Below, piece after piece: positions 1 to 64,000 of a stretch of 64,000 nucleotides of DNA. The translations under genes were made by a program, and so were the position numbers. Origin of the DNA: Rhizobium sp. RU33A (lineage in GTDB: Bacteria > Pseudomonadota > Alphaproteobacteria > Rhizobiales > Rhizobiaceae). Location of the stretch: positions 620,001 through 684,000 of the forward strand of contig NZ_FTMQ01000003.1 of the NCBI RefSeq assembly GCF_900156055.1. The letters are read 5' to 3'. Position 1 is the first letter of the stretch, and each line of letters starts with the position of its first letter. The notes under the pieces are model-generated. The model saw nothing but the letters and a program-made list of their open reading frames with translations. It was not told the origin of the DNA and ran no database searches.

Positions 1-831
1 GAGGAAGACGAAAATCTGCGGGTCGCGCAGGGCATCCAGACGTCCACGCACCAGAAGCACGATCAGGATCGAGAAGGGCAGGCTGCAGAGCGTCATGAAG
101 AAGGTCGAGACCCAGAGCAGCGCATGGCTGTCAAAGGCCGCAAACGAATTGTCATAATTGCCGAAGCCAGCGGTCGCGACAGTCGTGAAGGCATGCACGA
201 TGGCATCGAAATGGCCCATGGCGGTCACGTCATAAGCAATGATGCAGGCCAGCGTGATCCCGACATAGACCGCCATGAAGGCGCGCGTGAAGGTGGCGAT
301 TCGCGCAAACGGCTTGTCACCGATGTCGGACGATTCCATCTTGAAGAAGGAGACGCCCCCGACACGCAGGAAGGGCAGGACAAAGAGGCCGAGCGCCACG
401 ATCCCGATACCGCCGAGCCAGGCCAGCAGTGCACGCCATATCAGGATTCCGGGCGAGACCTGATGCAGATTGGAGATGACGGTTGATCCGGTGGTGGTGA
501 TGCCGGAGATCGCCTCGAACAGGGACTGGGCGAAAGTCAGGTCGAGATCGGAGAAATAGAGCGGGATGGCGCCGACCAGCGAAAAGACGGCCCACAGCAC
601 GTTGACGAGCAGGAAGCCCATCCGTTTGGTGAAGGACGGCGGTGGGCCGCGCGTCGCCATGGCGGCCGTCAGCGACAGTCCGCCGACCATGGCCGCTGAA
701 ACGGTAAAGACCGACCAGGCGTCGTCACCGTAATAAAGGCTGACCATCGCCGGGATCAGCATGGCGGTGGACAGATAGAGCCCGCACAGGGCTGCGATAT
801 AAACGACGGCGCGGAGCAGATTGGTATTCAA
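1..831 (-). CDS. trkH: TrkH-type potassium uptake protein, 3' part cut by window edge
   Basis: Inner-membrane pore subunit of a Trk/Ktr potassium uptake system. The visible 277 residues hold several hydrophobic helices and two selectivity-filter loops: TTTGSTV in the first repeat and TVATAGFGNY in the second. The last repeats lie beyond the left edge. No in-frame ATG or GTG lies near the beginning. A TTG at 829-831, preceded 7 nt away by GGAAG, is the best start, and the first helix follows directly. It is divergent from ilvA, with 96 bp between the two starts. A TrkA-type regulatory subunit is not visible here. The family call is firm; the exact start is inferred from the ribosome binding site. 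Confidence 0.9.
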   Translation of the reverse strand, partial: MNTNLLRAVVYIAALCGLYLSTAMLIPAMVSLYYGDDAWSVFTVSAAMVGGLSLTAAMATRGPPPSFTKRMGFLLVNVLWAVFSLVGAIPLYFSDLDLTFAQSLFEAISGITTTGSTVISNLHQVSPGILIWRALLAWLGGIGIVALGLFVLPFLRVGGVSFFKMESSDIGDKPFARIATFTRAFMAVYVGITLACIIAYDVTAMGHFDAIVHAFTTVATAGFGNYDNSFAAFDSHALLWVSTFFMTLCSLPFSILIVLLVRGRLDALRDPQIFVFL

Positions 832-927
832 GGAATGACTTCCGTCTGTTGCAACGCAAAGAGGCTTTGTCTCTGCCCGATGTGTATGCCATAGCGGGGC
901 TCTGTCCAAAATTCAACGGAGGCTGAC

Positions 928-2178
928 GTGACCCCCAGTCAAGTCGACGAAGCGCTGGAGGCGATGCGCGGCCTCTTTCCCGAAACGCCGCTGCAGCTCA
1001 ACGAACATTTGAGCGCCCGTTACGGTGCCAATGTCTACCTGAAGCGCGAGGACCTGACGCCGGTTCGCTCCTACAAGATCCGGGGCGCCTTCAATTTTTT
1101 CCGCAAGATCGTCGAAGACAGCCCTTCCGGCACCACCTTCGTTTGCGCTTCCGCCGGCAATCACGCTCAGGGCTTTGCCTATGTCTGCCGTCATTTCGGT
1201 GTTCAGGGCGTGGTCTTCATGCCGGTGACGACGCCACAACAGAAGATCGACAAGACGCGCATCTTCGGCGGCGAATTCATCACCATCCGCCTGATCGGCG
1301 ACATTTTCGACCAGTGCTATCAGGCTGCCCGCGAACATGTCGAGGCGATCGGCGGCTATATGGTGCCGCCTTTCGACCATCCCGATATCATCGAGGGCCA
1401 GGCGACGGTCGCGGCTGAAATGATGCAGCAGTTGCCGGAAGGCGTGACGCCGGATCTCGTCATCATGCCGGTCGGTGGCGGTGGGCTGTCCTCCGGCATG
1501 ACCGGCTATCTTGCCGGCAAGGTTTCGCCCGAGGCGATGATCTTCTGCGAGCCGCAGGGAGCGCCGAGCCTGAAGACGAGCCTTGAGGCCGGCAAGGTCG
1601 TGACGCTGCCCAAGGTCGACAATTTCGTCGATGGTGCAGCCGTCGCCCGTATCGGTGACCATAATTTCGAGGCGCTGAAGGCTTTCCGCCCCGATCAGGT
1701 GCTGATCGTGCCGGAAAACGCGATCTGCGTGACCATGACCGACATGCTGAATGTCGAGGGTGTGGTTCTGGAGCCGGCAGGCGCGCTGGCACTTGCCGCA
1801 CTCGATCTTCTGCCGCGCGTTGCCTTGAGTGGGCGGACAATCGTCGCCGTCGTCTCCGGCGGCAATTTCGATTTCGAGCGGCTGCCCGACGTCAAGGAAC
1901 GCGCCATGCGCTACGCCGGCTTGAAGAAATACTTCATCCTGCGATTGCCGCAGCGTCCAGGCGCCCTGCGCGACTTCCTTAATCTTCTCGGGCCCGAAGA
2001 CGATATCGCCCGCTTCGAGTACCTCAAGAAGTCGGCGCGCAACTTCGGTTCGATCCTGATCGGCATCGAGACGGGCAAGCGCGAGAACTTCGCAGAACTT
2101 TTCGGCCGTTTCGATCAGGCGGGGCTTGGCTTCGAGGACATCACCGAAAACGAGATCCTCGCCAACCTGATCATCTGA
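928..2178 (+). CDS. ilvA: Threonine ammonia-lyase (threonine dehydratase)
   Basis: PLP enzyme that deaminates threonine to 2-oxobutanoate, the first step towards isoleucine. The 416 residues show the Schiff-base lysine in SYKIRGAF (about K50), the AGNHAQG substrate loop, the glycine-rich phosphate loop GGGGLSSGM, and one C-terminal ACT-like domain starting near YFILRLPQRPGALRDF. This matches the short THD1 type of about 410 residues with a single regulatory domain. The start is GTG with a strong GGAGG seven bases upstream. Its 3' end overlaps the convergent hydrolase by 8 bp. No leader peptide or attenuator is visible. Confidence 0.94.
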   Translation: MTPSQVDEALEAMRGLFPETPLQLNEHLSARYGANVYLKREDLTPVRSYKIRGAFNFFRKIVEDSPSGTTFVCASAGNHAQGFAYVCRHFGVQGVVFMPVTTPQQKIDKTRIFGGEFITIRLIGDIFDQCYQAAREHVEAIGGYMVPPFDHPDIIEGQATVAAEMMQQLPEGVTPDLVIMPVGGGGLSSGMTGYLAGKVSPEAMIFCEPQGAPSLKTSLEAGKVVTLPKVDNFVDGAAVARIGDHNFEALKAFRPDQVLIVPENAICVTMTDMLNVEGVVLEPAGALALAALDLLPRVALSGRTIVAVVSGGNFDFERLPDVKERAMRYAGLKKYFILRLPQRPGALRDFLNLLGPEDDIARFEYLKKSARNFGSILIGIETGKRENFAELFGRFDQAGLGFEDITENEILANLII

Positions 2179-3166
2179 TGCCTTGACCGGCGAGCCAGTC
2201 CACGATGATCGTCGCAATCGGCTCGGTGGTCTCGGGCGAATAGGTGTCGCCGGCAATCACATGATTGTTGGCGTCGCCGGTTGGCCCCGGATCGACGAGC
2301 GCGTAACCGGCGCCCCAGCGCGCTGCAACCGCCGCCGTCCGATCCGGCCTGACAACCTTGTCCTCGGTTGATTGAAGAAAGAGGGCGGGAACGCGGATCT
2401 CTTGCACCCGTGTGTGGTTGGCCAGCCGGACCGATTGCGCCATGGGAATGAGCGCGGCCACCGGGTAGCTTGTCGTCCAGTTGTGTGCGTTGAGCGGGCT
2501 GATCGGTTCAAATCCGGCGCGCTCGCCGATGATCAGGCGGGCCAGAGAGCCGCCCAACGGACCGGTCAGCAGGAAGCTTCCGGATGCCTGCACGCCATAA
2601 TTGGGTGAGAGGAACACGGAAGCCGCGATCTTGTCCGCAAGGGTAGGGCGACCGAGCGCCCAGGTGATGAGCGAGGCGCCGGTCGAAGTCGAGATGATGA
2701 CGACCCGGTCACCCAGATGTTTACCGATCGCCAGCGCTTCACCCACATCCGCCGCCCAGTCATCGATCGTCGCGAGGCCCAAGGCGTCGGGATCGTTGAG
2801 GCCATGACCGGTGAGACGGGTGAGAAAGAGATTGGCGCCGAGCGCGTGTGCCACGAGGTCGGGCAGGGGGCGAACCTCGGCGGACGAGGCGGAAAAGCCG
2901 TGCACATAGACCACGGAGACCGGCGTCTTCTCTTTCCGTGCGGGGTCCGCCCAGACGATCTGCTTGGCAAGCCCTTCCCGGATGTTGCCGGCCACTGTCT
3001 CGCCATCTGCGATCAGGGCGTCAAGCGAATCGAGCGGCAGGTCCGCGCCGGTCTTTGCCTCTCGTTCCAGCGCGAGCACCGGTGGTCTCAGATAGAGAAA
3101 GACGATAGCAGCGATGCTGAGAAAAACGAGTGTTAGCAACAACCCCATGACGATCCGCATCCTCAA
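2171..3166 (-). CDS. Alpha/beta hydrolase with N-terminal membrane anchor
   Basis: Serine hydrolase of unknown substrate. An N-terminal hydrophobic segment (about residues 6-26) should hold it at the inner membrane or act as an uncleaved signal. The fold shows YVHGF (oxyanion region, near residue 87), a nucleophile elbow STSTGAS with the serine near residue 161, an acid in STEDKVV and the histidine in DANNHVI. The usual first glycine of GxSxG is serine here. It overlaps the end of ilvA convergently by 8 bp, so it is not co-transcribed with it. Lipase, esterase or lysophospholipase activity is possible, but nothing in the context decides. Confidence 0.75.
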   Translation of the reverse strand: MRMRIVMGLLLTLVFLSIAAIVFLYLRPPVLALEREAKTGADLPLDSLDALIADGETVAGNIREGLAKQIVWADPARKEKTPVSVVYVHGFSASSAEVRPLPDLVAHALGANLFLTRLTGHGLNDPDALGLATIDDWAADVGEALAIGKHLGDRVVIISTSTGASLITWALGRPTLADKIAASVFLSPNYGVQASGSFLLTGPLGGSLARLIIGERAGFEPISPLNAHNWTTSYPVAALIPMAQSVRLANHTRVQEIRVPALFLQSTEDKVVRPDRTAAVAARWGAGYALVDPGPTGDANNHVIAGDTYSPETTEPIATIIVDWLAGQGIR

Positions 3167-3274
3167 GCCTCCTACGGTCCCTCCCGACCGGTGCCGACTG
3201 TATCACGCCATCATGATGCGGGAAGCCGCCCCACCTGCTCTTCCTCGGCAGGCCCGGTTGTGCTAGGTCAGGCC

Positions 3275-3595
3275 ATGTCTATTCTGTCCAGCATCCTCTC
3301 CATTTTCACCGGTGGTTCCTCTTCCGAGACCGCTGCCAAGCCCTTGGCCGAGCCGCAGACCTACAAGGACTGCGTCATCCATGCCGAACCCATGCGTGAG
3401 GGCAGTCAGTACCGGCTTGCCGGGCGGATCGTCCAGACCGTGGATGGCCGGGTGCTCGAGCGCAAGTTCATCCGCGCAGACGTCTTCACCTCGCTCGATG
3501 ATGCCCTCGACTGCACCTTCCGCAAGGCGCAGCAGATCATCGATCAGAACGGCCCTGCGCTGTTCGGTGATGGCGAGGAAACGCGCATCGTCTGA
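3275..3595 (+). CDS. HlyU family protein
   Basis: A 106-residue protein of the HlyU family, small proteins named after a Vibrio haemolysin regulator and very common in Rhizobiales. The N-terminus is a short hydrophobic stretch (SILSSILSIFTGG). The conserved core follows: YKDCVIHAEP, YRLAGRIVQ, a FIRADVFTSLDDA segment and a C-terminal helix with RKAQQIIDQNG. The ATG at 3275 gives the usual family length; an upstream in-frame extension has no recognisable content. It stands alone, with a long perfect inverted repeat just downstream. DNA binding is inferred from the family name only. Confidence 0.7.
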   Translation: MSILSSILSIFTGGSSSETAAKPLAEPQTYKDCVIHAEPMREGSQYRLAGRIVQTVDGRVLERKFIRADVFTSLDDALDCTFRKAQQIIDQNGPALFGDGEETRIV

Positions 3596-3609
3596 TGATG
3601 CACTTTGAT

Positions 3610-3635
3610 ATCGCGAAGAAATGTTTCTTCGCGAT
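3610..3635. repeat. Perfect inverted repeat between hlyU-like gene and amt fusion
   Basis: Arms ATCGCGAAGAAA and TTTCTTCGCGAT, 12 bp each, are separated by only 2 nt. The element begins 15 nt after the HlyU-family stop and ends 59 nt before the proposed start of the ammonium transporter fusion. No T-tract follows, so it could be a weak terminator or a protein-binding dyad. Confidence 0.6.
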
Positions 3636-3694
3636 CACAGAATGTTAATGATGCACCGCAACACTGCCCCCTGAGATATTGTCCGGGTTTTCCA

Positions 3695-6600
3695 GTGATC
3701 ATTGCGTTTCGCTCCGTTTCATTCCTCGCTTTTCACGGCTTGGCAGCGACCCTCGTGTTGGGCGCAGCTTTCCCTGTTCATGCCGCTGATGCAGTGTCCG
3801 TTCAGGCGGCCAAGGCGTCCGCCGATCTCGCCTGGCTGATGGCCGCCGCCGGCATGGTGATGATGATGCAGGTGGGATTCCTGCTTCTTGAAGCCGGCAT
3901 GGTGCGCTCGAAGAATTCCATCAATGTCGCCCAAAAGAACCTCCTGGATTTTGTCTTCGGCGTCGTCGGCTTCGCAGTCGTAGGTTTCATGCTCGCCTTC
4001 GGCCGCTCCGGCTTCCTGCCGGTCGGGCTCGATCCTGACTATTTCCTGCTGCAGGGCCTCGATAGCTGGCTCGCCGGGTTCTTCGTCTTCCAGGTGATGT
4101 TCTGCGGCACGGCGGCGACCATCGTCTCCGGTGCCGTCGCCGAGCGCATGACACTCTCGGCCTATGTTCTCGGGTCGATCATTCTGTCGACGCTGATCTA
4201 TCCGATTTTCGTGCACTGGGTCTGGGGAACGGCGATCGGGCCGAACTCCGGGGCCTTTCTCGCCAATCTCGGCTTTGTCGATTTCGCCGGCTCCACGGTG
4301 GTGCATGCCACGGGTGGCTGGGTCGCACTTGCTGCCTGCCTGGTGATCGGCGCGAGACGCGGCCGTTTTGATGCCGAGGGGCGCCCGGTGCGTCTTGCCG
4401 GCAACAATCCGGTTCTGGCGACCACTGGGGGCCTCATCCTGTTTTTCGGCTGGATTGGCTTTAATGGCGGTTCCACCCTGGCAGCCAATGCGGATGTGGC
4501 GCCGATCATTCTCAACACCGTGCTGGCTGGCGGCATGGGCACCTGCGTCGGCTATGTGATCGGTGCGAGGCAAGATGGCGTTGTGCTGCCGGAAAAGGCG
4601 CTGTGTGGCATGCTGGGTGCGCTGGTCGCCGTCACGGCGGGCTGCCACCTGCTTGAGCCGGGTGGCGCCCTCCTCACGGGCGCGCTCGGCGCGATCGTCG
4701 CCATCGTCGGCAATCAATATCTCGAAGAGAAGCTCAAGGTCGACGATGCCGTCGGCGCCGTCGGCGTGCACACCTTTGCCGGTGTCGCCGGAACCGTGGC
4801 ACTTGCGCTTCTGGCGCCGGTCGAACGGCTGCCGCTCGGTGGACGATTCGATCAGCTCTACATCCAGATCTTTGGCTCCGCGCTGAACTTCTACTGGGCC
4901 TTCGGCCTCGGCTATGCCTTCTTCTGGACGCTCGACAAACTCGTGCCGGTTCGCGTCACGGCCGAGGCCGAAGACATCGGCCTGAACGTCGCCGAACATG
5001 GGACGCGGCTCGGTGTCGGCCATGTCGAGGACGCTCTTTCAAAGCTCGTTTCCGGCAAAGCCGATCTGGGCGACCGGTTGCAGGTCGATCCGGGCGACGA
5101 GGCCGAGAAACTGACCCTGCTGTTCAACCACCTGATGGACAATATCCAGCAACAGGAACGCAATCGAAGTGCGCTCGAATCCCAGGTTCGCGACCAGGAA
5201 GAGGCGGAACGGGTGACGGCACTCGCCAACGCCACCTTTGAAGCGATCGTCATGCACGAAGGCGGCGTGATCATTGACGGCAATGAGCAGTTCGAGGTGC
5301 TGACGGGTCGCAAGATTGCAGATCTCATTGGCACGTCGATCCTCGATCTTGTCGATCAGACCGGGCGACGCATGCTGATCGAGGATCCCAATCCGGCGCC
5401 CGACGTGTCGCGAGAGTTCCAGATCGTCCGCGCCGACGGCTCAAGCATCCCGATCGAGGCTCGGGGGAGGAACATCGAATATCGCGGCCGACATATCCGG
5501 ATCAGCTGCCTCGTCGATCTTCGCGAGCGCAAGGCCGTCGAGAGCCGCATGCGCCATCTGGCGCAGCACGATCCGCTGACGGGGCTTGCGAACCGTGCGC
5601 TGTTTACCGAAACGCTCGCCACCCATGTCAAACAGGCGAATGACGGGTGGGGTTGCGGGGTTCTTCTGGTCGATCTCGACCATTTCAAGGACGTCAACGA
5701 TCTCTACGGGCACCCTGCTGGCGACGAGGTGATCAGAGAGACGGCGCGGCGTCTGTCCGAAGCACTCGGTCCCGCCGACATGGCGGCTCGCCTCGGCGGT
5801 GACGAGTTCGCGATCATCCTCGGCAATTGCCATTTCGAAGCGCAATGCGAAGATTTCGGCCGCCGCCTGGTCGAAGCCTTCCGGCAACCCTTCGATACCG
5901 GCCAGGGCGAACGCATCAAATGCGGTGTCAGCATCGGCGGTGCGCTTTGCCCGGAGCATGCGGGCGAGCTCGACGAGCTGATTGGCCGTGCGGATATTGC
6001 ACTCTATCACGCCAAGAAATCCGGCCGGAACACGTTCCGTTCCTACCGCAAGGGCATGGACGAACTGATCGAGAAGCGACGTGCGCTCGAAGCCGATATC
6101 GAGCGCGGACTGGAGCGTGGCGAGTTCGAGCTCTATCTCCAGCCTCGGGTCTCGGCATCGGATGCTTTGATCGTCGGATATGAGGCGCTGGTGCGCTGGA
6201 AACATCCGGAGCGGGGAATGGTGCAGCCGGGTGATTTCATCCCCGTCGCCGAGGTGTCCGGCAAGATCATCGAACTGGGAGAATGGGTGCTGATCGAGGC
6301 CTGCCGTCTGGCAACTGCTTTTCCCGAGCATCTGCATATCAGCGTCAACGTCTCGCCGGTGCAGTTCCGTCATCCGCAGTTTCTGGAACGGATCGAAGCG
6401 ATCCTGGATGCGTCCGGGGTTTCGCCGCATCAGCTGGAGCTTGAGATCACGGAGAGCGTGCTGATCGACGACGATCAACGGGCGCGCCTCATTCTCGGCC
6501 ATCTGAAGACGCTTGGCTTGAGGATTGCGCTCGACGATTTTGGCACCGGCTATTCGTCGCTCAGCTATCTGAGCCGCTATCCCTTCGACGTGATCAAGAT

Positions 6601-6934
6601 CGATCGCAGCTTCGTGTCTTCCCTCGGGACAGAGGAGACGGCCGATGCCATCGTCCGCACGATCATCGATCTGGGCAGCGGGCTCGGCATGCGGGTCGTG
6701 GCGGAAGGTGTGGAGACGGTGGATCAGGCTCGTTACCTGAGCGTCGCGGGCTGTGACGAGCTCCAGGGCTATCTGCTGGGCCGGCCGCAGCCGCTCGACA
6801 GCATCGCATCCGAGGTGAGCGCGGAGATTGTCTCCGAGCTGACCAGTGTCGCGCGGCTGGCAGCGCATCGCCACAAGCGCCTGTCCCGGACGGGGAGCGA
6901 GACAGGGCTTGCTCTGGCGGCAAACGGCAACTGA
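3695..6934 (+). CDS. Ammonium transporter fused to PAS, GGDEF and EAL domains
   Basis: Membrane protein that joins an AmtB-type ammonium channel to cyclic-di-GMP enzymes. A GTG at 3695 leads into a signal-like segment ending near FPVHAADA. The Amt domain (about residues 35-415) keeps the twin pore histidines, H204 in STVVHATGGW and H359 in GVHTFAGVAG. A linker helix and a PAS-like region (about 500-620) follow. The GGDEF domain has intact GGDEF at about 701-705, but GPAD sits where the inhibitory RxxD would be. The EAL domain keeps YEALVRW (EAL at about 830), the DDFGTGYSS loop, KIDRSF and EGVET, so phosphodiesterase activity looks possible. No glnK gene is adjacent. An upstream TTG at 3605 is an alternative start but crosses the inverted repeat. 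Confidence 0.9.
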   Translation: MIIAFRSVSFLAFHGLAATLVLGAAFPVHAADAVSVQAAKASADLAWLMAAAGMVMMMQVGFLLLEAGMVRSKNSINVAQKNLLDFVFGVVGFAVVGFMLAFGRSGFLPVGLDPDYFLLQGLDSWLAGFFVFQVMFCGTAATIVSGAVAERMTLSAYVLGSIILSTLIYPIFVHWVWGTAIGPNSGAFLANLGFVDFAGSTVVHATGGWVALAACLVIGARRGRFDAEGRPVRLAGNNPVLATTGGLILFFGWIGFNGGSTLAANADVAPIILNTVLAGGMGTCVGYVIGARQDGVVLPEKALCGMLGALVAVTAGCHLLEPGGALLTGALGAIVAIVGNQYLEEKLKVDDAVGAVGVHTFAGVAGTVALALLAPVERLPLGGRFDQLYIQIFGSALNFYWAFGLGYAFFWTLDKLVPVRVTAEAEDIGLNVAEHGTRLGVGHVEDALSKLVSGKADLGDRLQVDPGDEAEKLTLLFNHLMDNIQQQERNRSALESQVRDQEEAERVTALANATFEAIVMHEGGVIIDGNEQFEVLTGRKIADLIGTSILDLVDQTGRRMLIEDPNPAPDVSREFQIVRADGSSIPIEARGRNIEYRGRHIRISCLVDLRERKAVESRMRHLAQHDPLTGLANRALFTETLATHVKQANDGWGCGVLLVDLDHFKDVNDLYGHPAGDEVIRETARRLSEALGPADMAARLGGDEFAIILGNCHFEAQCEDFGRRLVEAFRQPFDTGQGERIKCGVSIGGALCPEHAGELDELIGRADIALYHAKKSGRNTFRSYRKGMDELIEKRRALEADIERGLERGEFELYLQPRVSASDALIVGYEALVRWKHPERGMVQPGDFIPVAEVSGKIIELGEWVLIEACRLATAFPEHLHISVNVSPVQFRHPQFLERIEAILDASGVSPHQLELEITESVLIDDDQRARLILGHLKTLGLRIALDDFGTGYSSLSYLSRYPFDVIKIDRSFVSSLGTEETADAIVRTIIDLGSGLGMRVVAEGVETVDQARYLSVAGCDELQGYLLGRPQPLDSIASEVSAEIVSELTSVARLAAHRHKRLSRTGSETGLALAANGN

Positions 6935-6951
6935 AGGTACTTGCCGTTTGC
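6920..6951 (+). terminator. Hairpin at the end of the amt-GGDEF-EAL gene
   Basis: Arms GCAAACGGCAA and TTGCCGTTTGC (11 bp) flank a 10-nt loop that contains the stop codon. There is no T-run, so it may be an mRNA-stabilising 3' hairpin or a weak terminator facing the convergent azoreductase gene. Confidence 0.4.
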
Positions 6952-6996
6952 AGAAGTGGGGCGGCAGCGAGGCCGCCGCATTGGATCGTCAACGGA

Positions 6997-7608
6997 TCAG
7001 GCGGCGCGCGCCAGTTCCTCGACCTTGGCCTTGGCAGAAGCCACAGCCTTTTCGGCAGCTTCCGGACCATAGGCGAGGCCTTCGACATAGACAGTCTCGA
7101 CCAGCTCGATGCCGAGGAAACCGAGAACCGTCTTGAGGTAGGGTTCGGCATGGTTCATCGGGGCGCCGGGGCCGGACGAGTAGATGCCGCCGGCGGCGAG
7201 AACCAGATAGGCCTTCTTGCCCTTGGCGAGGCCGACCGGGCCGTTTTCCGTGTAGCTGAAGGTGAGGCCGGCACGCGCGATGTGGTCGATCCAGCTCTTC
7301 AGCGACGAGTAGATGTTGAAGTTGATGAGGCCGGTGCCGATGACGATCGTGTCGGCTGCCATCAGTTCGGCGACGAGCGCGTCGGAGATGGCAACAGAAG
7401 CGGTTTCTTCAGCTGTGCGTGCATCGGCCGACTTGCGGATCGCAGTGGTGAAAGCGCCGTCGACGTGGTCGAGCTGGGTTTCGACAAGGTCACGACGGAC
7501 CAGCGTGCCGGTCTCGCCGGCGAACTTCTCGGCGAGCTCGGTGGCGATCGCGTTCGAGAGGGATTCCGAGCCGCGCGGGCTGGAGGTGACGAGAAGGATG
7601 GAAGACAT
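6997..7608 (-). CDS. azoR: FMN-dependent NADH-azoreductase
   Basis: Cytoplasmic flavodoxin-fold oxidoreductase that reduces azo compounds and quinones with NADH, usually linked to quinone or thiol stress. The 203 residues begin MSSILLVTSSPRGSESLSN, the flavin phosphate loop. The family segment FNIYSSLKSWIDHIARAG and the LAAGGIYSSGPG flavin-contact loop follow. The ATG at 7608 has GAGGAA six bases upstream, which excludes the longer upstream frame. It is divergent from a LysR regulator across 117 bp, the classical arrangement for a regulator controlling its neighbour. Confidence 0.92.
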   Translation of the reverse strand: MSSILLVTSSPRGSESLSNAIATELAEKFAGETGTLVRRDLVETQLDHVDGAFTTAIRKSADARTAEETASVAISDALVAELMAADTIVIGTGLINFNIYSSLKSWIDHIARAGLTFSYTENGPVGLAKGKKAYLVLAAGGIYSSGPGAPMNHAEPYLKTVLGFLGIELVETVYVEGLAYGPEAAEKAVASAKAKVEELARAA

Positions 7609-7725
7609 GTGCAATTCCTCGAATGGTGGTGGGCCCTTGGGAGCAGGCCTGCCATGCATCTATGTCCGAGCACGCATCAATGAAACTGTGATAATCTAGA
7701 TCGGTCATATCGAATAACTGGATGG

Positions 7726-8679
7726 ATGCCCGATCGCATGGATGCCAATCCCACTCTCGACCAGTTGCAGGTCTTTCTCACCGTGGCTGACACCGGAAGT
7801 TTTTCCGCGGCCGCCCGCCAGCTCAATCGCGCCCAATCCGTGGTGAGCTATACGATCGGCAATCTGGAAAGCCAGCTTGGCGTGACGCTGTTCGAGCGGA
7901 CCGGCACGCGGCAACCCAAGCTGACCGAAGAGGGCAGGGCCATGCTGACCGATGCCCGCCGCATCGTCGGCGATCTGCAGGTGATGCGCGCCAAGGTGCG
8001 CAGCCTGCATCAGGGGCTTGAGGCGGAGCTTTCGGTTGCCATCAGCGTGCTCGTCCCGACCGGCGCCATGCTGGCGGTGCTCCGCGAATTTCAGCGGCAG
8101 TTTCCGTCCGTTTCGCTGCGGCTGGAAGTGGGCGAACTCGGGCGGCTGGTCGAGCTGGTGATGAGCGGCAGGGCGACCATCGGCATCGGCGGTGCGCCGA
8201 CCCGGCAGGACGACACGCTGATCGTCACCCGCATCGGCCACAATTTCCTGCTGCCGGCGGCGGCGGCCGACCATCCGCTGGCTCAGCGCAAGGCCACGCT
8301 GTCCCTGCAGGACGTGCGCGAGGAGACGCAGATCGTCGTCAGCGACGCCTCGGATCTGACATCGGGGCGTGATTTCAACGTCTTGTCGTTCAAGACCTGG
8401 CGCGTCAGCGACATGGCAACGAAACATCAACTGATCCGTGGCGGTCTCGGCTGGGGCGGGCTGCCGGCCTCGATCATCCGTGAAGACATGGCAAGCGGCC
8501 GGATCGTGCATCTCGATCTGCCGGCCTATGAGCAGGGGTCTTACAATCTCTACGCTATCAGGCGGACCGACAATCCGCCGGGGCCCGCCGGAAGCTGGCT
8601 GATCCGGGCCTTCGAGGAGCAGCTTTCAAATTGCCCCATGGATCTGGCATCCCCACCGCCACTTGCAACGGCAGTTTAA
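7726..8679 (+). CDS. LysR family transcriptional regulator
   Basis: A 317-residue LysR-type regulator. The N-terminal winged helix-turn-helix spans about residues 8-70 (LDQLQVFLTVADTGSFSAAARQ and FERTGT). A linker helix and a periplasmic-binding-like effector domain follow (about 95-300). The second ATG at 7738 is an equally possible start. The divergent 117-bp region towards azoR contains AT-rich dyads such as ATCTAGAT at 7693-7700, where a T-N11-A type LysR box may lie; I could not fix it precisely. Inferred role: control of azoR in response to an electrophile or quinone. The ligand is unknown. Confidence 0.88.
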   Translation: MPDRMDANPTLDQLQVFLTVADTGSFSAAARQLNRAQSVVSYTIGNLESQLGVTLFERTGTRQPKLTEEGRAMLTDARRIVGDLQVMRAKVRSLHQGLEAELSVAISVLVPTGAMLAVLREFQRQFPSVSLRLEVGELGRLVELVMSGRATIGIGGAPTRQDDTLIVTRIGHNFLLPAAAADHPLAQRKATLSLQDVREETQIVVSDASDLTSGRDFNVLSFKTWRVSDMATKHQLIRGGLGWGGLPASIIREDMASGRIVHLDLPAYEQGSYNLYAIRRTDNPPGPAGSWLIRAFEEQLSNCPMDLASPPPLATAV

Positions 8680-8709
8680 GGAATCGATTCAAAGTCTTGA
8701 ATCGATTCC
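8680..8709. repeat. Perfect 13-bp inverted repeat built from GAATCGATTC
   Basis: Arms GGAATCGATTCAA and TTGAATCGATTCC surround the loop AGTC, between the convergent ends of the LysR gene and the cyclic-phosphodiesterase gene. Each arm holds the palindrome GAATCGATTC, giving four GANTC sites, the recognition sequence of the alphaproteobacterial CcrM methylase, in 30 bp. It may act as a bidirectional terminator, though no T-tract follows. Confidence 0.6.
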
Positions 8710-8742
8710 GTTCTCGGTGGGCCAATGTCATGGCTGTCTTGC

Positions 8743-10731
<1,989 letters not shown>

Positions 10732-10835
10732 GAGGGCCTCGCGAAGAACGGGTTCTGAAAGCGACAGAGGTTAAGTCGCTTTCAAGATGCTTGCACCTGT
10801 AAAATGACAGGGGTGAGACGTTGCCGTGGCCGTGT

Positions 10836-11174
10836 CTAGCTCGGCACTAGGTTGCGGGGATCCCGATGAAAATTGCGAAAGTATGCGGTGACCTGCGCGA
10901 CCGCATTGGTGGTCTGCTCGAATTCGAGCCCCATCTTGCCGGCGCGGTACCAGCGGACGGTGCATTCGATGTGACCGAGTTCGGCGCTGCTGACGGTAAC
11001 AGTCGCGCCGCGCTTGGCTTCGATCCAGCCCTCCAGATGCAGGGCCATGCCGGTTCGGGAAATATCGAGAATACGTACGTTGAACTTCTGGCCGATGAAT
11101 TCCAGCGTGCCCCTGATGTGACAGCGGATACGGTGGCTTCGGCGGCCGTCCGGATTGAGTTTGGCAGCAAGCAT
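10836..11174 (-). CDS. PilZ domain protein, first of a tandem pair
   Basis: A 112-residue stand-alone PilZ domain, a c-di-GMP receptor fold. The N-terminal arginine cluster RRSHRIRCHIR and the motif DISRTGMAL match the RxxxR and (D/N)xSxxG binding motifs. The C-terminus (TVRWYRAGKMGLEF, AYFRNFHRD) closely resembles the next gene, so the two are tandem paralogues. The ATG at 11174 is chosen because it gives the same length and spacing as the paralogue; a longer in-frame start at 11240 exists. The output partner is unknown. Confidence 0.8.
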   Translation of the reverse strand: MLAAKLNPDGRRSHRIRCHIRGTLEFIGQKFNVRILDISRTGMALHLEGWIEAKRGATVTVSSAELGHIECTVRWYRAGKMGLEFEQTTNAVAQVTAYFRNFHRDPRNLVPS

Positions 11175-11338
11175 AAAATTGCGCTTCGTCAAATTGATGA
11201 AAGAAACGCAGAAAACCTCGGTCAGGCGCCTTAACGGCATCTGGCCAAGGTCATTAGAATGCGAGCGATCTCCTCAGGAGATTTTGGGTGTTTTGCCAGT
11301 TATGCGGGGTGTTTACCGTTAACTTCCGCTCGGCAGGG

Positions 11339-11674
11339 TCAGCCGCGCAGGACCGGCCGGACTTCCTGGTGGTAGTTGCGGAAATAGGCCGCGACCTTGG
11401 CGATCGAGTTGCTGTTCGGGCGGAACATGATGCCGATGCGGCCACCATAATTCCAGCGGACGACGCCTTCGAGATGGCCGATATCCTCGTTCTCGATGGT
11501 CACCTGGCTGCCGGCGGCGGCGGTCAGCTTGGTGGCGAGTTCCAGGGCGAGGCCGGTGCGAGAAATATTGATCACGCGCGCATCCGCCTGCTGCTGAAAA
11601 TAGCGGATCTTGCTGTCGATCCGGCAGCGGTTGCGGGGTGATTTGCGAACATCCATACCGAGATTATTGCTCAT
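11339..11674 (-). CDS. PilZ domain protein, second of a tandem pair
   Basis: A 111-residue single PilZ domain. RKSPRNRC provides the arginine-rich c-di-GMP clamp and NISRTGLAL the (D/N)xSxxG motif. The second half (GVVRWNYGGRIGIMF, AYFRNYHQEVRP) aligns without gaps to the downstream paralogue. The ATG has a CAGGAC-type ribosome binding site. The 164-bp gap to the proposed start of the downstream PilZ gene leaves room for separate promoters, though both run in the same direction. Likely a c-di-GMP effector; the target is unknown. Confidence 0.85.
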   Translation of the reverse strand: MSNNLGMDVRKSPRNRCRIDSKIRYFQQQADARVINISRTGLALELATKLTAAAGSQVTIENEDIGHLEGVVRWNYGGRIGIMFRPNSNSIAKVAAYFRNYHQEVRPVLRG

Positions 11675-11768
11675 GATGCCGTCCTGAAAGAAAAAGGAAT
11701 GGCACGAGCCTACGACCGATCTGTGAGAATGGCCTAAATCAATTCATTAGGATTTTCAGGATCCTCGA

Positions 11769-12230
11769 TCAAAGACCCACATTAGGGCGTTCGATCACTT
11801 CGCGCAGCGCAAAGCTCGAATTGATCTTCACCACATGCGGCAGCGCCGAGAGCCAGTCGCGGTGGATGCGCTCGTAATCCTCGAGATCCTTGGCGGCCAC
11901 ACGCAGAATGTAATCGTATTCGCCCGACATCAGATAGCACACAAGCACGTTCGGACAGCGCTTCACGGCGGCCTCGAATTCGGTCAGCGTCTTGGCGAAC
12001 TGACCGGACAGCGAGATGTGCACGATCACCATCATCTTGTAGTCGATTGCCTTGTGGGACAGGCGCGCATGGTAGCCGCTGATCACGCCCGATTTTTCCA
12101 GCATGTCATGGCGCCGCGAGCAGGCGGATGGCGAGAGGCCCACCGTTTCGGCGAGCTCGGCATTGGTCATCCGTCCATTCTCCTGAAGCGCCTTCAGAAT
12201 GGCACGATCGATGGCATCCAATTCCGCCAT
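11769..12230 (-). CDS. aldR: Lrp/AsnC family regulator, probable alanine dehydrogenase regulator
   Basis: A 153-residue Lrp/AsnC protein. An N-terminal helix-turn-helix (AIDRAILKALQENGRMTNAELAETVGLS) precedes a RAM/ACT effector domain (VIVHISLSGQ to VKINSSFALREV) that normally binds an amino acid and drives oligomerisation. The ATG at 12230 has GGAG nine bases upstream; twelve extra upstream codons are unsupported. It is divergent from ald across 159 bp, the arrangement known for AldR in rhizobia and mycobacteria, so control of alanine catabolism is the obvious inference. Confidence 0.85.
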   Translation of the reverse strand: MAELDAIDRAILKALQENGRMTNAELAETVGLSPSACSRRHDMLEKSGVISGYHARLSHKAIDYKMMVIVHISLSGQFAKTLTEFEAAVKRCPNVLVCYLMSGEYDYILRVAAKDLEDYERIHRDWLSALPHVVKINSSFALREVIERPNVGL

Positions 12231-12249
12231 TCGTAGATTTCTCCGTTTT

Positions 12250-12274
12250 GCAGCTGTCTGACGCAAGAAGCTGC
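12250..12274. promoter_or_regulatory. Candidate operator dyad between aldR and ald
   Basis: Inverted arms GCAGCT and AGCTGC with 13 bp between them, in the divergent aldR-ald intergenic region just upstream of aldR. Lrp-family regulators bind such loose dyads. This is a position-and-symmetry argument only. Confidence 0.3.
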
Positions 12275-12352
12275 GAATTGTCTGATGTCCCAGGCTTCAC
12301 TTTGCAAGGACATTTTGCGCGGAGAATGTTTGAATTTCCGTATCTGAAACAA

Positions 12353-12368
12353 AGCAGCTTCGGCTGCT
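12353..12368 (+). promoter_or_regulatory. UUCG-capped hairpin in the ald 5' leader
   Basis: AGCAGC-TTCG-GCTGCT forms a compact hairpin with a stable UUCG tetraloop. It ends a few bases before the AAGGAGAGG ribosome binding site of ald. It could stabilise the leader or affect ribosome access. Confidence 0.4.
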
Positions 12369-12389
12369 GATAAAGGAGAGGAACGCTTC

Positions 12390-13508
<1,119 letters not shown>

Positions 13509-13575
13509 GGCTGCACTCTCCGGTCGCCTCACGCGGCGTCAGGTCCGCGAATGTAACGTGTAAAGCGGCCGATCC

Positions 13576-13608
13576 GGGCCGGCCTTCCCATCGGCCGGCC
13601 CGTTTTTT
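13576..13608 (+). terminator. Intrinsic terminator of ald
   Basis: Stem GGGCCGGCC / GGCCGGCCC with an 8-nt loop, then G and six T, 68 bp after the ald stop. Confidence 0.9.
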
Positions 13609-13617
13609 ATGCCTAGA

Positions 13618-14715
13618 TCAAGGCAGATCGGGCCGGCTCTTCGGCTCATGCATCGGGCAGCCGATCAAGGCGCTGCGCTTTGCCGCCGCCACCGGATAGA
13701 CCTCCCTGCGGGCGCGCATGACATTGCCGAGAGGCCGATGCTGCTCGATGCCGCGCCAGGGACGGAAGGTCAGTCCGTCATCGACGGCACGCGAACGACC
13801 TTCCGACCAGCCCGTCTGCGGCGCAACACTGATGGTCGCGATCTCCAGATAGGGGCTGTCTTCTTCGGGCCAGACGACGGAGGCATCCTCGATCGGCTGG
13901 GTCTCGAGATTGCGACAGAGCTGCGCGCGCAGGGTCCATTCTCCGCCATCGCGCGCCATCACCTCGGCGACCGCTTCGCGCAGGACGTCAGGACCTTCGG
14001 ATAGATCGATCCTGTCGTCGATCAGGCGCTTGAAGCTTTCGGACCGCGGCACGATGTCGAGCTTTGCCACATAGTCGCCGAAGCGTAAGGGAACCTGGGT
14101 GTAGTAGTGCTCGCCGAGTGGATGGGTCTCAGGATAGCCGCCCATTGCTTTCAGCGCCCCGGCATCCGCGCCCATGGCTTCAAGGCCCCGGACGATCGGT
14201 CTCAGGATCCAACTGAGCGCACTCTTGGCCCATTCGACCCGGTCGGTGGTGCGGGAAATCAACTTGAGGTTTTTGGCAAAACCTGCGGCATCCGGTGCAG
14301 CGAAAGCCGGCGCCGAGGCAAACAGGAAATCCTGCGTGAGATCGTCTTCGCTGCCCGGCAACCGCGTGCCCTCGACGTCGAAGAGCTTGATGGCGAAACC
14401 GCGCGGCAGTGAAACGCTGTCGCGCAAGGGATCGCCGGGAATGGTCGATATGCGGATGATCGCCGGATAGGTCCGCCCCGGTTCGGCGAAGATCCCCTGA
14501 CGCAGTTCGGCCGAAAGATCCGAATGGACGGTGACGGAGGCTTCGAGCAGGGCATGGCTCTTGGCGTGCACGCTGCGTTGCGCATGCCCGAGATCTTCAT
14601 GCGTCTTGCCGATGATGTAGAGCATGCTGTCCTTGATATCCTCGATCGCCTGCGTCTCGTCGGCGGAAGGGGTTTCAAGATCGGCATTGTAGCGAATGGG
14701 GGATTGATGTGGCAT
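13618..14715 (-). CDS. Catalase-like heme protein (y4iL-like)
   Basis: A 365-residue protein of the small catalase-like group that includes Rhizobium plasmid gene y4iL. It is shorter than true catalases (about 480 or more residues). Early on, HAKSHALLEASVTV resembles the distal-histidine strand, and RGFAIKLFDVEG is the typical heme-pocket strand. Near the C-terminus RREVYP fits the R-x3-Y pattern of the proximal heme tyrosine. The ATG at 14715 has GGAG six bases upstream. It is divergent from the DUF4344 gene. Members of this group may be peroxidases or allene-oxide-synthase-like rather than catalases; the activity here is unknown. Confidence 0.75.
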   Translation of the reverse strand: MPHQSPIRYNADLETPSADETQAIEDIKDSMLYIIGKTHEDLGHAQRSVHAKSHALLEASVTVHSDLSAELRQGIFAEPGRTYPAIIRISTIPGDPLRDSVSLPRGFAIKLFDVEGTRLPGSEDDLTQDFLFASAPAFAAPDAAGFAKNLKLISRTTDRVEWAKSALSWILRPIVRGLEAMGADAGALKAMGGYPETHPLGEHYYTQVPLRFGDYVAKLDIVPRSESFKRLIDDRIDLSEGPDVLREAVAEVMARDGGEWTLRAQLCRNLETQPIEDASVVWPEEDSPYLEIATISVAPQTGWSEGRSRAVDDGLTFRPWRGIEQHRPLGNVMRARREVYPVAAAKRSALIGCPMHEPKSRPDLP

Positions 14716-14957
14716 CGAGTGCTCCGTGGGGACGTGTTCCCGGGAGGGAACGCGGGACAAAGCCGCGTGTTCCTGCTGGAAATCGTCAATAGAGGCCGGA
14801 AGGTGCTTCGGTGGTCTGTGCGCGGTCGAACAGCATCCCTGGGCGATGCCTCTCCCGTCTTTCGGCCGATGCTTCCTGTCCAAAAATAGTGGTTCTACGC
14901 CCACCGCAGTTCGCGCTAGATATCTGGATAGTCAGAATCTCGGTTGCGGGGGGTAAC

Positions 14958-15872
14958 ATGGAATCGTTGAAGTCCGCCGTTGCGGCGGCACTGCTCATGA
15001 CGTCGGCAATTCTGTTTGCTTCTCCTTCATCGCTGACGGCAGAGGAGTTGACTGCCGAACAGGTCGAGGAAGGCCAGCGTTTCGTCGTTAACAACGCCAT
15101 CTTCATCCTGTTCCACGAGGCCGGCCATATGCTTGTTTCCGAGTTCAATCTGCCGGTTCTCGGCCGCGAGGAGGACGCTGTCGATGCGCTCTCCTCCGTG
15201 CTGCTGCTCGGTGCCGAGGACGAGGATCTGTATACGACCATGCAGGATGCCGCGGATGGCTGGTTCCTGCTCGACGAGGCGAAGGAGGATGGTCCGCAGG
15301 AAGATGATTTCATGGGGACCCATGGCCTCGATCGCCAGCGCGCCTATTCGATCGTCTGCATGATGACCGGGGCGAATGCGGAGTTCTTCGATGAGTTTGC
15401 CGACTCGCTCGAATTTCCCGAGGATCGTCGCGAAGAGTGCCTCTTCGAATATGCAAAAGCGCGCGACAGCTGGATGAGCCTGCTCGCCGACAACATGAAG
15501 GACGGCGCGAAGACGAAGTTCGAGGTCACTTACGAGCCTGCCGGCAATGAAGACCTGCAAGGCTTTGCCGACCTGCTGAAGGGCGCCGGTGCACTTGAGG
15601 CTGTCGCTACGGTCTTCGAAGATGGCTACAATCTGAAGGATGGCATCAAGATCACCGGCAAGACCTGTGGCACGGAAAACGCCTTCTGGTATGAAGGCGA
15701 CCGCGAGATCACCTATTGCTACGAGATGGCGGCCTTCCATGCCACCCTGATCGCCAACTGGTTCGAGAACCAGACCGCTGGCGAAGAGCAGCCCGCCGGG
15801 GAGGACGTCGCCGACGAGACCTCCGAGGAAGAAACAGAAGCCACCAGTGTCAAACTGAAGCGGAAGGAATGA
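14958..15872 (+). CDS. DUF4344 zinc-metallopeptidase-like secreted protein
   Basis: A 304-residue exported protein. An N-terminal signal peptide (about residues 1-28) is followed by an HExxH zinc motif, LFHEAGHMLV, with histidines near residues 53 and 57. The rest is acidic and holds cysteines that could pair (SIVCMMTG, REECLFEY, KTCGTEN, TYCYEM). The C-terminal 30 residues are mostly Glu and Ala and look disordered. This matches the DUF4344 family of putative metallopeptidases. The ATG at 14958 follows a GGGGGG stretch acting as ribosome binding site. The substrate is unknown. Its end is convergent with the sulfurtransferase fusion. Confidence 0.75.
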   Translation: MESLKSAVAAALLMTSAILFASPSSLTAEELTAEQVEEGQRFVVNNAIFILFHEAGHMLVSEFNLPVLGREEDAVDALSSVLLLGAEDEDLYTTMQDAADGWFLLDEAKEDGPQEDDFMGTHGLDRQRAYSIVCMMTGANAEFFDEFADSLEFPEDRREECLFEYAKARDSWMSLLADNMKDGAKTKFEVTYEPAGNEDLQGFADLLKGAGALEAVATVFEDGYNLKDGIKITGKTCGTENAFWYEGDREITYCYEMAAFHATLIANWFENQTAGEEQPAGEDVADETSEEETEATSVKLKRKE

Positions 15873-15892
15873 GCGACGGCATCAGCCGTCGC
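15873..15892. terminator. Shared hairpin between convergent genes
   Basis: Stem GCGACGGC / GCCGTCGC with loop ATCA. It covers the last codons of the minus-strand sulfurtransferase fusion and lies directly after the DUF4344 stop. It has no T-run, so it may protect 3' ends rather than terminate. Confidence 0.4.
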
Positions 15893-17306
15893 GCTTGATC
15901 AGGGCGAGCAGCTCCTGATCGGTCAGGGGATCGACCAGGGCGTCATAGGTGCCGACGGGCGAAAAGCCGAACTGCTGGTAGAGCTGCAGCGCGCGCGGAT
16001 GGTCGAGCGAATTGGTGGTGACGGTGACTGTCTTCGGATTGCTCGCCCAGGCGGCATAGAGACACTGCAGCAGGAACCACTTGCCGATGCCGAGCCCCAG
16101 CGCATGTTCGAAGAGGCCGAAATAGGAGAGCTCGACGAGATCGTCGCTTTCCTGCGAGAGCTCGTAGAAGCCGGCCGGCGCGCCGTTCACATAGAGAACC
16201 GAAATCGACACCTTCTGTGCGTGGATGATCGCCTTCAGCTGCTCGTCGGGGAGACGTAGGCGCTCGTACCAGTGCCAGCGCGCGCCGACCTGGCGGTGCA
16301 GGAAACGGTAGAAGGAAAGCGGGATTTCATGCGTGCGCATGATTGCCGTCTGGATGTTGACCGGCACCGGAAGGCTGGATTTCGGCGGCGCCGTCATTTC
16401 GAGCCGTGTGACATGGGCGGTCAGCGGACCCGACGTCTTCGAGCCGAGCGATTCTGCGTCACCTGTAACGACAGGCGTATCGGTCTTCGAGCCCCATTCC
16501 GACCAGGAGCCGTCATAGAGCGAATTGTCGGTATGCCCCAGGCTTTCCAGCGCCAGCGTCACGACGGCTGCCGTCACACCTGAGCCGCAAGACGTCACCA
16601 CCGGATTGTTGAGATCGATACCGGCACTGGTGAAGATCGAGCGCAGCGTGGCGAGATCCTTCAGGCGACCGTTTTCCGACAGCGATGATGCAGGCACGCT
16701 GCGTGCCCCGGGGATATGGCCGGATCGCATACCCTCGCGGGGTTCGGGTTCTTCGCCCGTGAAGCGCCCGGCCGGTCGGGCGTCGGCAATCTGCTTGTCG
16801 CCCTCGTCTGAAATCGCCGACATCTGGTCGAAGGAGGTAAGTCTCGAGCGATCGAACTGCGCCTCGAAGGTAACAGGTGCCGGTTCCGGCAGGTCGGTTT
16901 CGAGCTTTCGCCCTTCCGCCTTCCAGCCATCGATGCCGCCTTCAAGCACGTAGACGCGCCGTGCGCCCATGACGCGGAACATCCACCAGACACGCGGTGC
17001 CGAAAAGAAGCCCGGACCATCATAAACGACGATCGTGTCCTCGGCGGAAATACCGAGCTGGCCGACGGCCTGGGCAAAGAAGGAGGGTGAGGGGAGCGAA
17101 TGGGGCAGGCCGGTGGTCGTGTCGGCGATCACGTCCTGATCGAAAAAGACCGCACCTGGAATGTGGCCGGAGGCATATTCGACGGCGCCGTTGCGGTTAT
17201 GCGCCGGCAGATACCAGGAAGCATCGACGAGCTTGAAGCCGGGAGACCCGAGGTTCTTTTCGACCCAATCCGCCGAAACGACGAAACGGCTTCTTTCACC
17301 GGACAT
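15882..17306 (-). CDS. sseA: 3-mercaptopyruvate sulfurtransferase fused to a GNAT acetyltransferase
   Basis: One uninterrupted 474-codon frame encodes two enzymes. Residues 1-285 are a two-domain rhodanese. The inactive N-half has GHIPGAVFFDQD; the active C-half has C240 in CGSGVTA, the signature of mercaptopyruvate sulfurtransferases rather than thiosulfate rhodaneses (CRxGxR). Residues about 300-474 are a GNAT domain with FYELSQESDDLVELSYFGL and the acetyl-CoA loop LGLGIGKWFLL, ending in an RALQLYQQFGF motif. An internal Met near residue 304 has no ribosome binding site, so a fusion is the simplest reading. It is the last gene of cysK-alaX-this gene (gaps 20 and 26 bp). The acetyl acceptor is unknown. 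Confidence 0.88.
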   Translation of the reverse strand: MSGERSRFVVSADWVEKNLGSPGFKLVDASWYLPAHNRNGAVEYASGHIPGAVFFDQDVIADTTTGLPHSLPSPSFFAQAVGQLGISAEDTIVVYDGPGFFSAPRVWWMFRVMGARRVYVLEGGIDGWKAEGRKLETDLPEPAPVTFEAQFDRSRLTSFDQMSAISDEGDKQIADARPAGRFTGEEPEPREGMRSGHIPGARSVPASSLSENGRLKDLATLRSIFTSAGIDLNNPVVTSCGSGVTAAVVTLALESLGHTDNSLYDGSWSEWGSKTDTPVVTGDAESLGSKTSGPLTAHVTRLEMTAPPKSSLPVPVNIQTAIMRTHEIPLSFYRFLHRQVGARWHWYERLRLPDEQLKAIIHAQKVSISVLYVNGAPAGFYELSQESDDLVELSYFGLFEHALGLGIGKWFLLQCLYAAWASNPKTVTVTTNSLDHPRALQLYQQFGFSPVGTYDALVDPLTDQELLALIKRDG

Positions 17307-17332
17307 GCACTTCTCCCGTACGTTCCTATGGC

Positions 17333-18064
17333 TTAGGTCTCCGGGGCTCCAAAGCGAATGCGGAACCGGCGGTTCTCCTTGCCCTTCTTTTCGATCTTGG
17401 CGATATGAATCGCACCGACTTCCTGGGTCTCGGAAACATGTGTGCCCCCGCAGGGCTGACTGTCAACGGCGGAATGCTCGCCGATACAGACCAAAGACAC
17501 CCGACCAAGGCCGACGGGCGGGCGGACATTCTTCGACTTGACGATGCCGGGATTGGCCGCGAGCTCCTCGTCGGTGATCCACTGGAGATAAACGGGGTGA
17601 TTTTCGCCGACGAGCTTCATCAGGTCTGCCGTCACCTGATCCTTGTCGATCGTCTCTGACATGTCGAAATCCACGCGGCTTTCCTCCTCGCCGACGGCAG
17701 CCCCCGTGATCGGATAGGAGCAGACGACCGAGAGCAGATGGCAGGCGGTGTGCATGCGCATCAGCTTGTAGCGGCGCGCCCAGTCAACATGCAGAACGAG
17801 CTTTTCGCCTACGGAGGGAAGTGGCTCGCCGTCCAAAGGGCGGTGCAGGATGATGTCCTTGGTGGTGCCCTGGCGCGTTTCGGAAAGCTGAATGCGGCTG
17901 CCGTCTTCGCGCTCCAGAAAGCCGGTATCGCCCGGCTGGCCGCCGGATGCCGCATAGAAACAGGTCTGGTCGAGTTCGACCGCGCCGTCTTCATGCACTG
18001 ATGTCACCACCGCCTCCGCCGTCGAGAGATAGAAATCGTCGCGGTAGAGGGCGATGGTGGTCAT
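17333..18064 (-). CDS. alaX: Alanyl-tRNA editing protein AlaX
   Basis: Stand-alone trans-editing enzyme that deacylates tRNA-Ala mischarged with serine (or glycine). The 243 residues carry the zinc ligands of the editing fold: H105 and H109 in MHTACHL, C205 and H209 in CGGTHV. The N-terminal barrel (DQTCFYAASGGQPGDTG) is also present, as in AlaX type II. It sits between cysK and the sulfurtransferase fusion on the minus strand, so the three are probably one transcript. Inferred link: these genes handle cysteine, serine and alanine pools together. Confidence 0.92.
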   Translation of the reverse strand: MTTIALYRDDFYLSTAEAVVTSVHEDGAVELDQTCFYAASGGQPGDTGFLEREDGSRIQLSETRQGTTKDIILHRPLDGEPLPSVGEKLVLHVDWARRYKLMRMHTACHLLSVVCSYPITGAAVGEEESRVDFDMSETIDKDQVTADLMKLVGENHPVYLQWITDEELAANPGIVKSKNVRPPVGLGRVSLVCIGEHSAVDSQPCGGTHVSETQEVGAIHIAKIEKKGKENRRFRIRFGAPET

Positions 18065-18084
18065 GGCTATGCTTTCAATAACAA

Positions 18085-19122
18085 TCAGGCAGTTTCGAAA
18101 GGAAGATCGAAGGCGGGGCGCTTTTCCAGCCAGGCCGGGACCGGCAGACCCTTCGAGCGCAGGAAATCCGGGTTGTAGAGCTTCGACTGATAGCGGTTGC
18201 CGTAGTCGCAGAGGATCGTCACGATCGTGTGGCCGGGGCCGAGATCCTTGGCCAGACGCATGGCACCAGCAATGTTGATGCCCGAGGAGCCGCCGAGGCA
18301 GATGCCCTCGTTCTCGACGATGTCGAAGACGATATCGAGCGCTTCGGAATCGGGGATCTGATAGGCAAAATCGGGCTTGAAGCCTTCGAGGTTTGCCGTG
18401 ATGCGACCCTGGCCGATGCCTTCGGTGATCGAGGAGCCCGAGGATTTGAGTTCGCCGTTCTTGTAGTACTCGAAGAGGGCTGCCCCTTCCGGATCGGCAA
18501 GACCGATCTTAACGGATGGCTTCATGTTGCGAAGGCCGATGCCGGTTCCAGCCAGCGTGCCGCCCGAGCCGACCGCGCAGATAAAGCCATCGACGGCGCC
18601 ACCGGTCTGCTCGAAGATTTCTTTCGCCGTCGTTTCGATATGGGCGTCGCGGTTGACCGTGTTGTCGAACTGGTTGGCCCAGATCGCGCCATTGGGCTCG
18701 CTTTTGGCAAGCTCGGCTGCCAGTCGGCCGGAGATCTTCACGTAGTTGTTCGGGTTCTTGTAAGGCACCGCCGGCACTTCGACGAGCTCGGCACCGAGCA
18801 GCTTCAGCGCGTCCTTCTTCTCCTGGCTCTGGGTTTCCGGGATCACGATCACGGTGCGATAGCCAAGCGCCTTGGCAACGAGCGTCAGGCCAATGCCGGT
18901 ATTGCCGGCCGTGCCCTCGACGATCACACCGCCGGGGCGCAACAGCCCGCGCCGCTCGGCGTCACGGATGATGAACAGCGCCGCGCGATCCTTCACCGAC
19001 TGGCCGGGATTGAGGAATTCGGCCTTGCCGAGAATGGTGCAGCCGGTCGCCTGCGAGGCGCTCTTCAGCCGGATAAGGGGCGTATTGCCGATCGCCTCGA
19101 GCACGGAGGGGTGAAATGCCAT
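18085..19122 (-). CDS. cysK: Cysteine synthase A (O-acetylserine sulfhydrylase)
   Basis: PLP enzyme making cysteine from O-acetylserine and sulfide in the cytoplasm. The 345 residues show the Schiff-base lysine in SVKDRAAL (about K44), the substrate loop EGTAGNTGIGL and the PLP-phosphate loop GSGGTLAGTGIGL. It is slightly longer than the usual 310-325 residues, owing to the C-terminal tail. It is first in the minus-strand cluster with alaX and the sulfurtransferase fusion. Rhizobia often carry several cysK paralogues, and this could be the one dedicated to that cluster. A cystathionine beta-synthase-like role is less likely because no heme or CBS domain is present. Confidence 0.92.
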   Translation of the reverse strand: MAFHPSVLEAIGNTPLIRLKSASQATGCTILGKAEFLNPGQSVKDRAALFIIRDAERRGLLRPGGVIVEGTAGNTGIGLTLVAKALGYRTVIVIPETQSQEKKDALKLLGAELVEVPAVPYKNPNNYVKISGRLAAELAKSEPNGAIWANQFDNTVNRDAHIETTAKEIFEQTGGAVDGFICAVGSGGTLAGTGIGLRNMKPSVKIGLADPEGAALFEYYKNGELKSSGSSITEGIGQGRITANLEGFKPDFAYQIPDSEALDIVFDIVENEGICLGGSSGINIAGAMRLAKDLGPGHTIVTILCDYGNRYQSKLYNPDFLRSKGLPVPAWLEKRPAFDLPFETA

Positions 19123-19329
19123 GATGCCTGCCTTTTTTGTCTGACGCGGACACTAGAACCAAATGCGCGGGGAAGAAAACCGGGGGGGCACGCAATTTTG
19201 TCCTTCTGGACAAGATTATGCGGGCGGCGGTCAGCGCGAAACGTGAACCGGTCTTTTCCGCCTGGGGGCAGGCAAAGGCAAGGAATGGCTTTTCGCGTGG
19301 CGGCGGGGAGAAGGAAAATGCGTTCGGGA

Positions 19330-19776
19330 CTAGGATCTGAGGGCTTCCGGAAAATCACAGGCCACGCCAAGAGGCATGAAGTGCTTCAGATTGGCGGTAA
19401 TCACTGTCAGCCCGTAAGCCTTTGCTGTGGCGGCAATCAGGATGTCGGCGAACCCGGGATGTGCGCCGCTTGCGGTAGCGACATCGTCTAGCCCGCCGGC
19501 GATCCGGGCAACGATGGGGTCGACGGGCAAGATTCGGTCGCCGAAGGTTTCAGTGATGGTATCGAGCCAGTCGCTTAAGCGCTGTGACCGCTCGAAGCCG
19601 CCGCGACGATGCAATCTGCGCAGGCCTTTCTCGATCTTGGCCAGGGTGATGGCCGACACATAGAGTACTTCGCTCTGTTCCCGGAACCAAACTTTCACGG
19701 CTTCGGATGGCGCTTGCTTCCGGTCGGGCGAAAGGAGCGAGATGATGTTGGTGTCGATCAGGAAGCCGCTACTCAA
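19330..19776 (-). CDS. PIN domain toxin (VapC/FitB type)
   Basis: A 148-residue PIN-domain ribonuclease, the probable toxin of a type II pair. The acidic metal-binding residues are in place: LIDTN at the start, the glutamate in TLAKIEKGL, and the aspartate in GFADILIAATA, followed by VITANLKHF. The start appears to be TTG at 19774-19776 inside the last codons of the antitoxin gene (8-bp overlap), since no ATG or GTG is available. Such overlap couples toxin to antitoxin translation. The closest type is FitB-like PIN proteins paired with Phd antitoxins. Confidence 0.88.
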   Translation of the reverse strand: MSSGFLIDTNIISLLSPDRKQAPSEAVKVWFREQSEVLYVSAITLAKIEKGLRRLHRRGGFERSQRLSDWLDTITETFGDRILPVDPIVARIAGGLDDVATASGAHPGFADILIAATAKAYGLTVITANLKHFMPLGVACDFPEALRS

Positions 19777-20023
19777 GCTCGACGTCCCGCATGGGGGACG
19801 GGTTTCGGTCGAGATCGGCGGGCCCGGGATAAGACATCAGGAACTCGCCGAAGTTTGGCCTGGGCTTTGCCATCACCCTTTTCGCCGCCTCTCCCGCTTC
19901 GACGCTGACCAGCATGGCGGCCGGCTTGCCGTGGCGGGTGATCGTCACGAACTCGCCGTTGGCGGCTTCATCCACAAGGCTCGCGAAACCGGCCTTGGCA
20001 TCGGCAACACTCTTGGTCGACAC
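19769..20023 (-). CDS. Phd/YefM-type antitoxin
   Basis: An 84-residue antitoxin upstream of the PIN toxin. The N-terminal DNA-binding Phd fold is recognisable in VADAKAGFASLVDEA and VTITRHGKPAAMLV; the C-terminal tail (PGPADLDRNPSPMRDVELE) should wrap the toxin. The start is set by a GGAG six bases before a GTG at 20023. A longer reading from a TTG at 20035 would place that GGAG inside the gene and is rejected. A symmetric dyad directly upstream is a good autoregulation operator. Confidence 0.85.
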   Translation of the reverse strand: MSTKSVADAKAGFASLVDEAANGEFVTITRHGKPAAMLVSVEAGEAAKRVMAKPRPNFGEFLMSYPGPADLDRNPSPMRDVELE

Positions 20024-20038
20024 GTGGAGCTCCAAAAA

Positions 20039-20054
20039 TGACTATTTATAGTCA
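20039..20054 (-). promoter_or_regulatory. Operator dyad of the Phd/PIN pair
   Basis: TGACTAT-TT-ATAGTCA, a perfect 7-bp inverted repeat, ends 5 bp before the antitoxin ribosome binding site. On the minus strand it contains TATAAAT, a likely -10 element, so antitoxin bound here would block transcription. Confidence 0.6.
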
Positions 20055-20284
20055 ATGTAGCTTTTCGTGGAGGTTTGAGCAAGCGGGAGCTTGGCAGGTG
20101 TCGGGGCCACACGCGACGAGAGCAGCAGCTACGGCTAGACCATCCAGTCAGACTCGAAACTTTGCCACATAATGCTCGGCAAGGTAACTTGAGATATGCC
20201 TACGCGTCGGAGTTTGCGACTTTGGACGGCGCCTGATCCGGCGCCTACGCCGCAGGTCGGCGCTCCTACTCATCGAACTCCGCT

Positions 20285-20689
20285 CTACTCCGCAGAGCAC
20301 CAGCGGTAATGATCGGTCATTTCGAGATTTTCATTCTCGCGCTTCAGCACGAATTCGCGTTTGTTCAGCACTTCCAGCCGGCTCCTGTACTCCGTGACCG
20401 TTGTCGGCAGGATGCTCCAGGAGCGGTGATAATAGGAGCAGCTTTCGTCGAATTGAGAGAGGTTGCCGGAGTGGGTCACGTTGCTCAGCTTGCAAGTGGC
20501 CTTGGCGCTCTTCACGCCCTCTCCGTCATAGATGAACAGCATCGAACCCTTCGGATCACTGCACTCATGCTGGGACTGCACGTAGCGCCCGTGATCGATC
20601 GGCAGCAGGTCCTTTGCGAAGACGGGCGTGGCAAAGGCGGTTGCCAGCGACGCCAGGGCGAGGGGCGCGATCAGATTGGTGAAATGCAT
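20285..20689 (-). CDS. Secreted hypothetical protein
   Basis: A 134-residue protein I do not recognise. A clear signal peptide (NLIAPLALASLATAFATPVFA) should be cut after about residue 25, leaving a periplasmic domain of about 109 residues. That domain has four cysteines (HECSDP, KATCKL, ESCSYY, YRWCSAE), enough for two disulfides, and ends at the last of them. It has its own surroundings, with no operon partner: an AT-poor gap of 229 bp on the toxin-antitoxin side and 233 bp to the photolyase. Its size and cysteine pattern suggest a small stable periplasmic domain; the function is unknown. Confidence 0.6.
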   Translation of the reverse strand: MHFTNLIAPLALASLATAFATPVFAKDLLPIDHGRYVQSQHECSDPKGSMLFIYDGEGVKSAKATCKLSNVTHSGNLSQFDESCSYYHRSWSILPTTVTEYRSRLEVLNKREFVLKRENENLEMTDHYRWCSAE

Positions 20690-20922
20690 GCTTCTCAGTC
20701 TCGTGAGCTCGTATAAGTCGATGGGAACGCCTGGAGACCTACCGCAGTTTTTTAGCCGGGTCGATACAAGACAGGCGATATCAACCGGTTAGCGGTTGCG
20801 CCGGATTGTAGTGATTTCTTGGGCGGCCAAGCCAAGCTGTCGTCAACTGCTGCCGGTTGATGCTCCAGCTGGCCGGGTCAGGTCCGCCAGCCCAAGTGTG
20901 AATTGAGTGCAGGCAAGTGGGT

Positions 20923-22368
20923 TTACTCCGCCCTCAACCCCTGAAACGCCGACATCGCCGCGTCCCGTGCCTTGCCGTGGTCGACGATCGGCAGCGGATA
21001 GGTCTTGCCCAAACTGACCCCTGCTTCCTTCAGCATTGCGAAGGGCGCCTCTGATGGCTTGTGGATGAATTTGTTCGGCATGTCCTTCAGCTCCGGCACG
21101 AAGCGGCGGATATACGCGCCTTCGGGATCGAATTTCTCGCCTTGGCTGGTTGGGTTGAAGATCCGGAAGAAGGGCGCCGCGTCGGCGCCGGAGCCGGCCA
21201 CCCATTGCCAGCTGGCGGCATTCGACGCCGGGTCGGCATCGACAAGCGTGTCGCGGAACCAGCGCTCACCCTCGCGCCAGTCCATCAGAAGGTCCTTGAT
21301 CAGGAAGGAGGCGACGATCATGCGCACGCGGTTGTGCATGAAGCCCGTCTGCCAGAGCTGGCGCATGCCGGCATCGACGATCGGGTAGCCGGTCTGACCC
21401 TTTTGCCACTTTTCGAGCAGGTCCGGTTCGTCGCGCCAGGGGAAGGCGTCGAACTTGGCATTCCAGTTTTTCGTCGCGAGATCCGGGAAATGGAAAAGCA
21501 GATGATAGGAGAAATCGCGCCAGACAAGCTCCTTGCGGAAATGGATATAGTCCTCACTCGAATAGGCGTCCGGTAGCCCGCGCGTCGCGTGCCAGACGGA
21601 GGCGGGCGAAATTTCGCCCAGCGCTAAGTGCGGCGAGATCATCGAGACATGCGCTTCGCCGGGAAAGTCGCGGCGGGTGCGATAGCCCTTGAGTCCGGAT
21701 GCTATGAACTTGGCGAGACGTTTGCTGGCGCCGTCTTCGCCGGGCTGCCATTCGCTTTCAAAGCCTTTCGCCCAGTTCGGCTTGGTGGGCAGCAGGTTCC
21801 AGTCGGAAAGCGGCTCGCTTTTCGGCCAATGGTCAGGCGCGGTGAGCGACTTTGGGGCGGGGATCGGCTCGGGCGGCTCGCCGGACCCGTCCAGCGCCTT
21901 CCAGAACGGCGTGTAAACGCGAAAATGGCCGCCGGCGCCGGTCTTGAGCTTGGTCGGCTCGTGCAGGATCTGGCCGGCAAAGGTGCGCACGTCAATGCCA
22001 TCAGCGATCAGTTTCGCCTTCAACGCCTTGTCGACCGCAATGCCCGAGGGATCATAACGACGATTCCAGAAGACGGCCGAAGCGCCTGTTTCGGTAATCA
22101 GGTCAGAGAGCACGGCGTCGGCGGCGCCGCTGCGCAGGATCAGATTGGAGCCGAGCCTTGCCAGCGATTCCCTGAAGGCTTCGAGCGAATGGTGTAGCCA
22201 CCAGGCTTGCGCCGCGCCGAGCGGTCCGGTGCCGGCGTGCTCCGGCTCCCTTATATAAAGAGGGACGATGCGAAACCCCTCGTCCACTGCTGTTGCGAGC
22301 GCGGCGTGGTCGGAGATCCGGAGATCCTTGCGGAACCAGAGGATGAGCGTCTTGGCGGATTGCGGCAT
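20923..22368 (-). CDS. phrB: Deoxyribodipyrimidine photolyase (CPD class I)
   Basis: Light-driven repair enzyme for cyclobutane pyrimidine dimers. The 481 residues have the N-terminal antenna domain (LILWFRKDLRISDHAAL and FWNRRYDP) and the C-terminal FAD domain with GYPIVDAGMRQLWQTGFMHNR, SFLIKDLLMDWREGE and WQWVAGSGADAAPFFRIFNP, typical of class I photolyases. The ATG at 22368 begins at the conserved domain and is preceded by a GAAGAAG purine stretch; eleven further codons upstream are possible. It stands alone on the minus strand, 107 bp downstream of a small conserved gene. Confidence 0.94.
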   Translation of the reverse strand: MPQSAKTLILWFRKDLRISDHAALATAVDEGFRIVPLYIREPEHAGTGPLGAAQAWWLHHSLEAFRESLARLGSNLILRSGAADAVLSDLITETGASAVFWNRRYDPSGIAVDKALKAKLIADGIDVRTFAGQILHEPTKLKTGAGGHFRVYTPFWKALDGSGEPPEPIPAPKSLTAPDHWPKSEPLSDWNLLPTKPNWAKGFESEWQPGEDGASKRLAKFIASGLKGYRTRRDFPGEAHVSMISPHLALGEISPASVWHATRGLPDAYSSEDYIHFRKELVWRDFSYHLLFHFPDLATKNWNAKFDAFPWRDEPDLLEKWQKGQTGYPIVDAGMRQLWQTGFMHNRVRMIVASFLIKDLLMDWREGERWFRDTLVDADPASNAASWQWVAGSGADAAPFFRIFNPTSQGEKFDPEGAYIRRFVPELKDMPNKFIHKPSEAPFAMLKEAGVSLGKTYPLPIVDHGKARDAAMSAFQGLRAE

Positions 22369-22476
22369 GCGATGTTCTTCTTCATTTGCTTTCAAAGCCA
22401 TACGAAGGGTTACCGCGACAAGATCACGCCGCTGGCACGAATCTCACACTCTGGCATGCGCCTGCATGCCGGTCTG

Positions 22477-22701
22477 TCAGGCGGCGGAGCGTGCAGGGAT
22501 GCGCCGGGCCTGTTCGGCCCGAAGCATGGCCATGATTTCTAGGGCGTTTTCGCGGACATAGAGGCGATGCAGCTTTTCGGCGACCGGGGCAGTGGTCAGC
22601 AGGCAGGTATAGCCTTCCCGCTCGTACCAGCGGAAATCCACCACATTGTCCATGTTGACGTAGAAGGGAAAGCCGTCCCCATCGTGAAGCTCAAGCCACA
22701 T
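22477..22701 (-). CDS. Small conserved hypothetical protein
   Basis: A 74-residue soluble protein. It opens MWLELHDGDGFPFYVNMDNVVDF, which resembles a small beta-sheet fold seen in flagellar FlbD-like and other short bacterial proteins (a strand that reads 'value must be usable in context'), and ends with a helix rich in Arg and Ala. The ATG at 22701 has a perfect GGAGG seven bases upstream, good evidence that it is translated. I do not recognise a specific family with certainty. It lies between photolyase and tRNA-Asn on the same strand. Confidence 0.6.
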   Translation of the reverse strand: MWLELHDGDGFPFYVNMDNVVDFRWYEREGYTCLLTTAPVAEKLHRLYVRENALEIMAMLRAEQARRIPARSAA

Positions 22702-22847
22702 CGGCCGTCCTCCTTGCATTCTTCTTCGATCAGAGGAGGGAAATAGCAGCCAAAGGTGAAGAGGGAGTTTCGGAACCATTCTCGGAAAGACCACCTCAGA
22801 TCTTGTAGGCGGGCGAGATCTGGTCGGCCGGCAAGGAGCCTTGAATC

Positions 22848-22881
22848 AAAAAGCCCGCTGCCTTTGTGAGGCGCGGGCTTT
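22848..22881 (-). terminator. Intrinsic terminator downstream of tRNA-Asn
   Basis: On the minus strand, stem AAAGCCCGC / GCGGGCTTT with an inner GCCT/AGGC stem, followed by a run of T. It lies 10 bp after the tRNA-Asn 3' end. Confidence 0.85.
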
Positions 22882-22890
22882 CGAATTAGA

Positions 22891-22965
22891 TGGCTCCCCG
22901 GGCCGGATTCGAACCGGCGACCTGTCGATTAACAGTCGAATGCTCTACCGCTGAGCTACCAGGGA
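22891..22965 (-). tRNA. tRNA-Asn (anticodon GTT)
   Basis: A 75-nt cloverleaf read on the minus strand, beginning TCCCTGG and ending CCGGGGA-G-CCA with CCA encoded. The anticodon loop CTGTTAA gives GTT; the T-arm has GGTTCGAATCC. The acceptor stem pairs over seven positions with one G-U. A terminator follows directly. Confidence 0.97.
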
Positions 22966-23129
22966 ACAGCCGCTTGGCGCGGTGTGAGCGGGGTAATACT
23001 GATGCTCGCTCCGTTTGCCAAGCGGTTTTTCAAAAAAAATGGCATCGTCTTGTTTTTATTTGTGGGCTCACCATCTGGAGGGCCGTGGGAAAGGGGCCCA
23101 AAACCGCTGAAACGCAGGGAGTTTCGTGT

Positions 23130-23411
23130 ATGCCAGAACGTCGGTATCGGCTCGACCAACAGCGAGGGCGCCTTGTGCTCGGCAAACTCGAGATCCCCGT
23201 TCCGCGCTCCAAGGCCGGTCGAATCGTGACGGGAACGGCACTTGTCGGCGGTGGCTTTCTGGGTTTTCTGCCGATCCTCGGCTTCTGGATGGTGCCGCTT
23301 GGCCTGATCGTTCTCTCGCATGACCTGCCGGCCGTTCGCCGCCGTCGCCGTCGCATGACAGTCTGGTGGAGCCGCCGCAAGCAGGCGCCGCGCCCCGGCC
23401 GCGAAGACTGA
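23130..23411 (+). CDS. Small membrane protein with basic flanks
   Basis: A 93-residue protein. A basic N-terminus (MPERRYRLDQQRGRLVLGK) leads to a hydrophobic block, about residues 33-65 (VGGGFLGFLPILGFWMVPLGLIVLS), probably one hairpin or one to two membrane helices. A strongly basic tail follows (RRRRRR, SRRKQAPRPGR). The GFWMVPLGLIVLSHDLP segment resembles the PGPGW family of short transmembrane proteins. The ATG at 23130 has AGGGAG upstream. No partner gene is adjacent; it lies between two tRNA genes. The function is unknown. Confidence 0.6.
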   Translation: MPERRYRLDQQRGRLVLGKLEIPVPRSKAGRIVTGTALVGGGFLGFLPILGFWMVPLGLIVLSHDLPAVRRRRRRMTVWWSRRKQAPRPGRED

Positions 23412-23535
23412 CGCGCGCCATGGAGCACATGTCATAGTGAAATGACCTGATGGTTCCAACCCGATACGCTGGGTGGACTCAAACGGGATACCGAACACGG
23501 CAGTCGCCGTCTGGTTCCCGGAAAGGTCAAACGAC

Positions 23536-23790
23536 ATGAGCATATTGATTCAGGCGGAGAGTTCCTTGATTCTGACGCCGAGAGATTTTCACATCATCGA
23601 TCACGCGATGCGGGCAGCCGAACCGGCCAAGCCCGCTTATTCCGATGACGGCCATCGCGAAGCGGTGGGCAAGGCGGTTATCCGGCTCTATACATCCGGC
23701 ATGACCGATCCCGGTCGCCTGGCGGAGGCCGCCAGCACCATGGCTGCAACACGCATGCTCGATCGTCGTCGCTGGCGTGACGACTCTTAA
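23536..23790 (+). CDS. Conserved hypothetical protein
   Basis: An 84-residue soluble protein that I recognise only as the kind of short conserved protein seen in Rhizobiaceae. It has no signal or membrane segment. The sequence reads as two or three helices (LTPRDFHIIDHAMRAAEP and HREAVGKAVIRLYTSGMTDPGRLAEAAS) ending in a basic tail, MLDRRRWRDD. The ATG at 23536 has GGAAAGG upstream, which favours it over a longer in-frame reading. It precedes tRNA-Cys by 129 bp. No function can be assigned. Confidence 0.55.
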   Translation: MSILIQAESSLILTPRDFHIIDHAMRAAEPAKPAYSDDGHREAVGKAVIRLYTSGMTDPGRLAEAASTMAATRMLDRRRWRDDS

Positions 23791-23919
23791 GGAAAATCGG
23801 GTAGGGAAGGGGGCTTCCGGGCATCCACAGGAGCGCCGCGAGATTTGATGAATTTCCCCTTGCGCTCACTCTCGATCCGTTCTAAATCCCGCCCACCACA
23901 CGCACTTTTCTAATCGGAT

Positions 23920-23993
23920 GGCCTCGTGGCGGAGTGGTGACGCAGAGGACTGCAAATCCTTGTACCCCGGTTCAATTCCGGGCGAGGCCTCCA
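23920..23993 (+). tRNA. tRNA-Cys (anticodon GCA)
   Basis: A 74-nt tRNA with acceptor arms GGCCTCG / CGAGGCC, discriminator T and encoded CCA. The anticodon loop around CTGCAAA gives GCA. The T-arm reads GGTTCAATTCC. This is likely the only tRNA-Cys in such genomes, though that cannot be seen from one window. Confidence 0.97.
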
Positions 23994-24201
23994 TCCGAAC
24001 TCTCCCCATAGATACAATAGACTTTATCCTGGCGGCATCGACGATGCCGTCTTCGCGCGTTCCGCAAGAGCGACCACTTCACTTGGCTGTGGCGATATTC
24101 TCGTGTGCGATGAGAAGACCGGCTTGAAAGCGCCTCGCCCTGCAATTAAAGACACGGGTGGAATAAGCCGCTATGGCCGGTCGACACGGGGCGCGAATGA
24201 A

Positions 24202-24873
24202 ATGATGGATTACGTAGCAGCACGCACCAAGATGGTGGACAACCAGATCAGGACGACGGACGTGACGTCCCACTCCGTGCTGACCGCCTTCCTTACGGTG
24301 CCGCGTGAAGCCTTCGTTGCAGCCGAGCTGAAGCCGCTCGCCTATATCGACGAGGATATGCAGGTGGCGCCTGCCGCCAATGGTAATCCGGCTCGTTACA
24401 TCATGGAGCCGTCGCCGCTCGCCAAGCTTCTGCAGCTGGCCGCCATCACCAAGGATGACCTCGTGCTCGAGATCGGCTGTGGCGCCGGTTATGCGGCAGC
24501 GCTCCTGTCGCTGCTCGCCGGTTCCGTCGTTGCGACCGAGAGTGACGAGGCGCTCGTGGCCAAGTCCACCGATACGCTCTCCGAACTCGGTTATGACAAT
24601 GTCGCTGTCGTCTCCGCCAAGCTGGAAGATGGCTATGCCGCCGAAGCACCCTATGACGTGATCTTCGTCAATGGCGCCGTCGAGGAGCTGTCGGAAACCC
24701 TGCTGTCGCAGCTGCGCGAGGGCGGTCGTCTCGTGGCCGTCGTCGGTTATGGCAATGCGGCTCGCGCCCGCCTCTATGTCAAGAACGGCGGCATAACCTC
24801 CCACACCGAGTATTTCAATGCCGCCGTGAAGCCGCTTCCCGGTTTCCGTAAGGCGGCCGAATTCGTCTTCTGA
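24202..24873 (+). CDS. Protein-L-isoaspartate O-methyltransferase family protein, divergent paralogue
   Basis: A 223-residue SAM-dependent methyltransferase of the PIMT family. The SAM loop is LEIGCGAGYAAALLS where canonical PIMTs have LEIGTGSGY-type. The active-site N-terminal region (MVDNQIRTTDVTSHSVLTAFLTVPREAFVA) and the late FVNGAVEELSETLL segment fit the family. It differs clearly from the second PIMT at 47765-48418. Two adjacent ATGs (24202, 24205) are possible starts. A good terminator follows. In related rhizobia this gene usually precedes tolC; here popZ comes next. Whether it repairs isoaspartate or methylates something else is open. Confidence 0.8.
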   Translation: MMDYVAARTKMVDNQIRTTDVTSHSVLTAFLTVPREAFVAAELKPLAYIDEDMQVAPAANGNPARYIMEPSPLAKLLQLAAITKDDLVLEIGCGAGYAAALLSLLAGSVVATESDEALVAKSTDTLSELGYDNVAVVSAKLEDGYAAEAPYDVIFVNGAVEELSETLLSQLREGGRLVAVVGYGNAARARLYVKNGGITSHTEYFNAAVKPLPGFRKAAEFVF

Positions 24874-24898
24874 GACGCAGCGTTTATCGAGAGCATGC

Positions 24899-24924
24899 AA
24901 GGCCCGCCACGTGCGGGCCTTTTC
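24899..24924 (+). terminator. Intrinsic terminator after PIMT-like gene
   Basis: Stem AAGGCCCGC / GCGGGCCTT, loop CACGT, then TTTC; 25 bp after the stop codon. Confidence 0.85.
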
Positions 24925-25066
24925 GTTGCTGCGCAACAAAGCTGTGCATCACGGCAATTCATTCGGCGCACGTGATTTTTTTCGAGAGGCGCGTATCCTA
25001 GGGTGAGCGCGAATCGGTGTGGGTTTATGTCCCGATCGAGCATTTCTGAGGACAACGGGGATTAGT

Positions 25067-26035
25067 ATGGCTCAGCCAAGCGTAGCGCGTGAACCGTCCA
25101 TGGAAGAGATCCTGGCATCCATCCGCCGGATCATCGAAAGCAATGATCCCGTGAACGGTGGAAGCCTGACGCAGGATGCCGCATCCCTGTCCGACGACCA
25201 GGGCGAGGGCGAAGAGGACATGGGCTATGACGGCGGCGAATTCGTCCCGGCCAACGATGCCGGTTCCGCCTTCCCCCTGTTTCCGCAGCGTGACATGGAG
25301 CGCGCCGAAGTCGAACCGCGTCGCGAGCCAGTCCTCGAACAGGCTCCGGAATCGCCCAAAAGTGTTTCGCTTGCCGATCTCGCCGCCCGCGTGCGGTCGG
25401 CCTCCGAGCGCACGGAGCGTCCGAGCCCGCCGCAGTTGTCCAATACGACCGCCCATGTGACGGTCTCGCAGCCGCATCGCGACAGCGAGTTTTTGGCAGA
25501 TGATGCGCAGCATCGGGCTCCGGCACCGATGATGGCGACGCGTCTCTCCGAGATGCGCGACCAGCAACTGCGCCCCGTGATGGCCGCAGAGCCGGCAGAG
25601 GCACCGGCTCCGAGCGTCGAACGACAGGCCGAGCGTCCTTCGGAGCCGTCGCCGATCGCGCGCATGGCCCATGTTGAGGTTCGCGTCGAGCGCAGGGAGC
25701 CGACCTTCCTGGAACCCGCCGTGGAGCAGGCAGAGCCATCGTTCGAGGTGGACATCCAGGCGACGTCTGCCTCTACCGATATGCATCAGAAGACAGAAAA
25801 CGAGGGACGGGATCTGACCGCCCTTGTTTCCGCCGCAACTGTCGAGCAGGTTTCGCGCTCCTTCTCCGAACTCGCCGCCGCCTTTGACGGCAGCGAGCGC
25901 CGTTCGCTCGATGAGGTCGCCGAGGAGATGCTGCGTCCGATGCTGAAGGACTGGCTCGATGACAATCTGCCAACGCTGGTGGAGCGCCTCGTGCGGGAGG
26001 AAATCGAACGCGTTGCCCGCGGCCCGCGACGCTGA
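25067..26035 (+). CDS. popZ: DUF2497 polar organising protein PopZ
   Basis: Scaffold that forms a microdomain at a cell pole and tethers chromosome and cell-cycle factors; known from Caulobacter and, at the growing pole, from Agrobacterium. The 322 residues show the architecture: a conserved N-terminal helix (PSMEEILASIRRIIES), a long acidic and Pro/Ala-rich disordered middle (about residues 30-235), and the C-terminal oligomerisation helices (DEVAEEMLRPMLKDWLDDN and LVERLVREEIERVAR). The longer middle compared with Caulobacter PopZ (177 residues) is typical of Rhizobiales. The ATG at 25067 has GGGGAT upstream. A strong terminator separates it from valS. Confidence 0.92.
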   Translation: MAQPSVAREPSMEEILASIRRIIESNDPVNGGSLTQDAASLSDDQGEGEEDMGYDGGEFVPANDAGSAFPLFPQRDMERAEVEPRREPVLEQAPESPKSVSLADLAARVRSASERTERPSPPQLSNTTAHVTVSQPHRDSEFLADDAQHRAPAPMMATRLSEMRDQQLRPVMAAEPAEAPAPSVERQAERPSEPSPIARMAHVEVRVERREPTFLEPAVEQAEPSFEVDIQATSASTDMHQKTENEGRDLTALVSAATVEQVSRSFSELAAAFDGSERRSLDEVAEEMLRPMLKDWLDDNLPTLVERLVREEIERVARGPRR

Positions 26036-26058
26036 TCGAACTGCCTTTGGGGATCATG

Positions 26059-26084
26059 GGCCGCTCGTAAGAGCGGCCTTTTTT
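26059..26084 (+). terminator. Intrinsic terminator of popZ
   Basis: Stem GGCCGCTC / GAGCGGCC, loop GTAA, followed by six T. Confidence 0.92.
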
Positions 26085-26149
26085 ATTGACTTGGTTTGGT
26101 CAGTCCTATTTACCAAGCCACATCCAGAACTCGAAAATCCGGTCGGAAA

Positions 26150-29080
<2,931 letters not shown>

Positions 29081-29108
29081 TCTGCGAAAGCTTCAGGAAT
29101 GAAATTCT

Positions 29109-29141
29109 AAAGGCCGGATCTTGCATCCGGCCTTTTCTTTT
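29109..29141 (+). terminator. Intrinsic terminator of valS
   Basis: Stem AAAGGCCGGAT / ATCCGGCCTTT with loop CTTGC and a T-rich tail. Confidence 0.9.
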
Positions 29142-29515
29142 TGCGCTGCAGCATGCGAAAAAGGAGTGCTTTGCTGTATTTCATATTGATTCTGAGCGTT
29201 ATCTTGTTGCGAAGGCCCTATTTGCCTGCCTGCGCGGGGCAAGATGCATAAAATTCGCTCAAGGTGATGAGCGACAATACTGTGGCGTGAGCGCAACGCT
29301 TGGTGTTGAGTGTAAAATTCTGTTCTCAAAAATGAGGGTGTTTGGATAATAATTGAGAATTTTCGTCCACAGCTTCGGTGTTTTGACGTGTGCGTAAGGA
29401 TCGTTACGTAAAAATTTGAGTGAGGGAACAACCCTGTGATGGCCGTCACCGGATTGCCATCCTCTCGCACATGTCTAGTATGCCAATCACAGTTTTGCCT
29501 GAATTGGGGAGAGAC
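29142..29515 (+). promoter_or_regulatory. AT-rich upstream region of the FadL gene, no gene seen
   Basis: This stretch is visibly richer in A and T than its neighbours and contains no frame with a ribosome binding site or protein-like composition. A CGTAA-N6-TTACG dyad lies at 29393-29408 and a TTGACG hexamer at about 29383-29388. It probably holds the promoter and controls of the porin gene. No -10 element could be fixed. Confidence 0.4.
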
Positions 29516-30769
29516 ATGGCGAACCATTTGATGAAGACAACGGCCCTCGGCCTGATCGCAGCAAGCGCATTCGTGGGAGGCGCGCAGGCAGGCGGTCTTG
29601 AACGTGGCGGTTACAACATCGACCTTCTGTTCGATCCGGGCCAGTATGTGTTCGAAAGCGGCGTGACGTATGTTGCGCCTGACCGTACGCTCAAGAATGT
29701 GCGCGATACCGATACTACAAATCCAAATCCGACAACCGGCGCGCCGAACGGCGGCGGCAACCTGAATGCCCGCTCAAACTCTGTGGATGAGACAGAGAGC
29801 TACTTCGTTCCTCGACTTGGCTTCAAGGCAAACCTTAACGAAGGTGTAGCCTGCATGGCAGACTACTCGCAGCCCTGGGGTGCGCACACCAAGCCTGGTA
29901 CCGATTGGGCAGGCGCAAACCAGAATGTTGAGACAAAGGTCAACAGCCATAACTATGCGCTGACATGTTCCTACAAGTTTGACGTGGGTCCTGGACAGTT
30001 GCGGATTATCGGCGGCGGCTTCTATCAGGAAGTCGATGGCTTCAAGGAGCGTATCGTCGTCGCTCCTGCTGTGCTGTCTGCTCTTGGTTTGACCGGGCGA
30101 ACGGGTATCGGTCGCCTCGATCTTGAAGGTGATGGCTATGGCTGGCGCATCGGCGCAGCCTACGAGATTCCGGAATACGCCCTCCGTGCAAGCCTTGTGT
30201 ATAACAGCCAGGTGAAGCTGGATGACATTACGGGCACTCTGGACCTGCGGCAGGTAACATCCACCACAGTCGAAAACGTCTATGGTTCGGCAGCCATGCC
30301 CGACTCACTCGAAATGAAGCTTCAGTCCGGTATCGCGCCTGACTGGCTGGCGTTCGGCTCCGTGAAGTGGACCGATTGGAGCCAATTGCAGCGGATTCGC
30401 TTCTATAACTCGACAACGAATGCAGAGCGTACTTCGCTCGATCTGGCCTACCGTGACGGCTGGACGGTCAGTGGCGGTATCGGTCACAAGCTGAACGACC
30501 AGTGGAGCGTTGCAGGTTCCGTGACTTGGGATCGTGGCACGTCTCAGGGCTTTGGTGCTCAGAGCGACACCTGGATCTTCGGTACCGGTGTTTCCTATAC
30601 GCCGACTGAGAATGTTGAGTTCCGTCTCGCAGGTGCCGTAAGCCTGCTCACGTCGGGTAGCTCGGGAGCTGTGACGATTGACGGTGAGTCTTATGGCAGC
30701 GACGTCTCCTACGACTTCGGCACCGACCTCGCAGCCGCCGTATCGACCTCGCTCAAGGTTCGCTTCTGA
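29516..30769 (+). CDS. fadL: OmpP1/FadL family outer-membrane transport protein
   Basis: Beta-barrel outer-membrane protein for uptake of hydrophobic compounds such as long-chain fatty acids. The 417 residues begin with a signal peptide (TALGLIAASAFVGGAQAGG). An N-terminal hatch region follows (LERGGYNIDLLFDPGQYVFESGVTYV), then alternating amphipathic strands, and the last residue is Phe (SLKVRF), as outer-membrane barrels require for insertion. A long loop rich in Asn, Thr and Gly lies at about residues 60-80. The ATG at 29516 has GGGGAGAG upstream. Its codon usage looks slightly less GC-rich at third positions than its neighbours. A terminator follows. Confidence 0.88.
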   Translation: MANHLMKTTALGLIAASAFVGGAQAGGLERGGYNIDLLFDPGQYVFESGVTYVAPDRTLKNVRDTDTTNPNPTTGAPNGGGNLNARSNSVDETESYFVPRLGFKANLNEGVACMADYSQPWGAHTKPGTDWAGANQNVETKVNSHNYALTCSYKFDVGPGQLRIIGGGFYQEVDGFKERIVVAPAVLSALGLTGRTGIGRLDLEGDGYGWRIGAAYEIPEYALRASLVYNSQVKLDDITGTLDLRQVTSTTVENVYGSAAMPDSLEMKLQSGIAPDWLAFGSVKWTDWSQLQRIRFYNSTTNAERTSLDLAYRDGWTVSGGIGHKLNDQWSVAGSVTWDRGTSQGFGAQSDTWIFGTGVSYTPTENVEFRLAGAVSLLTSGSSGAVTIDGESYGSDVSYDFGTDLAAAVSTSLKVRF

Positions 30770-30791
30770 TCTCTGCGATATCAAATCGATC

Positions 30792-30818
30792 GAAGCCCGG
30801 CTTGTCCGGGCTTCTTTC
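30792..30818 (+). terminator. Intrinsic terminator of the FadL gene
   Basis: Stem GAAGCCCGG / CCGGGCTTC, loop CTTGT, then TTTCGTTT; 22 bp after the stop. Confidence 0.85.
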
Positions 30819-31280
30819 GTTTGGGGCCACGCTGCAGTCTTTCAGCTTTCCGGAATGTGATGATTCTGCAACATCGCGTCTATCGTTCTTGCGAGGCGGC
30901 GCATGGGCCGAATTTGTCCATTTCCCGCCACAAACGAAGAGCACCGGTGTTGCGTGAAACGGCGGGGGCTGTTTCCGCACGTGGTGTAAAGAGTTTCACA
31001 TGAGCCTCTGGGGCGAAAATTCGGTGCTGATAGCAATGACTTCTGCGGCTTTTGGGGAGCGGCCAGACTGTCTCGAAGGGAAATTGGTTAGGGCGCGATC
31101 GATCGCCCCGGTCTTGCCGGAAATCGGGTCTAGTCTCTTTCCCATGCAGACGAAGATAACAGGGAGCAGTGACGGAAGCTCCGACCGGGCAATCGGTCAT
31201 GAACCGTCTATTCACCGGTTGGATGTATTCTTCAAATCGGGCGCAGGTGAACTCGCCGCACAAGCGGGGCGAGGGTTCTG
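30819..31280 (+). promoter_or_regulatory. Long upstream region of exoR, no convincing gene
   Basis: About 460 bp between the FadL terminator and exoR. Open frames here lack ribosome binding sites or recognisable content. One, at 31000-31281, ends in TGA overlapping the exoR ATG (TGATG), which may be chance or coupling. The region is long enough for several promoters, as expected for exoR, which is known to be autoregulated through ChvI. I could not identify a ChvI box. Confidence 0.4.
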
Positions 31281-32105
31281 ATGTCCATCATGACTTGGAA
31301 ATTGTGCGGACCCATGCGTCTCGGTGACTTGAAGACTTCGGCAATGCTTCTGACGGCGGCTCTTCTGCTGTCCTCGAGCCCGTCCGCTCGCGCGTTCGAC
31401 ATTAACGCCGGCGTGAACAAGGAATCCGGTCCCTTCGATCTCTTCAAGTTCGGCTTCAACGCCTACAAGAAGGGCCAGAAGGAAGAGGCCGTCGAGGCCT
31501 ACCGCTATGCAGCGGAAAAGGGTCATACCGGCTCGCGCTGGGCGCTCGCCAACATGTATGCGGCCGGCGACGGCGTCGTCGAAAACGACTTCGAGGCCTT
31601 CAAGATCTATGCGGAGATCGCCAATCAGGGTGTCGAGCCGGGTTCGGCTGATACCGGTTTCTTCGTCAATGCCCTCCTTTCGCTCGCCCGCTATTACCGG
31701 CAGGGGATCCCGGACAGTCCCGTCAAGGCGGACCTCGCCCAGGCCCGGCAGATCTATTTCCAGGTGGCATCGACCTTTGGTGTTCCCGAAGCACAGTTCC
31801 AGCTGGCGCGCATGATCCTTGCCGGCGAAGGCGGCAGGGTGAATGTCCAGCAGGCCAAGAAATGGCTGAACCTGGCGCGCAAGAGCGGCCATGCCGGCGC
31901 CATGTCGATCTTCGGCAATGTACTGTTCGAAGAAGGCCAGACGGTGCGCGGTCTCGCTTTCCTCACAGCAGCGCTGGAGCGTTGTAGCGCCAAGGATTGT
32001 CCCTGGATGCAGGATCTGCAGGAGCGGGCTTTCTCCCTGGCCAACGAAGAGGATCGCCGTGTCGCGGTGGCCTTGGCGCCAGAAGTGTTCGAGCAGGCCG
32101 ACTGA
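31281..32105 (+). CDS. exoR: Periplasmic regulator ExoR
   Basis: Sel1-repeat protein that sits in the periplasm and holds the sensor kinase ExoS off; its proteolysis at low pH or on host contact activates ExoS-ChvI, turning on succinoglycan and repressing motility. The 274 residues contain a signal peptide ending ARA before FDINAGVNKESGPFDLFKFG, a stretch I recognise from ExoR of Sinorhizobium. Helical repeats follow (AVEAYRYAAEKGHTGSRWA, QFQLARMILAGEG, KKWLNLARKSGHAGAM). The ATG at 31281 has GCGAGGG five bases upstream. A second in-frame ATG at 31314 would give a shorter signal peptide. A terminator hairpin follows. Confidence 0.92.
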   Translation: MSIMTWKLCGPMRLGDLKTSAMLLTAALLLSSSPSARAFDINAGVNKESGPFDLFKFGFNAYKKGQKEEAVEAYRYAAEKGHTGSRWALANMYAAGDGVVENDFEAFKIYAEIANQGVEPGSADTGFFVNALLSLARYYRQGIPDSPVKADLAQARQIYFQVASTFGVPEAQFQLARMILAGEGGRVNVQQAKKWLNLARKSGHAGAMSIFGNVLFEEGQTVRGLAFLTAALERCSAKDCPWMQDLQERAFSLANEEDRRVAVALAPEVFEQAD

Positions 32106-32131
32106 GCCATTCAAGCCTAACATGGATATGA

Positions 32132-32155
32132 AAATGGGCGCCTCGGCGCCCATTT
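32132..32155. terminator. Hairpin between convergent exoR and xthA
   Basis: Arms AAATGGGCGCC and GGCGCCCATTT pair perfectly over 11 bp with a 2-nt centre. The A- and T-rich ends let it work in both directions for exoR and the convergent nuclease gene. Confidence 0.7.
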
Positions 32156-32179
32156 CTGTGTTTGCGATTTGCCGTGGTC

Positions 32180-32965
32180 TCAGAAGGCGAAATGACCGAC
32201 GACCGGCACGTGGTCGGACGGCTTTTCCCAAGCCCGGACATGTTTTTCGATCGCCGTCGAACGCAGCCGGTCGGACGCCTCGGGCGAAAGCATCAGGTGG
32301 TCGATGCGGATGCCATTGTTCTTCTGCCAAGCACCTGCCTGATAGTCCCAGAAGGAAAAGAGCGGCGTCTCGTCACTCGTCGCGCGCACGGCATCGACGA
32401 AACCGAGATTTTCCAGGCGGCGAAAGGCGGCCCGTGTCTGCGGCAGGAAGAGCGCGTCGGTCACCCATTGGCTCGGGTCTTTTGCATCGTGCGGCTCGGC
32501 GATGACATTGTAGTCGCCGGCCAGGATCAGCGGTTCTTCGAGCGCCATGCGATCGCGCGCGAAGGCCTCAAGACGGGCCATCCAGGCGAGCTTGTAAGGG
32601 TATTTGACCGGGTCGTCGGAGGGATTGCCGTTCGGCAGATAAAGCGAGACGACGCGCACGACGCCGCCATCGACGGAAAACACACCTTCGATGAAGCGCG
32701 CCTGCTCGTCGGTCTCGTCGCCGGGCAGGCCGCGGTTGACTTCGTCCGGCTTGATCTTGGAGAGCAGCGCGACGCCGTTGAAGCCCTTTTGGCCGTGCGT
32801 CTCGACGTGATAGCCGAGCGCCTCGATCTCTCCACGCGGAAACCCTTCGTCGACCGATTTGATCTCCTGCAGGCAGGCGATATCCGGATCGCTATCCTTC
32901 AGCCACTGGCACAGGTTCTCGATGCGCGCCTTGACGCCGTTGATGTTCCAGGTGGCAATTTTCAT
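32180..32965 (-). CDS. xthA: Exodeoxyribonuclease III family AP endonuclease
   Basis: Mg-dependent enzyme that cuts DNA at abasic sites and trims 3' ends in base-excision repair. The 261 residues show the EEP-fold motifs in order: TWNINGVKAR, LQEIKS (metal-binding Glu), YLPNGNP, LAGDYNVI (Asp-Asn pair), and the final RIDHLMLS and KPSDHVPV (catalytic Asp-His). It ends eight bases before... and follows erpA on the minus strand with a 7-bp gap, so the two are likely co-transcribed. Rhizobia usually carry two such genes; this one may be the second. Confidence 0.95.
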   Translation of the reverse strand: MKIATWNINGVKARIENLCQWLKDSDPDIACLQEIKSVDEGFPRGEIEALGYHVETHGQKGFNGVALLSKIKPDEVNRGLPGDETDEQARFIEGVFSVDGGVVRVVSLYLPNGNPSDDPVKYPYKLAWMARLEAFARDRMALEEPLILAGDYNVIAEPHDAKDPSQWVTDALFLPQTRAAFRRLENLGFVDAVRATSDETPLFSFWDYQAGAWQKNNGIRIDHLMLSPEASDRLRSTAIEKHVRAWEKPSDHVPVVGHFAF

Positions 32966-32972
32966 GCGTCAC

Positions 32973-33305
32973 TCACACGGAGAAGCTGGTGCCGCAGCCG
33001 CAGCTCGCCACCGCATTGGGGTTCTTGATCTGGAAGGACTGGCCGAGGAGGTTGTCGACGAAGTCGATCTCTGAGCCGGCCATGTAGATGATCGAAATTG
33101 GATCGATCAGCACAGTGGCGCCGTCACGGCTGATCACGATGTCATCGCCAGCAGGCTGGCCGTCCAGGTCAAACTTATAGGAAAAGCCCGAACAACCGCC
33201 GCCTTCGACGGACACGCGCAGCGCCTGCTTCTCGGCATCGGCTGCGACGATTGCGGCGATTCGCTTCGCTGCGGCTTCGGAAAGGGTAACGGTTTCGGTG
33301 CTCAT
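32973..33305 (-). CDS. erpA: Iron-sulfur cluster insertion protein (ErpA/IscA type)
   Basis: A-type carrier that passes Fe-S clusters to apo-proteins. The 110 residues have the three conserved cysteines: one in GGGCSGFSY and two in SCGCGTSF at the C-terminus, with the usual spacing. The ATG at 33305 ([16 protein letters not shown]) is the standard start; seven more upstream codons are possible. It is divergent from dgt and leads into xthA. Isolated from the suf-type genes at the right end of the window, it fits ErpA rather than SufA. Confidence 0.9.
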
Positions 33306-33502
33306 TCTGCCTCCTGCCGGGTTCAAGGCCCGGTGAAAACGGTTCTATTCGGCGCAAATCACCACAATGTCACGCAATTGCGCGACTTTTGATCCGGCGA
33401 GACGGCCCGAAGACCCTTCGGAACCTGCATCGCCTTGCGGCTTTGTCCGCTATAGGTATGAAGGCACAAGAGTTGCGTCAATGGGGAGCAGGCGGCACGC
33501 GC

Positions 33503-34720
33503 ATGACGATCGATCAAGCAGCATTGGGTTTCGGGACCGGAGAGCGGGCAGTCTACGCGACCAATCCCTGGGCGAGCCGCGGCCGTCTCTTCGAAGAGGG
33601 CGGCAGCCTCACCCGCTCCGAGTTCCAGCGCGACCGTGACCGCATTGTGCATACGACCGCTTTTCGCCGCCTGAAGCACAAGACCCAGGTGTTTATTGGC
33701 CCGGATGGTGACCACTATCGCACGCGTCTGACGCATACGATCGAGGTGGCGCAGATCGCACGCGCCTTGGCCCGCGCCCTGAAGCTCGATGAGGACCTGG
33801 CGGAAGGGGTAGCGCTCGTTCACGACTTCGGCCACACGCCCTTTGGTCATACGGGCGAGGATGCTCTGCACGAGGTACTGAAGCCCTATGGCGGCTTCGA
33901 CCACAATGCCCAGTCGCTGCGCATCGTCACCAAGCTGGAACGCCGCTACGCCGATTTCGACGGCCTGAACCTGACATGGGAAGCGCTCGAAGGCCTGGTC
34001 AAGCATAACGGACCGCTGCTGACGAACGACGGGCAGGGCACGCGCGGCCCGGTTCCGCAGCCGATCCTTGATTATTGCGAAATCCACGATCTGGAACTGG
34101 CGAGCTTTGCAGGGCTTGAAGCCCAGGTCGCGGCGATTGCCGACGACATCGCCTATAACACCCATGACATCGATGATGGCCTGCGCTCTGGCTATTTGAC
34201 CTTCGATATGCTTGAGGATGTGCCCTTTCTCGCCGGCCTGATGAAGGAGGTCCGCGACCGCTATCCGCATCTCGATCCCGACCGCTTCACCCATGAGATC
34301 ATGCGCCGACAGATCACCCGCATGGTGGAAGACGTGATCAGCGTGGCTCAGGAGCGGTTGAAAAAGGTCGAGCCGCAGAGCGTCGAGGATATCAGAGCCG
34401 CCCCTATGACCATCGCGACCTTCTCCGATCAGATGGCCGAGACCGACAAGGCGATCAAGAAGCTGCTGTTCAGCCGCATCTATCGCCACCCCGACATCAT
34501 GCGAATCCGGGCGGCGGCCGCCGAGATCGTCACCGACCTCTTCAACGCCTATATGGCCGACCCGAAGCTGATGAAGAGCCACTTCTGGGTCAACCATATT
34601 TCCGGTCTGAATGATGGCCAAAAGGCTCGCCATGTCGGAGACTATCTGGCCGGTATGACCGACACCTATGCGGTGCGAACGCATCGCGAGCTGTTTGACC
34701 GGACTCCCGAATTGCGATAG
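33503..34720 (+). CDS. dgt: Deoxyguanosinetriphosphate triphosphohydrolase-like HD protein
   Basis: HD-domain enzyme that hydrolyses dNTPs to deoxynucleosides and triphosphate, balancing nucleotide pools. The 405 residues contain the metal motif in two parts, [11 protein letters not shown] and [13 protein letters not shown], plus the conserved [11 protein letters not shown] and [13 protein letters not shown] (second HD ligand region). [11 protein letters not shown] at 33503 matches the usual rhizobial start; an ATG at 33458 is the alternative. The length fits the type-2 subfamily (about 400), shorter than E. coli Dgt (505). It is followed by argS, with a long imperfect hairpin between. Confidence 0.93.
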
Positions 34721-34760
34721 GCACCCGACAAAATTCTGAACGGACGCGGGCGCCTATCGC
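34714..34760 (+). repeat. Imperfect 14-bp inverted repeat between dgt and argS
   Basis: GCGATAGGCACCCG at 34714-34727, covering the dgt stop codon, pairs with CGGGCGCCTATCGC at 34747-34760 with one mismatch and a 19-nt loop. No T-run follows. The right arm ends 20 bases before the argS ATG, so it could be a terminator remnant or a leader structure for argS. Confidence 0.55.
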
Positions 34761-34779
34761 CTGCGCGCAGGGATACGCC

Positions 34780-36540
34780 ATGAACTTATTCGCCGATTTC
34801 GAAATCCGCATCAAAGCAGCGCTCGACGATATCGAGGCGGTGCGCGAGAAGCGCGACAGCCTCGACTTCAGCCGCATCGTTGTCGAGCCGCCGCGCGATC
34901 CGAGCCATGGTGATGCCGCGACCAATGCCGCGATGGTGCTCGCCAAGGGCATGGGCATGAACCCGCGCGCGCTCGCCGACCTGATCGGCGAGAAGCTGAA
35001 GCAGGATCCCGACATCGCAGACGTCGGTGTCGCTGGTCCTGGCTTCATCAACATTCGTCTTTCGGTGCCCTATTGGCAGCGTCTGCTGGCGACCATGATC
35101 CGTCAGGGGACCGATTTCGGCCGCTCGACGGTCGGCGCCGGCCACAAGGTCAATGTCGAATATGTCTCCGCCAACCCGACAGGCCCGATGCATGTCGGCC
35201 ATTGCCGTGGCGCCGTCGTCGGTGACACGCTCGCCAACCTGCTTGGCTTTGCCGGCTATGAGGTGACCAAGGAATACTACATCAACGACGCCGGCGCACA
35301 GATCGACGTGCTCGCCCGTTCGGCCTTCCTGCGCTATCGCGAGGCGCTCGGTGAGGATATCGGCGAGATTCCCGCGGGTCTTTATCCGGGCGATTATCTC
35401 GTGCCGGTCGGCAAGGCGCTCGCCGACGAATACGGCACCAAGCTTTACGGCATGCCGGAAGAGGACATGCTGGCCATCGTCAAGGAAAAGGCCATCGATG
35501 CGATGATGGTGATGATCCGCGATGATCTCGCAACGCTCAACGTGCATCATGAAATATTCTTCTCCGAGCGGACGCTGCATGCCAATGGTGCTGCCAAGAT
35601 CCGCACCGCAATCAACGACCTGACCTTCAAGGGCCATGTCTATCGCGGCACGCTGCCGCCGCCGAAGGGGCAATTGCCGGAAGATTGGGAAGACCGGGAG
35701 CAGACGCTGTTCCGCTCGACCGAGGTTGGTGACGACATCGACCGTCCTTTGATGAAGTCCGACGGCTCTTACACTTACTTTGCCGCCGACGTCGCCTACT
35801 TCAAGGACAAGTTCGACCGCGGCTTCTCCGAGATGATCTACGTGCTCGGTGCCGACCACGGCGGCTATGTGAAGCGGCTCGAGGCCGTCAACCGCGCCGT
35901 ATCGGAAGGCAAGTCGAAGCTGACCGTGCTGCTCTGCCAGCTGGTCAAGCTCTACCGTGACGGCGAGCCGGTGAAGATGTCGAAGCGCTCAGGCGACTTC
36001 GTGACGCTGCGGGAAGTGGTCGAGGAGGTCGGCCGCGATTCGGTGCGCTTCATGATGCTCTACCGGAAGAACTCCGAACCGCTCGATTTCGACTTCGCCA
36101 AGGTGACCGAGCAGTCGAAGGACAATCCCGTCTTCTACGTGCAGTATGCCCATGCCCGTTGCATGTCGATTCTGCGCCAGGCGAAGGAAGCCTTGCCCGA
36201 TCTCGACATCGAGCAGCTTGACCTCGCCAGTGCCGTAATGGGGCACATCGAAGATCCGACGGAACTCGCGCTGATTGGCAAGCTTGCCGAATATCCCCGG
36301 ATCATCGAGGCGGCAGCACTGTCGCAGGAGCCGCATCGACTTGCATTTTACCTGCATGATCTGGCAAGCTCTCTTCATACTCACTGGAACAAGGGCAAGG
36401 ATTCGCCCGAATTACGCTTTGTTAACGATAAACATAGAGAATTAACCATCGCCAGGCTTGGGCTGGTGCATGCTGTCGCCTCCGTGTTGAAGTCGGGACT
36501 TGCCATTACTGGCACCGAAGCTCCGGTAGAAATGCGATAG
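34780..36540 (+). CDS. argS: Arginyl-tRNA synthetase
   Basis: Class I synthetase charging tRNA-Arg. The 586 residues have the HIGH motif as HVGH (about 138-141, in [13 protein letters not shown]), an N-terminal Add-1 domain, the [11 protein letters not shown] and [20 protein letters not shown] segments and a DALR anticodon-binding C-terminus. The clear KMSK form distinguishes it from ArgRS types lacking KMSKS. It follows dgt by 59 bp and precedes the SPOR gene by 65 bp, probably one transcription unit. Confidence 0.97.
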
Positions 36541-36605
36541 TATCGTCACCAATTCCCCACATTGCGCTGGCAGGCGTTGAGTCGCGTGAGTGAGTGGAAC
36601 AGGTA

Positions 36606-39600
36606 ATGGTACAGAAGCAGGCTGCAAACAGCATTCGATCGCAGGGCGACGGTTTCGCGGATGATGATCCGTTGGCGGAACTCGCCCGCATCGTTGGGTT
36701 CGATCAGCCGCTGAAGCGTGAGCCGGTTGTCTCGCTTCCGCAGGCGCCCGACATGGGATCGGCCGAATTCAATCTCGAAGACGAATTGATGCGCGAGTTC
36801 GAGGGCTATGAGGCCTCGCCTGCGCTGTCGTCCTATGCGCCGCCGCTGTCTGTGCCCGAGCCCATCGTCGCGCGTCCGACGCCAGCCATTGTCGAGAGCG
36901 TCCCGGCGGCCCAATATCGCGAGGAGCCCCGGTTCGAGCCGGAGCCCATGGTTTCCTATCCTGCGCAACAGGCGGCCTACGAGCCCGATCCGGTCGAATA
37001 CCCGGCGCCGGTCTCTTACGTTGAAGACCCCTATGTGTCCGATATGGATCTGTCGGTGACTGATGTCCCGGAGTTGGGCCGTGTGGATGAGGTGCCTGTC
37101 GATGCGCGGGTCGAGCCGGAGATCGGCTTCGATCTCGCCGACGAACTCGAATTCGCTGTCGCCGATGCGGATGTGCGTTCGGTCGCGCCCGTTGCGTCTC
37201 AGCAGCCGGCTCAGGTCGAGACGCCGCGGCTGCGGCTGCCGCTCGCGAATTTTTCCGCCCAGCCAGTTCGTCGCCCAGAGCCTCAGCTTGCTGTCGAGCC
37301 GCCGCGCGAAACCCCTGCATTCGATCTGTCGGACTTCGAAGCGCCCAGCGCGTCGTCGATTTCCGTCGCGCAGGAGCCGGTGGCGCTCGATTTTGGCAAG
37401 GCAAGTTTCGACTGGGCCGCTGGTCCGGTCGAGCCGATTCCGGCAAGCGCTCCAGCCCAGGAGCGGATCGATGCCGTTGTTGCTCCGGTCGTTTCGGCTG
37501 ATTTCGAAGGCTTTGCCGTGGAGGCGGAGCCACGTGCCACCTCGACGGATACGGTACCTGCGCCCATTCCGGCAGCGCCTGTAGCGAACCGCGACGACGT
37601 TGATTTCAGCTTCGATTTTCTCGATGAACTGGCGATCGACGAGGATGTCGTCGTTCAGCCCCAGGCCGCAGAGCCGGTCGTTCAGCGCGCGGCCCCTGTG
37701 ATTGCCGACGAGGAATTCGATCCCTTCCAGGACCAGGAATTCGATCTGCAGCTTGACGAGATCGAGCTCGATCTTTCCGAACTCGACGTCGCACCTCAGA
37801 AGTCTGTGCCGCAGCCCGCGCCGGCCGTCAGTGCCGCTGCTTTCGCGGCTGCCGCTGCCCCGGCTGCCGCACCGGCCCCCGTCGAGCCTGCGGTTGCGGC
37901 ACCGTCCTACGCTGCTGCGCCTCCGGTGCCTGCCTATGTTGCCGCGCCAACCGTATCGGCTTCCGCCTTCGCGGCGGCCGTCGCTCGCCCGGCGGTGGAA
38001 AACCCTGTTGTCGCGCCAGTCCCTTCAAGCGCGCCCATTCGCCCGGCAATGCCGGTCGATGACAGCTTTGCTTTCGACCCGTCCGAGATCTCCGAGCAGG
38101 ACGACTTGCTGGAAACGCTGAGCGGCATGGACGTGCCGGATGTTCCGGTGGCTGACGCACGCCCCGCCCCGGCGACCCAGCCGGACTACGACATCGATAT
38201 CGATGCGGAGCTTGCGACCTTGTTCGAGGAGCCCGTGGTACCGGCAGCACGCCAGCCGAACCCGGCCGCAGTCAGCCGTGTTGCCGCAGCGGTCGCACCT
38301 GCAGCCGCAGCGGGTGTCCGCGCACCTGCCGCACCGCTCGACGAATTCGACGCTTTCGAGAAGGCGCTGGAGGAAGATTTCCGCACCTCGATGAACTCTT
38401 CGGGCGCCTTGGAACCCGAAAGCCGCGGCCACATCACCATATCGGGTGAGGGGCAGGGCTTCCGGTTCCGTCACATCAAGCCCTATCTGATGGCAGGCAC
38501 GGCCGTGATCGTGTTGCTCGCCGGCGCTGGCGGCCTCTATGCCTGGCTCGGAAGCGGTGCCATCGGCACGCTCAGCAGCGGTGAGCCGCAGGTGATTGCC
38601 GCCGACAAGTCGCCGGTGAAGATCGTTCCAGACGATCCGGGCGGCAAGTCCGTTCCGAACCAGGACAAGGCCGTTTATGATCGGGTGGCCGGCAATGGGG
38701 TCGAGGATCCCACGCAGCCCAGCCTTATTTCCTCGCAAGAGCAGCCAATCGATGTCGTCCAGCGCACCCTGATCCCGGAAACGCTACCGATGGATGGTGG
38801 AAGCGAAGCCCTGGCGACACCGGTCGGAGAAACCGAGGATCCGCGTCTGCTCCCCGATGGCCAGCCACAGCAGGCCGCGGCGGAAGACCCGGCGACGATC
38901 ACGCCGCGCAAGGTGCGCACGATGATCGTTCGCCCCGACGGCACTCTGGTCGCTCAGGAAGTTCCGGCCGAACCGACACCGGCTGAGCTCCAGACAGCGT
39001 CTGCGCCTTCGTCGCAATCAGCTGCCGACGCTCCGGTACTCGCACCGCCGAGCGTCCCGAACACCAATGCCGCCGATACCGTGAGGACCGTCGATACCCG
39101 CGTCGTGACGCCGGGTGGTACGACCGACGCTGCGGCGACTGCGCCTGCCGCCACGACGACCGCTGCAGCTGAACTGGCCGCCGCAACCCCGGTCACGGCA
39201 GAGACGGTAGCGGCTCCCGCAGATGCAACCGCATCGCGTGCACCGGTCCCGACAACCCGCCCGGCCGACCAGCCGGTCAACGTCGTCGGCACAGTGACGG
39301 ATCAGGGCAATCTTCGTCCGTCTGCTCCGGCTGCCACGGCACCGGCGCAGCCGGCCGCCCAGGCCGAGGTTGCTTCCGCATCACCGGCCGCGGCAACGCC
39401 TGCTGCTGCCACTGCTGCACCGGCGGGCAGCTTCGGCGTTCAGATCGCATCCCTGCCATCCGAGGCCGACGCCCAGAAGAGCTACAGCAGCCTGTCCTCC
39501 AAGTTTGGAAGCGTGTTGGGTGGCAAGCCCTGGGAAATCCGCCAGGCGGACATCCCCGGCAAGGGCACCTTCTACCGCGTGCGCATCGTTGCTGGCTCCA

Positions 39601-39668
39601 AGGATGACGCCGTGGCACTGTGCGAGCAGTATCGCGCCGCCGGCGGAAGCTGCCTCGTCTCTCGCTGA
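36606..39668 (+). CDS. Very long SPOR-domain membrane protein
   Basis: A 1020-residue bitopic protein with four parts. First, a cytoplasmic region of about 620 residues dominated by Pro, Ala, Val and acidic residues, probably disordered, with short motifs such as FDLSDFEAP, FSFDFLDELAIDED and EIELDLSELDV. Second, one membrane helix at about 627-648 (MAGTAVIVLLAGAGGLYAW). Third, an Ala/Thr/Pro-rich periplasmic linker. Fourth, a C-terminal SPOR domain (about 940-1020: GSFGVQIASLPSEADAQKSY and FYRVRIVAGSKDDA), which binds denuded peptidoglycan at division sites. It lies between argS and nagZ. Most SPOR proteins are 200-400 residues long. Likely a septal or polar wall factor. The ATG at 36606 is preceded by GGAACAGG. 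Confidence 0.85.
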   Translation: MVQKQAANSIRSQGDGFADDDPLAELARIVGFDQPLKREPVVSLPQAPDMGSAEFNLEDELMREFEGYEASPALSSYAPPLSVPEPIVARPTPAIVESVPAAQYREEPRFEPEPMVSYPAQQAAYEPDPVEYPAPVSYVEDPYVSDMDLSVTDVPELGRVDEVPVDARVEPEIGFDLADELEFAVADADVRSVAPVASQQPAQVETPRLRLPLANFSAQPVRRPEPQLAVEPPRETPAFDLSDFEAPSASSISVAQEPVALDFGKASFDWAAGPVEPIPASAPAQERIDAVVAPVVSADFEGFAVEAEPRATSTDTVPAPIPAAPVANRDDVDFSFDFLDELAIDEDVVVQPQAAEPVVQRAAPVIADEEFDPFQDQEFDLQLDEIELDLSELDVAPQKSVPQPAPAVSAAAFAAAAAPAAAPAPVEPAVAAPSYAAAPPVPAYVAAPTVSASAFAAAVARPAVENPVVAPVPSSAPIRPAMPVDDSFAFDPSEISEQDDLLETLSGMDVPDVPVADARPAPATQPDYDIDIDAELATLFEEPVVPAARQPNPAAVSRVAAAVAPAAAAGVRAPAAPLDEFDAFEKALEEDFRTSMNSSGALEPESRGHITISGEGQGFRFRHIKPYLMAGTAVIVLLAGAGGLYAWLGSGAIGTLSSGEPQVIAADKSPVKIVPDDPGGKSVPNQDKAVYDRVAGNGVEDPTQPSLISSQEQPIDVVQRTLIPETLPMDGGSEALATPVGETEDPRLLPDGQPQQAAAEDPATITPRKVRTMIVRPDGTLVAQEVPAEPTPAELQTASAPSSQSAADAPVLAPPSVPNTNAADTVRTVDTRVVTPGGTTDAAATAPAATTTAAAELAAATPVTAETVAAPADATASRAPVPTTRPADQPVNVVGTVTDQGNLRPSAPAATAPAQPAAQAEVASASPAAATPAAATAAPAGSFGVQIASLPSEADAQKSYSSLSSKFGSVLGGKPWEIRQADIPGKGTFYRVRIVAGSKDDAVALCEQYRAAGGSCLVSR

Positions 39669-39695
39669 GGCTGGACCCGATTTTCAAATCTTCGA

Positions 39696-39727
39696 GAGGC
39701 GGAACCGCGTGTTCCGCCTCTTTTTTT
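39696..39727 (+). terminator. Intrinsic terminator after the SPOR gene
   Basis: Stem GAGGCGGAAC / GTTCCGCCTC, loop CGCGT, then seven T. Confidence 0.93.
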
Positions 39728-39794
39728 GTGTATGAGGCCTTGGCACTTGCTCCCGGGCCCTTCGTTTTCTTCTCCCTCTCGATATGGTCTTGCC

Positions 39795-40823
39795 ATGACA
39801 TCACAGTCCCGCCCCGCCAAAGCCATGATCCTCGGTTGCCTCGGCCAGCGCTTAAGCGCCGACGAGAAGGCCTTCTATCGTGATGAACAGCCCTGGGGTT
39901 TCATCCTCTTTGGCCGCAACATCGGCGAGGCCGAGCAGGTCAAGGATCTGGTTGCCCAAATGCGCGAGACCGTCGGTGGCGGTGCCGAAGTTCCGGTCCT
40001 GATCGACCAGGAAGGCGGGCGCGTGCAGCGCATCCGCGAGCCGATCGCACCGCGTTATCCCTCCGGTGCGGATCTCGGCGCGCTCTATGACCGGGACGCC
40101 GAAAAGGGATTGCGGGCCGCCTGGCTGATGTCGCGCCTTCACGCCTTCGACCTCTATCGCCTCGGCATCAACGTCGACTGCCTCCCGGTGCTGGATGTAC
40201 CGATCGTTGGTGCCTCCAACGTCATCGGCGACAGAGCCTATTCCAACGATCCGCATGTCGTTGCAAAGATGGGGCAGGCGGCGGCGGATGGCCTGAAGGC
40301 CGGCGCCGTGCTGCCGGTCATGAAGCACATGCCGGGACACGGGCGCGGCATGGCCGACAGCCATCACGAATTGCCTGTCGTCACCGTCCCGCGGTCCGAG
40401 CTCGAAGCCCATGATTTCGTGCCGTTCAAGGCGTTGGCCCACGAGCTGATGGGAATGAGCTGCCATGTCGTGTATACCGACATCGACCCCGATCATCCTG
40501 CCTCGACCTCTCGGATTGTCACCGAGGAAATCGTGCGCAAGGCGATCGGCTTCGAGGGGCTGCTGATGTCCGACGATATCTCGATGAATGCACTGAAGGG
40601 CACGATCGGCGAGCGGGCGGTGCGCATCGCCGCCACGCTCGACGTTGTTCTGCATTGCCATGGTCATATGGACGAGATGAAAGCTGTCGCGGCAGCTGTG
40701 TCCGAGCTCTCCGGCAAGGCACGGGAGCGGGCAGATGCCGTCGAGGCGGCATTTGCCGTCCCGGAAGCTGCCGACGAGCAGGCCCTTCGCGACGAATTCG
40801 CCAACCTGATGGCGGTGGCCTGA
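39795..40823 (+). CDS. nagZ: Beta-N-acetylhexosaminidase (peptidoglycan recycling)
   Basis: Glycoside hydrolase family 3 enzyme that removes N-acetylglucosamine from recycled muropeptides in the cytoplasm. The 342 residues show LIDQEGGRVQRIREP, the substrate loop KHMPGHGRGMADSHHELP with the general acid/base His, and MSDDISMNAL carrying the catalytic Asp. The ATG at 39795 follows the upstream terminator. Its TGA overlaps the scpA ATG (TGATG), which couples wall recycling and chromosome-segregation genes translationally. This order is common in alphaproteobacteria. Confidence 0.93.
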   Translation: MTSQSRPAKAMILGCLGQRLSADEKAFYRDEQPWGFILFGRNIGEAEQVKDLVAQMRETVGGGAEVPVLIDQEGGRVQRIREPIAPRYPSGADLGALYDRDAEKGLRAAWLMSRLHAFDLYRLGINVDCLPVLDVPIVGASNVIGDRAYSNDPHVVAKMGQAAADGLKAGAVLPVMKHMPGHGRGMADSHHELPVVTVPRSELEAHDFVPFKALAHELMGMSCHVVYTDIDPDHPASTSRIVTEEIVRKAIGFEGLLMSDDISMNALKGTIGERAVRIAATLDVVLHCHGHMDEMKAVAAAVSELSGKARERADAVEAAFAVPEAADEQALRDEFANLMAVA

Positions 40824-41692
40824 TGGTGCGTGGCCCCGTCCAGCCGACGGTTTTGAACCGGCCCTCCCAGGGAGAGACGCCTGTTCCGACGCCGATGGAC
40901 AGCCTCTGGCAGGATACGGCCGAGGAGAGGGCCGCAAGCGACCCCGCTTTGCTGATCGATGTCGCCGGCTTCGAAGGGCCGCTGGATCTCCTGCTCTTTC
41001 TTGCCCGCAACCAGAAGGTCGATCTCGCCCGGATTTCAGTGCTGGCATTGGCGGAGCAATATTTGCTTTTCATTGAAAGTGCCCGGCGCATCCGCATCGA
41101 GCTTGCCGCCGACTATCTCGTGATGGCCGCCTGGCTCGCCTATCTGAAGTCCCGTCTGCTGATCCCCCAGCAGCCGAAGGACGATGGCCCTTCGGGCGAG
41201 GAAATGGCCCAGACGCTTGCCTTCCGCCTGAAACGGCTGGAAGCGATGCGCGAGGCCGCATCAAGGCTGATCAACCGCAACCGGCTCGGCCGGGACGTGC
41301 ACCCGCGCGGTGCACCGGAGCACGTGCCGTCGCGGGCGGTGAGCGCCTATGAGGCCTCGCTCTACGACTTGCTGACGGCCTACGCGTCGCTCCGTCAGCG
41401 CCAGGCGATCACCCAGGTGACGATCGAAAGGCGGCGGGTCTGGTCGCTGTCTGATGCGCGCGGCATCCTGACCCGCATGATCGGCGAGATTTCCGACTGG
41501 ACGGCGCTCGACCATTTCCTGCTGCGTTACCTGTCGAGCCCGGAGGAGCGGGTGACCGCAATTGCCAGTGCCTTTGCAGCATCCCTTGAACTGGTGCGCG
41601 AGGGGCGGCTCGAAATTCGCCAGGAGGGCGCCTTCCAACCGATCTACATGCGCAGCGGCCCAAAGGCCGAGGCGCTCAAGGCGGTGGAGTAA
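40823..41692 (+). CDS. scpA: Segregation and condensation protein A
   Basis: Kleisin subunit that bridges the SMC heads in the bacterial condensin. The 289 residues have the family core FEGPLDLLLFLARNQKVDLARISVL, the helix-rich middle LAADYLVMAAWLAYLKSRLLIP, and the C-terminal winged-helix region (RFAASLELVREGRLEIRQEGAF-like). The ATG overlaps the nagZ stop, and ScpB follows three bases after its own stop. Both spacings imply one polycistronic message. It should act with ScpB and an SMC protein encoded elsewhere. Confidence 0.94.
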   Translation: MVRGPVQPTVLNRPSQGETPVPTPMDSLWQDTAEERAASDPALLIDVAGFEGPLDLLLFLARNQKVDLARISVLALAEQYLLFIESARRIRIELAADYLVMAAWLAYLKSRLLIPQQPKDDGPSGEEMAQTLAFRLKRLEAMREAASRLINRNRLGRDVHPRGAPEHVPSRAVSAYEASLYDLLTAYASLRQRQAITQVTIERRRVWSLSDARGILTRMIGEISDWTALDHFLLRYLSSPEERVTAIASAFAASLELVREGRLEIRQEGAFQPIYMRSGPKAEALKAVE

Positions 41693-41695
41693 GCC

Positions 41696-42430
41696 GTGGC
41701 CGATGTGGACGATCTCGAGCCGGAGGAGGGCATGGAACCAGAGGAGGGCGGTCATTCCGCAGCCCTGCGCGCCGAGCTTGATCGCCGCGAGGCGCTGAGG
41801 ATCGCTGAAGCCCTCGTCTTCGCCTCGGCCCAGCCCGTCTCGACAAGCTTTATCGAGGAGCGCCTGCCACGCGGTGTCTCAGCGCCCGAAATCCTCCAAC
41901 AGCTGAAGCAGGACTATGCTGCGCGCGGGGTGAACGTCGTGCAGGTCGACGATCACTGGGCCTTTCGCACGGCGGCAGACCTGTCCTTTGCCATCCGCAA
42001 CGACGAGGCAGACGTCAAGAAGCTCTCGCGTGCCGCCCTCGAAGTGCTGGCGATCATTGCCTATCACCAGCCGGTGACGCGGGCCGAGATCGAGGACATC
42101 AGAGGCGTCCAGACCTCGAAGGGCACGCTTGACGTGCTGATGGAGGCAGGCTGGGTGCGGTTTCGCGGGCGCCGTCGTTCGCCGGGCCGCCCGGTGACAC
42201 TCGGCACGACCCGTGATTTCCTCGACCATTTCGGATTGGAAGAGCTGCGTGACTTGCCCGGTCTCGAAGAATTGAAGGGGGCAGGGCTGCTCTCGGGCCG
42301 TATCCCCGCCAACTTCAACATACCGCTTCCCATGGCCCATGACGATCTGACCGACGACGAAGATCCGATTACCCAGCTCGACCTTGAAGAACTCGGCCTC
42401 TTGACTCCGGGCGGTGAAGCAGAGGAATAG
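41696..42430 (+). CDS. scpB: Segregation and condensation protein B
   Basis: Accessory winged-helix protein of the SMC-ScpAB complex. The 244 residues carry two winged helices: EALVFASAQPVSTSFIEERLP and LSRAALEVLAIIAYHQPVTRAEIEDIRGV, the latter a hallmark, followed by WVRFRGRRRSPGRPVTLGTT. The start is GTG at 41696, three bases after the scpA stop. Acidic N- and C-terminal tails are longer than in the Bacillus protein. It is last in the nagZ-scpA-scpB unit before the ABC ATPase. Confidence 0.93.
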   Translation: MADVDDLEPEEGMEPEEGGHSAALRAELDRREALRIAEALVFASAQPVSTSFIEERLPRGVSAPEILQQLKQDYAARGVNVVQVDDHWAFRTAADLSFAIRNDEADVKKLSRAALEVLAIIAYHQPVTRAEIEDIRGVQTSKGTLDVLMEAGWVRFRGRRRSPGRPVTLGTTRDFLDHFGLEELRDLPGLEELKGAGLLSGRIPANFNIPLPMAHDDLTDDEDPITQLDLEELGLLTPGGEAEE

Positions 42431-42498
42431 GGTCAGCTTTTTCAATGGTGACCGGTGATACCGGGTCTTGCGGCTGCAGAAATCCGCAACGATCCGGA

Positions 42499-43647
42499 AT
42501 GAGCCGCGTGGACGGCAGAATGAACCCAGCGAAGATCCAGCACGGAGACGGCCAGCGCACGGCGGGCGTAACCTTTGCCGCGCGCCTGACCTTCGAGGAT
42601 ATTCATCACCGTTACCACGGCAAGGAGACGATCCGTGGCGTCTCGCTGACCGCCGAACCGGGCGAAGTGCTTTGCCTGCTGGGTCCCTCAGGATCTGGCA
42701 AGACGACACTGCTCAGGATCGCCGCCGGCATCGAGGCGCAGACGTCCGGTCGCGTTGTCATCAACGACCGCGAGGTGGCAGGTCCGACAAGCTTCCTGCC
42801 GCCGGAGAAGCGTGGCATCGGATTGATGTTCCAGGACTTTGCGCTCTTTCCCCATATGTGCGTGCTCGACAATGTTCGCTTCGGCCTGACAGCACTGCCG
42901 CGCAAAGAGGCCGTGGCTGAAGCCATGGCCGCATTGGAGCGCGTCGGGCTTGCGCATTATGCAGAGAAGTTCCCGCATGCCCTGTCGGGCGGCGAGCAGC
43001 AGCGCGTGGCACTGGCGAGAGCGCTCGCACCCCGCCCGAGCGTGCTTCTGATGGACGAGCCGTTTTCCGGCCTCGATTCGCGCCTGAAGGACACCGTGCG
43101 GGCCGACACGCTCGCAATTCTTCGTGAGACCCGCGCGACTGCTGTCGTCGTCACCCATGACGCCGAAGAGGCCATGCGCATGGCCGACAGGATTGCATTG
43201 CTGAAGAATGGTCGGCTTGTGCAGGTTGGGACCTCGGACGACCTCTACCGCCGGCCCAACGACATTTTCGCCGCTGCCTTCTTCTCGGAGATCAACGAAT
43301 TCTCCGGGAGAGTGCGTGGCGGTCGTGTTGAGACGCCCTTGGGGGCTGCCGATTCCGGCGACATCGCCGAGGGCGCCGAGGTTGAAGTTGCAGTGCGGCT
43401 GTCCGGTCTGTCGGTTCGCGACAGCGGCGGTCCCATTCCGGCCCGCATCATCGCGCGGCGTTTCCTTGGCGTCGTCGAGCTGCTCGACCTTGCCGTTCCC
43501 GGCACCGAGCGGCCGGTGCGAGCGCGGATCAGGGCTGACATGTTGTCAGCGCGTGTGCGCGACGTGACGATTGCGGTTGAGCCCAAGGACATTTTGGTGT
43601 TTGAAAAGACACCGCAAAGCCCCTACATCGGGGAAACGAAAATCTAA
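42499..43647 (+). CDS. Orphan ABC transporter ATPase with TOBE domain (FbpC/PotA-like)
   Basis: A 382-residue importer-type ATPase with Walker A GPSGSGKTT, Q-loop LMFQDFALFP, signature LSGGEQQRV, Walker B VLLMDEPF and the His switch VVVTHDAEEA. The C-terminal 120 residues form a TOBE-like region, as in iron(III), spermidine or molybdate importers. No permease or binding-protein gene lies nearby, so its partner must be elsewhere. An ATG at 42520 is an alternative start; neither has a strong ribosome binding site. It sits between scpB (68 bp) and tatA (12 bp), an unusual place for a transporter part. Confidence 0.85.
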   Translation: MSRVDGRMNPAKIQHGDGQRTAGVTFAARLTFEDIHHRYHGKETIRGVSLTAEPGEVLCLLGPSGSGKTTLLRIAAGIEAQTSGRVVINDREVAGPTSFLPPEKRGIGLMFQDFALFPHMCVLDNVRFGLTALPRKEAVAEAMAALERVGLAHYAEKFPHALSGGEQQRVALARALAPRPSVLLMDEPFSGLDSRLKDTVRADTLAILRETRATAVVVTHDAEEAMRMADRIALLKNGRLVQVGTSDDLYRRPNDIFAAAFFSEINEFSGRVRGGRVETPLGAADSGDIAEGAEVEVAVRLSGLSVRDSGGPIPARIIARRFLGVVELLDLAVPGTERPVRARIRADMLSARVRDVTIAVEPKDILVFEKTPQSPYIGETKI

Positions 43648-43659
43648 GGAGTGGCAGGC

Positions 43660-43881
43660 ATGGGTTCGTTTAGCATTTGGCACTGGATCATCGTTCTGGC
43701 GATCGTCCTGCTTCTCTTCGGTCGCGGCAAGATCCCGGAACTGATGGGCGACGTTGCTAAGGGCATCAAGAGCTTCAAGAAGGGCATCAGCGAAGAGGAC
43801 GAGAGCGAGAAGCAGACCGCCTCCAACGCACAGCCCACCGTGACGAAGACAGTCGACCATAAGGCCGACGAGGTTAAGTGA
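43660..43881 (+). CDS. tatA: Sec-independent translocase subunit TatA
   Basis: Pore-forming subunit of the twin-arginine export system. The 73 residues comprise one N-terminal membrane helix ([17 protein letters not shown]), the hinge [10 protein letters not shown], an amphipathic helix ([12 protein letters not shown]) and an acidic tail. The AAGGAG ribosome binding site overlaps an in-frame GTG nine bases upstream, which excludes that GTG and fixes the ATG at 43660. It is first of tatA-tatB-tatC. At least one client, the cpdB product, lies in this window. Confidence 0.96.
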
Positions 43882-43899
43882 TTGGCTTCAGCCGATCGG

Positions 43900-43928
43900 A
43901 CGGGCGGCTCCTCGGGCTGCCCGTTCTT
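43900..43928 (+). terminator. Hairpin between tatA and tatB
   Basis: ACGGGCGGC pairs with GCTGCCCGT (one G-U pair), followed by TTCTT. It is a likely partial terminator that would keep tatA mRNA in excess over tatBC, as the stoichiometry requires. Confidence 0.5.
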
Positions 43929-43995
43929 CGTTGAAACCTTGGAAGACCGGCGCCCGTCTTGAGGCGCCATGGCGTGGCATCAGGAGCCCGTTTGC

Positions 43996-44781
43996 ATGCT
44001 GGATATAGGCTGGACCGAGCTTTTGGTGATTGCGGTCATCCTGATCGTCGTGGTGGGTCCGAAGGATCTGCCGCCGATGATCCGGGCCTTTGGCAAGATG
44101 ACCAAGCGCTTGCGTCAGACTGCAGGCGAATTCCGCGCCCAGTTCGACGAGGCCCTGCGCGAGGCAGAGCTCGATGACCTGAAGAATTCGGTCAACGACA
44201 TCCGCTCGCTCAATCCGGCAAACACGATCCGCGAGACGCTCAATCCGCTCCGCCAGATGGGGCAGGAGATCAAATCGGATCTGGAGCGTTCCACGCGCCC
44301 CAACGGCAAGCCGGCGCCGCTTGACGATGGCTATGAGGAGAACTCCATTCTCCCCGATGTGCCGCTTGGCCTCGGTGAGCCACCGGAAGAATTGAAGCCC
44401 CTGGCTCAGCAGCCGATAGCTCCGGCAGCAACCGCTCCGACCGCGACCACACCGGCGGCTGCTCCAGTCGCCGCATCCGTATTGCCAACCGCGCCGGCCA
44501 CCTCAGCCCCGGCAGCGATCACGCCACCTGTCGTCGAGACAAAAGTGGTCAAGCGCAAGCCGGCGGCCAAGGCCGCTGCCAAGCCCGACACCCCGGTGAA
44601 GGCGTCTGCGAAATCAGCGAAGCCGGCGCCTGTGGCTGCCACTGCGCCGATCGTGGCAGCACCGAAAAAATCGAAGCCTGCTGTGGCGAAGACGGCAGCC
44701 GCCAAGCCGGCCGCGGCCGAGACCGCCGTTGCCAAGCCAGCGCCCAAGGCACGCAAGCCCAAGAGTGAGGACCGCGCATGA
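43996..44781 (+). CDS. tatB: Sec-independent translocase subunit TatB
   Basis: Receptor-complex subunit that, with TatC, recognises twin-arginine signals. The 261 residues have an N-terminal helix (MLDIGWTELLVIAVILIVVV), GPKDLPPMIRAFGKM, and an amphipathic helix to about residue 70. A long tail of Ala, Pro, Lys and Thr follows (KAAAKPDTPVKAS, KTAAAKPAAAETAVAK), histone-H1-like in composition, and makes the protein about 90 residues longer than E. coli TatB (171). The ATG at 43996 has CAGGAG nine bases upstream. Its last four bases overlap tatC (ATGA). Confidence 0.94.
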   Translation: MLDIGWTELLVIAVILIVVVGPKDLPPMIRAFGKMTKRLRQTAGEFRAQFDEALREAELDDLKNSVNDIRSLNPANTIRETLNPLRQMGQEIKSDLERSTRPNGKPAPLDDGYEENSILPDVPLGLGEPPEELKPLAQQPIAPAATAPTATTPAAAPVAASVLPTAPATSAPAAITPPVVETKVVKRKPAAKAAAKPDTPVKASAKSAKPAPVAATAPIVAAPKKSKPAVAKTAAAKPAAAETAVAKPAPKARKPKSEDRA

Positions 44782-45587
44782 GCGGCGATATGGACGACAA
44801 GCCCCAGCCGTTGATTGAGCATCTGATCGAATTGCGTTCGCGCCTGATCTGGGCGCTCGGCGCCTTCTTCGTCGCTTTCCTCGTCTGCTTCTACTTCGCC
44901 AAGCAGCTCTTCAACCTGCTGGTCGTCCCCTACAAATGGGCAGTGGACTGGGCGGGGCTCGACGTAACGAAGACCGAACTCATCTATACGGCGCCGCAGG
45001 AATTCTTCTTTACCCAGGTAAAGGTTGCAGCCTTCTGCGCCATGGTCATCGCCTTTCCGGTCATCGCCTCGCAGGTCTACAAGTTCGTGGCGCCGGGCCT
45101 CTACAAGAACGAACGCGCCGCCTTCCTGCCGTTCCTTGTCGCATCCCCGATCCTCTTCCTGCTCGGCGCCTCGCTCGTCTATTTCGTCTTTACGCCCATG
45201 GTCATGTGGTTCTTCCTGGCCATGCAGCAGGCGCCTGAAGAGGGCGGGGTTGCGATTTCGCTTCTGCCGCGCGTCTCGGAATATCTGGGGCTGATCATGA
45301 CCCTGATCTTCTCCTTCGGCCTCGTGTTCCAGTTGCCGGTCGTCACCAGTCTCCTGGTGCGTGTCGGCATTCTGGAAAGTCAGTGGTTGGCCGACAAGCG
45401 CAAGTATTTCATCGTCGTCGCCTTCGTCATTGCAGCCATCGTGACGCCGCCAGATCCGCTTTCCCAGATCGGTCTTGCACTGCCGACGATCCTTCTCTAC
45501 GAGGTGGCCATCTATGTGGCGCGACTCATCGAGAAGAAGCGCGCTGCCACGGAACTCGCCGAGGCTGGCTCTGAAGAGCGGGCCTAA
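44778..45587 (+). CDS. tatC: Sec-independent translocase subunit TatC
   Basis: Six-helix membrane core of the Tat translocase that binds the twin-arginine motif. The 269 residues show LIEHLIELRSRLIWALG (signal-binding N-terminus), the periplasmic loop TAPQEFFFTQVKVA, KFVAPGLYKNERAAFLPF and the conserved VTPPDPLSQ near the end. The start ATG lies within the tatB stop (ATGA overlap), indicating coupled translation. serS follows after 104 bp. Confidence 0.96.
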   Translation: MSGDMDDKPQPLIEHLIELRSRLIWALGAFFVAFLVCFYFAKQLFNLLVVPYKWAVDWAGLDVTKTELIYTAPQEFFFTQVKVAAFCAMVIAFPVIASQVYKFVAPGLYKNERAAFLPFLVASPILFLLGASLVYFVFTPMVMWFFLAMQQAPEEGGVAISLLPRVSEYLGLIMTLIFSFGLVFQLPVVTSLLVRVGILESQWLADKRKYFIVVAFVIAAIVTPPDPLSQIGLALPTILLYEVAIYVARLIEKKRAATELAEAGSEERA

Positions 45588-45691
45588 GGCAGGCCGGGCG
45601 GTCTCGCCGCAATTAACCCATGCCGACATGGGGCCGGACGTGGCCGCCGGCCAGCTCCGATCCCGGTCGAAAACCAAGACCTGGAACGACG

Positions 45692-46975
45692 ATGCTCGAT
45701 ATCAAGTGGATCCGTGAAAACCCCGAGGCCTTCGATGCCGCACTCGCCAAGCGCGGTGCCGAGCCGCTGTCTGCCTCGCTGATCGCGCTCGACCAGAAAC
45801 GCCGGTCTGTCGCCCAGGCGATGCAGGACATGCAGTCGCGTCGTAACAGCGCGTCCAAGGAAATCGGCGCCGCCATGGCGCAGAAGGACATGGAGCTCGC
45901 CGAGAAGCTGAAGGCGGAAGTCGCTTCGCTCAAGGACACGCTGCCGGCGGCCGAAGAGGAAGAACGCCAGCTTACCGCTGAGCTCAACGACGCCCTGTCG
46001 CGCATCCCGAACGTTCCCCATGACGACGTGCCCGTGGGCAAGGACGAGCACGACAACGTCGTCGCCCGCGTCGTCGGCGAAAAGCCGACCTGGAACCACA
46101 AGCCCTTCGAGCACTTCGAAATCGGCGAAAATCTCGGCTACATGGATTTCGAGCGCGCAGCCAAGCTGTCCGGCTCGCGCTTCACGGTCCTGACGAGCCA
46201 GCTCGCGAGACTTGAGCGCGCCCTTGGCCAGTTCATGCTGGATCTGCACACATCAGAACACGGCTATACCGAAGTGTCATCGCCGCTGATGGTGCGCGAC
46301 GACGCCATGTATGGCACCGGCCAGCTGCCGAAATTTGCGGAAGACCTGTTCAAGACGACCGACGGTCGCTGGCTGATCCCGACGGCCGAGGTCACGCTTA
46401 CCAACCTCGTCTCGGGCGAAATTCTCGACCAGGAAAAGCTGCCGCTGCGCTTTACTGCCCTTACCCCATCCTTCCGTTCGGAGGCAGGTTCCGCCGGTCG
46501 CGACACCCGCGGCATGCTGCGCCAGCACCAGTTCTGGAAATGTGAACTCGTTTCGATCACCGATGCCGAAAGCTCGATGGCCGAGCATGAGCGCATGACG
46601 GCCTGCGCCGAAGAAGTCTTGAAGCGTCTCGGCCTGCATTTCCGCACCATGACGCTCTGCACCGGCGACATGGGCTTCGGCGCCCGCAAGACCTATGACC
46701 TTGAGGTCTGGCTGCCGGGCCAGAACACCTATCGCGAAATCTCCTCCTGCTCGGTCTGTGGCGATTTCCAGGGCCGACGCATGAATGCGCGTTACCGCAA
46801 CAAGGACGGCAAGGGCACGACCTTCGTGCACACGCTGAACGGTTCGGGCACGGCTGTCGGCCGCTGCCTGATCGCGGTGATGGAAAACTACCTGAACGAG
46901 GACGGTTCTATCACCGTGCCTGACGTTCTGCTGCCCTATATGGGCGGCATCAAGAAAATCGAGAAGGCGGCCTGA
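45692..46975 (+). CDS. serS: Seryl-tRNA synthetase
   Basis: Class II synthetase charging tRNA-Ser (and tRNA-Sec where present). The 427 residues have the N-terminal antiparallel coiled coil (about 30-110: [20 protein letters not shown] to [19 protein letters not shown]) that binds the long variable arm. The class II motifs follow: [21 protein letters not shown] (motif 2, split here for brevity as FRSEAG and [13 protein letters not shown]) and the motif 3 region [10 protein letters not shown]. The ATG at 45692 ([15 protein letters not shown]) is the standard start. It is followed closely by surE (22 bp). Confidence 0.96.
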
Positions 46976-46997
46976 ACACGCCGCAACCGGAGTGGCC

Positions 46998-47768
46998 ATG
47001 CGCATCCTGCTGACGAATGACGACGGTATCCACGCTCCGGGCCTTGCCTCCCTGGAGCGCATCGCCCGCAGCCTGTCCGACGATGTCTGGATCGTCGCCC
47101 CGGAGACCGACCAGAGCGGGCTTGCCCATTCGCTGACGCTGTCCGAGCCCTTGCGTCTGCGGGAGCTCGGAGATCAGAAGTTTGCCCTGCGTGGCACGCC
47201 GACCGATTGCGTCATCATGGCGATCCGCAAGGTTCTCGACCGCAAGCCCGATCTCGTCCTGTCCGGCGTCAATGCCGGCGCCAACATGGCCGACGACGTC
47301 ACTTATTCGGGCACGGTTGCCGGTGCGATCGAAGGAACGGTGCACGGTGTCAGGTCCTTTGCGCTGAGCCAGGCCTATAGCTATGAGGCGGGTGCGCCGA
47401 TCCCGTGGCATGTTGCAGAAGCGCTGGCGCCCGATCTTTTGAAGAAGCTTTCGACGATCGATTTGCCGCCCGGCACATTTCTCAATCTCAACTTCCCGAA
47501 TTGTGAACCGGAAGAGGTGCAGGGCATCGATGTGACGTCGCAGGGAAAGCTGGACTTCGGCCTCTCGGTGGAAGAGCGACAGGATGGGCGCGGCCTTCCT
47601 TATTTCTGGCTGCGATTCGGCGACCGCAAGGGCAACTTCCGCGCCGGAACCGACATTCATGCGCTGCGCGAGAAGAAGATTTCCGTGACGCCGCTGAAGC
47701 TCGACATGACCGACTATGCAGTGCAGGACATGGTTGCGGCTGCACTCGCCGATGGGGATGCAGTGTGA
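46998..47768 (+). CDS. surE: 5'/3'-nucleotidase SurE
   Basis: Metal-dependent nucleotidase and exopolyphosphatase associated with stationary-phase survival. The 256 residues start [15 protein letters not shown], with the DD metal ligands, then [19 protein letters not shown] and [20 protein letters not shown]. The ATG at 46998 has CGGAG five bases upstream. Its TGA overlaps the pcm GTG by four bases. The order surE-pcm-LytM lipoprotein is the same as surE-pcm-nlpD in E. coli. Confidence 0.96.
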
Positions 47769-48418
47769 GATCTGCCCTGGTCGAGCGCGAGGGCTTTGCG
47801 GCTCTGGTCTTGCGGCTCAGGGCCGAAGGCATCACCGATCTCGACCTGCTGACGGCCGTCGAGCAAACGCATCGCTCGAGCTTCGTTCCGCCCGAATATG
47901 CCCAGAGCGCCTATTCCAGCCGCTCCATCCCGATCGAATGCGGGCAGTTTATGGAGGGCGCGGATCTCGCCGTTCGACTGCTTTCCATGCTCCAGGTGAA
48001 GCCAGGCCATCGCGTGCTCGAGATCGGCACCGGCAGTGGCTTCGCGACCGCCGTTCTCGGGCGGCTTGCCGAACGGGTGATCTCGATCGAGCGTTACAAG
48101 ACCCTGATAGCGAGTGCCCAGGGTCGATTAGAGCGGCTTGCGCTTCGCAACGTCATCCTCCGTCAGGTCGACGGCTCGAACGGGCTGCCGGGCGAGGGGA
48201 CCTTCGACCGAATCCTATCCACGGCGGCCTATCCCGTCATGCCGCGTTTCTTTGCCGAACAACTCGTCTCCGGCGGAATGCTGCTTGCGCCGATCATGCT
48301 GGACGAGGAGCGCTGCGTGATGGTCCGCCTGACCAAGACCGGGAGCCGCTTCGAACGAGAGGATCTGTTCGAGGTGCCCTTCCTGCCGCTGCAGCCGAAG
48401 ATTGCCCAGCACCTCTGA
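47765..48418 (+). CDS. pcm: Protein-L-isoaspartate O-methyltransferase
   Basis: Repair enzyme that methylates isoaspartyl residues in ageing proteins using SAM. The 217 residues show the canonical motifs: [16 protein letters not shown], the substrate loop [19 protein letters not shown] (related to the family IGxGQTIS region), and the SAM loop [18 protein letters not shown] at 47765 inside the surE stop codon is the start. This is the classical copy; a divergent paralogue lies at 24202-24873. The next gene is the LytM lipoprotein. Confidence 0.93.
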
Positions 48419-48597
48419 ATTCGTATTTTTTGAACTTTCCAGATCCCTTTGAGCGCAGGCGCAAGCGCGCCTCTCTTTGCATAATTTATATGCGCTTCGC
48501 CGAATTCGTTCATAACGAATCCACGGGGTTAACTGACCGGTAATACTAACGCGCTTTAATGAACCCACATCAAGTTGTGTCATATGTGGGTCGAGTC

Positions 48598-50133
48598 ATG
48601 CGTAAAAGTGTATCGCCGAAAGCTGGATTGTCTGTCGCTCGTTTGTGCGGCGCGTTCCTCCTGGCCGGTACGGCAGCCGGGTGTAGTTCAGACGCCTCGC
48701 GCTTCAGCTCGGTCTTTTCCACCGACAGTCTGACCACCGCGTCCATCCCTCGTCAGCAGCGCAATCAACCGCCAGTGCCCGCCGAGAACATCGGTGGTGG
48801 CGGCATGTACGGTCAGTCTCAGGCCATGGCGCAGCCGATGCCGGCAAGCCCGGCTTATGAAACGCCCGCATCTGCCCGTGCTGCAAGCACGCCGGCCTCG
48901 GTGCAGCGCGCCGAACTCGCCGCGCCGTCTGCGTCTGGCAACAATTCCGAGCGTGCTGCAGCGCTTGCGCAGCCCTTCCCGTCTGCGCCTCAGCCGCAAG
49001 CCGGTCAGGTGGCTGCGGTCAACCCAGGCCAGGTTCTGGCCGAACCGACATCGACCGGTTCGACGCCCCGTCAGGGCGGTTGGTCGACGGCCGGTGCTGC
49101 CCGCGTGACCTTGCGGCCCGGCGAGACCATCGCCACGCTCGCCGATCGCTACGGCGTGCCGCAGAAGGAACTCCTCAAGGCCAACGGTCTGACCCATGTC
49201 AGCGATGCGGCTCCCGGTCAGCTCGTGATCATCCCGACCTTCGGCGGTCCCAATGCGGCCCGCGCTGCGGCCGATGCGTCCGGCCTGCCGACCGATGGCA
49301 GGAAGCCTGTGCTGCCGGGCGACCAGCAGCAGAATGTCGCCGTCCTGCCGAATTCCCAGAATTCCCGCGAAAAGCAGCAGGTTTCGGCATCGGCCGCCAC
49401 CGGCAAGTCGGATGCAGGCGCTGGCACCGGTGCAGGGTCATACATCGTGAAGCCGGGTGATTCCCTGGCCCGCATTGCCAAGGCCAGCGGCGTTTCAGTC
49501 GATGATCTCAAGAACGCCAACGGTCTGACGACCGGCAATATCCGCATCGGACAGGCGCTCGTGGTCCCGGCAAAGAGGACCTCGGTGCCGGCACCTGCCA
49601 TTGCCCAGGCTCCGGCGGCACCCGCCGCCGATCCGGTCCAGACCGCTTCCGTGCCGGCTGCCGGTCAGCCTGCCGAGTACAAGGCACCGGCCGCCAACAA
49701 GTCGGTGACGGAAGTCGCCGCCGCCAATCCGGAAACAGCCGCGCCGGAATTGACCGGCATCGGCAAGTATCGTTGGCCGGCTCGTGGTGCTGTCATCGCC
49801 AATTTTGGCGCCAATATCGATGGCAAGCGCAGCGACGGTATCGCGATTTCCGTGCCGCAGGGCACGCCGATCAAGGCCGCCGAAAATGGTGTTGTCATCT
49901 ATGCCGGCAACGGTCTGAAGGAACTCGGCAACACGGTTCTCGTCCGTCACGACGATGGCAAGGTCACCGTCTACGGCCATGCGGATGCGCTCTCGGTGCA
50001 GCGTGGCCAGAAGGTCCAGCGCGGCCAGACGATCGCCACATCCGGCATGACCGGTAACGTCAAGCGGCCGATGCTGCACTTCGAAGTCCGCAAGGATGCA
50101 GCTCCGGTCAACCCGATCACTTTCCTGGAATAG
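48598..50133 (+). CDS. Lipoprotein with two LysM and a degenerate LytM (M23) domain, NlpD-like
   Basis: A 511-residue envelope protein. The N-terminal signal ends in a lipobox-like LLAGTAAGC, suggesting a lipidated cysteine. LysM domains lie at about 169-213 (LRPGETIATLADRYGVP) and 280-324 (VKPGDSLARIAKASGVS). A C-terminal M23 domain runs from about 390 to 511 but lacks metal ligands: the usual HxxxD site reads RSDGIAIS, and the HxH motif reads MLHFEVR, keeping only one histidine. Such LytM domains (NlpD, EnvC, DipM relatives) activate amidases rather than cut. It lies after surE-pcm, as nlpD does in E. coli. An ATG at 48559 is an alternative start. Confidence 0.88.
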   Translation: MRKSVSPKAGLSVARLCGAFLLAGTAAGCSSDASRFSSVFSTDSLTTASIPRQQRNQPPVPAENIGGGGMYGQSQAMAQPMPASPAYETPASARAASTPASVQRAELAAPSASGNNSERAAALAQPFPSAPQPQAGQVAAVNPGQVLAEPTSTGSTPRQGGWSTAGAARVTLRPGETIATLADRYGVPQKELLKANGLTHVSDAAPGQLVIIPTFGGPNAARAAADASGLPTDGRKPVLPGDQQQNVAVLPNSQNSREKQQVSASAATGKSDAGAGTGAGSYIVKPGDSLARIAKASGVSVDDLKNANGLTTGNIRIGQALVVPAKRTSVPAPAIAQAPAAPAADPVQTASVPAAGQPAEYKAPAANKSVTEVAAANPETAAPELTGIGKYRWPARGAVIANFGANIDGKRSDGIAISVPQGTPIKAAENGVVIYAGNGLKELGNTVLVRHDDGKVTVYGHADALSVQRGQKVQRGQTIATSGMTGNVKRPMLHFEVRKDAAPVNPITFLE

Positions 50134-50155
50134 TGTATTGCGTACCAGGTGAGTG

Positions 50156-50187
50156 AAAAGGCCCGGAACTCTCGTTCCGGGCCTTTT
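50156..50187. terminator. Bidirectional terminator between LytM gene and DUF815 gene
   Basis: AAAAGGCCCGGAAC pairs with GTTCCGGGCCTTTT around loop TCTC. The A- and T-runs on both sides serve both convergent genes. Confidence 0.9.
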
Positions 50188-50208
50188 CCATGTCTGGCAA
50201 AGGTCAGA

Positions 50209-51081
50209 TCAACGACGCTCGGTGGATATGCGCAGCCGTCCGGCGAGATCCTGGATATACTGCCAGGCGACGCGCCCCGAGCGGCCGCCGCGGGTGGTTG
50301 CCCATTCCAGCGCTTCGTGATGCAACTGCTCGCGAGGCAGTGGCAGCGCAAAATGCGTGGCATAGCCGTCGATCATCGTGAGGTAATCGTCCTGGCTGCA
50401 CTTGTGGAAGCCGAGCCAGAGGCCAAACCGGTCCGAGAGCGAGACCTTCTCCTCGACGGCTTCCGATGGGTTGATCGCCGTCGGCTGCTCGTTCTCCATC
50501 ATGTGGCGTGGCAGAAGATGGCGCCGATTGGATGTTGCATAGAAGAGCACGTTGTCCGGCCGTCCCTCGACGCCGCCGTCCAGCGCCGCCTTCAGCGACT
50601 TGTACGCCGTGTCGTCATGGTCGAAGGAGAGGTCGTCGCAGAAGACGACGATCCTGTGTGGTGCATCCTTGATGATCTCCAGCAGGCCCGGCAGCGTCGA
50701 GATATCCTCCCGATGCACTTCGACGAGCTTCAGTGCGATGCCGTTCGTCTTGATGATGTCGGCATGGACGGCCTTGACCAGCGACGACTTGCCCATGCCG
50801 CGCGCGCCCCAGAGCAGCACGTTGTTCGCCGGAAAGCCTTCGGCGAAGCGCAATGTGTTTTCGTGCAGGATGTCGCGCACATGGTCGACACCGCGGATCA
50901 GGCCCAGTTCCACACGGTTCGGACGTTTGACGGGCTGGAGGTGAAGCCGTGCCGGAGACCAGATGAAACAGTCTGCCGCCTGCCAGTCGTTGACGGCGGG
51001 TGCTGGCCCTGCCAGCCGTTCCACGGCCTCTGTGAGACGCTTCACTTCGGCCAGAAGTGCGCTCACGGTCTGATCATCCAT
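50209..51081 (-). CDS. DUF815 family AAA ATPase
   Basis: A 290-residue P-loop ATPase of the DUF815 family, common in alphaproteobacteria but without an assigned role. Walker A is GARGMGKSS (about 92-100), Walker B is IVVFCDDLSFD, and sensor-like YATSNRRHLLP and a C-terminal arginine-rich lid (TRGGRSGRVAWQYIQDLAGR) follow. An N-terminal helix (TVSALLAEVKRLTEAVERL) may form a coiled coil. The ATG at 51081 has GAGGAGCAGG upstream; longer upstream reading is unsupported. It is divergent from yajC and convergent with the LytM gene. Confidence 0.85.
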   Translation of the reverse strand: MDDQTVSALLAEVKRLTEAVERLAGPAPAVNDWQAADCFIWSPARLHLQPVKRPNRVELGLIRGVDHVRDILHENTLRFAEGFPANNVLLWGARGMGKSSLVKAVHADIIKTNGIALKLVEVHREDISTLPGLLEIIKDAPHRIVVFCDDLSFDHDDTAYKSLKAALDGGVEGRPDNVLFYATSNRRHLLPRHMMENEQPTAINPSEAVEEKVSLSDRFGLWLGFHKCSQDDYLTMIDGYATHFALPLPREQLHHEALEWATTRGGRSGRVAWQYIQDLAGRLRISTERR

Positions 51082-51286
51082 CGTCCTGCTCCTCGTCGTC
51101 CGGTCCGGCTGTTCAAGCCTTGGCTCGGGCGGTATCACGCAGAATTGCGGGCAGAAAGGGTGAGGGGCCTGAAAATGGTACGCTCCTGCGCTGTTTCTGT
51201 TGCATTCATGGGCTCTCTCACTATATTCCGGCGACCTGACGAGGGGGCCGCGCGGCTCCCCAATACGCTTCAATAGGGAGTCTTTC

Positions 51287-51634
51287 ATGTTTATCACCGA
51301 GGCCTTTGCCCAGGACGCAGTTGCCGCCCCGAGCGCGATGGGATCCGGACTGGAAATGCTGCTGCTCTTCGCACCGCTGATGGTGGTCTGGTATTTCTTC
51401 CTGATCCGTCCGCAGCGGACGCAGATGAAGAAGCGTGAAGAGACGCTTTCCGCCATTCGTCGTGGCGACCAGGTGATCATGGGTGGCGGCATCGTCGCCA
51501 AGGTCACCAAGGTGATCGACGACAAGGAACTCGAACTGGAAATCGCCGATGGCGTGAAGGTTCGTGCGATGCGCCAGTATGTGGCGGAAGTCCGCGTCAA
51601 GGGCGAGCCGGTAAAGACCGAAACCGCCGCCTGA
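51287..51634 (+). CDS. yajC: Preprotein translocase subunit YajC
   Basis: Small inner-membrane partner of SecDF. The 115 residues have one membrane helix (LEMLLLFAPLMVVWYFFLI) and then RPQRTQMKKREETLSAIRRGDQVIMGGGIVAKV, the YajC signature. The ATG at 51287 has AGGGAG six bases upstream. It is followed by secDF, with a small hairpin in between. It probably heads an operon of yajC-secDF-Mth938-like-phytoene-synthase-like genes. Confidence 0.95.
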   Translation: MFITEAFAQDAVAAPSAMGSGLEMLLLFAPLMVVWYFFLIRPQRTQMKKREETLSAIRRGDQVIMGGGIVAKVTKVIDDKELELEIADGVKVRAMRQYVAEVRVKGEPVKTETAA

Positions 51635-51642
51635 TCCCGCTG

Positions 51643-51661
51643 GGCCGGCCTCGCGCCGGCC
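51643..51661 (+). terminator. Small hairpin between yajC and secDF
   Basis: Stem GGCCGGC / GCCGGCC with a 5-nt loop, then TTTGCCATTTT. The T-run is broken, so read-through into secDF is likely; it could trim expression. Confidence 0.5.
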
Positions 51662-51696
51662 TTTGCCATTTTCCGATGCCCTGATTCGAGAGTTCC

Positions 51697-54249
51697 ATGC
51701 TTTACATTTCCCGCTGGAAGACATTGTTCATCTGGTTGACCGTTGCGCTCGGCGTCCTTGTCGCCCTGCCCAACGCCTTCACGGACGAGGAACTGGAAGC
51801 ATTCCCCTCCTGGTTCCCCACGAGCAAGGTGACGCTCGGCCTCGACCTGCAGGGCGGCTCGCACATCATGCTGAGGCTCGAGCGCCAGGACATCGTCAAG
51901 GAACGCCTTGAGACGGTCGTCGGCGACGTCCGGACCCAGCTTCGCGAAGCCGGCATCCGCTACACGGGCCTTTCCGGCGTAGGGCAGCAGATCCAGGTTC
52001 GCATTACTGACGCGGACAAGGTGCCGGAAGCCATCGAGGCGTTGCGCTCGCTGACCGACCCCGTCAGCGTCGGCGGCCTAACTGGCGGCAGCGTGACGGA
52101 AGTCGCTCTCGAGCAGGCCGAAGGCGGCGTGCTGCGCCTGACGCTGACAGACGCGGGCATTGACTACCGTGTGTCGTCCGCCCTGACCCAGTCGATGGAA
52201 GTCGTTCGCCGCCGTGTCGACGAACTCGGTACGACCGAACCGCTCATTCAGCGCCAGGGTGATGACCGCATCATCGTGCAGGTCCCGGGTCTCACCGATC
52301 CGCAGCGCCTGAAAGCGCTTCTGAACCAGACGGCCAAACTGTCCTTCCACATGGTCGACACGACAATGCCGGTCACGGAGGCGATCAACACGCGTCCGCC
52401 TGCACAGTCGGAAATACTTTATTCGACTGACGACCCGGCTGTTCCCTATCTCATCGAGCGTCGCGCGCTGATTTCGGGTGAAAACCTTGTTGATGCCCAG
52501 GCAGCCTTTGACCAGCGCAGCAATGAGCCGGTGGTCAGCTTCCGTTTCGACAGCCGCGGCGCCCAGCGTTTTGCCCAGGCGACGCAGGAGAATGTCGGCA
52601 ATCCCTTTGCCATCGTCCTCGACCAACAGGTCATTTCCGCACCCGTGATTCGCGAGCCGATCCTCGGCGGTTCCGGCCAGATTTCCGGCAATTTCTCGGT
52701 CGAAGGCGCGAACGACCTTGCTGTCCTCCTGCGCGCCGGTGCTCTGCCGGCGACCCTGACGGTCGTCGAGGAACGCACCGTTGGCCCCGGCCTCGGCCAG
52801 GACTCGATCAATGCCGGCGTGACCGCCAGCATCATCGGCGGCATCGCGGTCGTTCTCTTTATGCTCGCCTTCTACGGCACCTTCGGCGTGATGGCGAATA
52901 TCGCGCTCGCGGCCAACATTGCGCTGATCCTCGCGGGGCTATCGATGATCGGGTCGACGCTCACCCTGCCGGGCATCGCGGGTATCGTGCTCACCATGGG
53001 TATGGCCGTCGACTCGAACGTACTGATCTATGAGCGCATTCGAGAGGAAGCTCGAAACGGTCGACCCTTGGTGCAGGCGATCGACGTCGGTTTCAAGAAG
53101 GCCTTTGCGACCATTGTCGACGCCAACCTCACGACGTTGATTGCGGCCGTCGTTCTATTCTTCCTCGGGTCCGGCCCTGTGCGCGGCTTCGCCGTCACAC
53201 TGTCGATCGGTATCGTGACGACCGTCTTTACCGCCTTCACCCTGACCTTCTGGTTGATGGCTTTCTGGTACCGTTGGAAGCGCCCGAAGCAGATTCCGAA
53301 AAGCGTACGCACCGGTTTCTTCGACAGCCGCAACATTCGCTTCATGGCGGCCCGCAAGTTCAATTTTGGACTGGCAATGCTCATCTCGGTAGCCTCGCTG
53401 GTCGGCTTTGCAACTGTTGGCATGAACCTCGGGATCGACTTCAAGGGCGGCTCCATCATCGAGGTGCAGGCGCGTGACGGCACCGCGGATCTCTCCGATA
53501 TCCGAGACCGTCTGAGCCAGCTGAACCTCGGCGAGGTGCAGGCGCAGGGCTTTGGCGACGATGCCAGCGCGCTGATTCGCCTTCAGGCGCAGGATGGCGG
53601 CGAGAATGCCGAACAGTCGGCTCTGACCAAGGTGCGCGGCGAACTGGAAGCCGAATACGATTTTCGCCGTGTCGAAGTGGTCGGACCGTCGGTATCAAGC
53701 GACCTGACCTATTCCGCCACGATCGGCGTTGTGGCAGCCTTGTTCGGGATCCTGATCTACATCTGGTTCCGCTTCGAGTGGCAGTTCGCGCTGGGCGCGA
53801 TCATTGCAACCTTGCATGACGTGGTCTTCACGCTCGGCCTGTTCGTCCTGACCGGTATCGAGTTCAACCTGACGAGTATCGCCGCGATCCTGACGATCAT
53901 CGGTTACTCGCTGAACGATACGGTCGTCGTTTATGACCGCATGCGAGAAAACCTCAGGCGCTATAAGAAGATGCCGCTTGAGGTGCTGATCGATGAATCG
54001 ATCAACCAGACGCTGTCGCGCACGGTGCTGACGGCCGGTAGTACGATCCTCGCGCTGGGTGCGCTCTACCTGTTCGGCGGTGAAGTCATTGCCTCCTTCA
54101 CCTTTGCCATGCTTGCAGGTGTTCTGATTGGCACCTTCTCGTCGATCTACATCGCAGGCCCGATTTTGATCGCCTTCAAGCTGCGTCCTGAATCGTTCCA
54201 GCAGGACGAAAGCGAAGGCGAGAAAATGCCGGCCAAGGCCGGAGCCTGA
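51697..54249 (+). CDS. secDF: Protein translocase SecD-SecF fusion
   Basis: Proton-driven membrane protein that helps pull exported proteins across after SecA-SecYEG. One 850-residue chain contains SecD (about 1-540: GLDLQGGSHIMLRL, periplasmic P1 domain, AVDSNVLIYERIREE) and SecF (about 545-850: GIDFKGGSIIEVQA near residue 580, LNDTVVVYDRMRENLRR). Each half brings six membrane helices. Fused SecDF occurs in many rhizobia and in Bacillus; E. coli has two genes. Two small genes follow closely (4 and 23 bp). Confidence 0.97.
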   Translation: MLYISRWKTLFIWLTVALGVLVALPNAFTDEELEAFPSWFPTSKVTLGLDLQGGSHIMLRLERQDIVKERLETVVGDVRTQLREAGIRYTGLSGVGQQIQVRITDADKVPEAIEALRSLTDPVSVGGLTGGSVTEVALEQAEGGVLRLTLTDAGIDYRVSSALTQSMEVVRRRVDELGTTEPLIQRQGDDRIIVQVPGLTDPQRLKALLNQTAKLSFHMVDTTMPVTEAINTRPPAQSEILYSTDDPAVPYLIERRALISGENLVDAQAAFDQRSNEPVVSFRFDSRGAQRFAQATQENVGNPFAIVLDQQVISAPVIREPILGGSGQISGNFSVEGANDLAVLLRAGALPATLTVVEERTVGPGLGQDSINAGVTASIIGGIAVVLFMLAFYGTFGVMANIALAANIALILAGLSMIGSTLTLPGIAGIVLTMGMAVDSNVLIYERIREEARNGRPLVQAIDVGFKKAFATIVDANLTTLIAAVVLFFLGSGPVRGFAVTLSIGIVTTVFTAFTLTFWLMAFWYRWKRPKQIPKSVRTGFFDSRNIRFMAARKFNFGLAMLISVASLVGFATVGMNLGIDFKGGSIIEVQARDGTADLSDIRDRLSQLNLGEVQAQGFGDDASALIRLQAQDGGENAEQSALTKVRGELEAEYDFRRVEVVGPSVSSDLTYSATIGVVAALFGILIYIWFRFEWQFALGAIIATLHDVVFTLGLFVLTGIEFNLTSIAAILTIIGYSLNDTVVVYDRMRENLRRYKKMPLEVLIDESINQTLSRTVLTAGSTILALGALYLFGGEVIASFTFAMLAGVLIGTFSSIYIAGPILIAFKLRPESFQQDESEGEKMPAKAGA

Positions 54250-54253
54250 TTCG

Positions 54254-54652
54254 ATGGTTTTCGGCTTCGGCGACAAGGGCGTCACCATCCGTGACGCCCA
54301 CTTCCCGGGGCGGCCCGGTATAGACAGTTACGGCAATGGCGGCTTCCGCTTCGCCGACATGTCGCATCGCGGCTCGCTTCTCCTGCTTCCCTCAGGCGTC
54401 TATGGCTGGGAGCAGACCGAGGAGGAGCCGATCACGCAAGCCTCGCTCGCACGCGTGTTTGGCGAAACCGGCATCGAATTCCTGCTCTTGGGCACCGGCC
54501 GGCAGTTGCGCCTTGTCGACCCCGATTTGCGGGTCGCATTGAAGGCGAGGGGCATCGCGACCGATCCCATGGGAACCGGTGCTGCAATCCGCACGTATAA
54601 CATCATGCTGGCCGAGCAGCGTCCGGTCGCGGCCGCGTTGATCGCAGTCTGA
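54254..54652 (+). CDS. Mth938-like domain protein (NDUFAF3 homologue)
   Basis: A 132-residue single-domain protein of the Mth938/DUF498 fold. It shows GFRFADMSHRGSLLLLPSGVYGW, FLLLGTGRQLRLVDPDL and TDPMGTGAAIRTYNIMLAEQRPVAAALI, the family core. Human NDUFAF3, a mitochondrial complex I assembly factor, has the same domain. It starts four bases after secDF, so it is co-translated with a membrane-insertion factor. The next gene also resembles a complex I assembly factor. A role in complex I or other membrane-complex assembly is inference from these homologies. Confidence 0.85.
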   Translation: MVFGFGDKGVTIRDAHFPGRPGIDSYGNGGFRFADMSHRGSLLLLPSGVYGWEQTEEEPITQASLARVFGETGIEFLLLGTGRQLRLVDPDLRVALKARGIATDPMGTGAAIRTYNIMLAEQRPVAAALIAV

Positions 54653-54675
54653 ACCCGTCCCTCGAAAGGTGCATT

Positions 54676-55530
54676 GTGAGCGAGACCCCGTCGGCGAATG
54701 AGGCACTTTGCCTGCGGGCACTGCAGGAGTCGGACCGAGACCGCTATCTCGCGAGCCTGCTGACGCCGGCCGATCGGCGGGCCGCCATCGTCGCCCTCTA
54801 CGCATACAACGCCGAGCTTGCCCGCGTTCGTGACGTGGTGCGCGAACCTCTCCCCGGCGAGGTGCGCCTGCAATACTGGCGCGACTTGCTTGAAGGCTCC
54901 GCCCACGGCGAGACGGCGGCCAACCCTGTCGCCGCAGAACTGCTACGCGCCGTACAGACCTGGCGACTGCCCGTAGCGCCACTCGTCGCCATGGCCGACG
55001 CGCGCATCTTCGACCTCTACGACGATCCGATGGAAACGCCTGCGATGTTCGAAGGCTATGCCGGCGAGACGGCGGCGGCGCTGATCCAGCTTTCATCTCT
55101 GGTTCTCGATGCAGAGGCTGCCGAAGCTGTATCCGAGATCGCAGGGCATGCGGGTGTGGCGCTTGCGGTTGCCGGTGCGATCTTGCTGATGCCGATCCAC
55201 CGGGCCCGAGGGCAGGTTTACCTGCCGACACAGATCCTTGCCTGCGTCGGACTGGACCGGGACGCATTTCTGGCCGGAGGCAACGACGAGCGGATGACCG
55301 CCGGCATTCAGGCCTTCGCCGGTTTCGGTCTCGATCACTTGCGCAAGGCGCGTGCGGCCGGTGCGATACCGAAGAGCCTGCTCGCCGCCTTCCTACCTGC
55401 GACGCTGGCAGAGCCGGTGCTCAAGCGGGCGATGAAGATTGGCCACGCGTCTCTCTCGACCGATATTCGCCCGCCGCAATGGCGACGGCAGATGGCAATG
55501 ATGCGCATGTTGCTGACCGGTCGGCTCTGA
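54676..55530 (+). CDS. Squalene/phytoene synthase-like protein without aspartate motifs (NDUFAF6-like)
   Basis: A 284-residue all-helical protein of the trans-isoprenyl diphosphate synthase fold. Where true phytoene synthases have Asp-rich DxxxD motifs, this protein reads YAYNAELARVRDVVREP and LIQLSSLVLDAEAAEA, so substrate-metal binding appears lost. PIHRARGQVYLPTQIL matches the family segment before the C-terminal helix. Human NDUFAF6, a complex I assembly factor, is this kind of degenerate family member. The start is GTG at 54676 with GAAAGG upstream. No carotenoid or hopanoid genes are nearby, which speaks against an isoprenoid role. Confidence 0.82.
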   Translation: MSETPSANEALCLRALQESDRDRYLASLLTPADRRAAIVALYAYNAELARVRDVVREPLPGEVRLQYWRDLLEGSAHGETAANPVAAELLRAVQTWRLPVAPLVAMADARIFDLYDDPMETPAMFEGYAGETAAALIQLSSLVLDAEAAEAVSEIAGHAGVALAVAGAILLMPIHRARGQVYLPTQILACVGLDRDAFLAGGNDERMTAGIQAFAGFGLDHLRKARAAGAIPKSLLAAFLPATLAEPVLKRAMKIGHASLSTDIRPPQWRRQMAMMRMLLTGRL

Positions 55531-55625
55531 AGCAGCGGACACGTCAAGGATACACCACGTTCACGCAAGGCTCGCCTGTTAGCAGCCATTGCGATAGTGT
55601 GTGTGGATGGAAGCGAGAGCAAATC

Positions 55626-56075
55626 ATGGTGACCTGGGGTATCGTCTTTGCGCTCATCCTGGCGCTGGCCTATCTTTCCTCGCGTATGGTGCGCCAGGAG
55701 GATGAGGGGTTTCAGGATGCTGGCCTCGCCATCCTCGAATTCGGCCGCGCCTTTCCGCAGGAGGCAATCCGCAGCCTGCACGCCACGATCGACGGCAAGG
55801 CCGTCTTCGTCCGTTTGCATGACAACAAGGCAGGCTTTATGCGCAGCATGCGCAACCATTTCGCCTGTCATCTGATCCAGCCCGGCACCGTGCGTGTCAG
55901 CGCCTTGCCGAACGGCAAGGGGATCGCCGTCGAGTTTCTCGATGCATCCTTGCACAACGGCGAGTTCACCTTTGCCAATCCGGCGATTGCGGCAGAAGTT
56001 TCCCTCTGGCTACTCGGCAACTATGTCGGCCATGCTGACCGGGAGCCGGACGCTGCCTCGGGCGCGACCGGCTGA
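55626..56075 (+). CDS. Hypothetical protein with N-terminal membrane helix
   Basis: A 149-residue protein. The first helix (TWGIVFALILALAYLSS) should anchor it in the membrane; the rest is a soluble alpha/beta domain with GKAVFVRLHDNKAGFM, a cysteine in NHFACHLIQPG, and RVSALPNGKGIAVEFLDASLHNGEF. I do not recognise a named family. The ATG at 55626 is the first codon giving a membrane start. It is convergent with trmFO and follows the phytoene-synthase-like gene by 95 bp. Confidence 0.6.
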   Translation: MVTWGIVFALILALAYLSSRMVRQEDEGFQDAGLAILEFGRAFPQEAIRSLHATIDGKAVFVRLHDNKAGFMRSMRNHFACHLIQPGTVRVSALPNGKGIAVEFLDASLHNGEFTFANPAIAAEVSLWLLGNYVGHADREPDAASGATG

Positions 56076-56090
56076 AGCTGGACGCCGCCG

Positions 56091-57500
56091 TTAGGCAGCA
56101 CCCAGCCAGGTTTTGCAGTGTTCGAGCGCGCGGGCCGCGATCAACTGTCGCTTCATGATCGTCTTGTCCTTGCCACGGAAGCGCTTGACGCCCTCCGGCT
56201 TGACGATCGAGCCGGGCTCAAGCTCCGGGAATAGCCCGAAATTGATGTTCATCGGCTGGAACGAGCGCTTGCCCGGCTCTTCGTCGGAGACGATATGGCC
56301 GCCGGTGATGTGGTTGAGCAGTGCGCCGAGGGCCGTTGTTGCCGGGGGCACGCTGATCGTCTCGCCCTTGCGCTGGGCCGCGGCGAAGCGACCGGCGAGC
56401 AGGCCGATCGAGGCGCTTTCGACGTAACCTTCGCAGCCTGTGATCTGGCCGGCAAAACGAAGGCCGGGACGGGCCTTCAACTGCAGGCTCTGATCGAGCA
56501 GCGTCGGTGAATGGATATAGGTATTGCGGTGCAAGCCGCCGAGGCGGGCGAACTCGGCATTTTCCAGCCCCGGGATCATCCGGAAGATCTCGGCCTGGGC
56601 GCCGTATTTCAGCTTCGTCTGGAAGCCGACCATGTTGTAGAGCGTGCCGAGCGCATTGTCCTGGCGCAGTTGCACGACGGCGTAAGCCTTGACGGTCGGG
56701 TTATGGGCATTGGTGAGGCCCATCGGCTTCATCGGTCCGTGGCGCAGCGTCTCGCGGCCGCGCTCGGCCATCACCTCGATCGGCAGGCAGCCGTCGAAAT
56801 AGGGCGTGCCTTCCCACTCCTTGAAGCCGACGGCATCGCCCTCGATCAGGGCGTCGATGAAGGCATTGTACTGGGTCTCGTCGAGCGGGCAGTTGATATA
56901 GTCTTTGCCCGTGCCGCCGGGGCCGACCTTGTCGTAGCGCGACTGGTACCAGCAGATATCCATATTAATCGAGTCGGTATGCACGATCGGCGCAATCGCA
57001 TCGAAGAAGGCAAGCGCATCCTTGCCAGTCCGCTCGCGGATAGCCTCGGCCAGTGAGGGCGAGGTGAGGGGACCCGTCGCTATGATGGCGAGATCCCAAT
57101 CCTCCGGCGGGAGACCTGTGACTTCCTCACGGACCACTGTGATCAGCGGATGCTGATGCAGGGCGGCGGTCACGGCTTCTGAAAAGCCATCACGGTCGAC
57201 GGCAAGCGCGCCACCGGCCGGCACCTGATGCCTGTCAGCGCAGGCCATGATCAAAGAGCCGGCAAGCCGCATCTCGGCATGGATGACGCCGACGGCGTTC
57301 GACGTCGCGTCATCAGAGCGGAAGGAGTTGGAGCAGACCAGCTCGGCAAGGCCGTCGGTCTTGTGCGCATCGGTTCCACGCACGCCGCGCATCTCGTGCA
57401 GGATGACCGGAACGCCGGCCTGGGCCACCTGCCAGGCGGCTTCAGAGCCTGCAAGACCGCCGCCGATGATATGAATGGGGGAGAAGGAGCTGTTTGTCAT
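56091..57500 (-). CDS. trmFO: Methylenetetrahydrofolate-tRNA (uracil-5-)-methyltransferase
   Basis: Flavoenzyme that makes 5-methyluridine 54 in the T-loop of tRNA using methylene-THF and FAD. The 469 residues open with the FAD-binding [16 protein letters not shown], then [10 protein letters not shown] (conserved cysteine), FYDAIAPI-like [14 protein letters not shown] and [21 protein letters not shown], the GidA-like C-terminal motif. The ATG at 57500 has GGAG six bases upstream. TrmFO replaces the SAM-type TrmA in most non-gamma bacteria. Confidence 0.95.
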
Positions 57501-57591
57501 GGGCGGCTCCATATCACGGCTCGCGGCGAGAGGTCCATCATGTCTGGAGCCATGCAGCGCGCCGGGCGTTCACATTCGCGACGTCGGAATC

Positions 57592-57617
57592 AAAAACGGC
57601 ACCAGGCGGTGCCGTTT
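57592..57617 (-). terminator. Intrinsic terminator of the DUF1127 gene
   Basis: On the minus strand, stem AAACGGCACC / GGTGCCGTTT with a 4-nt loop, followed by TT; it lies 25 bp after the DUF1127 stop. Confidence 0.85.
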
Positions 57618-57642
57618 GACAGGCTGCTTTGCGCAGGTCCGA

Positions 57643-57786
57643 TTAACGGAAGGAGCGCGAAGCGATGTTGCGGATTTCGTAGCGGGTGATGCCGATGTCG
57701 TTCAGGGTCTGCGAAGACAGGTTGCCCAGTTCGTTCATCGTGCGGCGGTAGCTGATCCAGTTCTTTGCAATGCGGATCGGGTTCAT
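57643..57786 (-). CDS. DUF1127 micro-protein
   Basis: A 47-residue basic protein of the DUF1127 family, abundant in Rhizobiaceae and often stress-induced. The hallmark RTMNELGNLSSQTLNDIGITRYEI is present; the protein is a pair of helices with an arginine-rich end. The ATG at 57786 has GAGGAAAC upstream. It forms its own unit with a terminator. Small DUF1127 proteins have been linked to RNA turnover and nutrient responses in Agrobacterium and Rhodobacter. Its regulation cannot be seen here. Confidence 0.88.
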   Translation of the reverse strand: MNPIRIAKNWISYRRTMNELGNLSSQTLNDIGITRYEIRNIASRSFR

Positions 57787-57990
57787 GGTCGTTTCCTCGT
57801 CGAATGTTCGCTGATCCTGCGGTCTTTCCCGCATCGGCGACTGACGTTCTTATACGCCCGTAAAACAATATTGTGCAGTGCAAATAATGTGCGACTGCTA
57901 TGCATTTGTGCATGAGGTTGCCGTGATATGTGGCAGGCCGGGTTGCATGGCGAAAAATGCGCCATGCGTTAACGCCCGTTTACCGATGTA

Positions 57991-58016
57991 GAAAAGCCCG
58001 CGATTGCGGGCTTTTC
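57991..58016 (-). terminator. Intrinsic terminator of tyrS
   Basis: Stem GAAAAGCCCGC / GCGGGCTTTTC around a 4-nt loop, 28 bp after the tyrS stop on the minus strand. Confidence 0.88.
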
Positions 58017-58044
58017 AAAAGCGTTCCGGGGGCTTGGTCGTTGA

Positions 58045-59301
58045 TCAGACCGGCTTGATCAGAATGTGCTTCTTCTTGCCGAGCGAAAGCTTGATCACAC
58101 CATCCGCCGTGACCTCTGCAGTGCCTACAGACATGCGCTCGTCGGAGACGCCGGCATCGTTGATCTTCACCGCGCCGCCCTGGACATGACGGCGGGCTTC
58201 GCCGTTCGAGGCGGCGAGGCCCGCCTTGACGATCAGTCCGAGCAGGCCGATCCCGGCTTCGAGTTCCGCCGAGGCGACTTCGACGGTCGGCAGCGTATCG
58301 GCGAGCGCACCTTCCTCGAAGGTCTTGCGCGCCGTTTCGGCAGCCTGTTCGGCGGCGTCGAGTCCGTGCAGCAGGGCCGTTACCTCGGTGGCGAGGATCT
58401 TCTTCGCCTCGTTGATCTCCGAACCACCCAGCGCTGCGAGACGCGCGATCTCGTCCATCGGCAGGATGGTGAACAGCTTGAGGAAGCGCACCACATCGGC
58501 ATCCTCGGTGTTGCGCCAGTACTGCCAGAAGTCATAGACCGGCAAGAGGTCGGCGTTGAGCCAGACGGCCCCCGAAGCCGACTTGCCCATCTTGGCACCG
58601 GAGGAGGTGGTGAGCAGCGGTGCCGTCAGCGCATAGAGCTGCGGCGTGCCCATGCGGTGGCCGAGATCGATGCCGTTGATGATGTTGCCCCACTGATCCG
58701 AGCCGCCCATCTGCAGCCGGCAGCCGTAGCGCTGGTTGAGTTCGACAAAGTCGTAGGCCTGGAGGATCATGTAGTTGAATTCCAGGAAGGACAGCGACTG
58801 TTCGCGATCAAGGCGCGTCTTGACGCTGTCGAAGGAGAGCATGCGGTTGACAGAGAAATGCCGGCCGACATCCCGCAGGAATTCGAGATAGTTCAGCGGA
58901 CGCAGCCACTCGGCATTGTTGATCATCAGGGCGCCGCCCTTCGGACCCTTGTCGTAGTCGAGGTAATGCGAGAAGCAACGCTTGATCGAGGCGATGTTCT
59001 CCTCGATCGTCTCGATGGTCATGAGTTTGCGGGCTTCCTCCTTGAAGGAGGGGTCGCCGACCATGCCCGTGCCGCCGCCCATCAGCGAGATCGGCTGGTG
59101 GCCGGTTTGTTGGAACCAGCGTAGCATCATGATCTGCATCAGGTGGCCGACATGCAGGCTCGATGCGGTCGGGTCATAGCCGATATAGGCCGTCACGCTT
59201 TCCTTGGCGAGCAGGTCGTCGAGCCCGGTTTCATCGGACATCTGATGAATGAAGCCGCGCTCTGACAGGATGCGGAGGAAATCGGACTTGAACTTCGTCA
59301 T
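58045..59301 (-). CDS. tyrS: Tyrosyl-tRNA synthetase
   Basis: Class I synthetase charging tRNA-Tyr. The 418 residues show the HIGH motif as HVGH (about 50-53, in [10 protein letters not shown]), the tyrosine-binding segment [11 protein letters not shown], a KMSKS-like loop [11 protein letters not shown] and a C-terminal S4 RNA-binding domain ([22 protein letters not shown]). The ATG at 59301 ([17 protein letters not shown]) matches the usual start; a longer in-frame reading to 59388 has no support. It is divergent from anmK, a common arrangement in alphaproteobacteria. Confidence 0.96.
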
Positions 59302-59439
59302 GACGCTTGCGCTTTCGGTTTCTCTGGTCTTTCGGTGGTAATCTTGGAAATCCGCGCGGGCTTTAGCATTGTTTTTTGAATTGTGCACCCGTCTCGGTCA
59401 TGAATGTCCGGCGTGAACGGCAGTCGAATCGGGTGGCAA

Positions 59440-60576
59440 ATGGCGGAAATCAGGACGGCGATCGGGTTGATGAGCGGCACCTCGATGGACGGCATCGATG
59501 TGGCTCTGCTACGTACCGATGGCGACGCGGTGGTCGAGCGTGGCAGCTTCCTCTCCGTGCCCTATGAGCCAGCCTTCCGCGAGCGGCTGAAGCAGGCACT
59601 GGATGATGCCAAGGCGATCAAGCAACGCAACGAACGGCCTGGTGATCTCTCCCGCTTGGAGAGAGATCTGACGTTACGGCATGCGGAAGCGATCGGCCTT
59701 CTCTTGCAGCAACAGAAGCTGAAGCCTGGGGATGTGGACCTCATCGGCTTTCATGGTCAGACCGTCCTGCATCGGCCCGATGAAGCGCTGACGGTGCAGA
59801 TCGGCGACGGTCAGCTCCTGGCCACTGAAAGCGGCATCGACGTTGTCTACGACATGCGCGCCAATGACATGCTGCATGGCGGGCAGGGTGCACCGCTGGT
59901 GCCGGTCTATCACCAGGCGCTGGCGCTGCGGATGCCGGGGGATCAATGGCCGGTCTGCTTCGTCAATATCGGCGGCATTTCCAACCTGACCTTCCTCGAT
60001 CGTGACGGCACGATCATCGGCTTCGACAGCGGACCGGGCAACACGCTGATCGATCAATGGGTCGAGGCCCATGCCGGCATTCCCTATGACGACGGCGGCC
60101 GCATCGCCTCTGAAGGTTCGGTCATCATGGCGCTCGCCGAGCGCTATCTGGATAATCCATTTTTCACAGCGAAGACGCGCCGCTCGCTAGACCGCAACGA
60201 TTTTCGTCCGCCTGAAGGCCACGAGGCCGAGCTCTCGGATGGCGCCCGCACGCTCGCTTTTGTCTCGGCGGCTGCGATCCTCAGATCCGTAGGCCATCTG
60301 CCGACCCCGCCGAAGACCTATGTCATCTGTGGTGGCGGTCGCCTGAACCGAACGATCATGGCGGATCTGGTGCGCCTCGCCGGCGAACAGGGAGCAAGGG
60401 TGGTGAGCGCCGAGCAGGCGGGCTTTGATGGTGATGCCATGGAGGCGGAGGCCTGGGCCTATCTTGCGGTGCGCGCGGCGCGAGGTCTTCCGCTGACTTT
60501 TCCGGGTACGACGGGTGTCTGGCAGCCGGTGAGCGGTGGCGTGCTGGTGGCTGCGCGCCGAGATACTAAGACCTGA
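59440..60576 (+). CDS. anmK: Anhydro-N-acetylmuramic acid kinase
   Basis: Cytoplasmic sugar kinase that hydrolyses and phosphorylates 1,6-anhydroMurNAc to MurNAc-6-phosphate during wall recycling. The 378 residues have [17 protein letters not shown] (phosphate loop), [24 protein letters not shown], and [14 protein letters not shown]. It works downstream of nagZ, which lies about 19 kb away. The ATG at 59440 begins at the conserved start; twelve upstream codons are unsupported. The 3' end is 3 bp from the convergent patatin gene. Confidence 0.95.
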
Positions 60577-60579
60577 CGT

Positions 60580-61446
60580 TCACTTGGCCGGTTCCGCAGC
60601 TAAGCCCTTCCGGGCAAATGCCAGCCCATCCCGCAAGCCCACTTCATAGGCGTGCCGGATCCCGGCCGCGTCGCCGACGGAAAACTTGCTGACCGGTAGA
60701 TCCTCGCTCGGACCAACCACCACGCGATTGGGGGCGGAGGGCGGCATTCGGCCAAAACGGGTGGTCAGAAGCAGTGTCTTCCAGCCCTTAGCTTCGACTT
60801 CCGTGAGCTTCATCAGCGGCGGATTGTCGACGAGCCCGCCATCAAGATAGGCGCGCCCCCTGACACGACCGACGGGCATGAAGGGTGGGACGGACGAGGT
60901 GGCCATCAGAGCATCGACGAGTTCGCCGGGATAATCGAGATTGTGCGTCGAGATCCAGGTGGGGCGCAATTTCATCCGCAGACCCGCCTTGGAATGGGTG
61001 CCGTCGGTCAGAAGCTTTTCGATCTGGTAGGCGCCGATCGAGCCCAGTGCACCGAGCGCACCGGGCATCCAGTCCGGCAGGCCGGAGAGCTGGATCAACA
61101 TTGGCGGCGCCGCCTTGAGCGTGGCGAGTTCTTCTTCCCCGAACGCGTCTGCGAGCAGTTGCCGGAAGAGTGCGCCGACCACGAGCGGCGATTCCCGCCG
61201 CCGGAGCGCGCCCCAGTCAACGCCGCGATGGCCCTTTTCGGCAAAGGCGAAGGCGGAAGCCCGCACCCGGTCACCGACGCCGGCAAGATGCATCGCGCCG
61301 TGATAGGCGCTGGCCGAAACGGCGACATAGAAGCGCGGATTGAGCGTCTGATGCTCGCTATAGGACTTGAGAAATCCGCTCTGCCAGTAGCAGCGGTTAC
61401 CGCCCCCTGCCAGGCCGACGGCGTCGAATTTGAGGGGTGAGGTCAT
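60580..61446 (-). CDS. Patatin-like phospholipase with altered nucleophile elbow
   Basis: A 288-residue patatin-fold protein. The oxyanion loop GLAGGGNRC lies at about 11-19, and the catalytic DGG is present in YLDGGLVDNPPL. The nucleophile elbow, normally GxSxG, reads AVSAS (serine about residue 44), with both glycines replaced. Membrane segments are absent. If the serine works with the DGG aspartate, phospholipase activity is possible, but the altered elbow leaves this uncertain. It is convergent with anmK, and its start lies 31 bp after the end of the antitoxin gene that precedes it on the same strand. Confidence 0.75.
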   Translation of the reverse strand: MTSPLKFDAVGLAGGGNRCYWQSGFLKSYSEHQTLNPRFYVAVSASAYHGAMHLAGVGDRVRASAFAFAEKGHRGVDWGALRRRESPLVVGALFRQLLADAFGEEELATLKAAPPMLIQLSGLPDWMPGALGALGSIGAYQIEKLLTDGTHSKAGLRMKLRPTWISTHNLDYPGELVDALMATSSVPPFMPVGRVRGRAYLDGGLVDNPPLMKLTEVEAKGWKTLLLTTRFGRMPPSAPNRVVVGPSEDLPVSKFSVGDAAGIRHAYEVGLRDGLAFARKGLAAEPAK

Positions 61447-61477
61447 TGAAAATCACGAGTTGAAAACATTGCGCAAG

Positions 61478-61687
61478 CTATTCTCGTCGAAGCATCGCTA
61501 GAACCGCATCGACTTTGTCTTTGCCGATTTCTGCGCGCTGCGTGAAACGCTTGCGCACCTCATTCTGTTCGATGATGTCTTTGGTCACCTCGACGAAGAA
61601 ATCGTTGAGTGTCAGGCCATTCTCCTGGGCAACACTTTCGATTTGCGCATCCAGCGGCTCGGGCAGCGTGATAGTGATTGATTTCAC
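61478..61687 (-). CDS. Ribbon-helix-helix type antitoxin
   Basis: A 69-residue protein with an N-terminal strand MKSITITLPEPLDAQIESVA and helices of a ribbon-helix-helix DNA-binding fold, followed by a charged tail (RKRFTQRAEIGKDKVDAVLAM). The start is GTG at 61685-61687, overlapping the terminal TGA of the upstream PIN frame by four bases. It is the likely antitoxin partner of that PIN gene. Because the toxin has an internal stop, the antitoxin may now be an orphan. Coupled translation from the full PIN frame would also be disturbed. Confidence 0.8.
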   Translation of the reverse strand: MKSITITLPEPLDAQIESVAQENGLTLNDFFVEVTKDIIEQNEVRKRFTQRAEIGKDKVDAVLAMLRRE

Positions 61688-62109
61688 AGCGAGAGCTCCC
61701 TGAACAGTCGTGCCGGCTCGATGACCTCGACACGATCAAATCTCAAATCGCCACCAGAAAAATCCCTGGTGTTGCTGGTCACAAGATAGCGCGCATTCGC
61801 CGCAATCGCCAGTTCGACCAGGTGATTGTCGCCCTCGTCGCGGAGATTCGGACGTCAACGGTAGTGAATGTCGACAAGTGTACAGCGTGAGAAAAATGCA
61901 TCCAGCAGATCATTGCGCTGGTGGAGGTCGAAACGCGCACGCTGAAAGGGTGCTGCGCGGTTCATGACGTCTTCGTATTCAAGGTAGAGCGCCAAGCTGA
62001 GCATCGGCATCAACCGGCCAATTAGACACGCCTCGATAACCTTCGAAGCGGGACCCTGGCCGATACACGCGCTGACCAGCACATTTGTATCGGCCACGAT
62101 CCGGATCAT
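61684..62109 (-). pseudogene. PIN-domain toxin interrupted by an in-frame TGA
   Basis: The frame opens MIRIVADTNVLVSACIGQGP, with the first metal-binding Asp, and runs 84 codons to HYR, where a TGA at 61855-61857 interrupts. Reading on in the same frame gives RPNLRDEGDNHLVELAIAA, ARYLVTSNTRDFSG and a natural stop that overlaps the antitoxin start. In the PIN family (COG1569 type) the residue before RPNLRDE is normally Trp, so a single TGG-to-TGA change fits. The truncated product would lack the C-terminal acidic residues. Read-through (TGA followed by C) or a sequencing error are alternatives. It starts one base after the upstream hydrolase stop. Confidence 0.85.
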
Positions 62110-62110
62110 C

Positions 62111-62788
62111 TTACCGGATCCGCTTGGCGGCCGGTTCCGGGACCAGTTCGCCGTCGAGGCGGCGGTCGAGATAGTCTTCGCATTCGCCCATCAGCGTTTC
62201 CACCTGGCCGTTGAAGAAGTGGTTCGCACCCGGCACAGTCTTGTGGGTGATCAGGATACCCTTCTGCGTTTTCAGCTTGTCGACGAGGCCAAGCACATCC
62301 TTTTCCGGTGCCACCTTGTCACCGTCGCCATTGATGATCAGGCCTGATGACGGACAGGGAGCGAGGAAGGAGAAGTCGTAGATGTTCGGCTGCGGCGCGA
62401 TCGACATGAAGCCTTCGATCTCGGGGCGACGCATCAGGAGCTGCATGCCGATCCAGGAGCCGAAGGAATAGCCGGCAACCCAGCAGCTCTTCGAATCCGG
62501 ATGCAGGCTTTGCACCCAGTCGAGCGCGGAAGCCGCATCCGACAACTCGCCGGCGCCATGGTCGAATTCGCCCTGGCTGCGGCCGATGCCGCGGAAGTTG
62601 AAGCGGAGCGTCGTGAAGCCGCGCTTCTGGAACATGTAGAAAAGCTGGTAGACGATCTGGTTATTCATCGTCCCGCCGAATTGCGGATGCGGATGAAGGA
62701 TGATCGCGATCGGTGCGCTCTTTTCCTTGGAGGGTTGATAACGGCCTTCGAGACGACCCGCTGGGCCGTTGAAAATCACTTCGGGCAT
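62111..62788 (-). CDS. Alpha/beta hydrolase of the YfaA-like alpha/beta family
   Basis: A 225-residue cytoplasmic hydrolase. It shows ILHPHPQFGGTMNN (oxyanion region), FNFRGIGRSQGEFDHG, the nucleophile elbow GYSFGSW, an acid in INGDGDKVAPE and the histidine in GANHFFNG. This is the group of small hydrolases annotated near Fe-S genes in rhizobia. The ATG at 62788 begins MPEVIFNGPAG; fourteen upstream codons are possible. It is divergent from the cysteine desulfurase and runs into the PIN pair one base later. The substrate is unknown. Confidence 0.85.
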   Translation of the reverse strand: MPEVIFNGPAGRLEGRYQPSKEKSAPIAIILHPHPQFGGTMNNQIVYQLFYMFQKRGFTTLRFNFRGIGRSQGEFDHGAGELSDAASALDWVQSLHPDSKSCWVAGYSFGSWIGMQLLMRRPEIEGFMSIAPQPNIYDFSFLAPCPSSGLIINGDGDKVAPEKDVLGLVDKLKTQKGILITHKTVPGANHFFNGQVETLMGECEDYLDRRLDGELVPEPAAKRIR

Positions 62789-62831
62789 TAGGTTCCGGTC
62801 CCTGACATTTTTGCGGTTCGTCAACACCAAA

Positions 62832-62870
62832 TTAGAAAGCTGACTTGACGACGCCAGTCAGCTTTTCTAA
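62832..62870. repeat. Imperfect inverted repeat upstream of the desulfurase gene
   Basis: Left arm TTAGAAAGCTGACT and right arm AGTCAGCTTTTCTAA pair with a one-base bulge. The right half of the loop holds the iron-responsive box. A second dyad, AGTTT-N11-AAACT, lies at 62876-62896. Confidence 0.55.
62846..62860 (+). promoter_or_regulatory. Iron-responsive (RirA-type) operator TGA-N9-TCA
   Basis: TGA-CGACGCCAG-TCA matches the rhizobial iron-responsive operator pattern TGA-N9-TCA. It overlaps a TTGACG -35 hexamer (62845-62850); TAAAAC at 62868-62873, 17 bp on, is a possible -10. Binding here would repress the downstream desulfurase and suf genes when iron is adequate. Confidence 0.6.
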
Positions 62871-62993
62871 AACGAAGTTTAGAACCGTTCGAAACTGGAT
62901 GGCATCGCATCCGGGGTGAAGGTGTCATAAGGCAAGCCCGGCGGAAATTTCAAGGAAAATGCGCCGCCGAACGCATGGGAGTCCGAAGCCAGG

Positions 62994-64000
62994 ATGGCTG
63001 TTGAGCGCATCTATCTCGACTGGAACGCCACCGCACCCCTTCTGGGCGCGGCGCGCGACGCCATGCTCGATACGCTTGCCATGCCCGGCAACCCGTCTTC
63101 CGTGCATGCCGAAGGGCGCGCGGCGCGTGCTGTCATAGAAAAGGCGCGCCGCGAGGTGGCGACTCTCGTTGGTGCCGAGCCGGCGCATGTGACCTTTACC
63201 GCCAGCGCCACGGAAGCCGCAAACCACGTGCTTTCGCCCGTATACCGGATGGGCAAGTCCCGGGTGGCGGTCGGTCGGCTCTATGTCTCGGCGATCGAAC
63301 ATCCGGCCATTCGCGCCGGCGGGCGTTTCCCGGCCGATCGGGTGAGCGAGATCGCGGTCACCCGACATGGTGTGATCGATCTCGACGCTCTCTCGGCAAC
63401 GCTGGCCGCGCACGATCCGGCCGAAGGGCTGCCCCTGGTCGCCATCATGCTGGTCAATAACGAGACGGGCATCATTCAACCGATCCGGGACATCTCAGCC
63501 GTCGTAAAGAAGTTTGGCGGGCTGCTGGTCGTGGATGCCGTGCAGGCGGCAGGTCGCATGCAGCTGTCGATCACCAATTTGGGTGCGGACTTCCTGATCC
63601 TCTCGGCTCACAAACTCGGCGGCCCCAAGGGTGTCGGCGCACTGGTATCCCGGGGTGAAACACTGATGCCGGAACCGCTTGTGCGTGGTGGTGGCCAGGA
63701 AAAGGGCCATCGGGCCGGCACGGAAAATCTGGCTGCGATCGCCGCATTCGGTGCAGCTGCGCGGGTGATGGTGGCGGATCTGTTGGAGCGCAATGCAACG
63801 ATTGCTGCGTTGCGTGACCGCGCTGAAGCCGGAATGAGTTCGGCCGCTCCGGATACCGTCATCTACGGCGACGGCTGCGAGCGGGTTGGCAATACGAGTT
63901 TCTTCCATCTGCCGGGGCTGAAGGCGGAAACCGGACAGATCGCCTTCGATCTCGAAGGCATTGCACTGTCGGCCGGCGCCGCGTGCTCGTCGGGCAAGGT
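62994..64000 (+). CDS. Cysteine desulfurase (NifS/IscS type), 3' end cut by window edge
   Basis: PLP enzyme that takes sulfur from cysteine for Fe-S cluster building. The 335 visible residues begin MAVERIYLDWNATAPLLGAA and include FTASATEAANH, SAIEHPA, the Schiff-base lysine in SAHKLGGPKGVG, GGGQEKGHRAGTENL, and at the very end GAACSSGK, the loop with the catalytic cysteine. The right edge cuts the last part of the gene. In rhizobia this gene heads a suf operon (next is usually sufB). The operator upstream suggests control by iron. A purine-rich stretch precedes the ATG, though spacing is loose. Confidence 0.92.
   Translation, partial: MAVERIYLDWNATAPLLGAARDAMLDTLAMPGNPSSVHAEGRAARAVIEKARREVATLVGAEPAHVTFTASATEAANHVLSPVYRMGKSRVAVGRLYVSAIEHPAIRAGGRFPADRVSEIAVTRHGVIDLDALSATLAAHDPAEGLPLVAIMLVNNETGIIQPIRDISAVVKKFGGLLVVDAVQAAGRMQLSITNLGADFLILSAHKLGGPKGVGALVSRGETLMPEPLVRGGGQEKGHRAGTENLAAIAAFGAAARVMVADLLERNATIAALRDRAEAGMSSAAPDTVIYGDGCERVGNTSFFHLPGLKAETGQIAFDLEGIALSAGAACSSGK

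Follow-up and report, generated by a model that had tools for sequence, protein, structure and literature searches.

Probable bacterial counterparts of the complex I assembly factors NDUFAF3 and NDUFAF6 downstream of secDF in Rhizobium sp. RU33A

Mutations in the assembly factors NDUFAF3 and NDUFAF6 lead to severe human complex I disease. The mitochondrial subunits NDUFS2, NDUFS3, NDUFS7, and ND1 have the bacterial counterparts NuoD, NuoC, NuoB, and NuoH, respectively. Saada et al. in 2009 are said to have tied NDUFAF3 by gene conservation to SecF, SecD, and YajC as well as to C8ORF38 (NDUFAF6); hence, the core finding on gene order presented here is already known and appears to have been outlined in print that year. 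The locus described below shows the same three-way neighborhood as that reportedly noted in 2009, to which a census of gene order, the loss of secDF, and a pattern involving the NuoCD fusion are added here. NDUFS2, NDUFS3, NDUFS7, ND6, and several accessory subunits are listed for human NDUFAF3, which is also placed with the Q module (PMC4992684, PMC6056716). Human NDUFAF6 has been described as acting in the biogenesis of ND1 and in the assembly of complex I (PMC8007014, PMC12470011), with links both to ND1 and to the Q module (PMC8007014, PMC6056716). Four bacterial NDUFAF6 orthologues have already been used as an outgroup in a study that cites Lemire 2017 for the evolution of this factor (PMC8007014), and both factors are listed for the jakobid Andalucia godoyi (PMC7050145). 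A joint mention of NDUFAF3 with SecDF or YajC was not found in the literature searched, outside of which most subscription papers lie; likewise, the literature search yielded no mutant studies or biochemical data on bacterial members.

The window (the whole stretch of DNA analyzed, 64,000 nucleotides of contig NZ_FTMQ01000003.1 of Rhizobium sp. RU33A) harbors four consecutive genes of interest on the forward strand. The first is yajC, encoding a Sec translocon accessory subunit (51290..51634; PF02699, 80.8 bits; TIGR00739, 77.8 bits), the start of which was set at 51290 within the mechanical ORF 51200-51634. It is followed by secDF, coding for a fused SecD-SecF protein (51697..54249; NF011315, 1431.9 bits against a cut-off of 1249), and the SecD/SecF and YajC Pfam domains were confirmed upstream of the third gene. 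The latter (54254..54652) begins after a gap of 4 bp on the same strand and encodes a DUF498/Mth938-like protein of 132 aa (PF04430, 105.2 bits; cut-off 33), the putative counterpart of NDUFAF3. After a further 23 bp, a gene with a GTG start, preceded by AAAGG 6 bases upstream, encodes a 284-aa protein of the SQS_PSY family lacking the catalytic motifs (54676..55530; PF00494, 162.6 bits; cut-off 26), the putative counterpart of NDUFAF6. The first-pass annotation had described this gene line and its spacing (4 and 23 bp), and its coordinates were exact. Further upstream, a PCMT-like methyltransferase and an M23/LysM protein are encoded, together with a DUF815 ATPase on the opposite strand. Directly downstream lies a short protein without a Pfam family (55626..56075, forward strand), followed by a GidA-family gene on the opposite strand, which we take to be TrmFO. 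The short protein appears by eye to contain one N-terminal membrane helix. Among the 80 top-ranking of 565 named loci found, 37 carry kin of it on the same strand; no part in the function of the pair is claimed for it.

Both DxxxD sites of prenyl synthases are altered in the NDUFAF6-like protein of the window. The alignment columns of the first site fall on ARVRD (residues 49-53; codons at 54820..54834, forward strand) and those of the second on LMPIH (residues 171-175; codons at 55186..55200, forward strand), where 97 of the 99 SQS_PSY paralogues aligned from Alpha- and Gammaproteobacteria have DxxxD at both sites. In set A1 (38 proteins, that of the window included), DxxxD is absent from both sites throughout. 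At the first site, AxxxE occurs in 26 of these 38 and AxxxD in 5, and at the second site AxxxH is found in 18. The human and Arabidopsis NDUFAF6 proteins have AxxxD followed by AxxxH/SxxxH, a pattern from which the Drosophila protein departs (PMC12470011). In the window protein, the first site reads AxxxD and the second LxxxH, in place of the AxxxH/SxxxH of human and Arabidopsis NDUFAF6 (C8orf38).

A working sequence of human NDUFAF6 served as query, and all nine residues named in published variants agreed with it. The top 27 matches of this sequence were all NDUFAF6-like proteins of cluster loci, 26 with SecDF upstream and the remaining one from L082. The window protein ranked 21st (106 bits, E 1.7e-30), and the best other SQS_PSY protein reached 91.7 bits. 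Phylogenetic analysis (76 of 145 rows) placed this human NDUFAF6 sequence and 31 NDUFAF6-like proteins, including that of the window, in one clade of 32 rows with a support of 100/99, separate from the HpnC/HpnD/CrtB-like enzymes. Structural modeling of the window protein using AlphaFold2 (mean pLDDT 93.7, pTM 0.92) showed a squalene-synthase fold, the best match being CrtM-like (Z 28.6, rmsd 2.6, 272 aligned residues, 16% identity). Prenyl synthases were the best fold matches and terpene synthases of the wider fold came next, giving no hint of function.

A catalytically active squalene, presqualene, or phytoene synthase as the product of the NDUFAF6-like gene is suggested by the Pfam score and by the fold in common with the CrtM-like enzymes. 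However, this reading is highly improbable and was rejected on the basis of the motif loss, the tree, and the equivalog scores, which lay far below the NCBIfam cut-offs (HpnD, 77 of 278.6; HpnC, 31.6 of 250.45; CrtB, 35.2 of 550). The HpnC/HpnD/CrtB synthases share the fold and the Pfam family with the window protein, which lacks DxxxD and falls in a separate clade. In addition, the other SQS_PSY protein of the same genome (L001) retains both motifs intact as DDLID and DVGED. The NDUFAF6-like gene of the window is likely to be orthologous to NDUFAF6, as judged from sequence, and this case is firmer than that for NDUFAF3. The earlier assignment to the NDUFAF6 type with loss of the aspartate motifs was borne out by the human-query ranking, the clade, and the motifs; a placement among catalytic synthases, which the first-pass annotation had named as the result that would speak against it, was looked for in the tree and was not found.

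Other SQS_PSY genes were noted in related neighborhoods. An extra divergent SQS_PSY frame beside the NDUFAF6-like gene (L073:8400-9563, L094:4906-5946, and L093:10665-12257) formed a long-branched clade of its own outside the NDUFAF6 clade. The loci L063, L064, L074, L078, L097, L106, L111, and L115 had SQS_PSY genes of the other type, in some cases as pairs, close to DUF498 and the NDUFAF6-like gene on the opposite strand. L287 (genome G401), an SQS_PSY protein from Gammaproteobacteria that lacks the DxxxD motifs, grouped beside the NDUFAF6 clade (99/96).

The DUF498 protein of the window was related to bacterial proteins of solved structure (2fi9, E 5.6e-39; 2fvt, E 6.6e-33). The family is wide and also includes human C11orf67 (2ab1), which was left out of the tree. 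Human NDUFAF3 was likewise queried with a working sequence, in which both residues checked against published variants were correct. Of its 120 matches, 78 were alphaproteobacterial, as were 19 of the best 20, an excess with a chance of 0.001 if the rows are independent. A quick tree of 81 rows placed this human NDUFAF3 sequence on the alphaproteobacterial side (SH-aLRT 97.6), on a long branch and with 114 columns. NDUFAF3 (C3orf60) and the window DUF498 protein share the domain, but the similarity between this human sequence and the protein of the window was middling (rank 72 of 120, 40 bits). The kinship with NDUFAF3 proposed earlier for the Mth938-like gene is in agreement with the PF04430 domain and the position in the tree, and these data support a descent of NDUFAF3 from an alphaproteobacterial DUF498 gene, less firmly than in the case of NDUFAF6. 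Profile searches of the PDB found no solved eukaryotic NDUFAF3 or NDUFAF6; the hits listed were DUF498 structures from bacteria, C11orf67, and catalytic synthases, apart from a few weak matches attributable to chance. The two genes are quite probably the bacterial counterparts of NDUFAF3 and NDUFAF6, most likely helping to assemble the cell's own complex I.

The gene order was evaluated in 115 genomes of Alphaproteobacteria, drawn at about one per family. Of these, 61 contained DUF498, giving 61 loci (60 fetched and that of the window), several of which are stretches ending at contig ends. SecDF or SecD-SecF was located upstream of DUF498 on the same strand in 60 of these loci; downstream, again on that strand, 44 had an NDUFAF6-like gene scoring above 140 bits and a further two had weaker frames. 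The arrangement is not due to chance, because it recurs across alphaproteobacterial families, and the earlier expectation of a gene order kept across Alphaproteobacteria held. The DUF498 and NDUFAF6-like frames touch or nearly so in 5 of the 44 family-level loci; in the remaining 39, they are separated by ∼0.5 to 7.4 kb, mostly occupied by other frames of no common family. The tight spacing seen in the window is not the rule. Cytochrome c biogenesis genes had been expected between the two, an idea that was dropped after a scan of 13 gap frames, which comprised three urate-oxidase-N, one superoxide dismutase, and one radical SAM frame and eight frames without a family.

Among the 80 named loci mentioned above, which by their titles are from Hyphomicrobiales except one, DUF498 and the NDUFAF6-like gene were on one strand in all 80, and SecDF was alongside in 69. 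The other 11 (L122, L124-L130, L166, L168, and L179; Rhizobium-like and related) keep yajC, DUF498, and the NDUFAF6-like gene and lack secDF, as is also the case for L082. No SecDF remnant was detected in these 11 loci or in L082 at E up to 1. The yajC and DUF498 frames of the loci without secDF are at most 101 bp apart, and three pairs overlap. Further SecDF copies with 47 to 49% identity were present on replicons of Aminobacter, Rhizobium, and Azospirillum. Outside Alphaproteobacteria, SecDF was not found beside any of 42 DUF498 genes (flanks up to ∼1.5 kb). One locus, L170, lies on a contig titled Xylophilus, a betaproteobacterial name, and bears the alphaproteobacterial cluster; it is probably mis-binned.

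These observations bear on the single linked, conserved module for membrane insertion and complex I assembly that the first-pass annotation proposed. The conserved order speaks for it; the absence of secDF from the 11 loci and L082, its absence beside the non-alphaproteobacterial DUF498 genes, and the occurrence of either gene singly in 25 of the 115 genomes speak against it, and a single kept module is only partly supported. The adjacency to secDF, a gene order found in Alphaproteobacteria, can be lost and is no requirement. It is about evenly balanced whether the neighborhood is a historical one that became frozen, in which both genes serve complex I and the proximity of secDF has no functional meaning. 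The clean drop-out of SecDF and the location of DUF498 elsewhere outside Alphaproteobacteria are consistent with such a history, as is the frequent retention in the same neighborhood of PCMT, M23 peptidase, DUF815, and TrmFO genes with no evident kinship in function. However, the order is kept in nearly all family-level loci, and the gap of 4 bp on one strand between secDF and DUF498 favors shared expression. A frozen neighborhood is compatible with an assembly role for the two genes and opposes only the module.

The constancy of SecDF before DUF498 could also indicate a general role of the two proteins in membrane-protein insertion or export beside SecDF-YajC, with the complex I role acquired or narrowed only in mitochondria. 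This explanation is unlikely, as both genes stay in the loci from which SecDF has gone and no SecDF was found next to DUF498 within the flanks of the 42 genes outside Alphaproteobacteria.

In the alphaproteobacterial draw, DUF498 was present in 61/104 NuoH-positive and 0/11 NuoH-negative genomes, and the NDUFAF6-like type in 70/104 and 0/11, respectively. Both genes occurred in 53 of the 115 genomes and neither in 37, of which 26 are NuoH-positive. Complex I can therefore be built without them, as 26 of 104 NuoH-positive Alphaproteobacteria have neither, a figure that is also in line with the general insertion role. The 11 NuoH-negative genomes are all ≤1.8 Mb. When the comparison was confined to genomes of this size, either gene was found in 2/18 NuoH-positive vs. 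0/11 NuoH-negative Alphaproteobacteria (p 0.51), and the tie vanished. The alphaproteobacterial draw proves little, since genome size confounds the comparison, and because the tie fails this control the weight is carried by Gammaproteobacteria.

The gammaproteobacterial draw (in the GTDB sense) consisted of 140 genomes, about one per family. DUF498 was found in 108/121 NuoH-positive vs. 5/19 NuoH-negative genomes (p 2e-8). The five NuoH-negative holders (G309, G136, G351, G392, and G398), which also lack NuoC, fit a general insertion role. Among NuoH-negative genomes of ≥2.8 Mb, DUF498 was present in 1/11; genome reduction is therefore not the cause of its absence there. A difference was also related to the type of NuoC: DUF498 was present in 107/113 genomes with a separate NuoC vs. 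0/7 of those with only a fused NuoCD (p 3e-8), a tracking of complex I type that a general insertion role does not predict. One genome, G367, was dropped owing to a hydrogenase-like match with both domains in one frame, leaving 107/112 with separate NuoC. Domain scans verified the fusion in all seven fused-only genomes, both subunit domains lying in one frame; a separate NuoC frame was confirmed in 13 Gammaproteobacteria and in the genome of the window, and the rest were judged by frame length. Two genomes with one fused and one separate copy each (G385 and G428) both keep DUF498.

A phylum draw outside Alphaproteobacteria showed, among the matches listed, DUF498 with 0/16 fused-length frames and in 1/19 NuoC-negative genomes. 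It also contained at least 21 genomes that lack DUF498 and have NuoC as a short frame of its own, from families f116, f119, f122, f127, f128, f132, f136, and f138 and one of f118; these families are mostly not represented in the gammaproteobacterial draw. For the control of relatedness, supported independent pairs were taken from an RpoB tree of 100 genomes. Three pairs contrasted fused with separate NuoC, and an average of 2.9 of them lacked DUF498 on the fused side; in four pairs with and without separate-type complex I, DUF498 followed in 2.8. For NuoH present vs. absent, there were five pairs, with DUF498 following in 1.2 on average and showing no difference in 3.8. None of these comparisons can reach p 0.05, and the NuoH pairs do not support a simple tie, which again accords with the general insertion role.

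The two factors differ in range, because the NDUFAF6 type is nearly absent from the 140 Gammaproteobacteria, where matches starting at the N-terminus were seen in three genomes at 24 to 52 bits, and DUF498 is found more widely, being matched also in the Thermus and Methanosarcina controls. Within the sample, the NDUFAF6 type is alphaproteobacterial and mitochondrial. The association of DUF498 with the type of NuoC points to assembly of the Q module, with thin support once the tree is controlled for. Neither the NuoCD pattern nor the clean loss of secDF was found in print by a search outside of which most subscription papers lie, and as far as found both are new here.

In the assembly role favored above, the DUF498 protein would hold or pair the peripheral Q-module subunits NuoC, NuoD, NuoB, and NuoI, whose counterparts NDUFS3, NDUFS2, NDUFS7, and NDUFS8 are each listed for NDUFAF3, and it could become dispensable where NuoC and NuoD are made as one chain. 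The NDUFAF6-like protein may be a pseudo-enzyme, a helical prenyl-synthase fold without catalytic residues situated at the membrane, which would steady NuoH, the ND1 counterpart, or the region of the quinone site after insertion. The secDF-yajC neighborhood may provide shared expression with the insertion machinery. A more specific version can be offered tentatively, and it is doubtful: DUF498/NDUFAF3 might act as a clamp joining the separately made NuoC and NuoD (NDUFS3 and NDUFS2) in the Q module, which became needless after the NuoCD fusion in the E. coli-like lineage, where the gene was lost. A somewhat stronger possibility, held at a little under even, is that DUF498 tracks the E. coli-like complex I lineage for a reason other than this fusion, e.g., another subunit change. 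The fused complex I may be a single lineage with several traits, and the supported independent pairs number only three; against this, the subunits in question, NDUFS2 and NDUFS3, are among those listed for human NDUFAF3, as are ND6 and others.

If true, the clamp would account for the lack of an E. coli counterpart of a conserved human disease factor, and that factor would gain a definite partner. The NuoCD pattern turns a remark on gene order into a checkable claim on the subunits served by NDUFAF3 and would explain why E. coli, the standard model, cannot show the role of this factor. The simple alphaproteobacterial counterparts offer a tractable test bed for NDUFAF3 and NDUFAF6.

The chromosomal distance between DUF498 and NuoC was also evaluated in 12 Gammaproteobacteria having both on one near-complete contig. 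The two were never adjacent, and their distance was smaller than the uniform expectation, with a mean of 0.27 of half the circumference (KS p 0.001, relatedness being ignored).
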